NCBI RefSeq assembly: GCF_003971255.1
Contig: NZ_CP034660.1
Span: 4,650,001-4,714,000 of the forward strand
DNA from: Colwellia sp. Arc7-635
Lineage (GTDB): Bacteria > Pseudomonadota > Gammaproteobacteria > Enterobacterales > Alteromonadaceae
DNA: 64,000 bases
Direction: 5' to 3'
Shown here: in pieces, positions 1 to 64,000 of the stretch
Layout of the letters: every line of letters begins with the position of its first letter
How positions within the stretch are numbered: position 1 is the stretch's first letter
Translations under genes and position numbers: made by a program
The notes under the pieces: model-generated
What the model saw: the letters and a program-made list of their open reading frames with translations, nothing else
What the model was told of the DNA's origin: nothing
Database searches by the model: none

Positions 1-1735
1 CATTAGCATCTTTATAATTGAGACTACTTTGAGCAATGCCAATGCTAGCATTTGAATACAATGTATGACCTTCTAATTCAAATGGTTGAGCTATAGAAGT
101 AATAATACGAGAGGCTATTTCCTCGACATCATCAAGCGATTGCAGTGAGTCGAGCAATACGACAAATTCATCACCACCTAGACGGGCTAGTATATCGTTA
201 TCACGTACACATTTTAGCAAGCGTTGTGAGATTTCAATTAAAAACTGATCGCCAGCATGATGGCCTAATGTGTCATTAATCATTTTGAAGCGATCTAAAT
301 CAATAAACAATACGGCAAATCTATGATTGGGATAACGCTTCAAATGCCGAATAGAATAAGTTAATCGGTCAGAGAACATTGCTCGATTAGGTAATTGTGT
401 TAATGCATCATGATGAGCCTCATGATACAAACGTGCCTCTGCTTTTCGACGTTCTTCAATTTGCATACGTAAATTGAGGTTGGTTGCTTGTAGTTCTTGT
501 GTACGAGTATTTATAATTTGTTCAAGTGCTTCGTGACTTTGTAATGCTTGCTGTTGTATTTTTTGTCGTAAGATTTCAATCGAAATATGATGGCTAACGA
601 AGCGCATAAGTTCAAGATCTTTACTTTGATAAGCACTTTCATCTTGATAATGTTGTATAGCGATAACACCAAAAATTTCACCTTGATCAGATAAAGGTGA
701 AGCCAACCAAGCTTTTGGTAATTCATGTTCAGGATAATGTTGGGTAAAAGCGCACTCGGTTACTTCCCCTTGCGCAGCAAGACTATAAATAGTTTTACCT
801 CTTAACAGGATAGGCTTTTCTTTTCTAATGGCTAATTCAGACAAACCATTACTGAGTCTTCTTGTTTTGGGGTGTGGTAACCTCTCATCGCAATAATAAG
901 GAAACTCCAACTGACTTTTATCTTCTGACAGCAAGGCAATATAAAAATTTGTTGCTGGCAGCAACTTATTTACTTCATGATGTAATGCTTGATAAAAATC
1001 ATCAATCGCTTGTGACTTCGCCGTTAATTCAGAGATATTAAGTAGTACTTGGTGTGCTTTAACCGCGAGCTGCCTTTCAACAATTTCACGCTGTAACTGC
1101 TGGTTAGTGTGAGTTAATTTAAGCGTACGATGACGAATACTCGATTCTAATAACTCTCGGCTGCGAACTCGATCAATTGCTGTCACTAAATGTTCAGCAA
1201 TAAATTCTAATATTTGACAATCTCGTTCGGAAAAATAGAGTTTCGGATCATAACTTTGTAACGCAAGCACTCCAATAATCTGTTGTCCTCGCTTTAATGG
1301 CACTCCAAGCCAGTCTATACAAGCTGAACCATAAAGAATAATTTCATCAGCTTTAGCAAGCGCGAGCCTTTCTTTAGCAGAACAATGTATGGCTTGTTGG
1401 CGCAATAATACCAAACCGGTCAGGCTTTTTCGCCAATTAGCTAAATCGACATGCTCACGTGAGCGCATTTCTACTGGGTTATGGCAATAAGTGAGTTGTA
1501 ATTCATCAACAGGATTGAGCAGAGCAATATGGAAACTATCAGTGACCAATAATGTTTTAATAACGGACTCTAAAGCATGATAAAACGCATCCATATCAGT
1601 CACTGAACTGGCTAATTCAGACAGTTGCAACAACCCCGATTGCATGGTTTTAAGTTGTCGGTACTTTTTAAGTAACGACTTTAACTTGGGAAGTTGGCGT
1701 ATAGCATGAACGTTTTCCTTCGCCCTAGGTTCCAT
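1..1735 (-). CDS. GAF-GAF-GGDEF signalling protein (3' end outside window)
   Basis: The protein probably makes cyclic di-GMP in response to signals sensed by GAF domains. The reading frame is open from the ATG at 1735 to the left edge (578 codons seen). Two GAF-like regions are visible, at about residues 35-190 and 225-390, separated by a coiled-coil-like helix. A second helix leads into a GGDEF domain from about residue 440. The signature G520-G-D-E-F524 is intact, and an RxxD inhibitory site (R511 to D514) sits exactly five residues before it, so an active, feedback-inhibited cyclase is expected. No signal peptide or membrane segment is seen, so it is cytoplasmic. An EAL domain could follow beyond the edge; this cannot be judged here. 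Confidence 0.85.
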   Translation of the reverse strand, partial: MEPRAKENVHAIRQLPKLKSLLKKYRQLKTMQSGLLQLSELASSVTDMDAFYHALESVIKTLLVTDSFHIALLNPVDELQLTYCHNPVEMRSREHVDLANWRKSLTGLVLLRQQAIHCSAKERLALAKADEIILYGSACIDWLGVPLKRGQQIIGVLALQSYDPKLYFSERDCQILEFIAEHLVTAIDRVRSRELLESSIRHRTLKLTHTNQQLQREIVERQLAVKAHQVLLNISELTAKSQAIDDFYQALHHEVNKLLPATNFYIALLSEDKSQLEFPYYCDERLPHPKTRRLSNGLSELAIRKEKPILLRGKTIYSLAAQGEVTECAFTQHYPEHELPKAWLASPLSDQGEIFGVIAIQHYQDESAYQSKDLELMRFVSHHISIEILRQKIQQQALQSHEALEQIINTRTQELQATNLNLRMQIEERRKAEARLYHEAHHDALTQLPNRAMFSDRLTYSIRHLKRYPNHRFAVLFIDLDRFKMINDTLGHHAGDQFLIEISQRLLKCVRDNDILARLGGDEFVVLLDSLQSLDDVEEIASRIITSIAQPFELEGHTLYSNASIGIAQSSLNYKDAN

Positions 1736-1873
1736 TATGGAAATTCCAATTTATTATTAGTATTATTTTTGTGCGGTTAGTCTAACAAAATAAAATGGTT
1801 TAGCTAGACCTTAAAAAAATTTATTCTGTGGCTAAAATCACATTCGCGTAGTTTTAACTAAACAGATCAACAT

Positions 1874-1904
1874 AAAAAAGCGATGACAATGTCATCGCTT
1901 TTTT
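1874..1904 (-). terminator. Rho-independent terminator after the TonB receptor gene
   Basis: A near-perfect 14-bp inverted repeat (GCGATGAC / GTCATCGC flanked by A6 and T6) with a 3-nt loop lies 36 bp beyond the stop of the minus-strand receptor gene. The T-run on both strands makes it bidirectional in principle. Confidence 0.8.
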
Positions 1905-1939
1905 AGATTCGTGAATCAATGACCCACGTTTTTTATTAT

Positions 1940-4447
1940 TTAAAAGTTATAAGAAGCACTTATGAACATGCTTCGTCCGATAACATCATAAATACTTGGT
2001 ACTGTCCCCATATCATTGCCACCTAATACAGTCTCCGGTTCAGTATCAAAAACGTTTTTCACACCGCCATTAACAGCCCATTGATCATTAAGATGATACG
2101 ATGCAGAAAGGTTATGATAAATAACATTGTCGGTAGAGAACTGCTGACCGTCATACTCACCGTCCATACCACGAATAAATCGAGCACTATAAAGTACCGT
2201 TAAATCTTCTGTAACATAGCCGTAAACCGATAAATTAGACTTAATATCAGAGTAACCACCAATATTACCATCAATGGTTCCGGTGTAATCAGTATCATCT
2301 TCTTCAAATTCAATTAAGAACGTAGTATCAAGTACAACTTTAAATAGATCATGGTTATAGCTAACGTTCCAATCGATACCCGACGTTTTTTGCGAGCCAA
2401 TATTGGTTAATCTCGAGCTTAATTCAGTTAAATCACCATCAGCTGTAATATTTAACGCTGTACATGAATTTTGATCGCCACTAAAACAAGTATCTAATTC
2501 TTTCTGAACATCAATACGGCTAATTGCATTAGTAATATCAAAGGCCCAGTAATCGACAGTAGTAGAGAGGTTTTCTGCGACTTCCCAAACAACACCAAAA
2601 GTAAATGACTCACTTTCTTCCGGTTGTAAGTCTTCATCACTAATGTAATTAACTTCAATTTGCGCATCTAGTTCATTGCCCCAAGGGTCGCTCAAATAAT
2701 CGAAAGATCCGCTATCACCACCGTATAGTTCACTTACACTCGGCGCTCTAAAACCAGTAGCCGCCACTGAACGGATCATAAATGAATCATTCACACGGTA
2801 CGTTGCACCAAGTTTCCACGTTATTTCACCACCAAAAGTTGAATATTCATCATAGCGTGTAGCAGCTTCAACGGTTAATTCATCAGTTACCGGCACTGAC
2901 ACTTCACCATAAACAGACTGTACAGAGTAATCACCATCGGTAGCAAATTGTTGTGCCGCTGTACTCTCGCCTCTTTGAGTCACTTCATCAGGCGTGTAAA
3001 AACCACTTTCATGACGTGTTTCAAAGCCAATAGCATAACCAATATCACTTTCCGTAACACCGCTATAGCCTGCTGCTAAAGTAAATTGTTCGTTGCCACC
3101 TTCATTTTTTTCATCGTATAAAATACCTTCAGAAACTAAAAAGCTTTTATCAAACGACTCGCCACTGAACCAAGAGTTTTGATCGCTATAGATACTGTTT
3201 GTCATATTCCCGGCATGAATCGAGTTTTGTACACTATCTTTTGAGTCATTTCGGCCATAAGTTGCCGAGATGTCCCACATAGCATCATTTTCCAAATAGC
3301 CTTTTAGGCCAATAGACGCACGATAAGTATCAGTTTCTTGAGAAAAAATTCGTGGACCACCGTCAGTAATACGACGTCGATAATTTATGCTATCACCAAT
3401 AACATTCAGATCATCAGGATCAGTGATAGTTGAATTTAGCTCATCATAAACATCTTGAACGTTATTAAGATGTACTGAACTTAAATTACTCGTCAATAAA
3501 TCTAAATTTGCTGGCTGTGCTGCTAACTGCTGAGTAGATTCACGACGTGTATACATTAAATCAACACTAAGCGCAGTATCAGAATCTAACTCAGTATTGT
3601 AAGCACTGAATAAGCTTAATAATTCATTTGGTGTTTGTGCATAGCTATCTTTCGTAAAATCATAAGAGCTATCTCTTGGCTTAAAACCGCCTGATGAGTC
3701 AGCAACAAGACCACCTAAAGAACCTTCTGGAATAAACGAAGATTCGCCAGGTTCAACAAAATCACGATCAGATTGAATAATGTCGCCTCGATCTGAATAC
3801 TGTAGACCTAGCACTAAGTTACCGTTAGCTAACTCCAAGCCATGTAAAATGCTAATACCTTTACTTGTACCATCGCCTTTATCAGTTCGGCTACCTTCTA
3901 GGGTTAATTGCGTGCCAACAAAATCTTTTTTAGTAATGATATTGACTACACCGGCAATGGCATCAGAGCCATAAACTGCCGATGCACCGTCTTTAAGAAT
4001 TTCAATATTTTTTATCATCGCTACAGGAATTGTATTCAAGTCGACGGCTGAATCAGCACCAGTGCCTGATGAAACCATACGACGACCATTCAACAACACT
4101 AAAGTACGTTGAACACCCATACCGCGTAAGTTGACTGTCGCGCTTCCGCCTGAACCATTATTACTGGTAGCGCCTAAACTGATGCCTGCCGCTGTTGGTT
4201 GCGCTGATAATATTTCCTCTACTGAAGTGTAACCACTTTGCGCAATGAACTCGGAAGATATTACGGTGACCGGGCTAGCTGTTTCGACATCTGTACGGTT
4301 AATACGAGAGCCTGTTACTTCTATACGTTCGATGCTTTCCGCTTGCCCTTCAGCCGCGCTAACTTGACCAGCAACAACTAAAGCACTAGTCGAACTTATT
4401 AATAAAGCAACGCGAATAGCATTACTTAGAAATTTTTCTGAATACAT
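1940..4447 (-). CDS. TonB-dependent outer-membrane receptor
   Basis: This is an 835-aa TonB-dependent receptor that imports an unidentified ligand across the outer membrane. Residues 1-32 form a Sec signal peptide ending ...VSA-A. The mature N terminus has a TonB-box-like stretch (ERIEVTGSRI), followed by a plug domain (about 45-170; motifs NLRGMG, LVLLNGRRM, DGASAVYGSDAIAGVVNI) and a 22-stranded type barrel ending in the aromatic residue ...ASYNF. The GSRI N terminus and length match the large 'TonB-dependent receptor' group common in Alteromonadales, often used for oligosaccharides or peptides; the substrate cannot be read from the sequence. It stands alone, with a terminator downstream and a MITE-like repeat upstream. 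Confidence 0.9.
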   Translation of the reverse strand: MYSEKFLSNAIRVALLISSTSALVVAGQVSAAEGQAESIERIEVTGSRINRTDVETASPVTVISSEFIAQSGYTSVEEILSAQPTAAGISLGATSNNGSGGSATVNLRGMGVQRTLVLLNGRRMVSSGTGADSAVDLNTIPVAMIKNIEILKDGASAVYGSDAIAGVVNIITKKDFVGTQLTLEGSRTDKGDGTSKGISILHGLELANGNLVLGLQYSDRGDIIQSDRDFVEPGESSFIPEGSLGGLVADSSGGFKPRDSSYDFTKDSYAQTPNELLSLFSAYNTELDSDTALSVDLMYTRRESTQQLAAQPANLDLLTSNLSSVHLNNVQDVYDELNSTITDPDDLNVIGDSINYRRRITDGGPRIFSQETDTYRASIGLKGYLENDAMWDISATYGRNDSKDSVQNSIHAGNMTNSIYSDQNSWFSGESFDKSFLVSEGILYDEKNEGGNEQFTLAAGYSGVTESDIGYAIGFETRHESGFYTPDEVTQRGESTAAQQFATDGDYSVQSVYGEVSVPVTDELTVEAATRYDEYSTFGGEITWKLGATYRVNDSFMIRSVAATGFRAPSVSELYGGDSGSFDYLSDPWGNELDAQIEVNYISDEDLQPEESESFTFGVVWEVAENLSTTVDYWAFDITNAISRIDVQKELDTCFSGDQNSCTALNITADGDLTELSSRLTNIGSQKTSGIDWNVSYNHDLFKVVLDTTFLIEFEEDDTDYTGTIDGNIGGYSDIKSNLSVYGYVTEDLTVLYSARFIRGMDGEYDGQQFSTDNVIYHNLSASYHLNDQWAVNGGVKNVFDTEPETVLGGNDMGTVPSIYDVIGRSMFISASYNF

Positions 4448-4826
4448 TTAATTCTCCAAACATCAATTATGAGATTTTTTATCAAAGTTGATTTTTATCA
4501 TCTAAATCAATCTTGCGATAAAAGTTCACTCAGGTTTGTTATTTAATGTTGGAGAGTTGTAATTTTTACTATGATGATGTTATTTAAGATTAAATCGTTA
4601 CACTTAAACTACAATTAAGCAGTAATTATAGCTTTAACATCAAGTCATATTGAGATAGTGACTGCAGGTGAGAAGCACTGAATATTGCTCTTATTATTCT
4701 TTAAGCTGAACTCTGCGGTAAGCAGCACTTATACCCGTTCGACTTCAAGATGTAGTTTCAGCGCTAAGCTAGAAATTCAGTTCAAGGCGCGATACGCCGA
4801 TAATGGTCACTCCCTTATCAAGTATT

Positions 4827-4973
4827 GCACAGTTTTTTTGCTCCAGACAAAAGCTAAGTACATACATCCATGTATGCACAGCTTTTTTGCTCCAGGCAAA
4901 AGCTAAGTACATACATCCATGTATGCACAGCTTTTTTGCTCCAGGCAAAAGCTAAGTACATACATCCATGTAT
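4827..4973. repeat. Three tandem 49-bp units inside MITE family 1
   Basis: Units begin at 4827, 4876 and 4925, and a fourth begins and breaks off at 4974. Units 2 and 3 look identical and unit 1 differs at two bases. Each unit holds two potential hairpins: CATACAT-cc-ATGTATG (perfect 7-bp arms, spanning the unit junction) and AGCTTTT...CAAAAGCT. The 49-bp period is not a multiple of three, which argues against coding. Confidence 0.85.
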
Positions 4974-5090
4974 GCAACGCGGGACTGATTTTCTAGCATA
5001 GCGCCCTGCGGGCAGCCGATAGCGGGTCATCTGTGGCGTTATTGATTTCGATAATAGAATAACTATTCCCTTCAATTAATGCCTTGGTGC

Positions 5091-5140
5091 TAACCCGTTA
5101 TCAACTTGCACAAATCTGCATGTTGAAGTGGAGCGGGTAT
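5091..5140. repeat. 50-bp palindromic repeat, copy 1
   Basis: The right end of MITE family 1. It matches 17578-17627 at 45 of 50 positions and continues with further similarity beyond (ccagt). The ends are complementary (ACCCG...CGGGT, ACTT...AAGT), so it can fold alone. Confidence 0.75.
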
Positions 5141-5222
5141 ATACCAGTTTTATTTACTTTTCATAAACCTCTATAAGTTATTTATTTCCATGAAAACATA
5201 AATCCGTCTGTATTTTGGGCAT

Positions 5223-5246
5223 AAAAAAACCGGCAGAAGCCGGTTT
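5223..5246 (-). terminator. Rho-independent terminator of rpoH
   Basis: Read on the minus strand this is AAACCGGC-TTCT-GCCGGTTT followed by a T-run, 19 bp after the rpoH stop. Confidence 0.9.
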
Positions 5247-5264
5247 CAATAAAGTATTTAACGC

Positions 5265-6128
5265 CTAAGTAGCCATTGCACCTTTTAACTTTGAAAGGGC
5301 ATTTTTTTCTAGCTGTCGAACACGTTCCGCTGATATTTCGTATTTATTCGCTAACTCTTGTAATGTCGATTTATCGTCATGTAACCAACGAGTACGAATA
5401 ATGTCTTGGCTGCGATCGTCAAGGCTAACTAAAGCATTGCTTAATCTTTTATTAGCATGCTGTTCCCAGTTTGAATCTTCTACTTCAGTGGCAAGATCTG
5501 ATTGTTTATCTTCTAGATATTGCGCTGGAGAATAAGTAGATGCGCCAACGTTATCATCATCATCTGTTGATAACTCAAAAGCTTGGTCTTGGTTACTCAT
5601 ACGAGATTCCATTTCCAACACATCTTTAGTACTCACACCTAACATTTCAGCAACGTTATTAACTTCGTCATTGCTAAACCAACCTAAACGCTTTTTATTT
5701 TTACGTAGATTGAAGAATAATTTTCTTTGGGCCTTAGTGGTCGCAACTTTAACGATACGCCAGTTTTTTAGCACAAATTCATGAATTTCAGCTTTGATCC
5801 AATGAACAGCAAATGATACTAAGCGGACACCCACTTCAGGGTTAAAGCGCTTAACAGCTTTCATCAAGCCAACGTTACCTTCCTGAATTAAATCAGCTTG
5901 TGGTAAACCGTATCCGGCATAACCTTTAGCAACATGAATAACAAAACGAAGATGCGACATAATTAATTCTTGTGCCGCTTTTAAATCATTTTCAGAATAT
6001 AAACGAGTTGCTAACTCTTGTTCTTTTTCAGCTGTTAGCATCGGAATGCTATACGCTGATTGCACGTATGCCTCAATACTGCCACTTTGTGGAACAGTTA
6101 ACGCCATTGATTGCATTGATACACTCAT
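5265..6128 (-). CDS. rpoH: RNA polymerase sigma-32 factor RpoH
   Basis: Heat-shock sigma factor that directs RNA polymerase to chaperone and protease genes. At 287 aa it has the usual length. Region 2 (about residues 50-125) has the core-binding/-10 sequence ([32 protein letters not shown] across 80-111). It is followed by the RpoH box (about 130-141, QRKLFFNLR), which is diagnostic against other group-2/3 sigma factors. Region 4 ends with a helix-turn-helix ([23 protein letters not shown]). The start has a strong AGGAG site seven bases upstream. It lies downstream of ftsX in the conserved ftsY-ftsE-ftsX-rpoH order but has its own promoter-like sequence and 213-bp leader region. Confidence 0.97.
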
Positions 6129-6200
6129 TTAATAACTCCTTTATCTAATCTAGCTCGTGATAATAACATGTATTCGTTACCACCTCGACTTTATAGGGCA

Positions 6201-6229
6201 ACATTAGCTTAGAAGACAGGGGGAAACAA
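6201..6229 (-). promoter_or_regulatory. Predicted sigma-70-type promoter of rpoH
   Basis: On the minus strand TTGTTT (6229-6224) and TAATGT (6206-6201) are 17 bp apart, placing a start near 6194 and a leader of about 65 nt before the rpoH ATG. This is a match by eye only. Confidence 0.4.
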
Positions 6230-6341
6230 CACTCTCTTCCCATTTTTTGATGAATAATTTGTTAAACTTTGTCATCAAGCTAAAAATCAATCGAAATTAC
6301 AAGGTGATGACAGGATCTAGTAGGATCAAAAAACTAGCGAA

Positions 6342-7325
6342 TTAATCTGCTGTTGGTTCGATAGCGCGTATATGTTGGCGAACAGAAATAAAACTACCCA
6401 ACAAACCTAAACTAATCGCCATTGCTTGCAGTATCAGTAATTCATAGAATGATAAGCCCGCTAATACAAATTGGCTTTGATAAAGATCGGTCAATTTACT
6501 CAATGCACCTGACAGGTAGCTTGCTAGAATAGCAACACAAATACTAGCAACAAATCCACCAAGAACACCATACCAAACACCAGCATATAAAAATGGCCGT
6601 TGAATAAAGCTATCCGTTGCCCCAACTAATTTCATCACAGCAATAGCATCTTTTTGATTCAATATCGCTAATCGAATGGTATTGCCAATAATCAATACAA
6701 CCGACAAACAAAGCAATATCGCAATACCGATCACCACATCTTCAATTAATGCAGCCATTGCTTCTAGGCGCGTTAGCCACTCAAGATCAAGCTTACCTTG
6801 ATCGACACCACGTTCTTGTTCCAATTTAAGCAACAACTCACGTGCTGCTTGTACTTGGCTAAAACGCGGTGTTGGGGTAACTAACAACGTGGCAGGCAAT
6901 GGATTTTCATCCAAGTATTCCAACGCTTGGCCAAAACCAGAGCTCACTTTAAATTCAGTTAATGCCTGATCAGCAGAAATATATACAACATTAGCCACTT
7001 CAGGATATAAATGAATACGCTGCACTAAATTTTGTGCGGCTTTATCTGAAGTTGATAGCTTCAAAAATAAGGTGATTTCAGAAGCGGAATTCCACTGTTC
7101 AGTCACTGTCTGCGTATTTTTAACAAATAAATGTAATGTCGCTGGCAACGTTAAGCTAATACCTAATACAAGTACCGTCATCACCGATGTAAAAGGTGTT
7201 CGCCACAAATCACCTAAGCTACCAATCGCTTGCTGTAAATGCCTTAAAACACCCGCGGTGAAGCGTCCGGTCCAATTTAAACGTTGGTAATTATGACGCG
7301 TATCATTAGCTGCCATTCTGTTCAC
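6342..7325 (-). CDS. ftsX: Cell-division protein FtsX
   Basis: Membrane subunit of the FtsEX complex, which couples septal ATP hydrolysis to periplasmic cell-wall hydrolase activation. 327 aa. After a cytoplasmic N-terminal tail, TM1 is at about 45-67. A periplasmic domain (about 70-200) follows, then three C-terminal TM segments (about 200-225, 250-275, 290-315), the FtsX/MacB fold. The start overlaps the end of ftsE by 20 bp, so translation is probably coupled. GAT DSF-like sequence between TM2 and TM3 (KLVGATDSFIQRPFLYAG) matches the family's conserved loop. Confidence 0.96.
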   Translation of the reverse strand: MNRMAANDTRHNYQRLNWTGRFTAGVLRHLQQAIGSLGDLWRTPFTSVMTVLVLGISLTLPATLHLFVKNTQTVTEQWNSASEITLFLKLSTSDKAAQNLVQRIHLYPEVANVVYISADQALTEFKVSSGFGQALEYLDENPLPATLLVTPTPRFSQVQAARELLLKLEQERGVDQGKLDLEWLTRLEAMAALIEDVVIGIAILLCLSVVLIIGNTIRLAILNQKDAIAVMKLVGATDSFIQRPFLYAGVWYGVLGGFVASICVAILASYLSGALSKLTDLYQSQFVLAGLSFYELLILQAMAISLGLLGSFISVRQHIRAIEPTAD

Positions 7326-8007
7326 CCATGCTGTTTAACCCGTCAACAATGCCGTCAGTGATCATATGACCTTGTTTTAACGTTAACGTGCGGTACTTCA
7401 TACGAGCAATCAAACCTAAATCATGGGTGGCAATTAAGACACTCACGCCCATGTCATTAAATTCTTCAAATAGACGAATAATATCTAATGACAGTTTAGG
7501 GTCCAAATTACCGGTTGGTTCATCGGCTAATAATATCGGGGGTTTATTCACGATAGCACGTGCAATACCAACTCGTTGCTGCTCGCCGCCCGAAAGCATA
7601 TTTGGAAAGCACTTCAACTTACTTGATAAATGTACTTTATCAAGTGCAGCTTCAACACGTTTACGAGTTTCTTTGTGGCTATAACCTTCAATAATTAGAG
7701 GTAAAGCGACATTTTCAAACACGGTACGGTCTGATAACAAATTATGATTTTGGAAAATCATGCCAATACCACGACGTACATAAGGTATTTGATGATATTT
7801 TATGCTTGATAACTCAGTGCCATTAATTTGAATACTACCAACACTGGGCTTTTCCATCACACTCATCAACTTCAGTAAGGTACTCTTACCAGCGCCCGAG
7901 TGTCCGGTTAAAAACGTCATTTCACCTGGAGCAATAGTAAAGCTCACTTGTTTAAGTGCTAAAAACCCTCCAGGATAAGTTTTACTAACGTTATTAAATC
8001 GGATCAT
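7306..8007 (-). CDS. ftsE: Cell-division ATP-binding protein FtsE
   Basis: ABC ATPase partner of FtsX at the divisome. 233 aa, standard length. Walker A GHSGAGKST (about 35-43), signature LSGGEQQRVGIARA (about 138-151), Walker B ILLADEPTGN (about 158-167) and the H-loop (ATHD, about 194) are all intact. It sits 8 bp downstream of ftsY and overlaps ftsX, forming the usual ftsYEX operon on the minus strand. Confidence 0.97.
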   Translation of the reverse strand: MIRFNNVSKTYPGGFLALKQVSFTIAPGEMTFLTGHSGAGKSTLLKLMSVMEKPSVGSIQINGTELSSIKYHQIPYVRRGIGMIFQNHNLLSDRTVFENVALPLIIEGYSHKETRKRVEAALDKVHLSSKLKCFPNMLSGGEQQRVGIARAIVNKPPILLADEPTGNLDPKLSLDIIRLFEEFNDMGVSVLIATHDLGLIARMKYRTLTLKQGHMITDGIVDGLNSMGEQNGS

Positions 8008-8015
8008 ATTTAGTC

Positions 8016-9398
<1,383 letters not shown>

Positions 9399-9573
9399 AA
9401 ATGTATTTACAATCTTAATTGGATGTATACGTTTACTACTAAAATCAGCTGACTAAAGTTGGTTCTAACTCGAACAATTTAGAGATCAGATGGTATTCAC
9501 AAGTAAACAAGGATAAAATTATCGATATAGTATCACCTAACCTGCCGACAAAAAAATAAAAGCTGTTTAAGTT

Positions 9574-10164
9574 ATGAGCAAACTCAAAAAACAATCAGAT
9601 AAAAACGCCAAAACCGGACATATTCGTATTATTGCAGGTCAGCATCGTGGTAGAAAATTACCGGTGTTAATTGCAGATGGCTTACGTCCAACCACAGATC
9701 GCGTGAAAGAGACGGTATTTAATTGGCTTATGCCTTATGTCCAAGACGCCAATTGTTTAGATTGCTTCGCTGGTTCTGGTGGGCTTGGCTTTGAGGCGAT
9801 GTCGCGTGGTGCAGAATCACTAACCTTAGTTGAACTCAATAAAGCCGCTGCTCAGCAATTAAAAGATAACAAGGCACTACTGAAAATCGATAACATCCAA
9901 GTAGTGCAACAAAGCGCACTAGATTTTTTGCAAGCTAACCAACAAAACTTCTCATTAGTTTTTATTGATCCACCTTTTAGAAAAGGGCTTGTCCAACAAG
10001 CCGCTGAGCTATTATCAGTAAAAGGCTTAGATGACGACGCCTTAATATATGTCGAAATGGAAGCCGAGACTAATTCACAAGTGATGCCGAGTCATTGGCA
10101 GCTTTTGAAAGAAAAGGTAGCCGGACAAGTGGTTTATCGACTTTATCAAAATAGCGCCAAGTAA
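9574..10164 (+). CDS. rsmD: 16S rRNA (guanine-966 N2)-methyltransferase RsmD
   Basis: Methylates G966 of 16S rRNA with S-adenosylmethionine during 30S assembly. 196 aa, normal length. It has the family N terminus (RIIAGQHRGRKL, LRPTTDRVKETVFNWL), the SAM-binding loop (CLDCFAGSGGLGFEAMSRGA, about 62-81) and the catalytic DPPF motif (about 131-134). It is divergent from ftsY across a 175-bp gap, as in many gammaproteobacteria. Confidence 0.96.
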   Translation: MSKLKKQSDKNAKTGHIRIIAGQHRGRKLPVLIADGLRPTTDRVKETVFNWLMPYVQDANCLDCFAGSGGLGFEAMSRGAESLTLVELNKAAAQQLKDNKALLKIDNIQVVQQSALDFLQANQQNFSLVFIDPPFRKGLVQQAAELLSVKGLDDDALIYVEMEAETNSQVMPSHWQLLKEKVAGQVVYRLYQNSAK

Positions 10165-10258
10165 AAACTCATCATCAGGGAATGCCTTCACCTTTAAACT
10201 CTAAAAGTATTCCCCATTTTTACGCTATTAATAAATAGCAGCTTAACAATGCTAACTT

Positions 10259-11848
10259 TTAGTTCGATACCTTTGGCTTTAACGTTAAGTCATGAAAATC
10301 AAAACTAAAGTCAGTCGCATTAGATACCGCTTCCATACTGACAAAGTTAATACTGCCATCAGGGTTGAGATTAAAGTTTACATAAGCGTCAGCCTCTAAT
10401 GTTCGATCATCCCAACGAACGATAAAGGTATTATGCTGGTAATGTTCTAAGCTGCCGTGCAGTGCAGGGGTGTTAGCAAACTGCATCATCAACTTATTAT
10501 TTTCCAAGCTAATAACAATTTCACCGTACCAGTTATCGATATAAGTTTGTGCATAACTTGTCAATGGCAAAGAAGGCGTTGAGTCTTTGTCCGCCTGTGA
10601 AGCTTGCATGGCGAGATCAGATTGCTTCTCAGCATTATAGGTTTGTTGTTGAGCAGCATAGTGTGCAACCCAATCTTTTGCTGGTAGCTCAAGATACTCG
10701 GTAAGAATTTGTTGCGACAGAGCGTTAAAAGCAAAGCCAGATTGTTGATTAGTTAAAATAACCATCGCTAGGTTTTCTTCTGGCACCATCACCACTTTTG
10801 ACACCATCCCTAATATGCCACCGGTATGCTGTATAACTTTTACGCCATGATAATCCTTCACAAACCAACCTAACGCGTAAGCACTAAAATGGGTTTTATC
10901 TTGCACTGTTGCTCGTTCCGGCACGGATAATAAGGTACGTGCTTGCCACATTGCTCGGCTTTGTTTTTCACTAAAAAGTCTTAAGTCTTGTTCACCATCT
11001 TGACCATATTTGCCCTTGTTTAACTGGGCTTTAAGCCAAAGTGACATGTCATTAACGCTTGAGGCAACAGAGCCTGCTGAAGAGAACTTTTCTAAAAAAT
11101 TACCGCCAACAACATGTAACTTGCCATCTAACGGTACATGAGCACGCGCAACATTTTTATTGTTATCAGGGATTAACGAAAACTTTGCTCGGGTATTTTT
11201 CATACCTAATTTATCAAAAATACGGCTTTGAATCGCTTCTTGCCAAGGCTTACCAGTAATTTTTGCAATAATTTCGCCAGCAATAACATACATCAGGTTG
11301 TCATAAGCAAACTCACTACGAAAGCTTGATACTTGTGGCAAATACTTCAAGCCCTTAATAACATCTTGATTCGTCAAGGTTGTTTCTGGCCAAATCATTA
11401 AGTCTCCAGCACCTAAACCTAAGCCACTGTTATGTGACAATAAATCAAGAATTGTAAATTCACGCGTAACATAAGCATCTGGTAATTGAAATTCAGGAAT
11501 GATATCAATAACTTTAGTTTTCCAACTCAATTTTCCCTCATCAACTAAGCCGGCAAGCAATGCTGCCGTCATCGCTTTGGTATTTGAAGCAACACCAAAT
11601 AGCGTATCAGCATTCACTTTTTGCTGACTGCCATGTTTTAACACACCAAAACCTTTGCTCAGCACGATCTCATTATCTTTAATTATAGCAACCGCTATGC
11701 CGGGCACCTGAAATGCCGCCATCGCTTCACGTACTGACGATTCTACTTTAGCTTCTTTGCTACTAGCTGTTTTATCAGCGGCTTGTGCCAAGCCAAGCGT
11801 AGTCATAAGCAGTACACTTGCATATAACCATGAGTAAGATAATTTCAT
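10259..11848 (-). CDS. Exported serine hydrolase, beta-lactamase/PBP-like family with DUF3471-like tail
   Basis: 529 aa when started at the ATG 11848, which has a GGAAT site and is followed directly by a Sec signal peptide (about 1-24, ...GLAQA-A). A longer frame to 11905 would put a basic 19-residue tail before it and is less likely. The Pfam Beta-lactamase (PF00144) motifs are present: SNTK with nucleophile S88 and K91, YDN at 182-184, and HTGG at about 353. The C-terminal 100 residues form a lipocalin-like DUF3471-type domain. Such proteins are periplasmic or surface esterases, D-amino peptidases or related; the substrate cannot be told. No operon partner. Confidence 0.88.
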   Translation of the reverse strand: MKLSYSWLYASVLLMTTLGLAQAADKTASSKEAKVESSVREAMAAFQVPGIAVAIIKDNEIVLSKGFGVLKHGSQQKVNADTLFGVASNTKAMTAALLAGLVDEGKLSWKTKVIDIIPEFQLPDAYVTREFTILDLLSHNSGLGLGAGDLMIWPETTLTNQDVIKGLKYLPQVSSFRSEFAYDNLMYVIAGEIIAKITGKPWQEAIQSRIFDKLGMKNTRAKFSLIPDNNKNVARAHVPLDGKLHVVGGNFLEKFSSAGSVASSVNDMSLWLKAQLNKGKYGQDGEQDLRLFSEKQSRAMWQARTLLSVPERATVQDKTHFSAYALGWFVKDYHGVKVIQHTGGILGMVSKVVMVPEENLAMVILTNQQSGFAFNALSQQILTEYLELPAKDWVAHYAAQQQTYNAEKQSDLAMQASQADKDSTPSLPLTSYAQTYIDNWYGEIVISLENNKLMMQFANTPALHGSLEHYQHNTFIVRWDDRTLEADAYVNFNLNPDGSINFVSMEAVSNATDFSFDFHDLTLKPKVSN

Positions 11849-11980
11849 TGATATTCCTATACTTATTGGTATTAGTTTCGGTTTTTTTTGAGTGTTAATT
11901 ATCAATACCGTAACCGAAATAATGAACGGTGACTAGTTTTCAAATAAAACATTTTTAGGTAAGGGTAGAGGCAGGACAAC

Positions 11981-12030
11981 AAAAATAAAAAAGCCATAAC
12001 TTAAGGCCGAGTTATCGCTTAAGTTATGGC
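11981..12030 (-). terminator. Terminator downstream of speE
   Basis: A perfect 13-bp stem (GCCATAACTTAAG / CTTAAGTTATGGC; 11993-12005 and 12018-12030) is followed on the minus strand by a T-rich run. A second perfect 10-bp hairpin (12051-12060 with 12068-12077) spans the speE stop codon just before it. Confidence 0.85.
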
Positions 12031-12065
12031 CTAGGTTATGGCTTCTTACAGATAACAGCTCAATA

Positions 12066-12926
12066 TTAGCTGTTATCAATTAATCCAGTTAAACCTTTTT
12101 TAACAAAATTAGGTAGGGCGAATGCCGCACTATGTAAAGCTTGATTGTAATACTGAAAATCAAGACCACTAGCGACAACACGTTGCTCGTCAAAATCGTT
12201 TATTGGGTGATATTGTTTACTAGCAAAAGTAAAACTCCACAAGCCACCTGGATAGGTTAAGTTACTAAATGAATATAAGTAGTTTTGTGGAAATACGGCA
12301 TTAAGCACGGTGAGTAATGATTGTTGAATATCCATGGCATACCATGACGATTCACCTTGAGAAACCACAATACCGTCGTCGGTTAGGCAATTAAAAACAT
12401 CTTGATAAAACGCTTCACCAAATAAAGGCTGAGCAGGGCCAATAGGGTCGGTACTATCCACAATAATGACATCAAATTTTTCTGTGGTTTGCTTAACAAA
12501 CTCAACACCATCACCAATAATTAAGTGCATTTTTTCATGATCTAAATCTTTTGACGTTTGTGGAATGTGCTGACGACAAGCATCAACGACCATGGCATCA
12601 ATTTCCACCATAGTGCATTTTTCAACACCTTTGTGACGCAAGACTTCACGGGCAGTACCACCGTCTCCGCCACCAATAACTAAAACATTTTTAGGCGCTG
12701 GGTGGACAAACAATGGCACATGAGAAATCATATCGTGATAAGCAAATTCGTCACGCTCGGTCACCATAATTAAGCCATCGTTCAAGAGCATTTTGCCATG
12801 GCCTTTGGTTTCAACTACATCAACCGTTTGAAATTCACTTTTTCCTGAAAAAAGAACTTTTTCTACTTTAAATTTTAAACCTAGAAAGTCTTGAAATTTT
12901 TCTTCTATCCATAAATCAGAGTGCAT
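12066..12926 (-). CDS. speE: Spermidine synthase SpeE
   Basis: Transfers the aminopropyl group of decarboxylated AdoMet to putrescine to give spermidine. 286 aa, typical. Key motifs are GGGDGGTAREVLRH (about 83-96), VEIDAMVVDACR, the catalytic DSTDPIGPA loop (about 155-163) and LTYPGGLWSF near residue 220. The start overlaps the upstream AdoMet decarboxylase gene by 11 bp, so the two enzymes that act in sequence are translationally linked. The next gene in the other direction makes putrescine. Confidence 0.97.
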   Translation of the reverse strand: MHSDLWIEEKFQDFLGLKFKVEKVLFSGKSEFQTVDVVETKGHGKMLLNDGLIMVTERDEFAYHDMISHVPLFVHPAPKNVLVIGGGDGGTAREVLRHKGVEKCTMVEIDAMVVDACRQHIPQTSKDLDHEKMHLIIGDGVEFVKQTTEKFDVIIVDSTDPIGPAQPLFGEAFYQDVFNCLTDDGIVVSQGESSWYAMDIQQSLLTVLNAVFPQNYLYSFSNLTYPGGLWSFTFASKQYHPINDFDEQRVVASGLDFQYYNQALHSAAFALPNFVKKGLTGLIDNS

Positions 12927-13878
12927 GGTTTTCTCCTGCTAAATCAAGCGCGGTTGCTTGCGTAAATGCTTGTTGCGGCAATATATAGTTGGCAAAGCAT
13001 ACGGAATAATTATTACTTAAGTGCTCATTAACTAGTGACTTACTGACATACGACTTTGGAATAAACTCATCGGTTAAGCGAGCAAAGTCGAATTCATTAA
13101 AACTTAATAAATCAAATGATTGTGGTGCTAATATCACTAAAAAATTGCTGGCTAGTTTTATTAAATTAATATTTGATTCAATACTAACGTAACTGCTACT
13201 GGCTTGAGGCGTTACGTGAATAGTAAAGTACTCTTTACCTCTAATACCGTTAACAGAATAGCCAAAGGGATCAAAAACAAAATCATCTAAGGCGAAATCA
13301 CTAAATAGTTCGTCTAATTGTAAAAACTGACGGATCTCTTCAGCTTTTAAGCCTTTTGTGGTCAGCTTTTCAGAAGCTCTTTGACTAATTTGATAAGCGA
13401 GCAACTCATAGGTTTTATCTAACTTATCAGCTTGAAAACTGTTGTCTTGATGAAAAATATAATTGTGATGGCTATCCAACTCACCAAAACGATAAGCCTT
13501 ACCCGAAACATATTGCCCAAGTAATTTAATATCATCTCCAAAACTGCTGGGCTGAGCATGAGAAAAGTATTCATTTTTACGCTGATAAATCACTTGCTGA
13601 ATTTTATCCATGCCGATTTTTTGAATAAAAAACTCCACCGAATGGACTAAGCGGGTATTACCACAAGTTAGAATAAGTAACCGGTCACGCCAAACAAATA
13701 AACTCGACTCTGAAAGCAAAAATGCTTTGCAGTCATCATTACGAATCGACGATAAAATTTGCGCATTGCAACATTGAACAAGCTCGGTCCAAAAGTCATC
13801 TGCGATATCATCAAGTAGCGAAAACTGTTGGCCTTTAACAACAATTTCAGCTTTTTTTTCTGAACCTTCAAAGAACAA
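12916..13878 (-). CDS. Eukaryotic-type S-adenosylmethionine decarboxylase proenzyme
   Basis: Supplies decarboxylated AdoMet for spermidine synthesis. The sequence resembles the large AMD1 family (PF01536) of eukaryotes, not the short E. coli or Bacillus SpeD types. It has FFEGSEK at the N terminus, LSESSLF with the predicted self-cleavage between E57 and S58 (which becomes the pyruvoyl group), TCG with C72, YQRKN, and DPFGYSVNG followed by IHVTP. About 320 aa. No in-frame ATG exists near the N terminus. The TTG at 13878 has GAGG seven bases upstream and starts immediately before FFEG, so it is preferred over the TTG at 13899. Numbering is from 13878. Operon with speE. Confidence 0.9.
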   Translation of the reverse strand: MFFEGSEKKAEIVVKGQQFSLLDDIADDFWTELVQCCNAQILSSIRNDDCKAFLLSESSLFVWRDRLLILTCGNTRLVHSVEFFIQKIGMDKIQQVIYQRKNEYFSHAQPSSFGDDIKLLGQYVSGKAYRFGELDSHHNYIFHQDNSFQADKLDKTYELLAYQISQRASEKLTTKGLKAEEIRQFLQLDELFSDFALDDFVFDPFGYSVNGIRGKEYFTIHVTPQASSSYVSIESNINLIKLASNFLVILAPQSFDLLSFNEFDFARLTDEFIPKSYVSKSLVNEHLSNNYSVCFANYILPQQAFTQATALDLAGENHAL

Positions 13879-14127
13879 ATACTTATCCTCAACGTCCAAG
13901 CAGCAACCGCTGATGGCGTCATATTAAGTTGCCGAATTCTCCAGCAAAAAAGAGCGCGCTATTTTACAAAAAAAAATGCGAATATCAACAAAAATAGCAT
14001 AAATATTAGTTTAATAAGCAGACAAATTTATTTTATAAAAAACGCTATACTTTATTTTATTTTTGGCCATAATTGCGCTTTTTCGTTGTTGACCGTCAGT
14101 CGAGCGCTATTAAATGGATAAACCTCA

Positions 14128-15087
14128 GTGAATAATGCTATAGATTCTTTACCTGTGAAAACTAAAATTGCTGAATTGAATATCAAGCTGAACGCGCCCG
14201 AAACCCCATTCGAGTGCGCTCAAATAGCCGATGGTATTTTCAGTCATAGCATTCATTTAATTGGTTTTGAATTTGATGGTACTGCATGCTTTAGAAAGGG
14301 TACCAAAGACGGACCTAATGCTTTACGCGATGTATCCGATGGTATCGAGTCATATTCGCCTTATCTAGATGCTGATTTAGATGATGTGCAGTTTTACGAT
14401 TTAGGCAATTTATCAACGGCCATTTTACCAACAAACGATGAACACAAAAACATTGAGCAGCAATGGCAAACGGCTAACGATGATTTTATCAAGCTTTTCG
14501 GTGCATTAGACTTAGCGACACACCAGATTAAAATATTAACGCTAGGTGGCGAACACTCGATATCTTACGCACCAATAATAACTTATTTAGCGCAATATAA
14601 TGACCTTGCATTGATTCATTTAGATGCCCATGCTGATTTACGCGATGGTTATTTGGGTTTTCATCATTCACATGCTGCTATTATTCGTCGTGTTACTGAT
14701 CATTTTGGCCCTGAGCACCAGTTAATTCAATATGGCATTCGTTCGGGTACAAAAGCAGAATATCAATGGATGCAACAAGCTAAAACCCTCAAGCATTCGC
14801 GGGCAGAATTTTTACAAAGCATTGCTGAGATTGATGATCAACGACCGATATACCTCACGTTAGATCTCGACTACTTTGACCCAAGTTTTTTCCCTGGTAC
14901 GGGCACACCAGAGCCTGGCGGCGAAGACTTTCACTCATTTGTTAGCTTATGCAAAATATTACGTAGCAAGAACTTTGTTGGCTGTGATGTCGTCGAACTT
15001 GCGCCGAAAATAGATGCGACGGGCAACAGTGATGTTTTTGCGGCAAAAGTTGTTCGTGAACTCATTCTTTGCCTGCATAACTCATAA
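14128..15087 (+). CDS. speB: Agmatinase SpeB (arginase family)
   Basis: Hydrolyses agmatine to putrescine and urea, providing the substrate for spermidine synthase encoded divergently next door. 319 aa. The binuclear manganese ligands of the ureohydrolase family are present in GGEHS, LDAHADLRD and DLDYFDPSFFPGTGTPEPGG. The frame begins with GTG. Divergent from the AdoMet decarboxylase across about 250 bp of AT-rich DNA, which probably holds both promoters. No speA (arginine decarboxylase) is in the window. Confidence 0.92.
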   Translation: MNNAIDSLPVKTKIAELNIKLNAPETPFECAQIADGIFSHSIHLIGFEFDGTACFRKGTKDGPNALRDVSDGIESYSPYLDADLDDVQFYDLGNLSTAILPTNDEHKNIEQQWQTANDDFIKLFGALDLATHQIKILTLGGEHSISYAPIITYLAQYNDLALIHLDAHADLRDGYLGFHHSHAAIIRRVTDHFGPEHQLIQYGIRSGTKAEYQWMQQAKTLKHSRAEFLQSIAEIDDQRPIYLTLDLDYFDPSFFPGTGTPEPGGEDFHSFVSLCKILRSKNFVGCDVVELAPKIDATGNSDVFAAKVVRELILCLHNS

Positions 15088-15308
15088 TATTTTACATTTA
15101 CATCAAAAGTAATAGTAAATGACGGTCAAATTTCAGAATAAAAGTATTTGCCACTAGGGTATGAGCGATGCCGTTTTAAGTAACATCAAAGCTCGTATTT
15201 TAATAAAATCAATCCTCATTTCACTTTAATATAGTCAGTAAAGTGAAATGACAAAAACATTAAAAAATTCAATATAATCAATGTAGAGCTTACTTTAGCA
15301 AGCAGACT

Positions 15309-15322
15309 TTGATCTACATCAA
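15309..15322. promoter_or_regulatory. FNR/Anr-type box
   Basis: TTGATCTACATCAA is a perfect match to the FNR consensus TTGAT-N4-ATCAA. It lies 116 bp before the ATG of the Met-rich TonB receptor and is the only perfect match noticed in the window. Confidence 0.7.
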
Positions 15323-15330
15323 ACGCCGCT

Positions 15331-15345
15331 GCGACATAATGTCGC
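15331..15345. promoter_or_regulatory. GCGAC-N5-GTCGC palindrome, possible RegA-type operator
   Basis: GCGACATAATGTCGC is a perfect 7-1-7 palindrome placed 8 bp after the FNR-type box. Its half-sites have the GCGNC/GNCGC form reported for RegA/PrrA regulators, and a RegA-like gene lies in the next transcription unit. The binding assignment is an inference. Confidence 0.5.
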
Positions 15346-15437
15346 ACTCTGCTTAACTCCTTTTGTTTTTCGCCATTACATCAGTAAAAATTGTCCTGTC
15401 AGTAAATATTACTTATTTCTCAGGATGTAGTGTCACC

Positions 15438-17495
15438 ATGAAACTTTCTAAAATATCACAAGCTCTTGTCATTGTTCTTTCAGCTACAACGGTTAATGCT
15501 GTTGCTGCTGATAAGACAAAAAACAGTATCGAAGTCATTACGATTGAAGCACCTAAATTAACACAATCAGATACTGCATTGGCAGAAGGTAATTTAGTCA
15601 TGCCTGATGTTGCCGATTGGCTTAAAACTGTACCTGGGGCAAATATTAATAAAAATGGTCCTATTACTGGCATAGCACAATATCGAGGCATGTTTGGCGA
15701 TAGAATCGCGAAAAATATTGGTGGTCACCAAATCATAAGTGCTGGCCCTAATGCTATGGATGCACCATTAACTTATATAAATCCTATTATGGTCGAGTCT
15801 GTTTCAGTATATCGCGGGATTGCACCAATAAGTGCGGGTATTGATACCTTGGGTGGCGCGGTAACCGTAAATTTAAAAAGAGCTGAAGTCGATACTGGTG
15901 CCAATCTTGGCGGCGACTTAGCCTTGAGTTACAACGATATTAACGAAGCCACCACCTTTGCAGGTGACATCAATATCAGTAATGAAAATACCGGTGTATT
16001 GCTCTATTTAACCGATCAAAAGGGTGATGATTACCAAGATGGCGACGGAAATACTATTTCTTCAACCCAATATGACAAACAACAATACGGTGTTGATATA
16101 CGTCATCAAGAAAAAGATTGGGATATTGGTGTAACTTGGCACCATGCTGAAACCAATAATTCTGGCACACCAGCTTTACCGATGGACATTGATTATATTG
16201 ACTCTGATCGCTACAACTTTGACGGCACAATTCAGTTAGCTGATTGGCAATTAAACTGGCAATTAGGCTACCAAGACGCCAGCCATGGCATGGATAACTT
16301 CAGTCAACGTATTAGCATGAATACAGCAATGTATCGCTACAACACCGCTGATGCTCAAACCCGTGATTATAAGTTTTTACTGAGTCGAGGTGACTGGTTA
16401 TTTGGTCTTGAAGGCTATGATGCAGAGCATAACTCTGTGATCACCAACCCTGAAAATGGCATGTTTAGCATTCAAAATTTTAATAACGTTGAAGATCAAC
16501 GTAACTCTTTGTTTGTAGAGTGGACACCTAGCAGCGGTGATTTTTCTCACACCATAGGCTTGCGATTAAAAAACAATCAAGCTGATGCCGGTGAGGTCTC
16601 ACACTCAATGGCTATGATGAACCCTAATATCAAAGCATTACGTGATGAATTCAATAATGCTGACAGATCGGTATCAGATACCACGTTTGATCTGGCACTT
16701 AATACCGAATACCAATGGACTCAGCACTTAGCACTAAATACCGCTGTCGCGATTAAACAGCGTGCGCCAAGTTATCAAGAACGTTATTTATGGGTGCCAA
16801 TGCAAGCAACAGGAGGTTTAGCTGACGGTAAAACCTATGTTGGTAATATCAACTTAGATGTTGAAACCGCATACCAACTCAATGTCGGTGTTTCTTATGA
16901 AAATAACGATTTTGCGATTGCACCACAAGTATTCTATCAAAAAGTATCTGATTACATTCAAGGTGCACCTTCAACTGATATGCGAGTGAACATGGTCGCG
17001 GGCATGATGGGTGATAATAGTCCGTTAACTTTTAGTAATATCGACGCGACGTTATACGGTGCCGATATGAATTGGCACTATCGTCTAAATGAACATTTTA
17101 AACTTTCAGGTATTGTCAGTTATGTTCGTGGTGAACGCGACGACCTTAATGATGATTTATACCGTATTTCACCTTTAAATACGCGGGTAAATTTAAATTA
17201 TCAATACCAGAACTGGCAAAGCAATTTAGCTATTCACGCTTATAGTTCACAAACTAAAGTCTCGTCCTTAAACGATGAAAAAGCGTCCGCAGGTTATGCC
17301 GTCATTGACTGGCAAGTAGATTACTTTGTTAGTAGCGGTTTGGTAATTCGTGCTGGTGCCAATAACTTGCTTGATAAGCAGTATAATGATCACCTAGGCG
17401 GCGTTAATCGTGCTGAAGGCAGTGATATTGCGGTTGGTGATAAAATTAGCGCTATGGGGCGTAATATTTATCTTGCTATGGATTACCAATTTTAA
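15438..17495 (+). CDS. TonB-dependent receptor, Met-rich, possibly copper-type
   Basis: 685 aa from the ATG at 15438, which has an AGGA site and a clean signal peptide (MKLSKISQAL...NAVAA). The upstream frame to 15363 is not supported. It has a plug with YRGMFGDR and GGAVTVNLK and a barrel ending ...MDYQF. Features that recall the NosA/OprC TonB-dependent copper receptors are a PNAMDAP motif in the plug and clusters of Met in the extracellular parts (NTAMYRY, HSMAMMNP, VAGMMGD). The Cys of the CxxxM copper site described in OprC would be Gly here, so the metal assignment is tentative. The FNR-type box and the adjacent redox two-component genes support a link to respiration. Confidence 0.85.
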   Translation: MKLSKISQALVIVLSATTVNAVAADKTKNSIEVITIEAPKLTQSDTALAEGNLVMPDVADWLKTVPGANINKNGPITGIAQYRGMFGDRIAKNIGGHQIISAGPNAMDAPLTYINPIMVESVSVYRGIAPISAGIDTLGGAVTVNLKRAEVDTGANLGGDLALSYNDINEATTFAGDINISNENTGVLLYLTDQKGDDYQDGDGNTISSTQYDKQQYGVDIRHQEKDWDIGVTWHHAETNNSGTPALPMDIDYIDSDRYNFDGTIQLADWQLNWQLGYQDASHGMDNFSQRISMNTAMYRYNTADAQTRDYKFLLSRGDWLFGLEGYDAEHNSVITNPENGMFSIQNFNNVEDQRNSLFVEWTPSSGDFSHTIGLRLKNNQADAGEVSHSMAMMNPNIKALRDEFNNADRSVSDTTFDLALNTEYQWTQHLALNTAVAIKQRAPSYQERYLWVPMQATGGLADGKTYVGNINLDVETAYQLNVGVSYENNDFAIAPQVFYQKVSDYIQGAPSTDMRVNMVAGMMGDNSPLTFSNIDATLYGADMNWHYRLNEHFKLSGIVSYVRGERDDLNDDLYRISPLNTRVNLNYQYQNWQSNLAIHAYSSQTKVSSLNDEKASAGYAVIDWQVDYFVSSGLVIRAGANNLLDKQYNDHLGGVNRAEGSDIAVGDKISAMGRNIYLAMDYQF

Positions 17496-17577
17496 TAACA
17501 AGCTAAAATCTATGCTACATAACAGGTGATGACAGCTCATCATCTTAAGTTGTGAAGTATAGAGTGCCCAAAGAAAT

Positions 17578-17627
17578 ATACCCGTTATCGACTTGCACAA
17601 ATCTGCACTTTGAAGTGGAGCGGGTAT
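17578..17627. repeat. 50-bp palindromic repeat, copy 2 (solo)
   Basis: Matches the right end of MITE family 1 (5091-5140) at 45 of 50 positions, without the rest of that element. ATACCCG at the left and CGGGTAT at the right are exact complements. It sits between convergent genes. Confidence 0.75.
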
Positions 17628-17629
17628 AA

Positions 17630-17660
17630 ACCAGTATCATTTTGATACTGGTTTTTTTTG
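17630..17660 (+). terminator. Terminator of the TonB receptor, inside the end of the convergent regulator gene
   Basis: AACCAGTATCA-TTT-TGATACTGGTT is followed by T8 on the plus strand. The hairpin includes the stop codon of the minus-strand response-regulator gene (17637-17639), so the last codons of that gene double as a terminator. Confidence 0.8.
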
Positions 17661-18179
17661 TAATTTTCGCTGCAGTGTTCGACGATGCATACCAAGCTGC
17701 CTCGCTGTGGCTGAAACATTGCCCTCATTACTGTTCAGTACTTGGTTAATATGTTCCCATTCAACACGTTCAGCTGACATCGTATCAACATCAAGATCGA
17801 TAATTTTGTCTGAGGCTTGTGCATTTTCAGGCGAATTATCTAGTGCCGTTAACAGCATTTGGGTACTGACAGGCTTTGCTAAATAATCATCAGCGCCCAA
17901 GCGCATAGCTTGCACAGCGGTGGCTACGCTTGCAAACCCGGTTAATAAAACAATTCTCACGTTAGGTAACGTCGCTCTAATCGGTTTAATCAGCGTTAAA
18001 CCATTATCTGCGGCTAATTTCATATCTAATAAAACGCAATCAGGCTTTTGCTGCAAACAAGTATGTAGCGCTTGATCGGCTTGATGCACTTGCTCGCAGC
18101 TAAAACCGTGCTTAGACATACGCCGAGCTAGCGTAGCAGCAAAGGAAATATCATCTTCAATAATCAGTAATTTCTTCAT
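17637..18179 (-). CDS. RegA/PrrA/ActR-type response regulator
   Basis: 180 aa. The receiver domain (1-115) has acidic pair E8-D9-D10, phosphoacceptor D52 and the KP motif (about K85-P86). The region LTGFASVATAVQAMRLGADDYLAKP is typical of the RegA group. The C terminus carries a Fis-type helix-turn-helix (about 140-175, GNVSATARQLGMHRRTLQRKL), which is almost family-defining. These regulators control respiration and redox functions. Its start overlaps the stop of the sensor gene by 4 bp (ATGA). The 3' end is convergent with the TonB receptor, for which it is the likely regulator. Confidence 0.9.
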   Translation of the reverse strand: MKKLLIIEDDISFAATLARRMSKHGFSCEQVHQADQALHTCLQQKPDCVLLDMKLAADNGLTLIKPIRATLPNVRIVLLTGFASVATAVQAMRLGADDYLAKPVSTQMLLTALDNSPENAQASDKIIDLDVDTMSAERVEWEHINQVLNSNEGNVSATARQLGMHRRTLQRKLQKKPVSK

Positions 18180-19435
18180 GAGTCAGCCATGGTATTTTCG
18201 AGTAATAAAGGTAATGTCACTAACGCAATGCAGCCTTGTTCGTTATGATTAATCAGCTTCAATTTTCCGCCCAAACGATGAAACGTTGAATTCGATAAAA
18301 AAACGGCCATACCTAAACCTGATTCACTCGCCACCATTTGATCACCTAATACCGCACGTTGTGCTTGGTTCATATTCGCTTCAATACCTAAACCAAAATC
18401 TCGTATTTGCAATGACAGCTCATGGTTTATCTGCGTAACCGTTAAGGTTATTTCATGCTCTTTATTTTCTTGATTTGCACGAATAGCATTTTGTATTAAA
18501 TTCAATAGTGCCGGTAACAGCATGGCGTCTGACTCGATCATCGCATGAATTTCTTCATGCTGAATAATGCTTAAAGTTTGCTCTGGAAAATGAAAATGCA
18601 TCTGATCAACGAGTTCTTCAAGTAGCTCCGCCACCGATAACTGTGCCTTTTTGTTTTCTCGAATAGAAGTCGCTAATGAGCGAAAATAGCCCAATTGATC
18701 AGTACATGCAGCCAATGGCTGTGCCATAGCCAGTACAGCTTCGTGATCGGGATAATCTTCGACTAGCTCTTCATACAATAATTGAATGTTAGCCAGTGGC
18801 GTTGCAACCTGATGGGTAACTTGAGCAGATGCTACACCAAGCGCCAATAACTGTTCACTTTTAAGTTGGTCTTCACGCTGCAGCGCAATTGCTCGCTCTC
18901 GATTAGTGATCACACGAGCCATCGCGCCAACCACAAATGTCACCACCAGTACTGACAGCAAAAAGTTTGCCCACATGCCAATAAAGTGATTACTCATATC
19001 CATATTGTGCATGGTATGTTCAGGTAAGGTCAGCAGAAGAATGCTATATGAAGCGATTGCAGAAAGTGAGATAAATAATAAGTAGCCCGCTGGTAAACTA
19101 ACGGCAGCAATAACAATAGGCAAGAGTAGCAGTGAAACAAAAGCGTTAGTGGCACCACCGCTTAGCGACAGTAACACGGTTAAAAAAATCACGTCCGCCA
19201 CTAATTGAAAAACAATAGCGGCATTACCAGCGTCGCGTCGCCTAAACACCATAATACTGAGGAAATGGAATAAACTTTCAACAATAATAACCACCATCAA
19301 AGGTAACAGGGCTATTTGTAAAGACATGACAAAGTAAACAATGAGTACAGTTAAAAACTGTATAACAATCGCGACTGTTCGTAGTAAAAACAGTCGCTGA
19401 ATAATGGTCATGGTTTGATAGTTAACGACAGCCAT
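18176..19435 (-). CDS. RegB/PrrB-type redox sensor histidine kinase
   Basis: 419 aa when started at the ATG 19435; a TTG at 19453 would add six residues. Six predicted TM segments fill residues 10-175, including GGATNAF (93-99), the counterpart of the GGxxNPF quinone-binding motif of RegB. The DHp helix has H208 in SAQVTHQVATPLANIQ, replacing the usual HELGTPL with HQVATPL. A Cys (AACTDQL, about 245) lies where RegB has its redox-active Cys region, though alignment is needed. The C-terminal ATPase has N-box LLNLIQNAIRAN and DFGLGIE. Operon with the RegA-like regulator; the sensor is the first gene. Confidence 0.88.
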   Translation of the reverse strand: MAVVNYQTMTIIQRLFLLRTVAIVIQFLTVLIVYFVMSLQIALLPLMVVIIVESLFHFLSIMVFRRRDAGNAAIVFQLVADVIFLTVLLSLSGGATNAFVSLLLLPIVIAAVSLPAGYLLFISLSAIASYSILLLTLPEHTMHNMDMSNHFIGMWANFLLSVLVVTFVVGAMARVITNRERAIALQREDQLKSEQLLALGVASAQVTHQVATPLANIQLLYEELVEDYPDHEAVLAMAQPLAACTDQLGYFRSLATSIRENKKAQLSVAELLEELVDQMHFHFPEQTLSIIQHEEIHAMIESDAMLLPALLNLIQNAIRANQENKEHEITLTVTQINHELSLQIRDFGLGIEANMNQAQRAVLGDQMVASESGLGMAVFLSNSTFHRLGGKLKLINHNEQGCIALVTLPLLLENTMADS

Positions 19436-19455
19436 AGTCTTCCATAAGTGCAATA

Positions 19456-20082
19456 TTAAGCGTTAATTTCTATACCAAGGTTAGATAAACCTTCCTCTAA
19501 CACCAACGCTTTTACTTTTAAGCAACTGGCTTTGTTTTCACTGGCGGTCGCTAAAAAATCAAAAACTTCCTGTTGTGTCGCTATTTCCCATGCCATTAGA
19601 GGATGAGCATCAATTTGCTCTGGGGATATAATAATCTCTTCTTCATCCGGTGTTGTTTCATCAATTTGCTGCGCTAAACTTAGTTCAACATAATAGCTCA
19701 CACTATTTTCTGATAACTTACTGACACTACTAAAACCATCACTTTCTGGATCTTGCATCGCTTGGAACAACGACATTAATGCCATCGCACTATCGAGCGC
19801 AGGAAAAACACCTAAAAAGTCAAAAGCTTCAGGATCAGGCACTTGCTCTTCAAGCTTAGCTATTTGTGCATCATAGTTAATTTTACAACGGTTAGCTTTA
19901 TCCAACCATTGCCAGACAAGATCAAGTTGATTTCTCAGCACCTTAAAATCACCAAACTCAACATGTTCAGCAAACATATGATAATTAGGTAACATGCGTT
20001 CAAGCAAAGCAGCACAAAATGCGACTTGTTGCCATTGACTTAGTTTGTGTAAAGGTAGGTGAATCGCCACGTATAATCTCAT
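19456..20082 (-). CDS. DUF416 / YjaG family protein
   Basis: 208 aa, cytoplasmic. It follows the E. coli YjaG pattern: LHKLSQWQQVAFCAALLERMLPNY at the N terminus, FGD, then DPEAFDFLGVFPALDSAMAL in the middle. Family function is unknown. The stop lies only a few bases before the sensor kinase start, so it is probably the first gene of a yjaG-regB-regA-like transcript. This physical link is worth noting, since the family is often encoded near nucleoid or redox genes without a known role. Confidence 0.85.
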   Translation of the reverse strand: MRLYVAIHLPLHKLSQWQQVAFCAALLERMLPNYHMFAEHVEFGDFKVLRNQLDLVWQWLDKANRCKINYDAQIAKLEEQVPDPEAFDFLGVFPALDSAMALMSLFQAMQDPESDGFSSVSKLSENSVSYYVELSLAQQIDETTPDEEEIIISPEQIDAHPLMAWEIATQQEVFDFLATASENKASCLKVKALVLEEGLSNLGIEINA

Positions 20083-20174
20083 TCTTAAGGATAAAAAACA
20101 GAATGTTAGTATATAAGGATTTTGCTGAGATTAGCAGTTTATTTACGCTGTTTTGTGAACTGCTTTTCTGCATA

Positions 20175-20430
20175 TTAAAAGCGTAAGCGATACTCGGTTA
20201 ACTTATCTTCAAGTTCGTTGATTTGTTGCTCGAGTTTATGATTAAGTTCACTATTTTAATCACGAAAATACTTTATGGTTTCGCGGGCTTTGTTATTCAC
20301 CTGAGTATTTAGCTGTGCAAATAATACGGCTGAATATTTATCCATGCTCTGTTGACATTCGATAAGTTCGACTTTTTTATCCGTTGACCGGTGTAGTCGA
20401 TACGATTTTCGCTCGCATGACTAAGAAGGC
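20175..20430 (-). pseudogene. Decayed ORF with internal stop
   Basis: On the minus strand a frame without an evident ATG reads ...KKVELIECQQSMDKYSAV... for about 55 codons, meets TAA at 20256-20258, then continues in the same frame as NSELNHKLEQQINELEDK... to TAA at 20175-20177. The second part is a heptad-like coiled coil. Upstream of about 20370 the reading seems to switch frame. I do not recognise the parent family. The coordinates of the 5' end are approximate. Confidence 0.4.
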
Positions 20431-20498
20431 TCATTTAATAAGCCTATGAAGAGAAGGGGATTCATTTGGAACATCAACCTAGATGAAGGTAATTCCAC

Positions 20499-21011
20499 CT
20501 ACTTAATGGCATTTTCTACCGGACAACCAAATTTTCGGCATACACCTTCATTACAGAGTTTACAAACGCGGCGCGCTTCAACTTCTTTATCGGTAAGGTT
20601 ACTCATGGCAATTTCGAGTAATTTCAAAAAATCCTGCTTTTGATTATCATTAAAGCTTTCGAGTAATTTGGACGTAACTCCTTCACGACTTTTGAGTATC
20701 GACTCAACCCGTATACGGCCATCGAGTGTTACACACAGCACAACAGATCTCGCATCTTGAGGAGACTTATGCCTTTCGACTAAACCTTCTTTTTCCAATG
20801 TATTGATGAGTCTAACCGTACCGGAATGCGTTATTCCTAAGACTTTACTTAAAATATCAATAGTCTCATGGGGATGGTTATGAATGGCGACCAGCGCAAC
20901 CTCATGGCTTAAGCTTCGACCACCGAGTTCAGAAATATTTGTTTCAACTTCACTTGCAACCGCAGTTGCAAAGGCACCAACTAAATTTGATAGGTATTTT
21001 TCATTTTTCAT
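20499..21011 (-). CDS. MarR-family regulator with C-terminal cysteine cluster
   Basis: 170 aa. A winged helix-turn-helix (about 40-110) has TIDILSKVLGITHSGTVRLINTLEKEGLVERHKSPQDARSVVLCVT, the MarR DNA-binding helix and wing. The C terminus ends in C-x2-C-x4-C-x4-C (CKLCNEGVCRKFGCPVENA), a tail found in a subgroup of MarR proteins and suited to metal binding or thiol sensing. Divergent from a haloalkane dehalogenase gene across 100 bp with two related palindromes, so it probably represses both. The ligand is unknown. Confidence 0.88.
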   Translation of the reverse strand: MKNEKYLSNLVGAFATAVASEVETNISELGGRSLSHEVALVAIHNHPHETIDILSKVLGITHSGTVRLINTLEKEGLVERHKSPQDARSVVLCVTLDGRIRVESILKSREGVTSKLLESFNDNQKQDFLKLLEIAMSNLTDKEVEARRVCKLCNEGVCRKFGCPVENAIK

Positions 21012-21021
21012 CCTTCCATTA

Positions 21022-21038
21022 TATGTGACTCAATCATA
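21022..21038. promoter_or_regulatory. MarR operator-like site 1
   Basis: TATGTGACTCAATCATA shares the core GACTCARTCATA with site 2 and is 11 bp upstream of the marR-type start, fitting autoregulation. Confidence 0.6.
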
Positions 21039-21072
21039 AAAAAATAGTGACATGACAAATAAATTCGATTAT

Positions 21073-21091
21073 TGTATGACTCAGTCATACA
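21073..21091. promoter_or_regulatory. MarR operator-like site 2
   Basis: TGTATGACTCAGTCATACA is a perfect 8-bp inverted repeat with a 3-nt centre, 20 bp before the dehalogenase ATG, positioned to block its transcription. Confidence 0.7.
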
Positions 21092-21111
21092 TAAAGCAAA
21101 AAAGGCTAATC

Positions 21112-22128
21112 ATGTTCACGCTGATTAATCGGAATATTCTCATCATCACTATTGCTACGAGCGCATTATTAGGTGCGACACAATCGGTAATAGCAGAAGG
21201 TACACAAAAAATGCCACAAGCCATGGAGCAAATTGAAAAAATGAAAACTGACTCAGAAACATTGCGTTATACAAAGAAGTTTAAAACCGTATTAGGCAAA
21301 AAAATGGCCTATGTCGATGAAGGAAGCGGGGATCCTATTGTATTCTTACATGGTAACCCAACGTCGATTTACCTCTGGCGCAACGTTATGCCCTATCTCG
21401 AAGGTAAAGGTCGTATTATCGCTGTAGACATGATTGGAATGGGCGATTCAGATAAACTAGATGACACAAAAGACGGTAATTATTCATTAGCTGAAAATAG
21501 TAAGTACACCTTTGCGCTATTAGACGCACTAGGCGTAAATAAAAACGTTACTTTGGTACTACATGATTGGGGATCAGGTGTCGGTTTTAATTGGGCGAAT
21601 ACACATCAAGATGCAGTAAAAGCCATTGCTTTTATGGAAGCTATCGTGACTCCTTTTCCAACGTGGGATGATTTCCCAAAAGAATTACATGGCCCCATTG
21701 GTACTTTGCGCTCACCTGAAGGTGACAATTTGGTATTAGACGATAATTTCTTTATTGAAACATTATTACCTGCAACTATTTCACGCCCGTTAAGTGAAAA
21801 AGAGCATGCTGAGTACCGTCGACCATTTTTAAATGTAGGCGAAGACCGTCGAGCCACTTTGGCTGGTCCACGCCAACTTCCTATTGCCGGAGAGCCTGCA
21901 GATACCGTCGCTTTAGTAGCCAGCTATGCCAACTACCTTGCTAATTCAAAACATGTTCCGAAATTATTTATTAACGCTGAACCTGGGGCATTCTTAGTGG
22001 GTTATGCTCGTGATTTTGTTCGAACGTGGCCTAATTTAAAGGAAGTTACAGTGAAAGGCAGTCATTTCATTCAAGAAGATTCACCACATGAAATAGGCAA
22101 AGCAATCTCAGATTGGTTACCTGAGTAA
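21112..22128 (+). CDS. Secreted haloalkane dehalogenase (HLD-II-like)
   Basis: An alpha/beta-hydrolase that replaces a halide with hydroxyl on halogenated alkanes. 338 aa from the ATG at 21112 (AAGG site; a frame back to 21052 runs through the operator and is unlikely). Residues 1-28 form a signal peptide, so the enzyme should be periplasmic, unlike most described members. The catalytic set of subfamily II is complete: HGNPTS with N82, HDWGS with nucleophile D152 and halide-binding W153, catalytic acid E176 in FMEAI, NAEPGA, and H318 in GSHFIQEDSP. Regulation is probably by the divergent MarR protein. Confidence 0.9.
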   Translation: MFTLINRNILIITIATSALLGATQSVIAEGTQKMPQAMEQIEKMKTDSETLRYTKKFKTVLGKKMAYVDEGSGDPIVFLHGNPTSIYLWRNVMPYLEGKGRIIAVDMIGMGDSDKLDDTKDGNYSLAENSKYTFALLDALGVNKNVTLVLHDWGSGVGFNWANTHQDAVKAIAFMEAIVTPFPTWDDFPKELHGPIGTLRSPEGDNLVLDDNFFIETLLPATISRPLSEKEHAEYRRPFLNVGEDRRATLAGPRQLPIAGEPADTVALVASYANYLANSKHVPKLFINAEPGAFLVGYARDFVRTWPNLKEVTVKGSHFIQEDSPHEIGKAISDWLPE

Positions 22129-22318
22129 AATATAAAGTCGTCATATTAGTAACCATATATCGATCAAATTTTTAGATATTTTTAAATATTTTTAAATATA
22201 AACAGTTACCTATTAAAAACCCTATACGAACTATTTTAGAGTTAAAAACTGCTTTATCAATAAATTTTAAGTGTTCATAGCTAGAATTTAATCTAGATCA
22301 TGCTCAAATTTCATCTAT

Positions 22319-22347
22319 AAAAAAAGAGCCTCAGGGCTCTTTTTTTA
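22319..22347. terminator. Bidirectional terminator
   Basis: A7-GAGCC-TCA-GGGCTC-T7 between the convergent dehalogenase and sapC genes. The T-run is present on either strand. Confidence 0.85.
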
Positions 22348-22382
22348 TAAATTTTTACTTATTAAATAATAACGAGTCGTTA

Positions 22383-23165
22383 TTATTTTTTCGCTTCAGT
22401 TTCAGCTTTTGCTTCAGCAGTTACAGGTACAAAGCGAATAGCATTTACTTTAACAGGTGAATCACCTTGATTACGTAATTGTGCTAAACGGTTAATTTGA
22501 CCTAAAGAGCCTAACATTGCGTGAATAGGGATAAACAAGCCACGTTTATGAAAATCTAATACTTTATCATCGCTAAGTGCTTGAATTTTCTTCTCGTCAA
22601 CACTATACAAACCAACTAGTTTCTTAGTTTCGCCAGATGCAAGATTGATATTCAATTCTAATTCTAATAATAAGTCGTTATCAACCAACTCTTTAATGAA
22701 CTTTTCGTTCATAACTTCATTGTCGTATAAACGACCTAGAGAATCTTGTACACCCTTTAAAAACTCAGTGTCTTTGCCTTCAGCATCAAATAACTCATGC
22801 TCTTTATCTTCACCAACAAATTCGCTATCTAAATCAACACAAGCGGTTAATGTTTTTTCTTTTTCAGGGTCTAAGCCTAAAGAAAACGGTGACATAGAAA
22901 TACTTTGAGGGATATAAACCGCATTCCAAGAGTCTTTCTTATGATATAAATTTTCGCCGCCTTCTAAACCTAACATCACAACACTACGGTAACGTTCTGA
23001 ACCTTGGTCTTTTACGATAACTACTGGGTAGCTTGTCGCTGCTTGCGCATATTCTGCTGCGGTGATCGGTGCAATGTGTTGACTTGCAACGTGTGATAAA
23101 TCGCGTTTAGCTGCAATTTTAATGTTCTGATGAGTTTCTTTTCTAATTGGGGTAATGTTAGCCAT
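22383..23165 (-). CDS. SapC family protein
   Basis: 260 aa from the ATG at 23165; an in-frame extension to 23264 is basic, lacks family similarity and is rejected. The SapC family (PF07277) is shown by YPVVIVKDQG, VVMLGLEGGENLY, WNAVYIPQSISMSPFSLGL and the C-terminal hydrophobic patch around IHAMLGSLGQINRLAQLRN. Family members often neighbour TonB receptors and tryptophan-halogenase-like genes and are thought to act in nutrient uptake or surface layers; the role is unproven. Here it stands alone. No signal peptide. Confidence 0.85.
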   Translation of the reverse strand: MANITPIRKETHQNIKIAAKRDLSHVASQHIAPITAAEYAQAATSYPVVIVKDQGSERYRSVVMLGLEGGENLYHKKDSWNAVYIPQSISMSPFSLGLDPEKEKTLTACVDLDSEFVGEDKEHELFDAEGKDTEFLKGVQDSLGRLYDNEVMNEKFIKELVDNDLLLELELNINLASGETKKLVGLYSVDEKKIQALSDDKVLDFHKRGLFIPIHAMLGSLGQINRLAQLRNQGDSPVKVNAIRFVPVTAEAKAETEAKK

Positions 23166-23359
23166 GAAATAAGTCTCTTTTTTACTGCGTCTTTTAATCG
23201 TTGTCGTTTTTGACACTTTTTTGTTGTTGATAATAGTTATGGAGACATCGAGTAGCGCTTTCAATGGTATAATTAAAATTATCTTAAAATAAGGCTAATT
23301 TAAGCAAATTTTTTTGCCATAATAAGTGGCTTAATTTTTCTTAAATCAAAAGTTTAGAT

Positions 23360-23671
23360 ATGAAAAATATAAAATTATTTTGTTTTATTTTACTTTTTAT
23401 CAGCGCTCCCACCTTAGCCTCACCTAAGGTCAGCCTGACTTTTGGTGAATCGCTCAATGGCTTTGCCCGAGTGAAAATCACTAACGAAACAACTGAAGCC
23501 TTAGCTTGTTTTGTTGCCATTGATGGTTACAAATCAAAATTTCAATTACGCCCAAAATCTATTTCCAACTGGATAACCACTACAGATAAACGTTTTAACT
23601 ATCGTCATTTTAGAACCTGGTGTGATTATTTAGAAGTTCATCCTAAATATAAAGCTTATCGCGCCTATTAA
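23360..23671 (+). CDS. Small exported protein of unknown function
   Basis: 103 aa with a clear signal peptide (1-20, ...ISAPTLA-S). The mature part is basic and aromatic with two Cys (in ALACFVAI and RTWCDYLEV) that could form a disulfide. I do not recognise the family. It is transcribed in the same direction as the iron cluster but lies before the Fur-type box, so it is probably not part of it. Confidence 0.65.
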   Translation: MKNIKLFCFILLFISAPTLASPKVSLTFGESLNGFARVKITNETTEALACFVAIDGYKSKFQLRPKSISNWITTTDKRFNYRHFRTWCDYLEVHPKYKAYRAY

Positions 23672-23696
23672 AAATTAATATGCAACGCCACCCAAA

Positions 23697-23711
23697 TGAT
23701 AACAATTATCA
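23697..23711. promoter_or_regulatory. Fur-box-like palindrome
   Basis: TGATAACAATTATCA fits the 7-1-7 Fur core TGATAATnATTATCA with one mismatch and lies 79 bp before the ATG of the outer-membrane protein that heads the flavin/Rieske/TonB cluster. It predicts repression by iron. Confidence 0.65.
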
Positions 23712-23790
23712 GTTGCGTTACGTTTTGTAACAACTTACAATGTGTACAAAATAAAAACGACTTCTCTCTATAAATACTAGGTTTTCTAAC

Positions 23791-24777
23791 ATGAAACTAA
23801 ACTTCAACACCATCATGGCTGCTGCGCTATCTGCTGCCACTTTTACTGCTGCTGCAGGCGAAAACTTATGGGTTTACGCAAAAGGTACTGATACACGACC
23901 TGCTGACAGTTACGAATTTAAACTAGCTGACACTATTCGCTTAGATAAAAATGCCGGTGATCACTATACATTTCACGATATTCGTCCTGAAATTGAATAC
24001 GGTGTAACAGATAAGCTAACTGTTGCTGCTGAAGCGATTATTTTTATACATGACTATGATGTTGGTTCAGAAGCTGAAGGCGCGCCATGTCCAATGTGTG
24101 AAGCGGGTGACGGTACGGGTAAATTTAGCGATACGCAATTTGCTGGTTACGAATTATCAATGAAGTACAACGTATTAAGCCCATATAAAGATGCTTTTGG
24201 TTTTTCATACGGTTTAAGTTATGAACGTCGTGACAAGTACCGTTTAGATGGTGCTGATATCGATCAAAACTCATTTGTTGGTACATTGTTATTCCAAAAA
24301 GATTTCCTTGATGACACGGTAATCACTGTTTTAAACATTAAAACAGAATTTGAACGCAGAAAATCAGGCACCGTTGTTGAAGACGAATTAGCACTAGATA
24401 TTTCAGCAGGTATTTCATACCGTTTCGCACCACAATGGTTTATTGGTTTAGAATTTAGACATCAATCAGATTACTTAAACCCACAAGATAAAGCTGAAAA
24501 AGGTAACACTGAAGGTGGTTTCGACGCTGACGGTTATACTCTTGGTTTACAAAAATCTAACTTTGATTTAGGTGATTTCCGCATTGGTAGTCAACATCAA
24601 AACGGTAACTACTTCGGTCCAACATTACATTTTGCTGAACAAAAATGGTGGGTAACTGCTGGTGTTCTATGGCAAATTAGTGGTGGCGGTTCTGAACATG
24701 CCGACGTACGTAATGGCCGTAACTGGGATGAGCATGAAAAAATGCACATCGGTTTCTCATACGGTTATGAATTTTAA
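23791..24777 (+). CDS. Outer-membrane beta-barrel protein heading the iron/flavin cluster
   Basis: 328 aa with a signal peptide (about 1-22) and alternating beta-strand pattern ending ...GFSYGYEF, typical of an outer-membrane barrel. It contains an extracellular-type loop with C-P-M-C (in APCPMCEAGDG), which could bind a metal or haem. No named family is recognised with certainty. It follows a Fur-box-like site and precedes the FMN-binding and ApbE genes, separated by a weak terminator hairpin, so it may be expressed more strongly than the genes after it. Confidence 0.75.
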   Translation: MKLNFNTIMAAALSAATFTAAAGENLWVYAKGTDTRPADSYEFKLADTIRLDKNAGDHYTFHDIRPEIEYGVTDKLTVAAEAIIFIHDYDVGSEAEGAPCPMCEAGDGTGKFSDTQFAGYELSMKYNVLSPYKDAFGFSYGLSYERRDKYRLDGADIDQNSFVGTLLFQKDFLDDTVITVLNIKTEFERRKSGTVVEDELALDISAGISYRFAPQWFIGLEFRHQSDYLNPQDKAEKGNTEGGFDADGYTLGLQKSNFDLGDFRIGSQHQNGNYFGPTLHFAEQKWWVTAGVLWQISGGGSEHADVRNGRNWDEHEKMHIGFSYGYEF

Positions 24778-24804
24778 TTCGCTAACCATTTAGCGAATGA
24801 CGAT

Positions 24805-24832
24805 AAGGCTTACATTAAACTGTAAGCCTTTT
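24805..24832 (+). terminator. Weak internal terminator or attenuating hairpin
   Basis: AAGGCTTAC / GTAAGCCTT with an 8-nt loop and a short T-run, between the barrel gene and the FMN-binding gene. A second hairpin (ATTCGCTAA / TTTAGCGAAT) lies just before it, at the barrel stop codon. Confidence 0.5.
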
Positions 24833-24872
24833 GCATTTTAACAATAATAGGTCCAAACGGGTTATTTGAATC

Positions 24873-25424
24873 ATGAGCATGTTACGTAGACGTTTTTTAA
24901 AAGCCGTAGTGGCTACAGCCGCAAGCTTTACCTTACCCATTCAAGTTGCTTTTGCAAAAAATTACTTAACTATTGAACAGGCACAAAAAATATTGTGGCC
25001 TGAACAAAAACTAACACCAACACCAATCACGTTAACCGAAGATCAAGCCGATATTATTGAAGATTTGGCCGATATCAGAGTACGAAATCATCAGATAAAT
25101 GCTTGGCGATCGACTGACGGCGGGTGGTTTATTGTCGATCAAGTTATTGGTAAACATGAAAACATTGATTTAGCTATCGCGATAAGTTCAGAAGGTAAAA
25201 TAATGGGTATTGAGGTATTAACTTACCGAGAAACTTATGGCGATCAAATTATGCACCCAAAATGGCGCGCACAATTTCATGGCAAAGACAGCAGTGAATT
25301 TTTAAAATTAGACAAGCAAATTAGAAACATCTCTGGCGCGACATTATCATGTCGACATGTCACAGATGGTATCAATAGGCTCAACCATACTTGGTCGACT
25401 GTCCTTAGTAAAATTGCGTTGTAA
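24873..25424 (+). CDS. Exported FMN-binding protein with ApbE flavinylation motif
   Basis: 183 aa. The N terminus has an RRRFLKA twin-arginine-like signal (1-28). The FMN-binding domain (about 85-175) ends in S154-G-A-T157, the SGA[T/S] flavinylation motif in which ApbE attaches FMN to the Thr. It therefore should be a periplasmic covalent flavoprotein used for single-electron transfer. The next gene encodes ApbE itself, 14 bp downstream, then a cytochrome b-like membrane protein and a Rieske protein, so an extracytosolic electron path is likely. Confidence 0.85.
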   Translation: MSMLRRRFLKAVVATAASFTLPIQVAFAKNYLTIEQAQKILWPEQKLTPTPITLTEDQADIIEDLADIRVRNHQINAWRSTDGGWFIVDQVIGKHENIDLAIAISSEGKIMGIEVLTYRETYGDQIMHPKWRAQFHGKDSSEFLKLDKQIRNISGATLSCRHVTDGINRLNHTWSTVLSKIAL

Positions 25425-25438
25425 TCGCTAAAACTGTT

Positions 25439-26305
25439 GTGACTGAGCACGAAATAAGACGTTGTCGGCCTTTGTTAGGCACCTTTGTGGAAGTAAACTT
25501 GCACGGCGCTATGTCAGAGCAAGCACTTATCCATTGGTCGAATATCGTCTTTGATGAAATAGAGCGTATTCACCATGCCTTGAGCTTTCATCAGCCTGAC
25601 AGTGATTTATCAGCCCTTAATTTCGCACTATTAACACAACCAACAACAGAGTTTTTATTATCACCTGACCTTGTAAAGGTCTTGTCATTTGCTGAAGAAT
25701 TGAGCAAAAAAACCCAAGGCCTTTATGACATTAGCGTTGCTGCAACTTTAGTTGCGTCAAAGCATTTACCCGATCATTTATTTAGCCATGCTCCTCTTGA
25801 GTCTTATCAACCGCTAGGCAACTTTGCCGATGTCACCATCAGGCAAAACAAAATCAGTAGCAAGCGGCCAATTATTTTTGATTTAGGCGGCATAGCCAAG
25901 GGATATGCCGTTGATCAGGCATTAGCATTATTACCCAAAGATATTCGTGGTAGCATCAATGCCGGTGGTGATATGCAAGTCATTGACTGGCAAAAACAAA
26001 CCGTTGAAGTAAAATACAGCAGCCGTAATAACGCCTTAAAAAAACTACCTTTGCTTAACAGCGCATTAGCGACCAGTGGCAGTTATTATAATGAGGGTGG
26101 TTCGCAATATTTTAATCCGAAAACTCAGCGATATATAAAAATTAAAGGTAGCATGTCAGTGTTTGCAGCCAAAGCGATGCACGCTGATGCACTCACGAAA
26201 GTCGCCATAATGATGACTCGCAAGGACGCACAATCCATATTAAGAGACTATAACGCGTCAGCGATCAGTATTAATCGCTTCGGTTTTAGTCGTCAATTTA
26301 CTTAG
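25439..26305 (+). CDS. apbE: FAD:protein FMN transferase ApbE
   Basis: Attaches FMN from FAD to Thr/Ser of flavinylation motifs; the neighbour FMN-binding protein is the obvious substrate. 288 aa. RPLLGTFVEV at 10-19, DLGGIAKGYAVD at 148-159 and NAGGD at 174-178 are the family's FAD and metal-binding motifs, with a later ADALTKVAIMM segment. The start is GTG at 25439 with no strong ribosome site. No signal peptide or lipobox is visible, although the substrate looks exported. Either flavin transfer happens before twin-arginine export, or the true start differs. Confidence 0.92.
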   Translation: MTEHEIRRCRPLLGTFVEVNLHGAMSEQALIHWSNIVFDEIERIHHALSFHQPDSDLSALNFALLTQPTTEFLLSPDLVKVLSFAEELSKKTQGLYDISVAATLVASKHLPDHLFSHAPLESYQPLGNFADVTIRQNKISSKRPIIFDLGGIAKGYAVDQALALLPKDIRGSINAGGDMQVIDWQKQTVEVKYSSRNNALKKLPLLNSALATSGSYYNEGGSQYFNPKTQRYIKIKGSMSVFAAKAMHADALTKVAIMMTRKDAQSILRDYNASAISINRFGFSRQFT

Positions 26306-26314
26306 AGCGTTTGT

Positions 26315-26824
26315 ATGTCAAACATCAGTCGTAAAATAGCTAAAAAATACCGCTATATTTTTTATTGTACCTTAGCGTTAAGTGCCATCAGCGGTAGTAT
26401 GTTCTGGTTATTAAGAGAATTTGCCATGGTTGAAGGTGACTTTGGTCCTGAGTCGCACTTTTTACAATATCCAGCAATACAGCTGCACGGCTTTGCTGCC
26501 TTTATCATGTTAATGGCACTAGGGGCGATATTCACCTCACATATCCCGAAAACTTGGTATAAAGGCCGAGCAAAAAAATCAGGCACAAGTTTACTGAGCT
26601 TTGTTATATTTTCTTTGTTATCAGCCTACAGCCTTTATTATCTCGTCAGTGAAGACTGGCATGTATTACTCGCTAATTCGCATGCCATTGCGGGCTTATG
26701 TCTACCGGCGTTACTTATTTTTCATATCAAAAAAGCACGTAGTACTCGCAGCACTAAAAAAGTGCCCACACAAAAAAGAGTAAGAAAAAGTCGCTCTATG
26801 AGTAGTGATCATCATGAAGCGTAG
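26315..26824 (+). CDS. Four-helix membrane protein, possible cytochrome b
   Basis: 169 aa with four TM segments at about 14-34, 56-76, 91-110 and 118-138, and a basic C-terminal tail. His residues sit at both ends of TM2 (H58, H76) and TM4 (H123, H137), the spacing expected for axial ligands of two stacked haems. I infer a small membrane cytochrome b that passes electrons from quinone or the cytoplasmic side to the periplasmic flavoprotein or Rieske protein. Family not recognised with certainty. It lies 9 bp after apbE and overlaps the Rieske gene. Confidence 0.7.
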   Translation: MSNISRKIAKKYRYIFYCTLALSAISGSMFWLLREFAMVEGDFGPESHFLQYPAIQLHGFAAFIMLMALGAIFTSHIPKTWYKGRAKKSGTSLLSFVIFSLLSAYSLYYLVSEDWHVLLANSHAIAGLCLPALLIFHIKKARSTRSTKKVPTQKRVRKSRSMSSDHHEA

Positions 26825-27209
26825 AGCATTTTTAAAAACAGCATGCTTAGCAAGCACTTGCCTATTACCCGCCTGTAAAAGCACCGTACAGCATGCTGAA
26901 TCTATTCTTGAAAACAACAAAATCATAGTTAATAAAACTGAGTTTAAAACCAAAAATACCATCACAATTGCCCATGGCAAATATGCGATAGGTCTAGTGA
27001 AACTCGACGATAATAATTTTGCTGCCTCATTGCTCGCTTGTACACATAATGGCTGTGCGGTTTCTCCCGCAGACACCGGCTTTATTTGCCCTTGCCACGG
27101 CGCACGCTTTGATCAGCTAGGACAAGTCACCAAAGGTCCAGCCGAAAAAGATTTGACCCGCTTTATGACCAGTAGCAACAAGCAATTCATTACGATTCAT
27201 TTAACTTAA
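26814..27209 (+). CDS. Rieske [2Fe-2S] lipoprotein
   Basis: 131 aa from the ATG at 26814, overlapping the preceding gene by 11 bp; a GTG at 26805 is an alternative. The N terminus is RRAFLK followed by a lipobox ending LLPA-C21, so a twin-arginine-exported lipoprotein is likely. The Rieske boxes are intact: C76-T-H78-x-G-C81 and C92-P-C94-H95-G. Cluster ligands would be C76, H78, C92 and H95, and C81-C94 would form the disulfide. A soluble high-potential Rieske protein in an iron-uptake cluster is unusual. It probably links the membrane cytochrome b-like protein to a periplasmic acceptor. Confidence 0.9.
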   Translation: MKRRAFLKTACLASTCLLPACKSTVQHAESILENNKIIVNKTEFKTKNTITIAHGKYAIGLVKLDDNNFAASLLACTHNGCAVSPADTGFICPCHGARFDQLGQVTKGPAEKDLTRFMTSSNKQFITIHLT

Positions 27210-27222
27210 TAAGTCAGTCACC

Positions 27223-29157
27223 ATGTTCAATTTTCCGATAAAATTTATTTCGCTACCGAGCTTACTTGTCTTACTGTCTTCGCCTGCATTTTTAAGTTAC
27301 GCCGAAACATCGTCAGCACAAGACGTCACGGAAATCATAAGAATTTCTTATAATAAATCACTTAAATCGCTTGATGACAGCCGCACCAGCGACAACGTGA
27401 TGATCTATCCAGAACAAACGGTAATAGCACCACATACTGTTGGCGATATCATTTCGCAAAGCACCGGTGTTTCGCTTAATGGCCAAGGTGGACTATTTCA
27501 GAGTTATAATATTCGTGGCTTTAGCCGTTCACGTATTAAAACCGAAATCGACGGTATTCCGATTGTGACCGACCGACGGGCAGGAAATTCAGCCTCTTTT
27601 CTACCAAGCGAATTGATCTCTGGGGTTTATATTCAGAAAGGCCCACAGTCAACATTGTATGGTTCAGATGCTATCGGCGGCGTTATTAGTATTTCAACTC
27701 AAGCACTTGACGAGTCAGCCTTAGGTATTACGCTGCAACCACAAGACAATGCTCAGCACATTTGGGCACGCTTTGCAGGTGAATCAGTCAACGCCAGTGT
27801 TATTCATCGTCAAGCGGATAACGCACAATCCCCAAGTCATGATCTAGCGGCAGGTAATGAATTAAGCAATCAATTAAACACGCAATATCAACAACAAGCA
27901 GCCACCTTGTCGACCGAAATCAGCTGGCATGATATTGATATTTTTGCTTCTGCGATTATCAGCCAAGGCGACGATATTGGTAAAAGCTCAAGCACATACC
28001 CCAACGAAAGAATTAGCAGCTATCCGCAAGACGATCATTTACTGTCGCAAATTGAATTTTCATCTGCAGGGCAATGGCAAGTAAAAATTTATCAACATCA
28101 GCAACAATGGCAGACCAATATCTTGCGTCTTAATGACGACCAAGAGGTATCTAGACGCAATTTAACGGATTATCAATCAGATACCTATGGCATATATGGT
28201 TCGAAGTTAATTAATGGCACAGTGTTTGGTGTAGAGTGGTTTGGTCGTCATAATATTGAGATTAACGAAAGTGAATTTAGTGCCAGTAACGAGCTAGCCT
28301 GGAAAAAGAATGTCGTTGATGCCGATGAAAATACTTACTCAGCGTACGTTTTACATGATTGGCACATTAACCAAGTCACTATAGCCACTGGCGCAAGATA
28401 CGATAAAATTAGTCTGTCACAGCAGCAACAAACAAAAGACGACAATTTTTTATCGTTATCAGCTAATGTTTCCTATGACCTATCGGCCAATAGCTCAGTA
28501 AGTCTGCAAGTGGCGAATGCTTTTCGCTTTCCAACCGTTAGTGAGCTGTTTTTCTCTGGTGAAACACCTAGAGGTAATACACAAGGCAACAGCACACTGT
28601 CAGCAGAACAAAGCACTGGCTTTCAATTATCATTGAGTCATCAGTTTAGTCCGGACTTTAGTACTCGTTTTAATACTTACCATTACAATGTCGACGATTA
28701 TATTGAACGTTATACCCTTGACGATGTTCGCTATTATCGTAATAGCCAGCAAGTTACCATTCAGGGCTTTGAGCTTGTTAACATCTGGACTATTAATACC
28801 CAATGGCAGACCAGTTTAGGCCTGCAATGGCAGCAAGCACGCGATGCAGAGCACAATACTGTTGATGACAGCATTCCAAAAGCGTTAAAGTGGTCGTTAA
28901 ATTGGCAAAACGAGCGTTTTAATGTTCGCCAGCAGTTAACCTATCAGTTCGAACAGTCTGAAGTTGGGCCGTCAGAGCAAGCGCAAAATAGTGAATTTAT
29001 TTGGCATATAACGGGTGATTATCAGCTCAGCAAGCAGATAACATTGAGCATGTCAGTGCTTAACTTAACCGACAACAGCTATCGTGCATCAAGCGACGAA
29101 GATGCCGCTTATCAACCTGAGCGCACTGTTAACATCAGTGGCTTATGGCATTTTTAA
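27223..29157 (+). CDS. TonB-dependent receptor of the iron/flavin cluster
   Basis: 644 aa, size and plug of the FepA/CirA/haem-siderophore receptor group. Signal peptide about 1-27. Plug motifs include YNIRGFSRSRIKTEIDGIPI and KGPQSTLYGSDAIGGVISI. The TonB-dependent C-terminal barrel has NAFRFPTVSELF and ends ...SGLWHF. It follows the Rieske gene by 13 bp and precedes a PepSY gene, a common partner of siderophore receptors. Together with the Fur-type box this suggests uptake of ferric chelate, with reduction in the periplasm by the flavin/Rieske proteins. Confidence 0.9.
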   Translation: MFNFPIKFISLPSLLVLLSSPAFLSYAETSSAQDVTEIIRISYNKSLKSLDDSRTSDNVMIYPEQTVIAPHTVGDIISQSTGVSLNGQGGLFQSYNIRGFSRSRIKTEIDGIPIVTDRRAGNSASFLPSELISGVYIQKGPQSTLYGSDAIGGVISISTQALDESALGITLQPQDNAQHIWARFAGESVNASVIHRQADNAQSPSHDLAAGNELSNQLNTQYQQQAATLSTEISWHDIDIFASAIISQGDDIGKSSSTYPNERISSYPQDDHLLSQIEFSSAGQWQVKIYQHQQQWQTNILRLNDDQEVSRRNLTDYQSDTYGIYGSKLINGTVFGVEWFGRHNIEINESEFSASNELAWKKNVVDADENTYSAYVLHDWHINQVTIATGARYDKISLSQQQQTKDDNFLSLSANVSYDLSANSSVSLQVANAFRFPTVSELFFSGETPRGNTQGNSTLSAEQSTGFQLSLSHQFSPDFSTRFNTYHYNVDDYIERYTLDDVRYYRNSQQVTIQGFELVNIWTINTQWQTSLGLQWQQARDAEHNTVDDSIPKALKWSLNWQNERFNVRQQLTYQFEQSEVGPSEQAQNSEFIWHITGDYQLSKQITLSMSVLNLTDNSYRASSDEDAAYQPERTVNISGLWHF

Positions 29158-29201
29158 TGCACGTATGAACAATGCTAAAAAACAACGTAAACGAGTAGTA
29201 A

Positions 29202-29726
29202 ATGAACCTAAATAGATTAAATCGCAGCACACATAGATGGGCCAGTATCGTCATCGCGATCCCCTTTTTAGTGATTGTAGTAACGGGAATTTTACTGCTG
29301 CTCAAAAAAGAAGTGGAATACATCCAGCCAGCGAGTGCCAAGGGCGCTTTTAGCCAACCTAGCATTAGCTTTGATGAAGTGTTAGCTATCGCAAAAACAG
29401 TAAAAAAAGCAGAAATCGACTCATGGCAAGCTATTGACCGCTTAGATGTGCGACCAAGCAAAGGCATTATTAAAATTAGAGCCAAGTCACACTGGGAAAT
29501 TCAAATTGATGCCACAACGGGTGAGGTGTTAAAAACCGCCTTTCGTCGTTCAGATATTATTGAACAGTTACACGATGCAAGCTACTGGCAAGACAAAGCA
29601 AACTTATGGTTTACCTTGCCCATTTCCATTGCACTAGTGCTAATTTCTATAACCGGTATTGTTTTGTTTTTCTTACCTTATTATCGCCGCAATCAGAACC
29701 GTAAGCGTTTAGGTAAAATGAGTTGA
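29202..29726 (+). CDS. PepSY-associated membrane protein
   Basis: 174 aa with two TM segments (about 15-37 and 140-162) flanking a periplasmic PepSY-like domain (ending HWEIQIDATTGEVL). Such short PepSY proteins accompany TonB receptors and are thought to be ferric-reductase-like or accessory proteins. H11 before TM1 and H129-type positions could be haem ligands, but this is uncertain. It is the last gene of the cluster, followed by a bidirectional terminator. Confidence 0.8.
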   Translation: MNLNRLNRSTHRWASIVIAIPFLVIVVTGILLLLKKEVEYIQPASAKGAFSQPSISFDEVLAIAKTVKKAEIDSWQAIDRLDVRPSKGIIKIRAKSHWEIQIDATTGEVLKTAFRRSDIIEQLHDASYWQDKANLWFTLPISIALVLISITGIVLFFLPYYRRNQNRKRLGKMS

Positions 29727-29821
29727 GTTAAGTTAAGTTAAACCAAGCACTCTTAAAAATAATAAGCTGTAGATGGCTTGCAATAACTTGTTGCTTCGAT
29801 AGCAACTGAAAAAATAGCAAC

Positions 29822-29857
29822 AAAAAAGGCCCCGGATTAACTCTCGGAGCCTTTTTT
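29822..29857. terminator. Bidirectional terminator
   Basis: A6-GGC...CCGG / TCGG...GCC-T6 hairpin between the convergent PepSY and GNA1162-like genes. Confidence 0.75.
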
Positions 29858-29892
29858 AATACTAGCTTTTACCTAAAGGTTAATAAACCAGT

Positions 29893-30540
29893 CTATTTTT
29901 TCTTTTTGTCTACTTTGTATGGACCATTAAGCAAACCACGTTTAGCTGAGTTAAACGCGAAGGCATTGGCCATGCGAGCAACTTGTGGTGAGTTATCAGA
30001 TATTTCGCCGGCTATTTGTGAAACAACAGCACCAACTAAAGCACCAACTAAACCGCCACCGCCATTATTGTTAGGATTATATTGGGCTCTAATTGGAGCA
30101 TCCCATAGTAATTCACCCGTTTTAACATCAACAAGTTTTATATAACCTTCAACAACCGTGACTGAAGACAAAACTTGGAACTTTTGGCCCCAATCTTTAA
30201 TGTCTACGTAAAGTACAGCATCAGCACCAATAATTTCATCAATTTTATCTAATGCAATACCGTTCATTTCAGCTGGTGTAGGTAAGCCATTCTCTTTTAA
30301 GAAAGTATCAACGACAGAAACAGGAAAAACATAATAACCTTTTTCCGCTAATGGCTGTGAAATCGTCGATAAATAAGAATACGGTGCATCAACTTCAACC
30401 GAACTATTCATTGGTGGCAGCACTAAAATTGAACGTGGTGCAGCTTGTTGTAAAGCACTATAGTTATAAGGTTCAACTGAAGCACAACCCGATAAAAAAA
30501 GAGCGGCGATAAGTACTATTTTAAAAATATTGTTATTCAT
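29893..30540 (-). CDS. GNA1162 / DUF799 family lipoprotein
   Basis: 215 aa, lipobox LSGC at residues 17-20. It has the GNA1162 pattern: SILVLPPMNSSVEVDAPYSYLSTISQPLAEKGYYVFPV near the N terminus and a Gly-rich helix (GGGGLVGALVGAVVSQIAG) near residue 165. Structures of this family resemble the TolB N-terminal fold. Third gene of a lipoprotein trio with DUF4810 and CsgG genes upstream, spacing 9 bp. Function unknown; the trio probably assembles together in the outer membrane. Confidence 0.9.
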   Translation of the reverse strand: MNNNIFKIVLIAALFLSGCASVEPYNYSALQQAAPRSILVLPPMNSSVEVDAPYSYLSTISQPLAEKGYYVFPVSVVDTFLKENGLPTPAEMNGIALDKIDEIIGADAVLYVDIKDWGQKFQVLSSVTVVEGYIKLVDVKTGELLWDAPIRAQYNPNNNGGGGLVGALVGAVVSQIAGEISDNSPQVARMANAFAFNSAKRGLLNGPYKVDKKKK

Positions 30541-30549
30541 TTTGATCCC

Positions 30550-30903
30550 TTAGCTATTAGTTAATGAACGTTTGATTAAACCATCAATAAACGTAGCTGA
30601 TTCAGGAAAAAGTTCTTTTTCTTTGGTTAATGATGCTAGCGCAAGTTCTTTATTACCATTTGCTGCGTACATTAAGCCTAAGTGGGCATATACGCCAGGG
30701 GGAATAGGTTTACCCGCAGCTTCTGCCTTTTCGATGTCAGTTTGTAACTGTTCAATTTGAAAACTTGGTGGTACTTCGCCAGGTGTATGGTGAGTTTTAT
30801 ACACTAAGTTTTCATATTCTCCCCAGTAATACTGTGTTTCATTCGAGGCACAGCCAGTAAATAGCAAAACAGCTGCGCACATTGTTAATACTCTATTTTT
30901 CAT
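30550..30903 (-). CDS. DUF4810 family lipoprotein
   Basis: 117 aa with lipobox LFTGC (Cys at 18). The YYWGEYENLVY motif and a TPR-like C terminus (GVYAHLGLMYAANGNKELALASLTKEKELFPES) are characteristic of DUF4810. It lies between the CsgG-like and GNA1162-like genes, the invariant middle position of this operon type. Confidence 0.88.
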   Translation of the reverse strand: MKNRVLTMCAAVLLFTGCASNETQYYWGEYENLVYKTHHTPGEVPPSFQIEQLQTDIEKAEAAGKPIPPGVYAHLGLMYAANGNKELALASLTKEKELFPESATFIDGLIKRSLTNS

Positions 30904-30940
30904 ACATTTCTCTTATTATTATTATAAAACAAAACTCATA

Positions 30941-31618
30941 CTATAAAGCAAAGTTCAATTTGCCACTTTCTAAATCGCGAGTCATATTGTTAACACTTTC
31001 TTTAATAGCAAAATCTAAAACCTTGCCGTTAAGTGTTGCGTCATAACCAGCTTTAGAACCAAAGCCAACAACTTGTCTTTCGTTCAATTGAAATTCACCA
31101 GCACCTTGAGTCGAATAAATGATCTCAGATGTTAAAACGTCAATAATATTAAGCGATACTTTCGCATAGGCAATCTGGCTTTTCCCTGAACCCAAAATAC
31201 CAAATAACTGCTTATCGCCGATAACTTTACGACCAAACTCAGTTACTCCACCGCTAATAACATAGCGAGCACCTTTAATTTCTTGTTTAATGCCTAAAAG
31301 CTCAGCTTCTTTTTTCATGTTCGCTAAGTTTTCTCGATCAACAACTTTAAAACGATTAGTTTGTTGTAAATGAGTTTTAAGAATTGTTTTACCCTGATTA
31401 CCTAACTTATCAATATTTGATGAAAACAACCCTTGCATATAGTTTGAACGGTTATTAAATTCACCTAAAACCAAAGTAGATTTTGGACCAGTGTAGACAG
31501 TGTTATTAGTTTCAACAGGTGTAACGGCAACTTTTTGGTGAGTTTCTGTCGCACAACCTGAGATGAGTGTAACGAACGCTAAAAATAGACCAAAAGACTT
31601 GATTTTGTTTAATTCCAT
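30941..31618 (-). CDS. CsgG/HfaB family lipoprotein
   Basis: 225 aa with lipobox ISGC (Cys at 22). CsgG-domain features include LVLGEFNNRSNY, LKTHLQQTNRFKVVDRENL and ARYVISGGVTEFG. In curli systems CsgG forms the secretion pore, but no curli genes are here. This copy belongs to the CsgG-DUF4810-GNA1162 trio of unknown role. First gene of the operon; a 437-bp gap separates it from the divergent signalling cluster. Confidence 0.9.
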   Translation of the reverse strand: MELNKIKSFGLFLAFVTLISGCATETHQKVAVTPVETNNTVYTGPKSTLVLGEFNNRSNYMQGLFSSNIDKLGNQGKTILKTHLQQTNRFKVVDRENLANMKKEAELLGIKQEIKGARYVISGGVTEFGRKVIGDKQLFGILGSGKSQIAYAKVSLNIIDVLTSEIIYSTQGAGEFQLNERQVVGFGSKAGYDATLNGKVLDFAIKESVNNMTRDLESGKLNFAL

Positions 31619-32055
31619 AGTAATAGACTCCTTTTAAAAGAACTATTATCTAGCAGTATCCACCGGAGATAAAGAAAATCTTCATTTACATGTAACATTT
31701 TATTAACCTTCATGTGAATAACCGCAGCGACTTATCGTTAGCAACGAACTTAGTTTATTACTCATATTTGTTATAAATGAGTTTTGATGACCGACTTGTA
31801 GTCCATGCCCCAATACATAGCCCCATAGAGCCATAAAAAATGTCATTGACACTTTTATTGCACAAATATAAACAGTTCAGTGTCAGACAAACAAAAGTCG
31901 CTACTATTTTTAGCATCTATTGGGAATTAAATTACTTGTATAGTCGTCATATCATTTGAATAAAATGTTAAATTACCTGAATGAGAATTTAAGTTATTTG
32001 CTATTATCACATGATGATAAAAAGCGTTAATGAATAACGTTCTAAAGGAAGAAAT
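31619..32055. other. Long intergenic region between divergent operons
   Basis: No ORF, RNA motif or repeat is recognised. It must hold the promoters of the CsgG-type operon (minus) and the phosphorelay cluster (plus). TTGACA at 31846-31851 with TATAAA at 31867-31872 (15-bp spacer, shorter than ideal) is the best plus-strand candidate. No -24/-12 sigma-54 site was found. Confidence 0.5.
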
Positions 32056-33384
32056 ATGCTGCAAGTGCTTTTAGTTGATGATGATGCGGAATTTACCGAA
32101 GTTGCATGCCAAATAATCGAGTTTATTGGTCATGATGTCTGCGTAGCATCGAATCTGAAAGAAGCTGAGGAATGGCTAAATCAGCAAAAATTCGATCATG
32201 TTTTACTCGACTTTATGTTGCCAGACGGTAGCGGTTTACACCTAATTGATTTTTTGAAAAAAAATGATCTGTCACCTTATATCACCCTAATAACAGGTCA
32301 CCCTTCCGTTAAAGGCATGCTGGCCGGCTTATGTAGCCCTAAAGTTAACTATATTGTTAAACCATTACAGCGTGAAGATATTGAAGCCACACTCAATCGA
32401 AGTAAAAAAACTACCAAGGTAAAAAATAGCAAACTACCAACGCTGCATTTTGGTTGCCTCGTTGGTGAGTCCAAACCGATGCAAGAGCTCTACACTATGA
32501 TTGAGCGTGTCGCTAAGACCTCAGCCAATGTCATGCTGATGGGTGAAAGTGGTGTTGGTAAAGAAGTCGTGGCGAATGCTATTCATGCTTCTACCGACGG
32601 CACCAACCCAGTGGTTGCAACAAACTGTGGCGCTTTATCCAAAGAGCTTATTAGTAGTGAGTTATTTGGTCATGAAAAAGGGGCATTTACCGGTGCAGTT
32701 GCCCGTAAAGATGGCGTTTTCGTTCGAGCAGGCAACGGTACGCTTTTTCTCGACGAAGTCACTGAAATGCCTATCGATATGCAGCCTAATTTATTACGGG
32801 TATTAGAAAACAAATGCGTTACACCCGTTGGCGGTATTCAAGAGGTTACAGTTAATTGTCGAGTGGTATCAGCCACGAATAGAACCATGGCAGAATTAGC
32901 TGAAGGCAATATTATCCGTGAAGATATTTATTATCGTTTAGCCGTTTTCCCCATCAACATTCCACCTCTAAGCGCACGAAAAGAAGATATTCCGTTGCTG
33001 GCTGAGGTGTTTTTACACCAGCTTAACACCGATAATAACGCGACATTTTCTTGGTTACCTGAACAACTCGATATTTTGAAAAACAATAGCTGGCCGGGCA
33101 ATGTCCGAGAGCTAAGGCACGCCATACATCGCGCATTTATCATGAGCGATCCAACAGGGCAGCAAATACAATTACCGGATACCTTTATTTCGCCATTTGC
33201 CTCGAATGATAAAAAGACATCGGCGATATCGGCAGGGCAAACAATTGAAGATCTTGAAAAAGAGCTTATTCGAGTAACCCTTGATAAAGTTGATGGTAAC
33301 AAAACACAAGCGGCTGAGATGCTAGGTATTAGCACCAAAACCCTGTACAACAGGTTACATGCTTACGGTGATTTCACTGCCTGA
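32056..33384 (+). CDS. NtrC-family sigma-54-dependent response regulator
   Basis: 442 aa, complete three-domain regulator. The receiver has D8-D9-D10 and phosphoacceptor D52. The AAA+ domain (about 135-370) has GESGVGKE (Walker A), the intact GAFTGA sigma-54 contact loop, and GTLFLDEV (Walker B). The C terminus has a Fis-type helix-turn-helix (GNKTQAAEMLGISTKTLYNRL). Ribosome site AAGGAAG. It leads a five-gene signalling cluster and is its only obvious DNA-binding output. Confidence 0.95.
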   Translation: MLQVLLVDDDAEFTEVACQIIEFIGHDVCVASNLKEAEEWLNQQKFDHVLLDFMLPDGSGLHLIDFLKKNDLSPYITLITGHPSVKGMLAGLCSPKVNYIVKPLQREDIEATLNRSKKTTKVKNSKLPTLHFGCLVGESKPMQELYTMIERVAKTSANVMLMGESGVGKEVVANAIHASTDGTNPVVATNCGALSKELISSELFGHEKGAFTGAVARKDGVFVRAGNGTLFLDEVTEMPIDMQPNLLRVLENKCVTPVGGIQEVTVNCRVVSATNRTMAELAEGNIIREDIYYRLAVFPINIPPLSARKEDIPLLAEVFLHQLNTDNNATFSWLPEQLDILKNNSWPGNVRELRHAIHRAFIMSDPTGQQIQLPDTFISPFASNDKKTSAISAGQTIEDLEKELIRVTLDKVDGNKTQAAEMLGISTKTLYNRLHAYGDFTA

Positions 33385-33460
33385 TAATTGGCCGAGCAGT
33401 AGCCACTGTTTATCAAGTGAAACTCGTTTTAACAAACGCTATAGAAATAAGGATATAAGA

Positions 33461-33676
33461 GTGAGTATTGAAAAAAACGATATTAATCAATTGATACACG
33501 ATACCCGAGGCCCCCTGAATAGAATTTCTATGCAAGCTGAACTTGTGAAAATAGTATTGGAAAACGATATGCCAAAAGAAAAAGCTATCGAAGCGGTTAA
33601 TAAAATTATTGCCGCTTGCCAGGATTGTAGTAACAGCCTGCAAGACGTAACTGAATTTTTGCAACAGCAACAATAA
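33461..33676 (+). CDS. Stand-alone DHp-like (HisKA-like) small protein
   Basis: 71 aa from a GTG at 33461 with an AAGGA site; a longer frame from 33359 overlaps the previous gene and is less likely. The sequence INQLIHDTRGPLNRISMQAELVK resembles the histidine-kinase dimerisation helix (compare HDLQEPLRKI in the next gene), with H13 as the likely phosphorylatable residue, P18-L19 after it, and a second helix (KAIEAVNKIIAACQDCSNSLQDVTEF). No ATPase domain follows. It could be a phosphotransfer protein or a kinase dimerisation antagonist; both ideas are inferences. It is placed between two phosphorelay genes. Confidence 0.75.
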   Translation: MSIEKNDINQLIHDTRGPLNRISMQAELVKIVLENDMPKEKAIEAVNKIIAACQDCSNSLQDVTEFLQQQQ

Positions 33677-33748
33677 TGAAAAACTTACCAACACACATAT
33701 TCAATAAAATAACTCAGGCGATTTTTACTCGCCAACAAGTGAGTCGCT

Positions 33749-35224
33749 ATGTCTCTTAAGAAGCTTTTTGAAAATGCCGTATTCAATTGGGTTTTAATCA
33801 CCTCGATTGTCATTGTTATGATCATTACCAATGGCATTTTAGCGATGAAAACCATTGAAGACTTATCTGCCACCCAAAGTAGCTTATATAATACTGGCGA
33901 TGTCATTGTTGAATTGGATGATTTACATAACTTAATACTAATGGCTGAAACTGGTCAACGTGGTTATTTACTCACTGAAATAGAAGAGTATTTAACACCT
34001 TACCAAGATGCTTTAGGTCGTTTAAATGCACAAATTAATGACACTAAAAAACTACGCTCTGAAGTACCAGGACAAACAGAGCGTATTGCCTCGTTAATCC
34101 AACTTGTCGAACAAAAAGTCAATGAATTAACAAAAACCGTTGAATTAGCCTTAGCCGAGAAAGAAAAGCGCGCGCTAAAACAAGTAATGACCGGCAGAGG
34201 ACGAGATCTTTACAGAGAACTAAGAGCTGAAATTGAACAAATTAAAACCCTTGAAATAAACTACAGAAATTCCTTATTTACCATACTCTCTGCCGTTGAA
34301 CGCGAAGCTAAAGTTACCTTTATTATTTCCGGCATAACCAGCACATTACTACTGTTAGGTTTGGCATTTTTTGCTCGACTAAATGCAAAAAGTGAAGTTA
34401 AACATCGCTTACAGCTTGAGCAGCAAAATCAGGTCTTAGCAGACAAAGTTGCTATGCGCACCAAAGAGCTAACGATTTACTCAGACGAACTATCGCGCAG
34501 TAACCGAGAATTGGAAGACTTTGCTTTTGTTGCCTCTCACGACCTGCAAGAACCTCTACGAAAAATTCGCGCTTTTGGTGATAGATTGCAAACCAGCTAT
34601 GCGCCATTATTAGATGAAAAGGGCGCCGATTATATTAACAGAATGCGTAACGCTGCAGAGCGGATGTCTAATTTGATCAATGATTTACTTGAGTTTTCTC
34701 GTATATCAACTCGCGGAAAGCCCTTTGTAAACGTGCCATTACAAGAAATAGTAGCCAGTACGCTTGAAGATCTTGAGATCAGTATTGACGAGAGTAAAGC
34801 AGAGTTAATAGTCGCCACATTGCCTGCTATTAATGCCGACCCTAGCCAAATGCATCACCTGTTTATCAACTTAATTTCTAACGCAATAAAATTTCGCCAA
34901 GCCGATGTTCAACCGGTTGTTGAAATCAATTATTGCCAAGAAGAAATCACATTCGAGCCGTGGCACATTATCACCGTAAAGGACAATGGCATTGGTTTTG
35001 AACAAGAATTTGCAGATAAAATATTCGTGCCATTTCAACGTCTGCACGCAAGAACTCAATATAAAGGTACTGGGATTGGCTTAGCCATTTGCCGACGTAT
35101 CGTAGAGCGACACGGTGGTAAAATATCTGCGACAAGCGTACTAGGGGAAGGAACCGTATTTAGAATTGCGATTCCAGTGAATAACGCTTTAATTAATTTA
35201 ATCGGAGACAATGCTAATGCCTAG
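33749..35224 (+). CDS. CHASE3-domain sensor histidine kinase
   Basis: 491 aa. TM1 (about 13-33), CHASE3-type periplasmic helical domain (about 40-185, including ETGQRGYLLT), TM2 (about 190-210), a coiled-coil linker, then a bacteriophytochrome-type HisKA with H264 (FVASHDLQEPLRKI) and HATPase_c (NLISNAIKF, DNGIGF, GTGIGLAICRRIVERHGG). The stop overlaps the start of the next gene, an Rcp1-like receiver, which is the usual partner of this kinase type. Confidence 0.93.
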   Translation: MSLKKLFENAVFNWVLITSIVIVMIITNGILAMKTIEDLSATQSSLYNTGDVIVELDDLHNLILMAETGQRGYLLTEIEEYLTPYQDALGRLNAQINDTKKLRSEVPGQTERIASLIQLVEQKVNELTKTVELALAEKEKRALKQVMTGRGRDLYRELRAEIEQIKTLEINYRNSLFTILSAVEREAKVTFIISGITSTLLLLGLAFFARLNAKSEVKHRLQLEQQNQVLADKVAMRTKELTIYSDELSRSNRELEDFAFVASHDLQEPLRKIRAFGDRLQTSYAPLLDEKGADYINRMRNAAERMSNLINDLLEFSRISTRGKPFVNVPLQEIVASTLEDLEISIDESKAELIVATLPAINADPSQMHHLFINLISNAIKFRQADVQPVVEINYCQEEITFEPWHIITVKDNGIGFEQEFADKIFVPFQRLHARTQYKGTGIGLAICRRIVERHGGKISATSVLGEGTVFRIAIPVNNALINLIGDNANA

Positions 35225-35669
35225 CAGTAAAGGTAAGCCTATCACTATTTTGATGGCTGATGACGACGAAGATGACCGCATACTCACCCAAGACGCATTA
35301 GAAGAAAGTAGAGTACGTAACACGCTATATTGCGTAGAAGACGGCGTTGAATTACTTGAATATCTCAGAAGAGAGGGCAAGTATGCAGACCCCGCAACAT
35401 CGCCGAGACCTGGGTTGATTTTGCTTGATCTCAATATGCCGAGAAAAGACGGTAGAGAAGCGCTGAAAGAAATTAAAGCCGACCCCGAATTGAGAAATAT
35501 TCCGGTGGTTATACTCACCACATCAGGACAAGAAGAAGATAAAATTAAGGGTTACAACCTAGGTGCAGCCTCTTTTATTACTAAACCCGTTAATTTTGAA
35601 GGCTTAGTTGAACTGATGAAAGCACTAGGAAAATATTGGATTGAGTTTGTCGAATTACCTAACGAATAA
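35211..35669 (+). CDS. Rcp1-type single-domain response regulator
   Basis: 152 aa receiver without output domain. D17-D18-D19 acidic pocket, phosphoacceptor D73 (LLDLNMP), TTS at about 106 and K at about 127 (TKPVNF). The insert EYLRREGKYADPATSPRPGLI before the phosphorylation site is typical of the Rcp1 family paired with phytochrome-like kinases. It overlaps the kinase gene by 14 bp and precedes the hybrid kinase. It may shuttle phosphate between them. Confidence 0.93.
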   Translation: MLMPSSKGKPITILMADDDEDDRILTQDALEESRVRNTLYCVEDGVELLEYLRREGKYADPATSPRPGLILLDLNMPRKDGREALKEIKADPELRNIPVVILTTSGQEEDKIKGYNLGAASFITKPVNFEGLVELMKALGKYWIEFVELPNE

Positions 35670-35712
35670 GACAATAAATAACCGATTAAGCTGCTAACTA
35701 ACATTAACCGAT

Positions 35713-37701
35713 ATGGTGCCTATGGCTGATAAAATTGCTCGCGTATTACTTGTTGAAGATGACGAGGATGACTACATCCTGACCTGTGATTATCTTAACC
35801 AATTAGACTCGCACACATTCGAAATTGATTGGGTAACAAACCCAACAACCGCGCTTGAGCAACTCAACTTAGGTAAGCATGATATCTGCCTGCTCGATTA
35901 TCAACTGGGCGCTTATAATGGCTTAACGGTACTAGAGAAAGCAGCAAAAAACGGCTGTACTGTTCCTATTATCATGCTGACGGGGCAATCGGACGACACC
36001 CTTGATCAATTGGCACTTGCTGCGGGTGCTGTTGACTATTTAGCTAAAGGTGAAATAACCACTTCTCGATTCGCTCGCGCGATCAGGTATGCCTTAGCGC
36101 GACAAGAAATTGAAAAAGAGCGCATCGAACGTATTAACGCCGAAACCCAAAACCAGTCAAAAGATCGATTTTTAGCACATTTAAGCCACGAACTACGAAC
36201 ACCATTAACGTCGATTCTTGGTTATACCGAAATATTACTCAACAGTAATAAAGCGCCTAATGCCACATCTGAACTCAATATCATTTTAAATAACGGTCAA
36301 CATTTATTAGGCTTATTGAACAATGTGCTCGATCTATCAAAAATTGCGGTTGGTAAACTAGAATACAATTTTTCAACCATAAAATTAGACAGCTTCATTG
36401 CGGATATTTTCAGTTTAATGAAAGTACACGCGGCAGAAAAAGCACTTGAGTTAGTAATAAGTGCACCAGAGCCGCTGCCAAAAACCATTACCTCAGATCC
36501 GGTACGACTGCGGCAAGTGCTGATTAATTTAATCCATAACGGCATTAAATTTACCAAGCAAGGTCAGGTCGAATTAAGGTTGACGACAGATATGCTTGAG
36601 GGCCAAGAACAACTCCGCTTTACCATATCAGATACCGGCCAAGGTATTCCCGATAACATGCTAGCGACTATATTTAAGCCTTTTGAGCAGGTTGAGGATG
36701 CGGTATCAAGAAAAGAGCAAGGGGCGGGTTTAGGGCTGTCAATTTGCGCTGAATTAATTAAGCAAATGGGCGGTACCATCAACGTCAAGTCAGTATTAAA
36801 TCAAGGTAGCGACTTTATTTTTAGCATTGATCCTGGCGATATTACAACGCAAGAGCGCGTCATGTTAGCCATTGAGCAAGAACAAAGTACAAATGAACCA
36901 TTAGCATTACCGCCATTACAAGGCCACGTATTAGTCGTTGACGATATGGCTGATATTCGACAATTAATAGGCCAAATTTGCCAATCATTTGGCCTTACTA
37001 TTAGCTATGCCGCTAATGGCTTGCAAGCACTTGAACAAGTTAAGCTTGCTAGTGTTCAAGGAACCTCTTTTGATCTAGTGCTGATGGATATTCATATGCC
37101 AGAACTCGATGGTAAACGAACAATTAAAGCCCTCAAAGCCTTGGCATTTAACAAACCTATTATTGCCATTACTGCCGCAACAATGAAGGGTGTGAAGCAA
37201 GAGTTAATTACCCTTGGCTTTAATCACATCATTGCTAAACCCATTGATAAAACAAAATTATATTCTGCCTTGAATAACTACCTAGCTTTAAAAGAGCAGC
37301 ACGCCAACAATGAGAGTACAAACTCAATGCCCAGCGCTGGACAAAGTCTGAGCAAAGAAACAAAGCCATGCGTCCTTGTAGTTGAAGATGACGAAGATGC
37401 TGCTGATATTACGGTATTACTGCTCGAATCACTGGGTGTTACCGCCGTAAAAGCTACCACAGCAAAAAAATGCCAAGACTTACTCAACAGTGAACACCAC
37501 TGGACCATGATATTATTGGACCTACACCTACCCGATGCTAATGGCTTAGATTTAGCACGTACCATTAAACAATCTCATCCTGAAATAGCCTTAGTATTGG
37601 TTAGTGGCGCAACGGTCTCAGAGCAAGATTTAAAGCAGGCTGGCATTGATAAAGCGATATTAAAACCGGTCAATTTGGCCATTCTTAAAAACTTACTCTA
37701 A
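35713..37701 (+). CDS. Hybrid histidine kinase REC-HK-REC-REC
   Basis: 662 aa, soluble. The N-terminal receiver has phosphoacceptor D62, though the following motif is LDYQLG. HisKA with H159 (HLSHELRTPLTSILGYTE) and a HATPase_c (NLIHNGIKF, DTGQGI, GAGLGLSICAELI) follow. Then come receiver 2 with D459 (LMDIHMPELDG) and receiver 3 with D603 (LLDLHLPDANG). No HPt domain is present here or in the neighbours, so the final phosphate transfer to the NtrC-type regulator is unexplained. ATG at 35713 or 35722. Last gene of the cluster. Confidence 0.93.
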   Translation: MVPMADKIARVLLVEDDEDDYILTCDYLNQLDSHTFEIDWVTNPTTALEQLNLGKHDICLLDYQLGAYNGLTVLEKAAKNGCTVPIIMLTGQSDDTLDQLALAAGAVDYLAKGEITTSRFARAIRYALARQEIEKERIERINAETQNQSKDRFLAHLSHELRTPLTSILGYTEILLNSNKAPNATSELNIILNNGQHLLGLLNNVLDLSKIAVGKLEYNFSTIKLDSFIADIFSLMKVHAAEKALELVISAPEPLPKTITSDPVRLRQVLINLIHNGIKFTKQGQVELRLTTDMLEGQEQLRFTISDTGQGIPDNMLATIFKPFEQVEDAVSRKEQGAGLGLSICAELIKQMGGTINVKSVLNQGSDFIFSIDPGDITTQERVMLAIEQEQSTNEPLALPPLQGHVLVVDDMADIRQLIGQICQSFGLTISYAANGLQALEQVKLASVQGTSFDLVLMDIHMPELDGKRTIKALKALAFNKPIIAITAATMKGVKQELITLGFNHIIAKPIDKTKLYSALNNYLALKEQHANNESTNSMPSAGQSLSKETKPCVLVVEDDEDAADITVLLLESLGVTAVKATTAKKCQDLLNSEHHWTMILLDLHLPDANGLDLARTIKQSHPEIALVLVSGATVSEQDLKQAGIDKAILKPVNLAILKNLL

Positions 37702-37741
37702 CTAAAAGTTTTCGAGCTTAACGAATAACACTGCACCATAG

Positions 37742-37769
37742 AAGAATTACCCAACACTGTGTAATTCTT
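37742..37769 (+). terminator. Hairpin after the hybrid kinase gene
   Basis: AAGAATTAC / GTAATTCTT, 9-bp perfect stem with a 10-nt loop, 40 bp after the stop. The T-run is short, so termination is uncertain. Confidence 0.4.
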
Positions 37770-37914
37770 TCCATAAGCAAAGGTTTCCCACGTATCGCCT
37801 CTCTTTCAATAAAAACAAAACCCCTTATTAAACAATATATTAAACCTTAATTTATTGTTGGTACGTATCTCGCTTTAACGTTACTAGTTAATTGATAAAC
37901 GAGGAACCACTATC

Positions 37915-38343
37915 ATGGATATTTTTTCCGCTTTACGCAGTGATCACGAAAAACAACGATTATTAATGAAAGTATTAGTTGAAACGACTGGAGACTCTGC
38001 CAGCCGCCGTGACTTTTTCCAAGATTTAAAACACCAACTCAATCAGCATGCGATTGCAGAAGAACGTCACTTTTATGCGCCGCTGATTAAACTTGATAAT
38101 ACGATTGAACTGGCCAGACATGCGATTGCAGAACATCACGAAATCGACGAATTTATTGCCCAATTAGAGCAAACCGAATTTAGCTCTCCTGTGTGGCTAA
38201 AAACCATGAAAGCTTTACAAGATAAAGTGCTACATCACTTAGCTGAAGAAGAAAAAGAATTTTTTCAGCAAGCGGGTAAAAACTTAAATGCCACACAAAA
38301 AGAGCAACTCGCTACTCAGTACAATGCTGAAATGGCTAATTAA
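37915..38343 (+). CDS. Hemerythrin-like HHE-domain protein
   Basis: 142 aa, all-helical. Probable di-iron ligands are H11 (SDHEK), H-x4-E pairs in LNQHAIAEERHFY, AEHHEIDE and LHHLAEEEKEFF. Proteins of this family bind oxygen or nitric oxide or repair iron centres. Single gene with strong start (GAGGAACC before ATG), between the phosphorelay cluster and pldA. Confidence 0.9.
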   Translation: MDIFSALRSDHEKQRLLMKVLVETTGDSASRRDFFQDLKHQLNQHAIAEERHFYAPLIKLDNTIELARHAIAEHHEIDEFIAQLEQTEFSSPVWLKTMKALQDKVLHHLAEEEKEFFQQAGKNLNATQKEQLATQYNAEMAN

Positions 38344-38423
38344 TTTACATATTTCCTGTGTCTTTACCAACAGTTTTAAACCACCACTTTTAATGTATTA
38401 GTAGCCAACAAAACGAGATAACC

Positions 38424-39371
38424 ATGACAAATATAGTGCAATTATTGCCCAAGAAGCTGAATAGAAACATTTTTGCCAATTATCGAAAAAAGCTACTTAT
38501 CGCTGCCAGTGCTTTTTTCGTTAGTTACAGCATTAACGCACAGCAAAGTAATGAGCCGGCGCCAGAGTCAATACTAGATGAACGTTCAGAATCTGTAGAC
38601 CAAGCCGTTTCTAACCCATTTGCTTTATCGCAGCATAGATTAAATTACATATTGCCTTTCACTTATGTCAGTAATCCAAATACGCTAAGTGCCAGTGGCT
38701 TAAATACTGAAAACGTTGACCACCTTGAAGCTAAATATCAAATTAGCGTTAAGTTACCGATATACCAAGAAGCCCAAAGCACTTCAGGCTTGTACTTAGG
38801 CTTTACCGCGGTTTCTTATTGGCAGGTTTATAACAGTGAAGCTTCAAAACCGTTCAGAGAAACTAATTATGAGCCGGAGCTATTTTACGCTTGGAGAAAT
38901 GAACTTTCATTTGCTGGCTTCAAGTTTAACCAAATTCGCCTAGGATTCAGCCATCAGTCAAATGGCCAAAGTGGCTTACGTTCTCGTAGTTGGAATCGAC
39001 TATTTGCTTCCGCAATGTTTAGTGATGATGAATCGTTTTACCATATCAAAGCATGGTACCGCATTAAAGAAGACGAAAAAGAAAACCCTTTTGATGCTGC
39101 TGGCGACGACAACCCCGATATCACCACCTTTATGGGCCATACCGAGTTTGGTTACGGTACTAAGTTAGGCGAGTTCAATATCATGGCATTGGTTAGAAAC
39201 AACCTTAAAACTAGCGAAAACAAAGGTAGTGTAGAACTGAACTTGTCTTACCCGATCAGTGAAAGATACGACTTTTTGATGCAATATTTTAATGGTTACG
39301 GCGACTCACTAGTGGATTATAACCGTCACCAACAGCGTATCGGCTTCGGTATTCAACTAAAGTTTATTTAA
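38424..39371 (+). CDS. pldA: Outer-membrane phospholipase A (OMPLA)
   Basis: Hydrolyses mislocalised phospholipids in the outer leaflet. 315 aa. After a long basic n-region the signal peptide ends near residue 40 (SINAQ). The barrel (about 70-315) carries the catalytic triad H177, S179 and N191 in LGFSHQSNGQSG...WNR, with the same spacing as H142, S144 and N156 in E. coli. Calcium-dependent dimerisation is expected. Confidence 0.93.
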   Translation: MTNIVQLLPKKLNRNIFANYRKKLLIAASAFFVSYSINAQQSNEPAPESILDERSESVDQAVSNPFALSQHRLNYILPFTYVSNPNTLSASGLNTENVDHLEAKYQISVKLPIYQEAQSTSGLYLGFTAVSYWQVYNSEASKPFRETNYEPELFYAWRNELSFAGFKFNQIRLGFSHQSNGQSGLRSRSWNRLFASAMFSDDESFYHIKAWYRIKEDEKENPFDAAGDDNPDITTFMGHTEFGYGTKLGEFNIMALVRNNLKTSENKGSVELNLSYPISERYDFLMQYFNGYGDSLVDYNRHQQRIGFGIQLKFI

Positions 39372-39511
39372 AGGCTGAGGAGCGACTAAGCATTCGTAAC
39401 ACTAATGGCAGTAATAAAAATGGCCATTGGTGTTATGAATAACGAACAAGCAACTGACAAATAAAGACTTTTAGTTCAACGAATAAGAAGCAGATAAACT
39501 GGAGAATTTTA

Positions 39512-41125
39512 ATGTTCATTGTAAAATATTACCTTGCTGGGGCAGCCCTTTCATTCGCCTTACTGTTTTTCAGTACCGCATTATTGCTTAAGCTTATTTT
39601 TGCCTGGGTGGGTTTATCACTATCAATCGTTAGTTTAGCGTATATTTTTGATATTCCGGCTATCTTCAGAAAGAAAACCAACGGTAGCATTCCTTTGTAT
39701 ATCCGCTGGGTTTTCATCCCGTTCTTACTCGGTTCACGGTCATATAATTTTTGGGCTAGAAAAAACGATAAGGTACCCGCTATTCAAAAAATTGATGAGC
39801 AATTGTTTTTAGCTTGTCGACTTTTCCCTTCTGATATCGAGTCGTTAAAAGCCAAGGGCGTTACGGCGATATTAGACGTAACAGCTGAATTTGATGGCCT
39901 AGATTGGACCTTAGAAAATGAGGTTTTAGATTACTTTAACTTACCCGTGTTAGATCACAAAAGTCCAAAACCTAAAGAGCTGCTTAAAGCCATTCATTGG
40001 TTAGAAAATCATATTTCAAAATCGAATGCGGTGGTTATTCATTGCGCTTTAGGCCGTGGCAGATCGGTACTGGTTATGGCGGCTTACTTATTAAGTAAAA
40101 ATCAATCATGGTCAGTAGAGCAAGCGTTAGCGAAAATTCAAGGTATACGGGCCACAGCAAACTTAAACAAAGTGCAATTAAAAGCCTTAAAACGTTTCCA
40201 TCAAGAAGGGCTGTTTAAACAGCAAACACCATTATGGATAATTGCTAACCCAGTGTCTGGTGGCGGTAAATGGCCAGCAAATAAAGCGGAAGTTATTGAG
40301 CGTTTATCGCCTTATTTTTTGCTGCATATTCTAGAAACTACTGAACAGAATTCAGCAGCCACATTAACACAACAAGCCATTAGCGACGGTGCAAAAACCA
40401 TTATCGCCTGTGGTGGTGACGGCACGTTAACCGAAGTCGCTGGTGAGTTAGTTAACACTAATATCTCTATGGGAATATTGCCGATGGGTACAGCCAATGC
40501 GCTTGCTCATGTATTGTTAGGGTTTAGCACAAAGTTAATCCCCGTGAGTGTCGCGTGTGATGTCATTATTGGCGGACAAGTGAAAAAAATTGATAGCGCA
40601 AAATGTAACGAAACACTGATGTTGTTATTAGTCGGTTTGGGGTTTGAACATAAGATGATCGCCAGCGCGAATCGCGAAGAAAAAGATGTCGGCGGCCAAT
40701 TTGCCTACCTGCAAGCCTTATGGCAAGCCGTTAGCACCAATAAAGTATTAACACTGCAAGTTCACATTGATGACTCGCCACCACAAACAATCGAAACAGC
40801 GAGTTTAGTTATTGCCAATGCTGCGCCATTTACCACCATATTGGCGCAAGGCGGCGGTGAACCCGATATTAATGACGGCTTACTCGACATCACCTGGATA
40901 CCCCGTCAGCAAGACATGACAAATAACGTATTAAGCTTAGCAGAATTAGCGCTTTCGGGCTTATCTGAACAAGTTAATCCTTTGCAGAGTGAACATATAA
41001 GCGCAAAGAAAGTGGCGATAACGGCCGATCATGAAATTGAATATGTTATTGACGGAGAGGTATTTCATGCCGACGATTTACGCATTGAGGTTTTACCGAA
41101 GTCATTAAGCATTCTCGTCAACTAA
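39512..41125 (+). CDS. Fusion of dual-specificity phosphatase and diacylglycerol kinase-like domains
   Basis: 537 aa. Two TM segments (about 5-50), then a protein-tyrosine/dual-specificity phosphatase domain (about 85-230) with the CX5R loop C178-ALGRG-R184 preceded by H177. A lipid kinase domain (about 240-537) follows with NPVSGGGK and CGGDGTL (about 299-305) as in YegS/DagK. The pairing of a lipid or protein phosphatase with a lipid kinase suggests a role in phospholipid or phosphatidate turnover at the inner membrane, next to the OMPLA gene. Which lipid is used is unknown. Confidence 0.88.
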   Translation: MFIVKYYLAGAALSFALLFFSTALLLKLIFAWVGLSLSIVSLAYIFDIPAIFRKKTNGSIPLYIRWVFIPFLLGSRSYNFWARKNDKVPAIQKIDEQLFLACRLFPSDIESLKAKGVTAILDVTAEFDGLDWTLENEVLDYFNLPVLDHKSPKPKELLKAIHWLENHISKSNAVVIHCALGRGRSVLVMAAYLLSKNQSWSVEQALAKIQGIRATANLNKVQLKALKRFHQEGLFKQQTPLWIIANPVSGGGKWPANKAEVIERLSPYFLLHILETTEQNSAATLTQQAISDGAKTIIACGGDGTLTEVAGELVNTNISMGILPMGTANALAHVLLGFSTKLIPVSVACDVIIGGQVKKIDSAKCNETLMLLLVGLGFEHKMIASANREEKDVGGQFAYLQALWQAVSTNKVLTLQVHIDDSPPQTIETASLVIANAAPFTTILAQGGGEPDINDGLLDITWIPRQQDMTNNVLSLAELALSGLSEQVNPLQSEHISAKKVAITADHEIEYVIDGEVFHADDLRIEVLPKSLSILVN

Positions 41126-41240
41126 TCCTAGTATTTGGCAACTTAAAGTATTGCTATCAATGGCTTGATAATCATTCGATGGCAATACCGAAGATCGCTT
41201 AATTCACTGAAAAGATAAATATCAGCACGTAAGGATAAAA

Positions 41241-42224
41241 ATGGAACTGATCGAATTAGAAAAATTTTGGCAACTCATTAACGAAAAGCTGCAACTTTGG
41301 TTAGAAACAGGTGTTAAACATGTGCCTAACATTATAGTGGCTGTTTTGATCGCGATTATATTCGCCATCATCGCTAGAATTGTTGGCAAGGTAACTCGAA
41401 ATGTTTTACGAAAAGCCTTAGATTCTAGACAAATAGCCGATTTATTATCGTCAATAATCAAAGTATGCGTATTACTGACAGGTATGTTTGTCGCATTAGA
41501 TTTTATTGGCTTAAAGGGCACGGTAACCTCACTACTGGCTGGTGCGGGTATTATCGGCTTAGCCATTGGCTTTGCCTTTCAAGATATGACCGAAAACCTC
41601 ATTGCTGGTATTGCCATGGGCATCAGAAAACCTTTTCAAATTGGTGACATTATTGAAGCGGATAAAGTATTTGGTACGGTAAAAACGATTAATTTACGCA
41701 ATACCCTAGTTGAAACTTTTTTTGGCCAACTGGAAATAATTCCCAATAAAATTCTGTTTAGAAATATCCTGACAAACTACACAAAGAGTGGTACTAGGCG
41801 CATCGAAATACCGGTCGGCATTTCTTATGCAGATGATCCAGAAGTGGCAGCCGACGTTATTGTTGAAGCATTAAGTGACTGTGACTTTATTATCAAAAAA
41901 GAAGAAACCGCCGTCTATGCCGAAAGTTTTGGTGACAGTAGCGTTAACTTATTGGTTTGGTTCTGGATAGACTACCCCGGCGAAACCGGATTTATGCAAG
42001 CGAGACATACCGCGCTAGCAACAATAAAAACCGCCTTAGCACATGCTGATATATTAATACCGTTCCCAATAAGAACACTCGATTTTGGCGCCAAAGGTGG
42101 TGAGAAGCTCAATACCATGTGGCAGAAAAAAGCTAATATCGCAGGAGAAAAGGAGGGGGAAAGTGAAAATGAAGTAAGTCCTGACTCAGATACTGCTAGT
42201 GATGAAGGCAGTATAGAAAAATAA
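41241..42224 (+). CDS. MscS-family mechanosensitive channel
   Basis: 327 aa. Three TM segments (about 24-45, 65-85, 92-115), the last being the Gly/Ala-rich pore helix (TVTSLLAGAGIIGLAIGFAFQD), then the MscS beta domain (GDIIEADKVFGTVKTINLRNT) and a mixed alpha/beta C terminus. The terminal 45 residues are very acidic and low-complexity. Protects against osmotic downshock. Monocistronic by spacing. Confidence 0.92.
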   Translation: MELIELEKFWQLINEKLQLWLETGVKHVPNIIVAVLIAIIFAIIARIVGKVTRNVLRKALDSRQIADLLSSIIKVCVLLTGMFVALDFIGLKGTVTSLLAGAGIIGLAIGFAFQDMTENLIAGIAMGIRKPFQIGDIIEADKVFGTVKTINLRNTLVETFFGQLEIIPNKILFRNILTNYTKSGTRRIEIPVGISYADDPEVAADVIVEALSDCDFIIKKEETAVYAESFGDSSVNLLVWFWIDYPGETGFMQARHTALATIKTALAHADILIPFPIRTLDFGAKGGEKLNTMWQKKANIAGEKEGESENEVSPDSDTASDEGSIEK

Positions 42225-42340
42225 GGTATTAAATCTCGCAAATAATAATCACAGTTTATAGCCGACATTACAGCTTTTATCGGTAATTGAATGAAATAAG
42301 ATGAGTTAATTATTATTTGGTGGATTGTGTCGGTTTAGGC

Positions 42341-42375
42341 ATTGTAGTCTCCTCAATGTATGAGGAGACTACAAT
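42341..42375. repeat. Perfect 15-bp inverted repeat
   Basis: ATTGTAGTCTCCTCA and its exact complement flank a 5-nt loop (ATGTA), 117 bp after the mscS stop. There is no T-run, so it may be a strong RNA hairpin or a protein-binding site more than a terminator. Confidence 0.8.
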
Positions 42376-42431
42376 TAAAACGGCGGAGGAATACTTTCCA
42401 ATTCATTACTTATTATATCTGGCACTTAAAA

Positions 42432-42644
42432 TTACGAATAAAACCGACCAAAAGTCTTTAAAAAAGTGTAATGACAAGCAGTAATTATTGCAATTTTCCC
42501 CATGAGAGCAACAGAATATTCAAGAGTAAAATCAGGAGAAATTTCTACACCAAAATACCAATAAATGCTTTGAGCAAGACTTAACGCAACAAGCAAAGAC
42601 AGCGAATGAACTAACCAATGTATCTTATTTTCTGAATTTTCCAT
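42432..42644 (-). CDS. Small two-helix membrane protein
   Basis: 70 aa; two hydrophobic segments at about 10-30 and 43-62 separated by an acidic turn. No family recognised. The start is an ATG at 42644. Composition is consistent with a real membrane peptide, but there is no operon partner; evidence is moderate. Confidence 0.5.
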   Translation of the reverse strand: MENSENKIHWLVHSLSLLVALSLAQSIYWYFGVEISPDFTLEYSVALMGKIAIITACHYTFLKTFGRFYS

Positions 42645-42891
42645 TTATGATTCCATTCCAAAATACTTAACGCTTCGCCATGCTAAAAATAATAATTTCA
42701 ATAATGATTTGGAACTGTCTTCTATTACTTTCTATTAATTATAAAACTAGAAGTTGAGATACATGCATTGATAAACCTGTTTAAAGTCTAACTCCTCGTC
42801 ATGAGGAAAAAAATTGTTTACTAAAATGTACGAAGAACGAGTGCTAATCAACTATCCTTCGTCCGTTTTAGTTGCTTATTTTGTGTTTTTT

Positions 42892-43560
42892 CTAGTTAAA
42901 GTGCTGCAAGACCTTGTACTCAATTCTTCGATTTGTTGCCGATATAACTTCAATTGTTGCACCTTTATATGAGATTAAATTACTTTCACTTAAATCATAT
43001 TCAACATCAATATTAAATGATTGGCGTGCCATACCATTTTGAAATTCACGATAAGTAAAGCGAATTTTATCGGCTACTTTACCCGTATAAATAAGCTCTT
43101 GCATAAAACTGTCAGCCGTATATAGATTAAACTTGACAACATTTGGTTTTACTTCATCTGAGCAAAATCGAGTACCAAAACCACCAAGGAAGCATAACGC
43201 TCCATTATTAGCATCAATGTAAGGTTTTGCCGGGCTTGGCAAGCCAGCAAGAGCCCCAACTATTCCTGTACCATAACCATGCTTAGGAGCAAATACTTTA
43301 TGGTTTTCCTTGAGCCCTATTTGATGATATTCACCTGCTTTAACTACACCATCAAAAATGGAGACATCATTAGATAAGACAAAACCGTCAATCGTTGAAA
43401 TCTTACCTGACTCAAGCATTCTATCGCCCAAACTTGACGTTGTGACAACATTTACATCAGGTGATTTAACATTTTTAGTATTGGGTAGTATGACTTGGTG
43501 CGATGCAACACAACCACTTAGGAGTATTGTAACTAAAGTTATAAAAAAAACCTTTTTCAT
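42892..43560 (-). CDS. Lipoprotein of unknown function
   Basis: 222 aa with signal peptide and lipobox LLSGC (Cys at 17). The mature protein has mixed beta content and two Cys (ALCFLGGFGTRFC) that could form a disulfide. No family recognised. Isolated gene between mscS and the rbbA-type operon. Confidence 0.75.
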   Translation of the reverse strand: MKKVFFITLVTILLSGCVASHQVILPNTKNVKSPDVNVVTTSSLGDRMLESGKISTIDGFVLSNDVSIFDGVVKAGEYHQIGLKENHKVFAPKHGYGTGIVGALAGLPSPAKPYIDANNGALCFLGGFGTRFCSDEVKPNVVKFNLYTADSFMQELIYTGKVADKIRFTYREFQNGMARQSFNIDVEYDLSESNLISYKGATIEVISATNRRIEYKVLQHFN

Positions 43561-43913
43561 TTTAAACCTTATATTTCATAAATCATGTAAGAGCAAAGTC
43601 ATTAGCACATAACAAAGTATTAATGAGCATTCCGAATTAAGTCATCAATAATAGTTATTAATTAGACCATAAAAAAAACTTTTTTATAATATTTTTAATA
43701 ACTTACTGCTAAGCTCGGTTGCATTCAACTGCATCGATGAGTTTACATAATGAGACATTCGACCAAGACATAGCACGTTATGTACACATTCTAAGATAAA
43801 TAATAGCTAGTTCCAGACGGAATAAATGAACCTAAAGCTTTGATTAGCTAGCGAATAAAAATCATTAATTAATTGACCTAAGTTAATGAGTAACTTAGGT
43901 CAAAGCTAAGCCA
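43561..43913. other. Intergenic region without recognised features
   Basis: About 350 bp of very AT-rich DNA. The only structure seen is the 13-bp inverted repeat at 43873-43903 near the yhhJ-like stop. Confidence 0.5.
43873..43903 (-). terminator. Terminator-like hairpin after the ABC permease
   Basis: TTGACCTAAGTTA and its exact complement with a 5-nt loop, 11 bp after the last stop of the yhiI-rbbA-yhhJ type operon. T-rich but no continuous T-run. Confidence 0.55.
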
Positions 43914-45035
43914 CTAATTTGAGGCCACCGATTTACGAAAACGCGACAAAGCAAAGAGGAAAAACACTGTACCTATGGCTAATAAAGCCAAGAAATACGG
44001 CCAGACAACATCCCAGCCGGCGCCACGATAAAGAATAGCTTGAGCAAATTTTACAAAGTGGGTTGTTGGGGCGAATAGCATAATGTTTTGCACAATGTCG
44101 GGCATACTTTCGCGAGGGGTAACACCACCAGAAAGCATTTGTAAGGGCAGCAATATTAAAATCATTAATAAGCCTAGTTGCGGCATAGTACGTGCCTGGG
44201 TACCCAATAAAATACCCAAAGACGTGGTGGCAAATAAGTGTATCGCTGCGCCTAATAAAAACAGCGCAGCTGAGCCATGAATAGGTACTTGCAAGAAGCC
44301 TTCAATCACCACAAATAATGAAAAAGCGGCCAGCAGTAATATTACTAAACCATTAGCCCAGATTTTGGCGATAACGATTTCAAACGGTGTTAATGGCATC
44401 ACCAGTAAGTGCTCTAATGTGCCATGTTCACGTTCACGGATAACCGCAGCTCCGGTCAGAATAATTGAGATCATGGTGATCACATTCATCAGCTCCATCA
44501 CACTACCAAACCAAACGCTGGTCATGTTCGGATTAAACATAATGTGTGACGTTTGCTGAATAGGCAACGTGTAGGTAGATCGATAGCCCTGCACAAATTC
44601 GTTAATTTCTGCGCTGATAATCGCCTGAATATAGTTGTCACCAATAAACGCTTGTGACATGCGTGTCGCGTCAATATTCACTTGTAGGGTCGGTTGATTA
44701 CCTGCCACAACGTCACGTTCGAAGTTGGGCGGAATGTTTAACACAAAGGTATAACGGCCACTATCTAGTGCTGGGTCAACTTCACTTAAGGCAATAATAT
44801 CAGGGGTCTTAAAATACGGCGCAAAAAAGGCACTGATGATACGATTCGACAAGTGTGACTGGTCTTCATCAACAACCGCGATAGGGGCGTTATTTAGCTC
44901 TATCGACGTTGCGGAAGACACCACATAAATTAAACCGGTAAAGGCAAAAAAAACGAACAGTAGCAGCACTTTATCGCGCCATAAACTGCGCAATTCTTTG
45001 AAACCTAAATGAAGAATATTTCCGCGACCTTGCAT
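43914..45035 (-). CDS. yhhJ: ABC-2 type permease, YhhJ-like
   Basis: 373 aa, ABC-2 membrane subunit: TM1 at about 27-45, an extracytoplasmic domain (about 50-170), then five TM segments (from about 180 to 365) with the RERERGTLEHLLVMPLTPFEI-like cytoplasmic loop (IREREHGTLEHLLV). Last gene of the HlyD-RbbA-YhhJ unit. It likely forms a heterodimer with the membrane part of RbbA to export a drug, lipid or peptide; the substrate is unknown. Two bp separate it from the upstream gene. Confidence 0.9.
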   Translation of the reverse strand: MQGRGNILHLGFKELRSLWRDKVLLLFVFFAFTGLIYVVSSATSIELNNAPIAVVDEDQSHLSNRIISAFFAPYFKTPDIIALSEVDPALDSGRYTFVLNIPPNFERDVVAGNQPTLQVNIDATRMSQAFIGDNYIQAIISAEINEFVQGYRSTYTLPIQQTSHIMFNPNMTSVWFGSVMELMNVITMISIILTGAAVIREREHGTLEHLLVMPLTPFEIVIAKIWANGLVILLLAAFSLFVVIEGFLQVPIHGSAALFLLGAAIHLFATTSLGILLGTQARTMPQLGLLMILILLPLQMLSGGVTPRESMPDIVQNIMLFAPTTHFVKFAQAILYRGAGWDVVWPYFLALLAIGTVFFLFALSRFRKSVASN

Positions 45036-45037
45036 GG

Positions 45038-47850
45038 CTATTTATCCTGCTTTGGAAGTAAAAAAACACTGGCTAATGTCAGCACAGGGATAAAAGCTAA
45101 CAGGGGCAATAGCTGTGGTGATAAATCAGAGAAGTTGAGTGCTTTGTTGAAAACACCGCGACAAGCTTCAAGAAAATATGTGGTTGGAAACAATTTACCA
45201 ATAATCGCGCCAAAACCTTCTAAGGAAGAGACAGGATCAATGAGGCCACAGAAATTAACCGCTATCATCAAAACGACAACAGTCGTTGCAGCCAAGGCTG
45301 ATATTTGGGTTTTTGTGAAAGCAGAAATTAACAGTCCTACACCGGTAGTAGTGGTTACATATAATAATGCTGCAACACTCAAGGCCCATAAACTACCTTT
45401 AAGCGGCACACCAAACACGGTTACTGCTAGGCCGACCAAACCGAAAAAGCTGATCATACTGACCAAAATATAAGGCAGCTGTTTACCGATAACAAACTCT
45501 AGTCGGGTAACGGGCGTGACGTACAAATTAGTAATTGAACCTAATTCTTTTTCACGAACGACACCGAGCGCCATTAATATCGCCGGTATAAAAACCAACA
45601 ATAACGGGATCACCGCCGGCACCATAGCCTCGATACTTTTAAAGTCTTGGTTATAGCGATAACGCGATGCGATATCGGCAGGTACTAAGTTTGGCACTAC
45701 GCCATAAGTACGGAGGGATAAATCTGTTAGATAAGCGTAATAGGTGCCTGTGACATAACCTTTGATGGTTTCGGCCCGAAATGGCATTGCCCCATCAATC
45801 CAAACCACTATTTCTGGTTTTCTGTTACGTTTTAATTGCTGACCAAAGTTTGGTGGTATTTCAACCGCAACACTTATTTCGCCACTGCGCATACGGCGGT
45901 CGAGTTCAGCAGGGCTTTTAATATCGTCTTTTTGAATGAAGTAACGCGAGCCGGCCATATTTTGAATATAGTCACGGCTCTCAGGGGTTCGGTCTTGATC
46001 CATCACCGCAAAACTTAAGTCTTCAACATCGAAAGTAATACCATAACCTAAAATGAACATCAGGATAATTGAGCCGAGCAAGGCGAACGTTAGCCGAATA
46101 GGATCGCGCCATAATTCCAAAGTTTCACGATAAGCATAACCAAATAATCGCAGCAAACTAAAAGCGCTATTGGCGGTTTTTTTATGCGCCGTTGTGCTGA
46201 TAAGTTGCGTATCTTGTTCATCATCCGACACTAGCGCTTCGGCTGACACTGAGCTTGAAGTTGATGAGGACGATTCAGCTACCGCTTCTTCTAAATAAGC
46301 TATAAAAGCGTCTTCTAAGGTCTCAACACCACGTTTTTCACACAGTGCGGCGGGCGTATCGCTCGCGAGTATTTTCCCTGCGTGCATTAATGAAATACGA
46401 TCACAGCGTGCGGCTTCGTCCATAAAATGGGTCGAGATGAAAATGGTCACGCCTTGTTCGCGAGATAACTCAATGAGTAGCTCCCAAAAGTCATCGCGTG
46501 CGACGGGATCAACCCCGAGGTTGGCTCATCAAGAATAAGCATTTCAGGATTATGTACTACCGCTACTGCAAGCGATAAGCGTTGACGAATACCTAGCGGT
46601 AAATCTTCAGGGAAGTCGTCACGATATTTTTCAAGATTAAAACGGCTAATTAATACTTTAACGCGTGCTGAAATTTGCTCATGTGGCAAATGAAATAACC
46701 GCGCATGCAAGACCATATTCTGTTGCACAGTAAGTTCGTTATAAAGCGAAAAAGCTTGCGACATAAAACCAACGCGCTTGCGGGTTTCAATATTATTAGC
46801 ATCGACTTTTTCACCAAATAATTTAGCTTCTCCACTGCTGGCGGGTTGTAAGCCAGTTAGCATTTTCATGGTAGTGGTTTTTCCGCAACCATTTGAGCCT
46901 AAAAAGCCAAAAATCTCCCCACGTTCAATACTTAAACTGACTTTATTAACCGCGGTAAAATCACCAAAGCTTTTGGTCAGTTCAGTTGCGGTGATCGCAG
47001 CTTCAGCGGTGGCTGAATTCTGCTGACGAGGAGGAACAACAAGTACGTGGTGATCATGGCGTTTTTCTTCTGGTAACAGAGAGATGAAAGCTTCATCTAG
47101 CGTTTTTTGTCCGGTTTGAAGCTTTATTTCACTTGGGCTACCGGTGCCGATCACCTTACCGTCATCCATTGCGACCAGCCAATCAAAATCGTCCGCTTCT
47201 TCCATATAAGCGGTGGCAACCAATACGCTCATATTTTTTTGGCGACTACGAATACGATCAATTAATTGCCAAAATTGACGACGAGAAAGTGGGTCTACAC
47301 CTGTGGTAGGTTCATCTAAAATTAATAATTCAGGATCATGAATCAATGCACAGCACAAACCGAGCTTTTGTTTCATGCCGCCGGAAAGCTTCTCTGCCGG
47401 ACGATCAGCAAAGGCTTCTAATCCGGTACTTTTGAGTAAGTCTTTAATACGGTGTTGACGTTCTTTTTTTTCTTGGCCAAACAGCCGACCAAAAAAGTCG
47501 ATATTTTCAAAAACAGACAAGGTTGGATACAGGTTCTTACCTAACCCTTGTGGCATATAAGCAATGCGTGGTGAAACCGCGGTTCGAAAACGGCTATCGC
47601 GCATATTGCCCGCTAAAACCTCTATTTCACCTTGTTGAACCGCGCGAGCGCCTGCAATAAGGGCTAACAGACTAGATTTACCAACACCATCAGGGCCAAT
47701 CAACCCCACCATACTGCCCGCAGGTAAAGCTAAATTAATATCATCAAGGGCAAAATTATCACCGTAGTGATGCGTTACTTTGCTGATTTTGACGACACTA
47801 GCAGCCTGGGTAAGCTCACTCACTTTACTGTGATCGGTCATATCAGACAT
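45038..47850 (-). pseudogene. rbbA: rbbA-type ABC-ABC-permease fusion, split by a frameshift
   Basis: An intact gene would encode about 937 aa: two ATPase domains followed by an ABC-2 permease domain (E. coli RbbA is 911 aa). The first part (47850-46447) has both Walker A motifs ([18 protein letters not shown]) and reads up to LDEPTSG. It then goes out of frame at a GGGG run (plus-strand CCCC 46513-46516) and stops at 46447. The correct continuation ([29 protein letters not shown]) lies in the -1 frame, so one G appears to be missing. The second part is open to 45038. Either a real mutation, a sequencing error, or ribosomal slippage on GGG. No other decay is seen. Confidence 0.85.
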
Positions 47851-48854
47851 TATTCAGGTACTCTCACCTGTAATTTTTCTGGCCATGTTTTTTCTGGTGC
47901 TAATAAAACATAAGCTAGCCCAGGTACGCCAGTTTTAACTTGTGCGATATGTTCTTTAAGCAGCTGTGGGTCAAGCTTCACTTTGACACGAAACATTAGT
48001 TTATCGCGCTCGTCTCGGGTTTCTACTGATTTAGGGGTGAACTGTGCTTGGGCAGATACAAAGGTGACTTTCGCGGGTAATATGTATTGCGGAATAGCAT
48101 CTAAAACGATGCGTGCTTCTGAGCCAATGGTAACTTTACCGGCTTCAGAGGTGGGTAAATAAATACTCATGTAAACATCGGTCAGGTCCAGTAATGAGAA
48201 GACTTTGCCACCACTGCCTAAGACTTCACCTGGTTCAGCTAAACGATATAATATTCTGCCATTGATCGGGGCTTGGAGCGTGCTGTCAGCAATATTACTT
48301 TCTAGTCGTTCAATACGTGCATGAGCGGCTTCAATACCCGCGTCAGACTGCACAACTTTCACATTAGCAGCTCTTAAAGCTGCTTGCGCAGAGGTAGATA
48401 CCGTGCGCTGCTTATCAACATTTTCTTTTGAAACGTGGCCTTGTTTCGCTAACTCTAAAGCGCGGCGTAATTCAGCTTCTGCTAAAGCCAATTCACTTTT
48501 ATATTGGTCGACAATCGCCAGCGCATATTTACGTGATTCGCTTGCCTCGCGCAGCCCAGCATTTGCCTCACGTAATTGCGCATTTAAATCATCAGTATCA
48601 ATAACCGCCAAAGCTTGGTCCATTTCGACCATATCGCCTTCTTGCGCTAATACTTTCACTAACCGGCCAGGTAATTTTGTCGCTATATCATATTCTGTCG
48701 CTTCAATACGACCGTTACCATAAACAACACTATCTGGCAGCTGGTTGGCCAGCTTTTCAGCTTGTTGGCTTTGCCAAAAATACCAACCACCTCCAGCCAC
48801 GACTATCAAGACAACTATTTTACTGAGTGATGTTAGCGTTGATTTTATCGTCAT
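47850..48854 (-). CDS. yhiI: HlyD-family periplasmic adaptor, YhiI-like
   Basis: 334 aa from the ATG at 48854 (GGAG site); a TTG at 48869 would add five residues. One N-terminal TM anchor (about 10-30), a biotinyl-lipoyl half ([15 protein letters not shown]), a long coiled-coil hairpin (about 85-190), the second lipoyl half ([28 protein letters not shown]) and a beta-barrel domain. First gene of the export operon; its stop overlaps the rbbA start. Joins the inner-membrane ABC exporter to an outer-membrane channel. Confidence 0.92.
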
Positions 48855-49169
48855 GAGGTGTAGCTCCAAAGGTTAAAAAATAAGTTTCCTCTTGATACAA
48901 TACCATCATCATTGTAAATAAATATGAGTTAAATCAATAAACATGCAACTCGATCATCATATTTGCTAAATGAATAAAACGCCTTACAGATAGACGAAAC
49001 ATTACTTAATTTAAACATTAATTACGTTTGATATGATGAATTTCAGGCACGTTACTTTTACCTTAAGTTAATGGCTTTTATAATGTTGGGAGGCTTAGGT
49101 GAATAGCCCACTCGTATCATTAATTTTTGCCTAACTACTGGTGGTTCACATAACCAAATTATTAGGGGG
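48855..49169. other. Intergenic region, upstream of the exporter operon
   Basis: About 315 bp, AT-rich. It must hold the yhiI-like promoter. I see no repeat, RNA or clear operator in it. Confidence 0.5.
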
Positions 49170-50492
49170 TTAGCTGCTTTTAATCGTTATTTTTTCTATT
49201 CTTTGCATTAACTCACTTCTGTCGTGGTCACTCATGCATTGCTTAGCTTGTTGCTGTGTAATCATCTTGGTTTGCGTTGACACAAAGTTATGTTGTTCAT
49301 CCGTTGTTGCTTGGCCCAATAGCACATGTAAGGCATCAAGCATTTTGATAGTAACGGCAAGGTTGTTGACCGACTGCTGCCGTATTTGATCAAAAGCCGC
49401 CGTTGCAATGTCTGTAAAGGTTAATGGCTTGCGAACTAATCGTACGACACCATCTACTCGCATTTCGGTTTCAGGGAAGTTTTTAGCTGTTAATCGACAA
49501 AGCACGGCATTGAGTTTATCGATGCAAGTTATTGCGGTATATGGGTCATTAATACCTGGAGATAGCGCACGTAGGGCTATTTCCACTAATTGATGTACGG
49601 CAAATTCAGGATCTTGAACGGGCGTTCGACACGAGCCATAAATTGTATGGCCGATAATATTTTTGCTGATGTCGTCACTAATATCTGCCTCTGTTTTATT
49701 ACTGATATGAACAGTAGCAATTATTGTTTTTTCGACAATAAAATCTCCAGCCGAAAAGTGCAATTCAATCACGCAATGCGACTGTTCGGCCAATTTAAGT
49801 AAGCTTTTTTTATCAATTAATTGTAAGTAACCACTGAACGGGGCGTATACCGATATTTCTCGACTTGTATCCGTACGTTGAGCGAATGAACCGTCAGATT
49901 GGAGAGACTTTTCATTTGATACCGTAGGGAAAAGTTTGGCAATGTTGTTCTGTAATTCACAATAGACGTCGTCGATCACAACATCAGCCTGAATTGATTT
50001 TGCCACATGATGAATAAAATAAATCAGCATACAAACACTAAAGCAAGTCATTGTCATGGCCACCGCTACAGTTACACCCGGCTTGAATACATAAGGGGCT
50101 TTAAAACTGATTGCGCAAAATATGATAATGCAAAACAGAAAAGTTGAAATAAAAGTACCCAGTACCGTTTGTGTTCCTTTATCCATCATAAAATTTCGCA
50201 TTAAGCGCGGACCAAACTGTGAAGAAGCCAACGTTAAAACGACAATCGTAATTGAGAAAGCAATACTGGTGACAGTGATCATAGCCGCCGCTATTGTGCT
50301 GAGTAGTGAGCGAACAGCGTCTACATCGGTTGCATACAAAAAGGCCAATGAATTGGTATTTTTTTGGGTATGAATAACATCAATATAGACAGTAACGGCA
50401 GCGACGATAAATGATAATAAAATCATTAAACTTGGCACAAACCAAAAGCTAGATTGAGTTTTTTCAATGAATGGGGCTAATTTGTTATTCAT
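49170..50492 (-). CDS. DUF2254 family membrane protein
   Basis: 440 aa. Four predicted TM segments in the first 170 residues (about 18-38, 60-85, 108-130, 140-162) with the family sequence TSIAFSITIVVLTLASSQFGPRLMRNF, then a large soluble domain containing RALSPGINDPYTAITCID. Function unknown. Single gene; MITE family 2 copy A lies immediately upstream of its start. Confidence 0.9.
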   Translation of the reverse strand: MNNKLAPFIEKTQSSFWFVPSLMILLSFIVAAVTVYIDVIHTQKNTNSLAFLYATDVDAVRSLLSTIAAAMITVTSIAFSITIVVLTLASSQFGPRLMRNFMMDKGTQTVLGTFISTFLFCIIIFCAISFKAPYVFKPGVTVAVAMTMTCFSVCMLIYFIHHVAKSIQADVVIDDVYCELQNNIAKLFPTVSNEKSLQSDGSFAQRTDTSREISVYAPFSGYLQLIDKKSLLKLAEQSHCVIELHFSAGDFIVEKTIIATVHISNKTEADISDDISKNIIGHTIYGSCRTPVQDPEFAVHQLVEIALRALSPGINDPYTAITCIDKLNAVLCRLTAKNFPETEMRVDGVVRLVRKPLTFTDIATAAFDQIRQQSVNNLAVTIKMLDALHVLLGQATTDEQHNFVSTQTKMITQQQAKQCMSDHDRSELMQRIEKITIKSS

Positions 50493-50508
50493 AGCTTATA
50501 CCTACTTA

Positions 50509-50715
50509 TACCAATTAAAACAAACAATCGATCATTTTAAGGCGGTTTAAATCCCCAATATCTGTGTTGCTTTCAATCACAATAGCTAGCTATTACTCGG
50601 CAATATGCTCCTGCATTGCGCTAATGACTTACATCCATGTAAGAATCAATCAAGCGCCTTATTCTTGAAAATTTACCCTCGCTAAAAATTGATCGATAAC
50701 TTATTACATTTGGTA
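50509..50715. repeat. MITE-like element, family 2, copy A (207 bp)
   Basis: Bounded by TACCAATT and ATTTGGTA (inverted repeat of ATACCAA). In reverse orientation it matches copy B at 59017-59175 along its whole length except for one extra 49-bp block at 50599-50647. It starts 16 bp upstream of the DUF2254 start, so it may carry or displace the promoter. Confidence 0.8.
50599..50647. repeat. 49-bp module present in copy A, absent from copy B
   Basis: Copy B joins the flanks (TATTACTC next to AATCAAGCGC) directly. The module matches the 49-bp tandem unit of MITE family 1 at 26 of 36 aligned positions without gaps, including TGCTCC, GCTAA and TACATCCATGTA. Confidence 0.75.
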
Positions 50716-50927
50716 TTATTGTTAGCGATAGATCATCAAACTTTGCTATTTTTAATAGCTTTAACAATAGACTAAATTGCCATTTCTAAAATAGTAAGTA
50801 TTTAATTTAAAATTAAAAGATAAAGCTTGAGCTCTATTTTTATCAGACTAAAAAAGGTCATTAGTGCTCGAATAACTTAAGATCTAGGAGTAATAAATTT
50901 TAGTGTAAATGAAAAATAAGCGATAAA

Positions 50928-50949
50928 AAAAGGCCTCAATAGGCCTTTT
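50928..50949 (-). terminator. Terminator of the 11-mer repeat lipoprotein gene
   Basis: AAAAGGCCT-CAAT-AGGCCTTTT with an extended A-run that is a T-run on the minus strand. Confidence 0.85.
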
Positions 50950-50971
50950 CTAATTTAATGACGATTAAAAA

Positions 50972-51406
50972 TTAACAGTCGTCATCTTCAGCTTCAGCGC
51001 CTTCTTTCACTTTTTCACAAGCGTCTTCAAGAGCGTTACCGGCATCTTTCTTCATATCCTTAAACTTACTGCTAGCACTGTCTTTCATTTCACCTAATTT
51101 TTCTCCAGCAGCGTCTTTCATGTCGCCAGCAGAGTCTTTCATTTCGCCTAATTTGTCGCCAGCGGCATCTTTCATGTTGCCTAATTTATCACCCGCAGCA
51201 TCTTTCATTTCGCTTAATTTTTTGCTGGCGTCATCTTTCATTTCACCTAGTTTGTTACCGGCATCGTCAACGGCATTTCCAGCTTCATTGACCATTTTAT
51301 CGACTTTTTCACCTGTAGTTTCTGCTTTTTCTTCGCTACAAGCGGTAAGGCCAAGTACAGCAACAAGTGTAATAACGCTAGTCGATAATTTTTTAATAAA
51401 AGTCAT
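50972..51406 (-). CDS. Lipoprotein with LEA-like 11-residue repeats
   Basis: 144 aa, lipobox LTAC (Cys at 23). The mature protein is one long highly charged amphipathic helix made of about six 11-residue repeats of the form DAAGDKLGEMK, the periodicity of LEA group 3 proteins, which protect cells during drying or freezing. The C-terminal DACEKVKEG...DDDC pair of Cys is shared with the paralogue at 51787. It is separated from that paralogue by a decayed DUF1328 gene. Role inferred as envelope stress protection. Confidence 0.85.
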   Translation of the reverse strand: MTFIKKLSTSVITLVAVLGLTACSEEKAETTGEKVDKMVNEAGNAVDDAGNKLGEMKDDASKKLSEMKDAAGDKLGNMKDAAGDKLGEMKDSAGDMKDAAGEKLGEMKDSASSKFKDMKKDAGNALEDACEKVKEGAEAEDDDC

Positions 51407-51415
51407 ATTTTTTCC

Positions 51416-51601
51416 CTAAATTCTTTGGTGATTTATCACAAGCTGCATTGGTGATTTATAATATAACCAACAATACAACGAAATAGATAAGCTAATTTTT
51501 ACAATACCCGTTACTGCGTAATTGCTACCATAAAACTCAACTAAGTATGGTATAGCAGTAATAGTCGCAACAACTAAAAAAGTAAGTGCCTACCTTAACA
51601 C
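51416..51601 (-). pseudogene. Decayed DUF1328 (YtjA-like) gene
   Basis: Aligns along its length with the intact DUF1328 gene at 52046-52222. [13 protein letters not shown] and GIVKI are still readable, but the ATG is GTG, the fourth codon TGG has become TAG, and the Gly-rich middle is replaced by unrelated residues. It sits in the same position relative to the adjacent lipoprotein gene as the intact copy. Confidence 0.75.
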
Positions 51602-51786
51602 AATATGTTCCGCGGTTTATTCAACAATAAGTTATCACTAACTTCACATGCTAGGCATATTAATAACAAAAGCTAAATTAACAGACATAAAGGTAGAAAT
51701 TATCCCTTAATTCATAGCAAATAGAACAAGGGATACGTTATTTACAACAGCCATTTTCAACTATATATAAAACGAGCCACTACAGA

Positions 51787-52035
51787 TTAACAATCAGTAT
51801 CTTTAGCTTTTACGCCTTCTTTAACTTTTTCACAGGCATCTTCGACAGCGTTACCGGCATCATCGGCCATGTCGCCAACTTTATCGCCAGCATCTTCAAG
51901 TGCATTACCAGCATCATGTACCATCTGATCTACTTTTTCGCCGGCATTTTCCGCTTTATCATCGCTACAGGCAGTTAAGCCAAAGATGGCAACAAAAGTA
52001 ATAAGTGTGATTGATAATTTTTTAATAAAAGTCAT
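51787..52035 (-). CDS. Small lipoprotein, paralogue of the 11-mer repeat protein
   Basis: 82 aa from the ATG at 52035; a longer frame to 52083 runs into the upstream gene and is rejected. Lipobox LTAC. It shares with the 144-aa neighbour the N terminus (MTFIKKLS...LTACS), EKVDxMV-AGNALEDAG and the terminal CEKVKEG...DTDC. It lacks the expanded 11-residue repeats. Downstream partner of the intact DUF1328 gene by 10 bp. Confidence 0.8.
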   Translation of the reverse strand: MTFIKKLSITLITFVAIFGLTACSDDKAENAGEKVDQMVHDAGNALEDAGDKVGDMADDAGNAVEDACEKVKEGVKAKDTDC

Positions 52036-52045
52036 AGTGTTTTCC

Positions 52046-52222
52046 TTAAATTTTTGGTGATTTACCACGAATGGCATTGGCAATTAATGAGATAACGAGT
52101 AATACAACGAAGATAAAAAATATAATTTTAGCAATACCTGCAGCTGCACCTGCGATACCACCAAAACCAAAGATTGCCGCGATTATTGCGACAACTAAAA
52201 AAGTAAGTGCCCAAGTTAACAT
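52046..52222 (-). CDS. DUF1328 (YtjA-like) small membrane protein
   Basis: 58 aa, below common ORF cut-offs. The sequence [20 protein letters not shown] followed by [20 protein letters not shown] is characteristic of DUF1328, with two TM helices around a Gly/Ala-rich loop. Family members are induced by envelope or general stress in several bacteria. Followed within 10 bp by a stress-type lipoprotein gene, so a two-gene operon is likely. Confidence 0.88.
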
Positions 52223-52355
52223 AATATATCCCTCTGCTTATTCGGTTTTAGATTACAACTAAGTTAATGCGTGAATCATGCCAACCAAAAAACAAAACAT
52301 AAGATACTGATAGTTAAGTAATATAAATTAAAACTGTTGTTTTTTATAACGGTGA

Positions 52356-52565
52356 GTGACTTATGAAATGAAATATTTACAGACTAGGTGTGTAGTACTT
52401 TCAGCATTCATTGATCAGGTCGAATGTAGAATATTAAACAAGCGAGAAATGGGGAGAAGTTCGTTAGTTGCTGCGAGTAAAGCGAAGCGAAGTGATGGTC
52501 AAAATATTGCGCTAGACCCTGAAGGTTATACAGCCGTGATTTTCTACGGTATGGATATGGTTTGA
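52356..52565 (+). CDS. Doubtful 69-codon ORF
   Basis: An open frame from a GTG with no clear ribosome site and no recognised family; its C-terminal half (SKAKRSDGQNIALDPEGYTAVIFYGMDMV) looks protein-like. It may be a remnant. Listed because the 52223-52660 gap holds nothing else. Confidence 0.2.
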   Translation: MTYEMKYLQTRCVVLSAFIDQVECRILNKREMGRSSLVAASKAKRSDGQNIALDPEGYTAVIFYGMDMV

Positions 52566-52608
52566 GTTTATATTATACGATTTTTGTTAAGTGTTATTTG
52601 ATCAAAAG

Positions 52609-52636
52609 AAACAAGGAGGAATACTCCCCCTTGTTT
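52609..52636. terminator. Terminator after the barrel protein gene
   Basis: AAACAAGG / CCTTGTTT hairpin with T-rich flanks, 25 bp after the stop of the minus-strand gene at 52661. Confidence 0.6.
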
Positions 52637-52660
52637 TACGGCACGATTAATTTTTAATGA

Positions 52661-53356
52661 TTAAAAGCGGCCCGTTACACCTACAGATACCGCATCGTCA
52701 TTAGATAATGCAATATATGCTATACGTGCTGAAATAGTTGGCGAGAAGAAATGCTGAGCTTCAATACCAAAGTCATAGCCTTCTTCTGTTGAAAGGTTAA
52801 GACCAACACTTGATCTAGCTGTCCAGTAGTAATCTGCTGCTGCAGTGAAGTCTTTATGATCATTAAGGTACGATGCTTCAAAGTTAAAGAATGCACCGCC
52901 AGATAATGTTGCAATGTATTTTGTGTTTAATGCCACAGAGTCAGAGAAACTTTCATCGTTAGCAGACACAGAAACCAACCAGTTTTTAGCGAAGAAGTAA
53001 CCCAACTCACCAGCAACATTCGTATCACTAGAACCGCCATCGACATCAACATAAGTAACATCTAAGCCAACAAAAATGTTTTCATGGTAGTAATCACCAC
53101 CTAATGACAATGAATAAGCATCACTATCAAAATTAGTATAACCAACAGATGCACTGTTATTTCTACCCATAAAAGCGGCTTCAGCCCATGCTGTATTGTT
53201 GGTAGTAACGCTATCAAAATAATGAGTACCTTCAAGATTGATTACATTGAAATCATCAATATTAAGGTAGTTAAAATCAACTTGGTTATTGTAGTTGTTT
53301 GCGAATACAGAAGAAGAAAGTAGAGATAAACCAAGAAGTAATGTGCTTTTTTTCAT
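52661..53356 (-). CDS. Putative outer-membrane beta-barrel protein
   Basis: 231 aa, signal peptide 1-19 (SSSVFA-N). The mature sequence is a run of about 12 short amphipathic strands ending ...VSVGVTGRF with a terminal aromatic, typical of a small outer-membrane barrel ('putative porin' type). Specific function unknown. No Cys. Confidence 0.78.
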   Translation of the reverse strand: MKKSTLLLGLSLLSSSVFANNYNNQVDFNYLNIDDFNVINLEGTHYFDSVTTNNTAWAEAAFMGRNNSASVGYTNFDSDAYSLSLGGDYYHENIFVGLDVTYVDVDGGSSDTNVAGELGYFFAKNWLVSVSANDESFSDSVALNTKYIATLSGGAFFNFEASYLNDHKDFTAAADYYWTARSSVGLNLSTEEGYDFGIEAQHFFSPTISARIAYIALSNDDAVSVGVTGRF

Positions 53357-53694
53357 TATATATATCCTTTATATATTTAAAATTGAAACTCCGAAGAAGA
53401 AGTAAATGAACATGACTTTAATCGATAAAAACCGTTTAAAAACCGTTTAAAAACATTCAAATCTGAATGTAGAAGTCCATTTGCCGCGCACTATAATGCT
53501 TAAATCATTATTGATCAATAGAATAAATGTTCAGAAATATATCCCCTAAGTTACAATAATTAGCTTTATTGGTAATATCAGTACTATCTACTGATATTAA
53601 TGTGAAAGATTCATGATATGTGCTTCATTTTATCTTTAATCTTTAGTGAGAAAACATCACCCCATACACTCATAATTAAAGGAATCGCGCATAC
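53357..53694. other. Divergent intergenic region with short repeats
   Basis: Two exact 11-bp tandem copies of ACCGTTTAAAA (53431-53441, 53442-53452) are followed at once by the inverted repeat ACATTC-AAATCT-GAATGT (53453-53470). The cluster lies 75-115 bp upstream of the barrel gene start and could be an operator. Nothing else recognised. Confidence 0.5.
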
Positions 53695-54567
53695 ATGATC
53701 AAGCTAAGTGATTTGCAAGCACAAGGTAAGTTTGTTGAGTTACATGGTTATAAAATATTTACTCGTGAAGGTGGAAACCCTACTTCACCAACATTACTTT
53801 TAATTCATGGTTATCCGAGTGCAAGCTGGGATTGGGAAAGTTTGTGGGATGAACTTATCCAGTACTATCATGTGATAACACTCGATATGTTAGGTTTTGG
53901 CTTCTCGGAAAAGCCAAAGGATATTGAGTACTTAATCACACTGCAAGCTGATATTTACTCAGCATTTTTAACTACATTAAATATAAGTTCGTATCATATA
54001 TTGGCTCATGACTATGGCGATACCGTTGCTCAAGAGTTACTTGCCAGACAAATTGACGGCGATAATAATCAAGCGATAATTGATAGTATTTGTTTTTTAA
54101 ATGGTGGCTTGTTTCCTGAAACACATAAACCTGTGCTAATTCAAAAGCTACTATTATCACCTATAGGATTTTTGATTTCTAAATTTAGTACGAAGCAAAA
54201 ACTATCGAAAAATTTACACCGTATATTTGGTCAATCAACACCACCCTCGACTGAAGTTGTGGACACGTTATGGGCATTATTACTAGTTAACGATGGCCGT
54301 GCAGTTATGCATAAATTAATTCATTACATTACACAGAGGCTTGAAAATAGGGCTCGTTGGGTAGGGGCAATTATCAATGCCGAGATACCGATAAAACTTA
54401 TTGCTGGTGTGCAAGACCCTATTTCGGGCGCGCACATGATTGAGCATTATAGAAAATTAATACCAAATGCTAATGTGACTGAATTAGAAACATTAGGCCA
54501 TTATCCCCAAATTGAAGATGCTAGTGCAGTTATTGACGCTTACCTAGAGTTTCAAAAAAACCTGTGA
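53695..54567 (+). CDS. MEST-like alpha/beta hydrolase
   Basis: 290 aa. The nucleophile elbow is H-D106-Y-G-D-T-V-A-Q-E-L-L, giving an Asp nucleophile as in epoxide hydrolases and dehalogenases. GGLFPETHKP, RWVGA and GHYPQIEDA near the C terminus (with the likely catalytic His) match the animal MEST/PEG1 protein and its bacterial relatives. Oxyanion loop HGYPSASWDWESLW. Cytoplasmic, no signal peptide. Substrate unknown. Monocistronic. Confidence 0.85.
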   Translation: MIKLSDLQAQGKFVELHGYKIFTREGGNPTSPTLLLIHGYPSASWDWESLWDELIQYYHVITLDMLGFGFSEKPKDIEYLITLQADIYSAFLTTLNISSYHILAHDYGDTVAQELLARQIDGDNNQAIIDSICFLNGGLFPETHKPVLIQKLLLSPIGFLISKFSTKQKLSKNLHRIFGQSTPPSTEVVDTLWALLLVNDGRAVMHKLIHYITQRLENRARWVGAIINAEIPIKLIAGVQDPISGAHMIEHYRKLIPNANVTELETLGHYPQIEDASAVIDAYLEFQKNL

Positions 54568-54599
54568 CACCATCTGCTAAACAATTGTAATTTAAAAAT

Positions 54600-54632
54600 A
54601 AAAAAGGCACTAAACTGAGTTTAATGCCTTTT
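54600..54632. terminator. Bidirectional terminator
   Basis: AAAAAGGCA...AAACT-g-AGTTT...TGCCTTTT between the convergent MEST-like and glmS genes. Confidence 0.85.
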
Positions 54633-54663
54633 AAGTTTCTAACGTTATTGCTGTTTTTCGATC

Positions 54664-56496
54664 TTATTCCACAGTAACTGATTTTGCCAAGTTACGTGGT
54701 TGGTCAACATCAGTACCTTTAATTATTGCGACATAGTAAGACAATAATTGTAGCGGTAAGGTATATACGATAGGTGCAATGATATCGTCACAATGAGGAA
54801 CATTGATAACCTTCATGGTGTCATCACTGCTAAAGTTAGCACTCGCATCAGCAAATACATACATTAAGCCGCCACGTGCACGTACTTCTTCAACATTTGA
54901 TTTTAATTTTTCAATTAAATCATTTTTTGGTGCCACAACAATAACCGGCATTTCGGCATCAATTAATGCTAATGGGCCATGTTTTAGTTCACCTGCAGCA
55001 TAAGCTTCAGCATGAATATACGAAATTTCTTTCAGCTTCAATGCACCTTCCATTGCGATAGGATACTGATCGCCACGGCCTAAAAACAATGCATGCTGTT
55101 TATCAGCAAAATCTTCCGCTAAGTCTTCAATAGAACCCGCAAGCGCTAATACTTCTTCAAGCTTATTAGGTAAGGCCATTAAAGATTTTGCAATTTCATC
55201 TTGTTTTTCTTGTGACATACCATGATGCTGACCAATAGCTAAGGTCATCATTAATAAACCAACAAGTTGCGTTGTGAAAGCTTTAGTAGAAGCGACACCT
55301 ATTTCAGCGCCAGCTTTGGTCATAAAGGCCAAGTCAGATTCGCGCACTAAAGAAGAGCCAGCAACATTACAAATAGTTAAGCTAGCACGGTAACCAATCT
55401 CTTTAGCTAAACGTAAAGCCGCTAAAGTGTCAGCTGTTTCACCCGATTGTGAAATAGTGACTAATAAAGCATTTTTAGGCACATGAGATTGGCGATATCT
55501 AAATTCACTAGCAATTTCAATATTACATGAAACACCTGCTAAGGCTTCTAACCAATAACGCGCCACCATACCTGAGTGGTAGCTTGTACCACAGGCAATA
55601 ATTTGTACGTGTTCAATTTCTTGGAAGATAGCATCTGCGCCATCACCAAAAGTTTGAATATCGAGTACATTACCTACTAAACGACCTTCTAAGGCATTAC
55701 GAATAGCGGTAGGTTGCTCGTAAGTTTCTTTTAGCATGTAGTGACGGTATTCGCCTTTGTCGCCCACATCGTGGCTTACTTCAGACTCTTTCGCTTCACG
55801 AATAACAGGTTGGCCGTCAGTATCAAAAATATTCACTTCAAAACGGGTAACTTCTGCAACGTCACCTTCTTCTAAAAATGAAAATTTACGCGTTACTGGT
55901 AATAATGCCAACATATCTGAGGCGATGAAGTTTTCACCAACACCGTAACCAATCACTAATGGGCTACCAGAGCGTGCAACGACCATGCGGTCTTTATCGC
56001 GCGTATCAACAACAACAGTACCGTAGGCACCTTCTAGTTGTTTAACCGTAGCTTGTACGGCACTTAATAAGCTATCAGCTGACTTTAGTTCATGATGAAC
56101 TAAGTGAGCGATAACTTCAGTGTCAGTTTCTGAAGTGAAGATATAACCTAACGCTTGTAAACGTGTGCGTAAAACATCATGGTTTTCAATAATACCATTG
56201 TGTACAACGGCAATAGTTTCTGACGAAATATGCGGATGAGCATTCGCTTCGCTTGGTGCGCCATGTGTTGCCCAACGTGTATGTGCTATACCTGTGCCAC
56301 CCGCTATCGGGTTAGCGTGCAATGCATCAGCAAGTTCTTGCACTTTACCTAAACGACGCGCGCGTTTAAGTTGACTTTCATTATTTACAATTGCAACACC
56401 AGCAGAGTCATAACCACGATATTCTAATCGTTTTAAACCTTCTACTAAAATGTCTGCTACATCACGCTGTGCGACAGCACCAACAATTCCACACAT
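54664..56496 (-). CDS. glmS: Glucosamine-6-phosphate synthase GlmS
   Basis: Makes glucosamine-6-phosphate from fructose-6-phosphate and glutamine, the first step to UDP-GlcNAc. 610 aa, standard. N-terminal glutaminase with catalytic C2 (MCGIVGA), two SIS domains ([21 protein letters not shown]), and the C-terminal LAKSVTVE signature. It follows a DeoR-family regulator gene by 15 bp, and glmU lies further upstream on the same strand. Confidence 0.98.
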
Positions 56497-56511
56497 ATTC
56501 TCTGTCCTTTT

Positions 56512-57273
56512 TTAACTTGCGATAACGAGGTTAACGCCTTGTTTAATTATTTCACTTCGCACGTTTTCAGGCATATCTGCATCTGTTATCAACGTGTGAA
56601 TTTTTTCCCAAGGTAATTCTAAATTAGGTATTTTTCTATTCAACTTTTCTGAGTCTAACATGACAATAACTTCACGAGACACTTCTGCCATGACTCGGCT
56701 TAAGCCTAAAAGCTCATTAAATGTTGTTGTACCACGTGTTAAATCAATGCCATCGGCACCAATAAATAACTGATCAAAATCATAAGAGCGTAAGACACTT
56801 TCTGCCACTTGTCCTTGAAATGATTCTGAATGCGGATCCCAAGTGCCACCGGTCATCAATAATGTTGGTTCATTTTCCAACGCATGTAAATCAGACGCAA
56901 TAGCAAGCGAGTTTGTCATGACCACCAAGCCTTGTTTTACGCTCAATTCTCGAACCAGGGCTGATGTTGTACTGCCACTGTCTAAAATGATGCGATTATG
57001 GTCTCTGATCAGCGATGCGGCTGTTTTTGCAATCATTACCTTTCGTTTCGAAACTTTTTCAGTTTTCGGTGCGATAATTTCATGAGGTAATGGCACTGCA
57101 CCACCGTATCTACGCAGTAATAAACCACTATTTTCTAATACCGCCAAGTCTTTACGGATAGTAACTTCTGAGGTATCAAACTTTTTTGCAAGGCTATCAA
57201 CACTTACTTCACCCAAATTGCTTAGCTCGGCAATAATGGTATGGCGACGTTGCTGAGTATTTCGTTTTGACAT
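56512..57273 (-). CDS. DeoR-family regulator in the glm locus
   Basis: 253 aa. N-terminal DeoR helix-turn-helix (RRHTIIAELSNLGEVSVDSLAKKFDTSEVTIRKDLAVLENSGLLLRRYGGAV across about 9-60) and a C-terminal sugar-phosphate sensor domain (DSGSTTSALVREL; GADGIDLTRGTTT). Its place between glmU and glmS, common in Alteromonadales and Vibrio relatives, suggests that it controls amino-sugar synthesis in response to a hexosamine phosphate. Probably co-transcribed with glmS. Confidence 0.92.
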   Translation of the reverse strand: MSKRNTQQRRHTIIAELSNLGEVSVDSLAKKFDTSEVTIRKDLAVLENSGLLLRRYGGAVPLPHEIIAPKTEKVSKRKVMIAKTAASLIRDHNRIILDSGSTTSALVRELSVKQGLVVMTNSLAIASDLHALENEPTLLMTGGTWDPHSESFQGQVAESVLRSYDFDQLFIGADGIDLTRGTTTFNELLGLSRVMAEVSREVIVMLDSEKLNRKIPNLELPWEKIHTLITDADMPENVRSEIIKQGVNLVIAS

Positions 57274-57471
57274 TTCTTTCGTTTTACTCTTAAAAGTTTC
57301 GTTTTAAAACTTAGCTATTAAAACAAAAGCTGAAAATAAAAACAATATTTATCTAACGATCGGTCACCAATATATGAGTAAAATCAATAAACTTAGTTAC
57401 ATTTACAGCGTAAACTCGTGTTCTCTATGTTATTAGTCTTTTATTACTGTGATGTGATTATTTTTCAATAA

Positions 57472-57512
57472 AACAAAAATAAAAATGCACTAGCGTTCAA
57501 ACTAGTGCATTT
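57472..57512 (-). terminator. Terminator of glmU
   Basis: An 11-bp perfect stem (AAATGCACTAG / CTAGTGCATTT) followed on the minus strand by a T-rich stretch. It separates glmU from the regulator-glmS unit. Confidence 0.85.
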
Positions 57513-57548
57513 ATGGTAAAAAGTGACGTGATTAATACCGTGACTAAG

Positions 57549-58910
57549 TTATTTTTTACTCGGACGTTTCCAGCCAGCAATATTTCGCTGCTTACCACGC
57601 GCAACACTTAAGTCGTGATCATCAACATTTTTAACAATAACTGAACCTGCGCCAGTTGTTGCCATTTCACCAATAGTCACCGGTGCCACTAATGATGCGT
57701 TTGAACCAATAAAAGCACCTGCGCCAATAATGGTTTTCGCTTTATTAACACCGTCGTAGTTACATGTAATCGTGCCTGCACCGATATTAGCTTTAGCGCC
57801 TATTTCAGCGTCGCCTAAATAGCTTAAGTGACCAGCTTTAGCGCCTTCACCTAAGATAGTTTTTTTCATTTCAACGAAGTTACCAACATGCGCATCACGC
57901 TTCAATTCAGTACCAGGGCGAATACGCGCAAATGGACCAACCGAGGCTAGTTCACCAATAACAGCGCCTTCAATCATCGTATTTGGCTTAATTTCAGCGC
58001 CTTGACCTATGCTGCAGTTTTTCAAAATGCAATTAGCGCCAATAATAGCGTTATCAGCAATATCAACATTACCTTCAAAAATACAATTAACGTCGATCAC
58101 CACTTCTTGGCCAACAGTTACATTGCCACGAATATCAATACGACTAGGATCACGTAAACTGGCGCCTGCAATCATTAGCTCTTCGGCTTTTCTCATTTGA
58201 TAGGCACGTTCTAAACCGGCCAATTGCACTCGATTATTAGCGCCTTCTACTTCAATTTCACTATCTGGGTGAGCCGTTGTGATTAACTTACCTTCTTGAT
58301 GACACGCGGCAATAATATCGGTTAAGTAATATTCACCTTGCGCATTGTCGCTTGATAAATTTGATAACCAGCGTTTTAAATCGCCGCCATTAGCCAATAA
58401 AATACCAGTATTTGCTTCATTAACTAATAATTGCTCGGCGGTGGCATCTTTTTGTTCAACAATACCCACTACGGTGTCGGCGCTATCGCGCATAATACGA
58501 CCGTAACCAGCAGGGTTCGCTAAATGTACGGTTAATAGTGCCATGCCATTGTCAGGCTTAGCAGCAATTAAACGCTGTAATGTGCTAACTTTTGTTAGCG
58601 GTACATCACCGTAAAGCACGAGCACGTCTTCATCATCAGATAAGAACGGTGATGCCATATCAACCGCATGGCCGGTGCCTAATTGCTCTTTTTGTTCAAC
58701 AAAAGTTAAATCGTCTCCGGTAACTTTAGCTTTTAAAACATCACCACCAAAGCCGTAAACTAAGTAGATATTTTCTCCATCTACTTGGCGTGCAGCGTCA
58801 ATAACGTGAGATACCATTGGCTTTTCAGCAACAGCATGGAGAACTTTTGGTAAAGCAGAACGCATGCGAGTGCCTTTACCCGCAGCTAAGATAACAACAG
58901 AGAGAGCCAT
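57549..58910 (-). CDS. glmU: Bifunctional UDP-GlcNAc pyrophosphorylase / GlcN-1-P acetyltransferase GlmU
   Basis: 453 aa. Uridyltransferase domain with [18 protein letters not shown] (8-25), and C-terminal left-handed beta-helix with hexapeptide repeats and [23 protein letters not shown] and [14 protein letters not shown] acetyltransferase motifs. Completes UDP-GlcNAc synthesis begun by GlmS. The gene often follows atpC; here its upstream side is occupied by MITE family 2 copy B. Confidence 0.98.
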
Positions 58911-59016
58911 AATTTTTCCGGTTAATTTTATAAGGTTATATAATACTCGACTATTGTAGCGTTAAATTAAATGCATCACTATTAAAAACTAAAATAGCTA
59001 TTTAAAAGCTAGCTTA

Positions 59017-59175
59017 TACCAAATGTAATAAGTTATTGATCAATTTTAAGCGCGGATAAATTGCTCAAGAACAAGGCGCTTGATTGAGTAATAGCGGGCT
59101 ATTGGGATTGAAAGCAACGCTGTTATTGACGATTTAAACCGCCTTAAAAAGATCGATTGCTTATTTCAATTGGTA
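59017..59175. repeat. MITE-like element, family 2, copy B (159 bp)
   Basis: Inverted relative to copy A (50509-50715). Ends ATACCAA...TTGGTAT. It lacks the 49-bp module. It lies between the divergent glmU and tex genes, filling nearly half of their shared promoter region. Confidence 0.8.
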
Positions 59176-59300
59176 TTATTGTCTAATTCATCGAAAAGCC
59201 TTGGTTTTCGTATCGCACCTCACTAGTGTTTGGGTATATACTACGTGCATCAAAAACACGGTAAATAACACCCCGTAGACTTAACTAGGATCCCGTATAA

Positions 59301-61643
59301 ATGACGCCCATCGCTGAGCAAATAGCTAAAGAACTTGATGTAAAAACTAGCCAAATAAACGCTGCTATAAACTTACTAGATGAAGGTGCAACGGTTCCTT
59401 TTATTGCTCGTTACCGAAAAGAGGTTACGCAAGGACTTGATGACAACCATTTACGTCACCTTGCTCAGCGCTTAGTTTATTTACGTGATTTAACTGATCG
59501 TCGAAAAGTGATTATCGCCAATATTGAACAACAAGGTAAACTGACCCCAGCGTTAGCAACTGAACTGAATAAGGCCGATAACAAAACCCGTTTAGAAGAT
59601 CTTTACTTACCTTTCAAACCAAAAAGAAGAACCAAAGGGCAAATTGCTATTGCCGCTGGCTTAGAACCTTTAGCCAATAAAATTTATAATAATTGGCAAC
59701 TAAATCCTGAGCAAGAAGCACAAGCCTTCATCAATAAAGAACTTGGTTTTATCGATGAAGCTGCTGTACTTGAAGGTGCGCATTATATTCTGGTTGAACG
59801 CTTTGCTGAAGACGCTAATTTAATTCAAAAATTACGCCGTCATTTACTTAAGCAAGCTCACTTGTGTAGCAAATTGGTAAAAGGTAAAGACAAAGAAGCC
59901 GCTAAATACCGTGATTACTTTCAACATTCTGAATTATTAAAATCGGTTCCGTCACACCGCATGTTAGCAATGTTACGTGGCCGTAATGAAAAACTATTAT
60001 TTTTGAGTATTGATGTAGACCCTGGCCAGGATAGTTCATTCTCAAGTGCTCAGCAGCTTATTACTGAACATTTCAATTTACGTTTAACCGGACAAGCGGC
60101 AGCCACATTTTTAACTAAAGTGGTGCACTCAACGTGGAAAATAAAGCTCAGTCAAAGTTTAGAAACTGAATTATTAGGCCAATTGCGTGAACAAGCAGAA
60201 GTTGAAGCGATAAAAGTATTTTCGCGTAACTTGAACGATTTAATGATGGCAGCGCCAGCAGGTGCGAAAACAACCTTAGGTTTAGATCCTGGCATGCGCA
60301 CGGGTTGTAAGTTGGCCATTGTTGATGCTACCGGTAAATTGTTGCAAACCGCGACTATATTCCCGCATGCGCCACAAAATCATTGGGATAAATCAGTACG
60401 TACTTTAGTCAACTTATGCCAACAACATAAAGTAGAGTTAGTTGCGATAGGTAACGGTACTGCGTCACGTGAAAGTGACAAATTAATCGCCGATGTTATT
60501 ACTAAACTAGAAAAAAATAAGCCGACAAAAGTTATTGTTAGTGAAGCGGGTGCTTCGGTGTATTCTGCTTCTGAATTTGCAGCGAAAGAATTTCCTGATT
60601 TAGACGTGTCTATTCGTGGCGCGGTATCTATTGCTCGTCGTTTACAAGATCCTCTGGCAGAGTTAGTGAAAATAGATCCAAAAGCGATTGGTGTTGGGCA
60701 ATATCAGCACGATGTGAGCCAAAGCCAACTGAGCCAAACCTTAGATGATGTAATAGAAGATTGTGTAAATGCTGTTGGCGTTGATTTAAACAGTGCATCT
60801 GCAGCTTTACTATCTCGCGTTTCGGGTTTAAACAAAACCATGGCAAATAATGTGGTTAGTTTTCGCGATGAACATGGCCGATTCAACAATCGAAATGAAT
60901 TAAAAAAAGTTGCACGTTTAGGGCCTAAAGCCTTTGAACAAGCAGCTGGCTTTCTACGCATAAATAATGGTAATAACCCGTTAGACTTTTCAGGTGTTCA
61001 TCCAGAAACTTACCGTTTAGTTGAACAAGTTTTACAACAACTCGACACTGATATCAGTAACGTTATTGGTAATAAAGCGGCACTAGAAAAAGTTAATGTT
61101 GAAACATTAATTAGTGATACTTTTGGTGAAGTCACGATTAAAGACATTATTAGCGAGTTAGAAAAGCCAGGCCGAGATCCGCGACCTGAGTTTAAAACAG
61201 CAACTTTCCAAGAGGGCGTTAATACGATAAACGACCTTAAAGTAGGGATGATACTAGAAGGTATTATCTCTAACGTGGCTAACTTTGGTGCTTTTGTTGA
61301 TGTTGGTGTTCATCAAGACGGTTTAGTGCATATTTCATCACTAACCAATAAATTTGTCAGTGATCCTCACGAAGTGGTTAAAGCCGGTGAAGTGGTCAAA
61401 GTTAAGGTCACTGAAGTTGATCCACAACGTAAACGTATCAGCTTAACCATGCGTTTAGATGAAGCCACACCACAGGTTAATCATCAGCCATCGGAAAAAT
61501 CATCGAAGGCGCAACACAACGACAAAGGCACTAAACAGCCACAACAAAATAGAAGTAAAGCGAGAGCACATCAGCCGAAAGTAGACAATAATGCCGCTAT
61601 GGGCAATGCCTTTGCTGATGCCTTTGCCAAGCTGAAGAAGTAA
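59301..61643 (+). CDS. tex: Tex family RNA-binding transcription accessory protein
   Basis: 780 aa, usual length. N-terminal helical Tex domain, a YqgF/RNase H-like fold ([16 protein letters not shown], about 334-349), helix-hairpin-helix repeats ([49 protein letters not shown]) and a C-terminal S1 RNA-binding domain (about 648-718). The final 55 residues are a low-complexity Gln/Lys-rich tail. Widely conserved nucleic-acid-binding protein affecting transcription. Single gene with terminator. Confidence 0.97.
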
Positions 61644-61683
61644 TAATTAACAGCCACTATTGAGCAAATAGTAACGTAATAAT

Positions 61684-61710
61684 TAAAAGCCGCATTTTTG
61701 CGGCTTTTTT
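61684..61710 (+). terminator. Terminator of tex
   Basis: AAAAGCCGC-ATTTTT-GCGGCTTTTTT, 40 bp after the stop. Confidence 0.92.
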
Positions 61711-61802
61711 AGTGCTGATTAAGCGTAAATTGATTGCACTTTTTTAATGACCCGCTACCATAGCCGCCTTTCAAGTACAGACCTTCACCATCTCGGAAAA
61801 TC

Positions 61803-62417
61803 ATGGACATCAGCAATTATTATCTCTATTTTAGCATTTCACTGCTTGCCTCTATTAGCATTGGACCTTCGGTTATATTAGCAGCCAGTAATGGCGTAAA
61901 TTTTGGTCGAAAAAAAGCATTAGCGGGCGTTTTTGGTCATGTTTGTGCCGTGATGGTTTTGGCGTTAATTTCTGCCTCGGGATTAGGGCTGATTTTAATG
62001 ACTTCTGATATTGCTTTTATCGTCATAAAATACATCGGCGCTGCATACTTAGTTTATATCGGTATTGCTATTTGGCGCAGTAAAGGTAACTGGGCATTTG
62101 CCGATAAAAATGCTCAAATACCCGCCAAAAGGGCACTTTTCAAACAAAGTTTTTTATTGGGCTTAAGTAACCCGAAGGCCTTAGTATTTTTCTCGGCATT
62201 ATTTCCGCAATTCATCCAACCCACACAAGCTATTTTACCGCAATTTCTTTTACTTGCTGGCACAAGCTTATGCAACGCCTTTATTTTTACTTCGGTTTAC
62301 GTGCTGGTTGCTTTTCGGTTTCGCCAATATTTTTTATCTTCGATTGGTCAACGCTGGGTAGGAAAAACCACTGGTGGTGTATTCATTGGCTTTGCCGCTG
62401 CACTTATCGCTAGTTAA
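61803..62417 (+). CDS. LysE/RhtB family amino-acid exporter
   Basis: 204 aa with six hydrophobic segments and the family N terminus (SISIGPSVILAASNGVNFGRKKALAGVFGH). NPKALVFFSALFPQFI is the conserved LysE motif in the middle. Probably exports an amino acid or related metabolite; substrate unknown. Single gene. Confidence 0.9.
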   Translation: MDISNYYLYFSISLLASISIGPSVILAASNGVNFGRKKALAGVFGHVCAVMVLALISASGLGLILMTSDIAFIVIKYIGAAYLVYIGIAIWRSKGNWAFADKNAQIPAKRALFKQSFLLGLSNPKALVFFSALFPQFIQPTQAILPQFLLLAGTSLCNAFIFTSVYVLVAFRFRQYFLSSIGQRWVGKTTGGVFIGFAAALIAS

Positions 62418-62429
62418 GATACTGCGCAT

Positions 62430-62454
62430 AAAAAAGGGGAAGCAATGCTTCCCC
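62430..62454 (-). terminator. Terminator of the DcaP-like porin
   Basis: GGGGAAGC-aat-GCTTCCCC followed by a T-run on the minus strand. A second hairpin (AACCTC / GAGGTT, 62461-62478) precedes it. Confidence 0.85.
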
Positions 62455-62537
62455 AAAGGCAACCTCGGTTGGGAGGTTAACTAACGTAAAATTTCAACGC
62501 CAGCATCGAATGAACAGCACCAGCGTTAGACGGTAAA

Positions 62538-63572
62538 TTACAACACGTATTTAGCAGATAATTGTGCATAGTTTGAATCGGCATTTTGATCTGCTGATTC
62601 GAAATTACCAACTTCAAAACCAAATGAAAGTTCTTTAGTGTAATTTTTAAAGATATTCACCCCCCAATGCCTTCTATCAGCATCAGAGACTTCAGTTGTT
62701 GTTTTACCGTAAAACGCTGTACTGCGAATATCGTCCGTCCAAAAATGGCGATAAGCGACAGAATATGAAGTTGTTTCTTCAACTTCTTCACCAACTAAAT
62801 CACGAGCGGCAACAACTCCAACATAACGACCGGTTTCACCACCGTGGAATTGGAAGCGTATATCATCTTTACCGAAGGTTTTAACCTTACCTGCGATACC
62901 GTAACCGAAAGCTGTTTCAGAATTACCACCAACTGTATTTAAGTTACGTACTAAACCAGCGACAGAAACGTTACCCCAGTCACCTTTGAAAGAATATTTA
63001 GCGATAACATCAGGTATCGAGTCTTGGCTCGGATCACCTTTATCTGATTCTGGGTTTTCTATCGCAACTTGGAAGTTACCTTGAGTATATCGAATTTGGC
63101 CTTGTCGAATAAATGCAGAAGCATTAAGCGTTCCACCAAAATCAGCTGCTTCGGCTAACGCACTGGTGTTAACAAATGTTGACCACGTTTGGCCAACAAG
63201 AATATTTTTATATTTAATAAAAGCGTGACGAATTCTTGGATTTGATGAATTAGAAACGATTTCATTACCACCACCACCATGAAAATCCATTTCAATAAAA
63301 CCGGTTACATCACCATGGACATACTTGGTATTAAAACGAGACTCTGTCGCCCGAAAACTAAATTGTGAGATATCGCCAACATTACCTGCGCCAACCCAGT
63401 AATCATTTGTAATACTATTAATATTACCGTCGACATAGCGAGTGTCTAATTTGATATAGCCACCAAAAGTGATGGTGTCTTCATCTGATAATTTAATTTC
63501 ATAGCCAGCATGTGCACTGCCGACCATAGCCAAAAGACCTGTTGCTAATAAAAGCTTTTTTTTGTTAAACAT
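62538..63572 (-). CDS. DcaP-like trimeric porin
   Basis: 344 aa, signal peptide 1-22 (GSAHA-G). N-terminal ITFGGYIKLDTRYVDGN, SRFNTKY, GFIEMDFHGG, LVGQTWSTF and the C-terminal Y-V-L match the DcaP-like family (PF19577), which takes up dicarboxylates and related anions. Its upstream neighbour on the same strand is an acyl-CoA synthetase-like gene, so the substrate may be a carboxylic acid. Separate promoter likely, as 132 bp lie between them. Confidence 0.9.
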   Translation of the reverse strand: MFNKKKLLLATGLLAMVGSAHAGYEIKLSDEDTITFGGYIKLDTRYVDGNINSITNDYWVGAGNVGDISQFSFRATESRFNTKYVHGDVTGFIEMDFHGGGGNEIVSNSSNPRIRHAFIKYKNILVGQTWSTFVNTSALAEAADFGGTLNASAFIRQGQIRYTQGNFQVAIENPESDKGDPSQDSIPDVIAKYSFKGDWGNVSVAGLVRNLNTVGGNSETAFGYGIAGKVKTFGKDDIRFQFHGGETGRYVGVVAARDLVGEEVEETTSYSVAYRHFWTDDIRSTAFYGKTTTEVSDADRRHWGVNIFKNYTKELSFGFEVGNFESADQNADSNYAQLSAKYVL

Positions 63573-63704
63573 TTTATCTTCCCCATGTGTGATTAACCTT
63601 GGAGCAACAGCAGTTAAACTCCGACGGTATTTTTATAGTTTTACTGTTTTTGATAACGTGTTTCTAATCGCAGCGATAGACCGTTACCATTATTTTTATA
63701 GTTT

Positions 63705-64000
63705 TTACGCTGCGCAATTCATTGTTATATTTTGAGATTTTAGTATTTTTCTAGAAATCTCTTGATTTTTAGTTACCGGAAGCTGATCGACATATTTGAT
63801 CACATCTGCACATGCAAACTCTCCCAAGCAACTGACAAGTTTTGCGTTAATAGCGTTAGATAAAGTTGATCGTTCAATATCCGGGCTAATTAACTCAACA
63901 TAAACATGAATGGTATTACCTTTTTGCTCGTGAGGCAGGCCAAAAACGACAACCCGACTAACACCCGCTAATTGTTTGATAAACATTTCTATACTGTGGT
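63705..64000 (-). CDS. C-terminal part of an AMP-binding acyl-CoA synthetase-like protein (5' end outside window)
   Basis: The frame is open to the right edge and continues upstream of the first internal Met (…HSIEMFIKQLAGVSRVVVFGLPHEQKGNTIHVYV), so this is the 3' end of a longer gene. It has the AMP-binding C-terminal domain pattern: VVVFGLPHEQKGN, and LPVTKNQEISRKIL, which corresponds to the LPKTxSGKIxRRxL motif. The catalytic Lys position (Gly-Lys in most members) reads Q-E-I here, so activity is in doubt. Substrate cannot be told. Confidence 0.75.
   Translation of the reverse strand, partial: HSIEMFIKQLAGVSRVVVFGLPHEQKGNTIHVYVELISPDIERSTLSNAINAKLVSCLGEFACADVIKYVDQLPVTKNQEISRKILKSQNITMNCAA

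Follow-up and report, generated by a model that had tools for sequence, protein, structure and literature searches.

Correia and ERIC elements are MITEs of two forms, one with an internal block of some tens of base pairs and one lacking it, and elements of the IS200/IS605 type insert without target duplication. Small repeats such as these MITEs, and REPs likewise, are generally regarded as one unit each; the locus analyzed here points to a smaller layer of apparently moving parts, of about 48 bp each, that are common to unrelated MITE families and to many bacterial genera. Several described systems bear on such parts: (i) in Streptococcus suis, the same boxB type of the BOX repeat lies inside two different flank families (PMC3049150, in extract), (ii) REP dimers inserted within palindromes have been reported (excerpts of PMC3733652), and (iii) REPs handled by Y1 enzymes carry a GTAG-like tag, while IS200/IS605 elements have hairpin ends and follow a guide rule (both from sections of PMC6006769). 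None of the papers retrieved by our literature search describes the present cassettes by title, and six cassette words of 13 to 14 bases had no match in the papers searched for them. The main text of RepRanger (PMC12306157) has no mention of Shewanella, Colwellia or Pseudoalteromonas, and the excerpted part of a MITE review (PMC10969869) mentions no such cassette.

The window, a stretch of 64,000 nucleotides (positions 4650001-4714000 of G000, a single-contig genome of 4.74 Mb), carries members of two MITE families with the following features, in window coordinates:

4731-5140, plus strand: Family 1 MITE copy whose site 1 holds three class I cassettes and whose site 2 is empty, as compared with 43 Family 1 places of the genome
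4830-4878, plus strand: class I cassette unit 1, CAG...GCA, 49 bp; edges from the insertion without target duplication at locus L143 and from empty Family 1 copies
4879-4927, plus strand: class I cassette unit 2, from the Tandem Repeats Finder period
4880-4886 with 4898-4904, plus strand: stem of hairpin 1 of unit 2
4910-4915 with 4920-4925, plus strand: stem of hairpin 2 of unit 2
4928-4976, plus strand: class I cassette unit 3, from Tandem Repeats Finder and the repeat search
50509-50715, plus strand: Family 2 MITE copy A, filled
50597-50645, plus strand: class II cassette, TCGG...GAA, 49 bp, delimited against empty copies, with a C before TCGG
59017-59175, minus strand: Family 2 MITE copy B, empty, with the cassette site between 59087 and 59088

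The first-pass annotation had reported three tandem 49-bp units in Family 1 and, in Family 2 copy A, a 49-bp block at 50599-50647 that copy B lacks. The former held, coordinates included, in Tandem Repeats Finder (4826-4976: period 49, 3.1 copies, 98% matches, 0% indels) and in a repeat search of the window (three copies, spacings 49 and 49); the latter was confirmed by sequence comparison, its placement being ambiguous by 2 bp and thus equivalent to the interval listed above. When the modules of the two families were aligned without gaps, the best 36-bp stretch again matched at 26 of 36 positions, above all 1000 dinucleotide shuffles (mean, 17.2; maximum, 23; 0/1000 reaching 26). That the modules are alike by chance, each family merely having its own internal indel, is in keeping with just 26 of 36 aligned positions in common and with different first hairpins. 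We consider this highly improbable given the shuffles and the performance of a covariance model built from ten cassettes, which had 75 hits in G000 with E below 1e-5 and matched 28 of the 40 genomes searched, its own genome included. Further repeats in the window lie in open reading frames: a 6-bp repeat (34.7 copies, 8953-9157) within a 460-aa ORF (8016-9398, minus strand), whose C-terminal part we take to be FtsY-like, encodes a long Pro-Glu tract, and a 144-aa ORF with a lipoprotein-like start (50972-51406) has repeats of about 11 residues (KLGEMKDAAGD) that match a 33-bp tandem repeat at 51121-51255.

The Family 1 units of the window belong to class I, with the layout CAG-stem-GTTCCAGAC-stem-AAGTAC-NNNCATCCATGNNN-GCA (49 bp), and the Family 2 block to class II, with the layout TCGG-stem-TGCTCCTGC-stem-TCTA...NNNCATCCATGNNN-GAA or TCG (47 to 49 bp). 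What had been taken for one module in two families is better described as two related classes that share a double-hairpin plan but differ in their first hairpins, and a fixed unit length of 49 bp does not extend to class II. Free variation in length, which would have spoken against a shared module, was not seen among the intact copies compared (47 to 49 bp); the exceptions seen were a class I unit of 57 bp, in the Family 1 copy with four units at G000 3833112, and several units of other lengths in arrays beside astE. The units had also been proposed to fold, and every cassette indeed consists of two head-to-tail hairpins that differ in kind, with one TCC loop and one CATCCATG loop, the TCC loops lying on the same strand. 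Class I stems covary strongly: over 13 stem pairs in 34 distinct sequences, 95.2% of cells are paired (versus 77.5% when shuffled), and double changes number 65, versus 16.6 in shuffles and at most 12 in slid controls, in a tally of sequences, not events, from sequences that are related. These 34 came from a set of 68, out of which near-duplicates (mostly from G000), sequences in odd registers and a class II sequence were taken.

Across G000, site 1 of Family 1 holds zero, one, two, three or four class I units in 8, 30, 2, 2 and 1 of the 43 places, respectively. In this tally, the divergent units at 391044, 4596758 and 3833112 were counted on visual inspection, and several places are truncated. 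Site 2 is filled by a 48-bp class II module in 7 of the 43, and also in two degenerate copies beyond them. Family 2 carries its cassette in 18 of 38 aligned places and is empty in 20, three of its 41 places (1411292, 1173296 and 1575246) having been left out as divergent or partial; filled and empty copies number 6/4, 11/10 and 1/6 by subfamily, both states thus occurring in all three. The two families themselves differ at their borders. A 3-bp target duplication flanks 25 of 30 Family 2 copies checked, whereas no duplication of 3 to 5 bp was found in 30 Family 1 copies, for which a T before (7 of 8) and an A after (8 of 8 flank pairs inspected) would fit a TA target; different transposases therefore probably move the two.

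Cassettes are more alike between subfamilies than are the elements that carry them. In Family 2, cassettes are 99.3% alike, versus at most 91.2% for host windows (38 windows). The corresponding values in Family 1 are 96.7% and at most 87.4% (89 windows), from 43 places examined, 36 aligned (bodies of 250 to 280 bp) and 20 compared, with 8 filled copies, and with subfamily labels assigned from a rough pattern by which at least one copy (440499, left end truncated) is probably mislabelled. Such homogeneity is expected from gene conversion, and an alternative without cassette transposition would have old cassette-bearing MITEs that lose cassettes through precise deletion between short repeats, with gene conversion among MITE copies and slippage in tandem units spreading and homogenizing them. 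Tandem units and differences in their number fit slippage, and a Family 1 copy at G000 3745350-3745700 (L097), whose class I unit passes into a class II unit at the common CATCCATG, looks as if formed by deletion between two cassettes. Mapped on the tree of Family 2, filled status requires 10 changes, 3 of them forced by well-supported branches, versus a mean of 12.9 with shuffled labels; since 30 to 34 of 500 shuffles were as low as 10, the label is at most weakly clustered, which would fit the same alternative. To judge from the L097 hybrid, recombination certainly has a part in changes of copy number. As the whole account it is possible but the less probable one, because recombination alone does not place one class in different families, at several sites and inverted, or cassettes in hairpin centers and at a chromosomal site, or the strict class II pattern in genomes outside the class.

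These other settings are diverse. A third context in G000 (L143) is a 49-bp insertion in a hairpin unit, between GAACGGT and ATGTCGCG, adjoining an unfilled copy of the same unit. Family 2 of G008 has class II at the same site as in G000 and, elsewhere in the element, an inverted 49-bp class I cassette. In a third MITE family, from G003, class I and class II lie some 77 bp from each other; its copy at L391 is without class II. Class II also sits at the center of CATC/CATG hairpins (L381, L384 and L231), with unfilled hairpins of this kind in the same loci as filled ones at L381 and L384. Junctions compared with empty sites have no evident target duplication, some of them being ambiguous by 2 to 4 bp. 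Lastly, an orthologous site downstream of an astE-like gene (taken to be astE from its translation) is present in 17/17 genus genomes, where unit counts, made by eye over 300 bp per genome, ranged from no clear class I unit (G013, G014, G016, G006 and G000) through one (G004) to three clear units plus degenerate ones (G012, G011 and G007), the remaining genomes having degenerate or mixed arrays.

Some neighboring elements were observed in their own right. Arrays of another hairpin unit (TGTTCAGGATGAACGG...CACATGGATGTG) start directly behind the T-stretch of a probable terminator (L143, L166, L232, L384 and others); TTTT falls within 3 nt upstream in 18 of 40 distinct unit starts, one of the 18 (in the window) being probably a chance match, versus 3.5% of random positions. 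In G008, one element interrupts three Family 2 copies (L394, L396 and L398), each time at an identical point within hairpin 2 of class I. Its ORF starts with MKITTIGLDIAKS; the element is presumably IS110-like and may use this hairpin as its target.

Beyond close relatives, the strict class II pattern was found, among the matches listed, in Shewanella, Pseudoalteromonas, Methylobacter, Endozoicomonas, Colwellia and other gammaproteobacterial records, with tandem class II arrays of 47-bp period in Shewanella and Methylobacter. It also occurred in 6 of 398 genomes of the phylum, 4 of the 6 lying outside the class, and a reversed control pattern had no match in those six; the surroundings of class II are different again there, and some of these surroundings recur. 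Single hairpins are found as separate blocks as well, in Lysobacteraceae (L319 and L329) and at L253 and L351. A class-wide tally of 200/274 is not used as a cassette count, as it includes matches resembling ordinary coding sequence. Carriage by viruses was considered and set aside; the class II pattern appeared in 4 stretches of a viral collection.

Comparison thus shows presence and absence at defined points of three or more MITE families, of other hairpin units and of a chromosomal site, as well as tandem arrays in both classes and class I in both orientations within host elements; from this we infer that the cassettes move. Confinement to a single family had been named beforehand as grounds for abandoning the idea, and neither class turned out to be restricted to a single kind of element. 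That a cassette is independently gained and lost inside short palindromic elements of unrelated families, as the first-pass annotation proposed, is well supported by filled and empty sites, 0 to 4 copies, several families and sites, both orientations and a wide range of taxa.

We assign a probability of roughly 50% to the reading that the units are non-autonomous, REP-like double-hairpin mobile cassettes, perhaps inserted as single-stranded DNA. They would enter as folded single strands, like REPs or IS200/IS605-type elements, and a trans-acting nuclease would cut and join them, class II next to a C; copy number would afterwards drift through slippage or recombination, and a cassette inside a MITE would be copied on by that MITE's own transposase. 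Insertion as a single strand is suggested by the lack of evident target duplication together with the C before class II, the hairpins near the ends and the direct joining of tandem units. The C at position -1 was present to the left of class II in 48 of 55 distinct flanks and is the one strong feature there, and class I targets have no clear motif. Predicted unpairing at the insertion point was clear in only some of 8 empty sites. On the GGA strand, GTAG precedes class II hairpin 1 in 30 of 40 distinct sequences, collected with a pattern that required TAG and left only the G free. ATTAG takes its place in the Family 2 class II cassettes of G000, and class I mostly has GTACTTAG at this position (52 of 68 sequences).

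A resident Y1 transposase was rejected as the mover: no Y1_Tnp match (PF01797, E<=1e-5) was obtained in G000 or G003, both among the genomes richest in cassettes. At the same threshold the domain is present in 16 of 24 Colwelliaceae genomes, and it was found in 20/20 chosen class II-bearing genomes, a set with no matched control. Association with Y1 genes was likewise not found. Near 12 Y1_Tnp loci of relatives there was no cassette or CATCCATG-like hairpin, and 30 Y1 loci of class II-bearing genomes, some ending at contig ends, had no TGCTCCTGC block; six weak CATCCATG-like hairpins were seen in 4 of the 30, one of them (L467) with TCCAG upstream. Two further candidates were dismissed: the IS200 of G017 as parent, as its ends differ, and a longer autonomous parent with hairpins 1 and 2 flanking a gene, as the orphan hairpins seen in the loci compared lay in hairpin arrays or resembled degenerate copies, with none around a gene.

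A different reason for the persistence of the cassettes might lie in their loops. Hairpin loops of the form ANGGAN are bound by CsrA/RsmE, and CsrB repeats read CAGGA(U/A/C)G (excerpts of PMC7652899). On the strand opposite to the TCC loops, both cassette loops have GGA and the second has ANGGAN, so that the cassettes could be kept and spread as putative CsrA/RsmA binding sites, a reading to which we give a low probability. Among 76 class I sequences selected irrespective of this loop, the hexaloop of hairpin 2 reads A-N-G-G-A-N with 7, 18, 7, 5, 5 and 10 deviations at successive positions, the N positions being the more variable ones, and G000 contains, at another place, two TwoAYGGAY RNAs (Rfam RF01731) that have this loop too. 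Weighing against this reading, class I sits inverted relative to neighboring GGA-sense units, and codirectional settings have the GGA strand sense and antisense in equal or similar numbers (10/10 for Family 1 and 6/4 for Family 2), as scored with mechanical ORFs at 32 of 43 Family 1 places and at 25 among 28 of 41 Family 2 places. Gene orientation, with no bias in either family, lends no support to an RNA role, which was set aside on that ground. Rfam gave no cassette match in the loci searched and nothing at gathering score in the window. Slightly less probable still is that GGA-loop cassettes, by spreading through MITEs and hairpin arrays, would have built and multiplied CsrA-binding sites, as a scattered sponge, by micro-transposition. 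As a separate observation, the two TwoAYGGAY matches, both above the gathering score, fall within G000 2075500-2078100 (L110), where seven CATCCATG sites are listed between 2075964 and 2077589, the first two of them 349 bp apart.

For the reading as mobile cassettes, the filled and empty sites, arrays and covarying stems offer a route to ask how short hairpin DNA inserts and by which enzyme, and the cassettes also let one ask why the same loop motif is kept. They carry a warning as well, namely that MITE families can have sequence in common without common descent.

No named system had been thought to fit, which proved too strong: the boxB modules of BOX and the GTAG REPs are partial fits, and other systems share single features. 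TwoAYGGAY and CsrB-type RNAs resemble the cassettes in having hairpins with GGA loops, but the cassettes are unmatched by the RNA family and have no bias relative to genes. The internal length variants of Correia and ERIC elements resemble cassette presence and absence, a likeness of description. Derivatives of IS200/IS605 share with the cassettes two subterminal hairpins, as described in sections of the literature, and the lack of target duplication. Their left target is a fixed tetra- or pentanucleotide; the class II flank has C at -1 as its one strong feature, and class I targets have no clear motif. No Y1 transposase was found in G000 or G003, and the IS200 ends of G017 differ.

GTAG/CGTC REPs, according to excerpts of their descriptions, are like the cassettes short hairpin repeats, some of them dimers in palindromes. 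The comparison with the GTAG families of PMC3733652 (in extract) was by description, not by consensus sequence, and identity with one of them is possible. GTAG REP dimers are mostly inverted hairpins, whereas the two hairpins of a cassette differ in kind and run head to tail; class I appears to be without GT[AG]G at the hairpin foot; and GTAG REPs flank a RAYT gene, whereas no cassette flanked the Y1 genes at 12 + 30 loci. Empty target palindromes were found here but not in two REP cases of the excerpted PMC3733652. BOX, in Streptococcus pneumoniae and S. suis, is like the cassettes, in the excerpts available, a case of a short internal module, absent or tandem, in a small interspersed repeat, and the counterpart here of its module of variable number is the 0 to 4 class I units in Family 1. 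BOX belongs to another phylum, and the likeness noted is one of description. Unlike BOX, the system described here comprises two classes at several sites in several MITE families, and its cassettes occur outside MITEs, in inverted orientation and in many genera.
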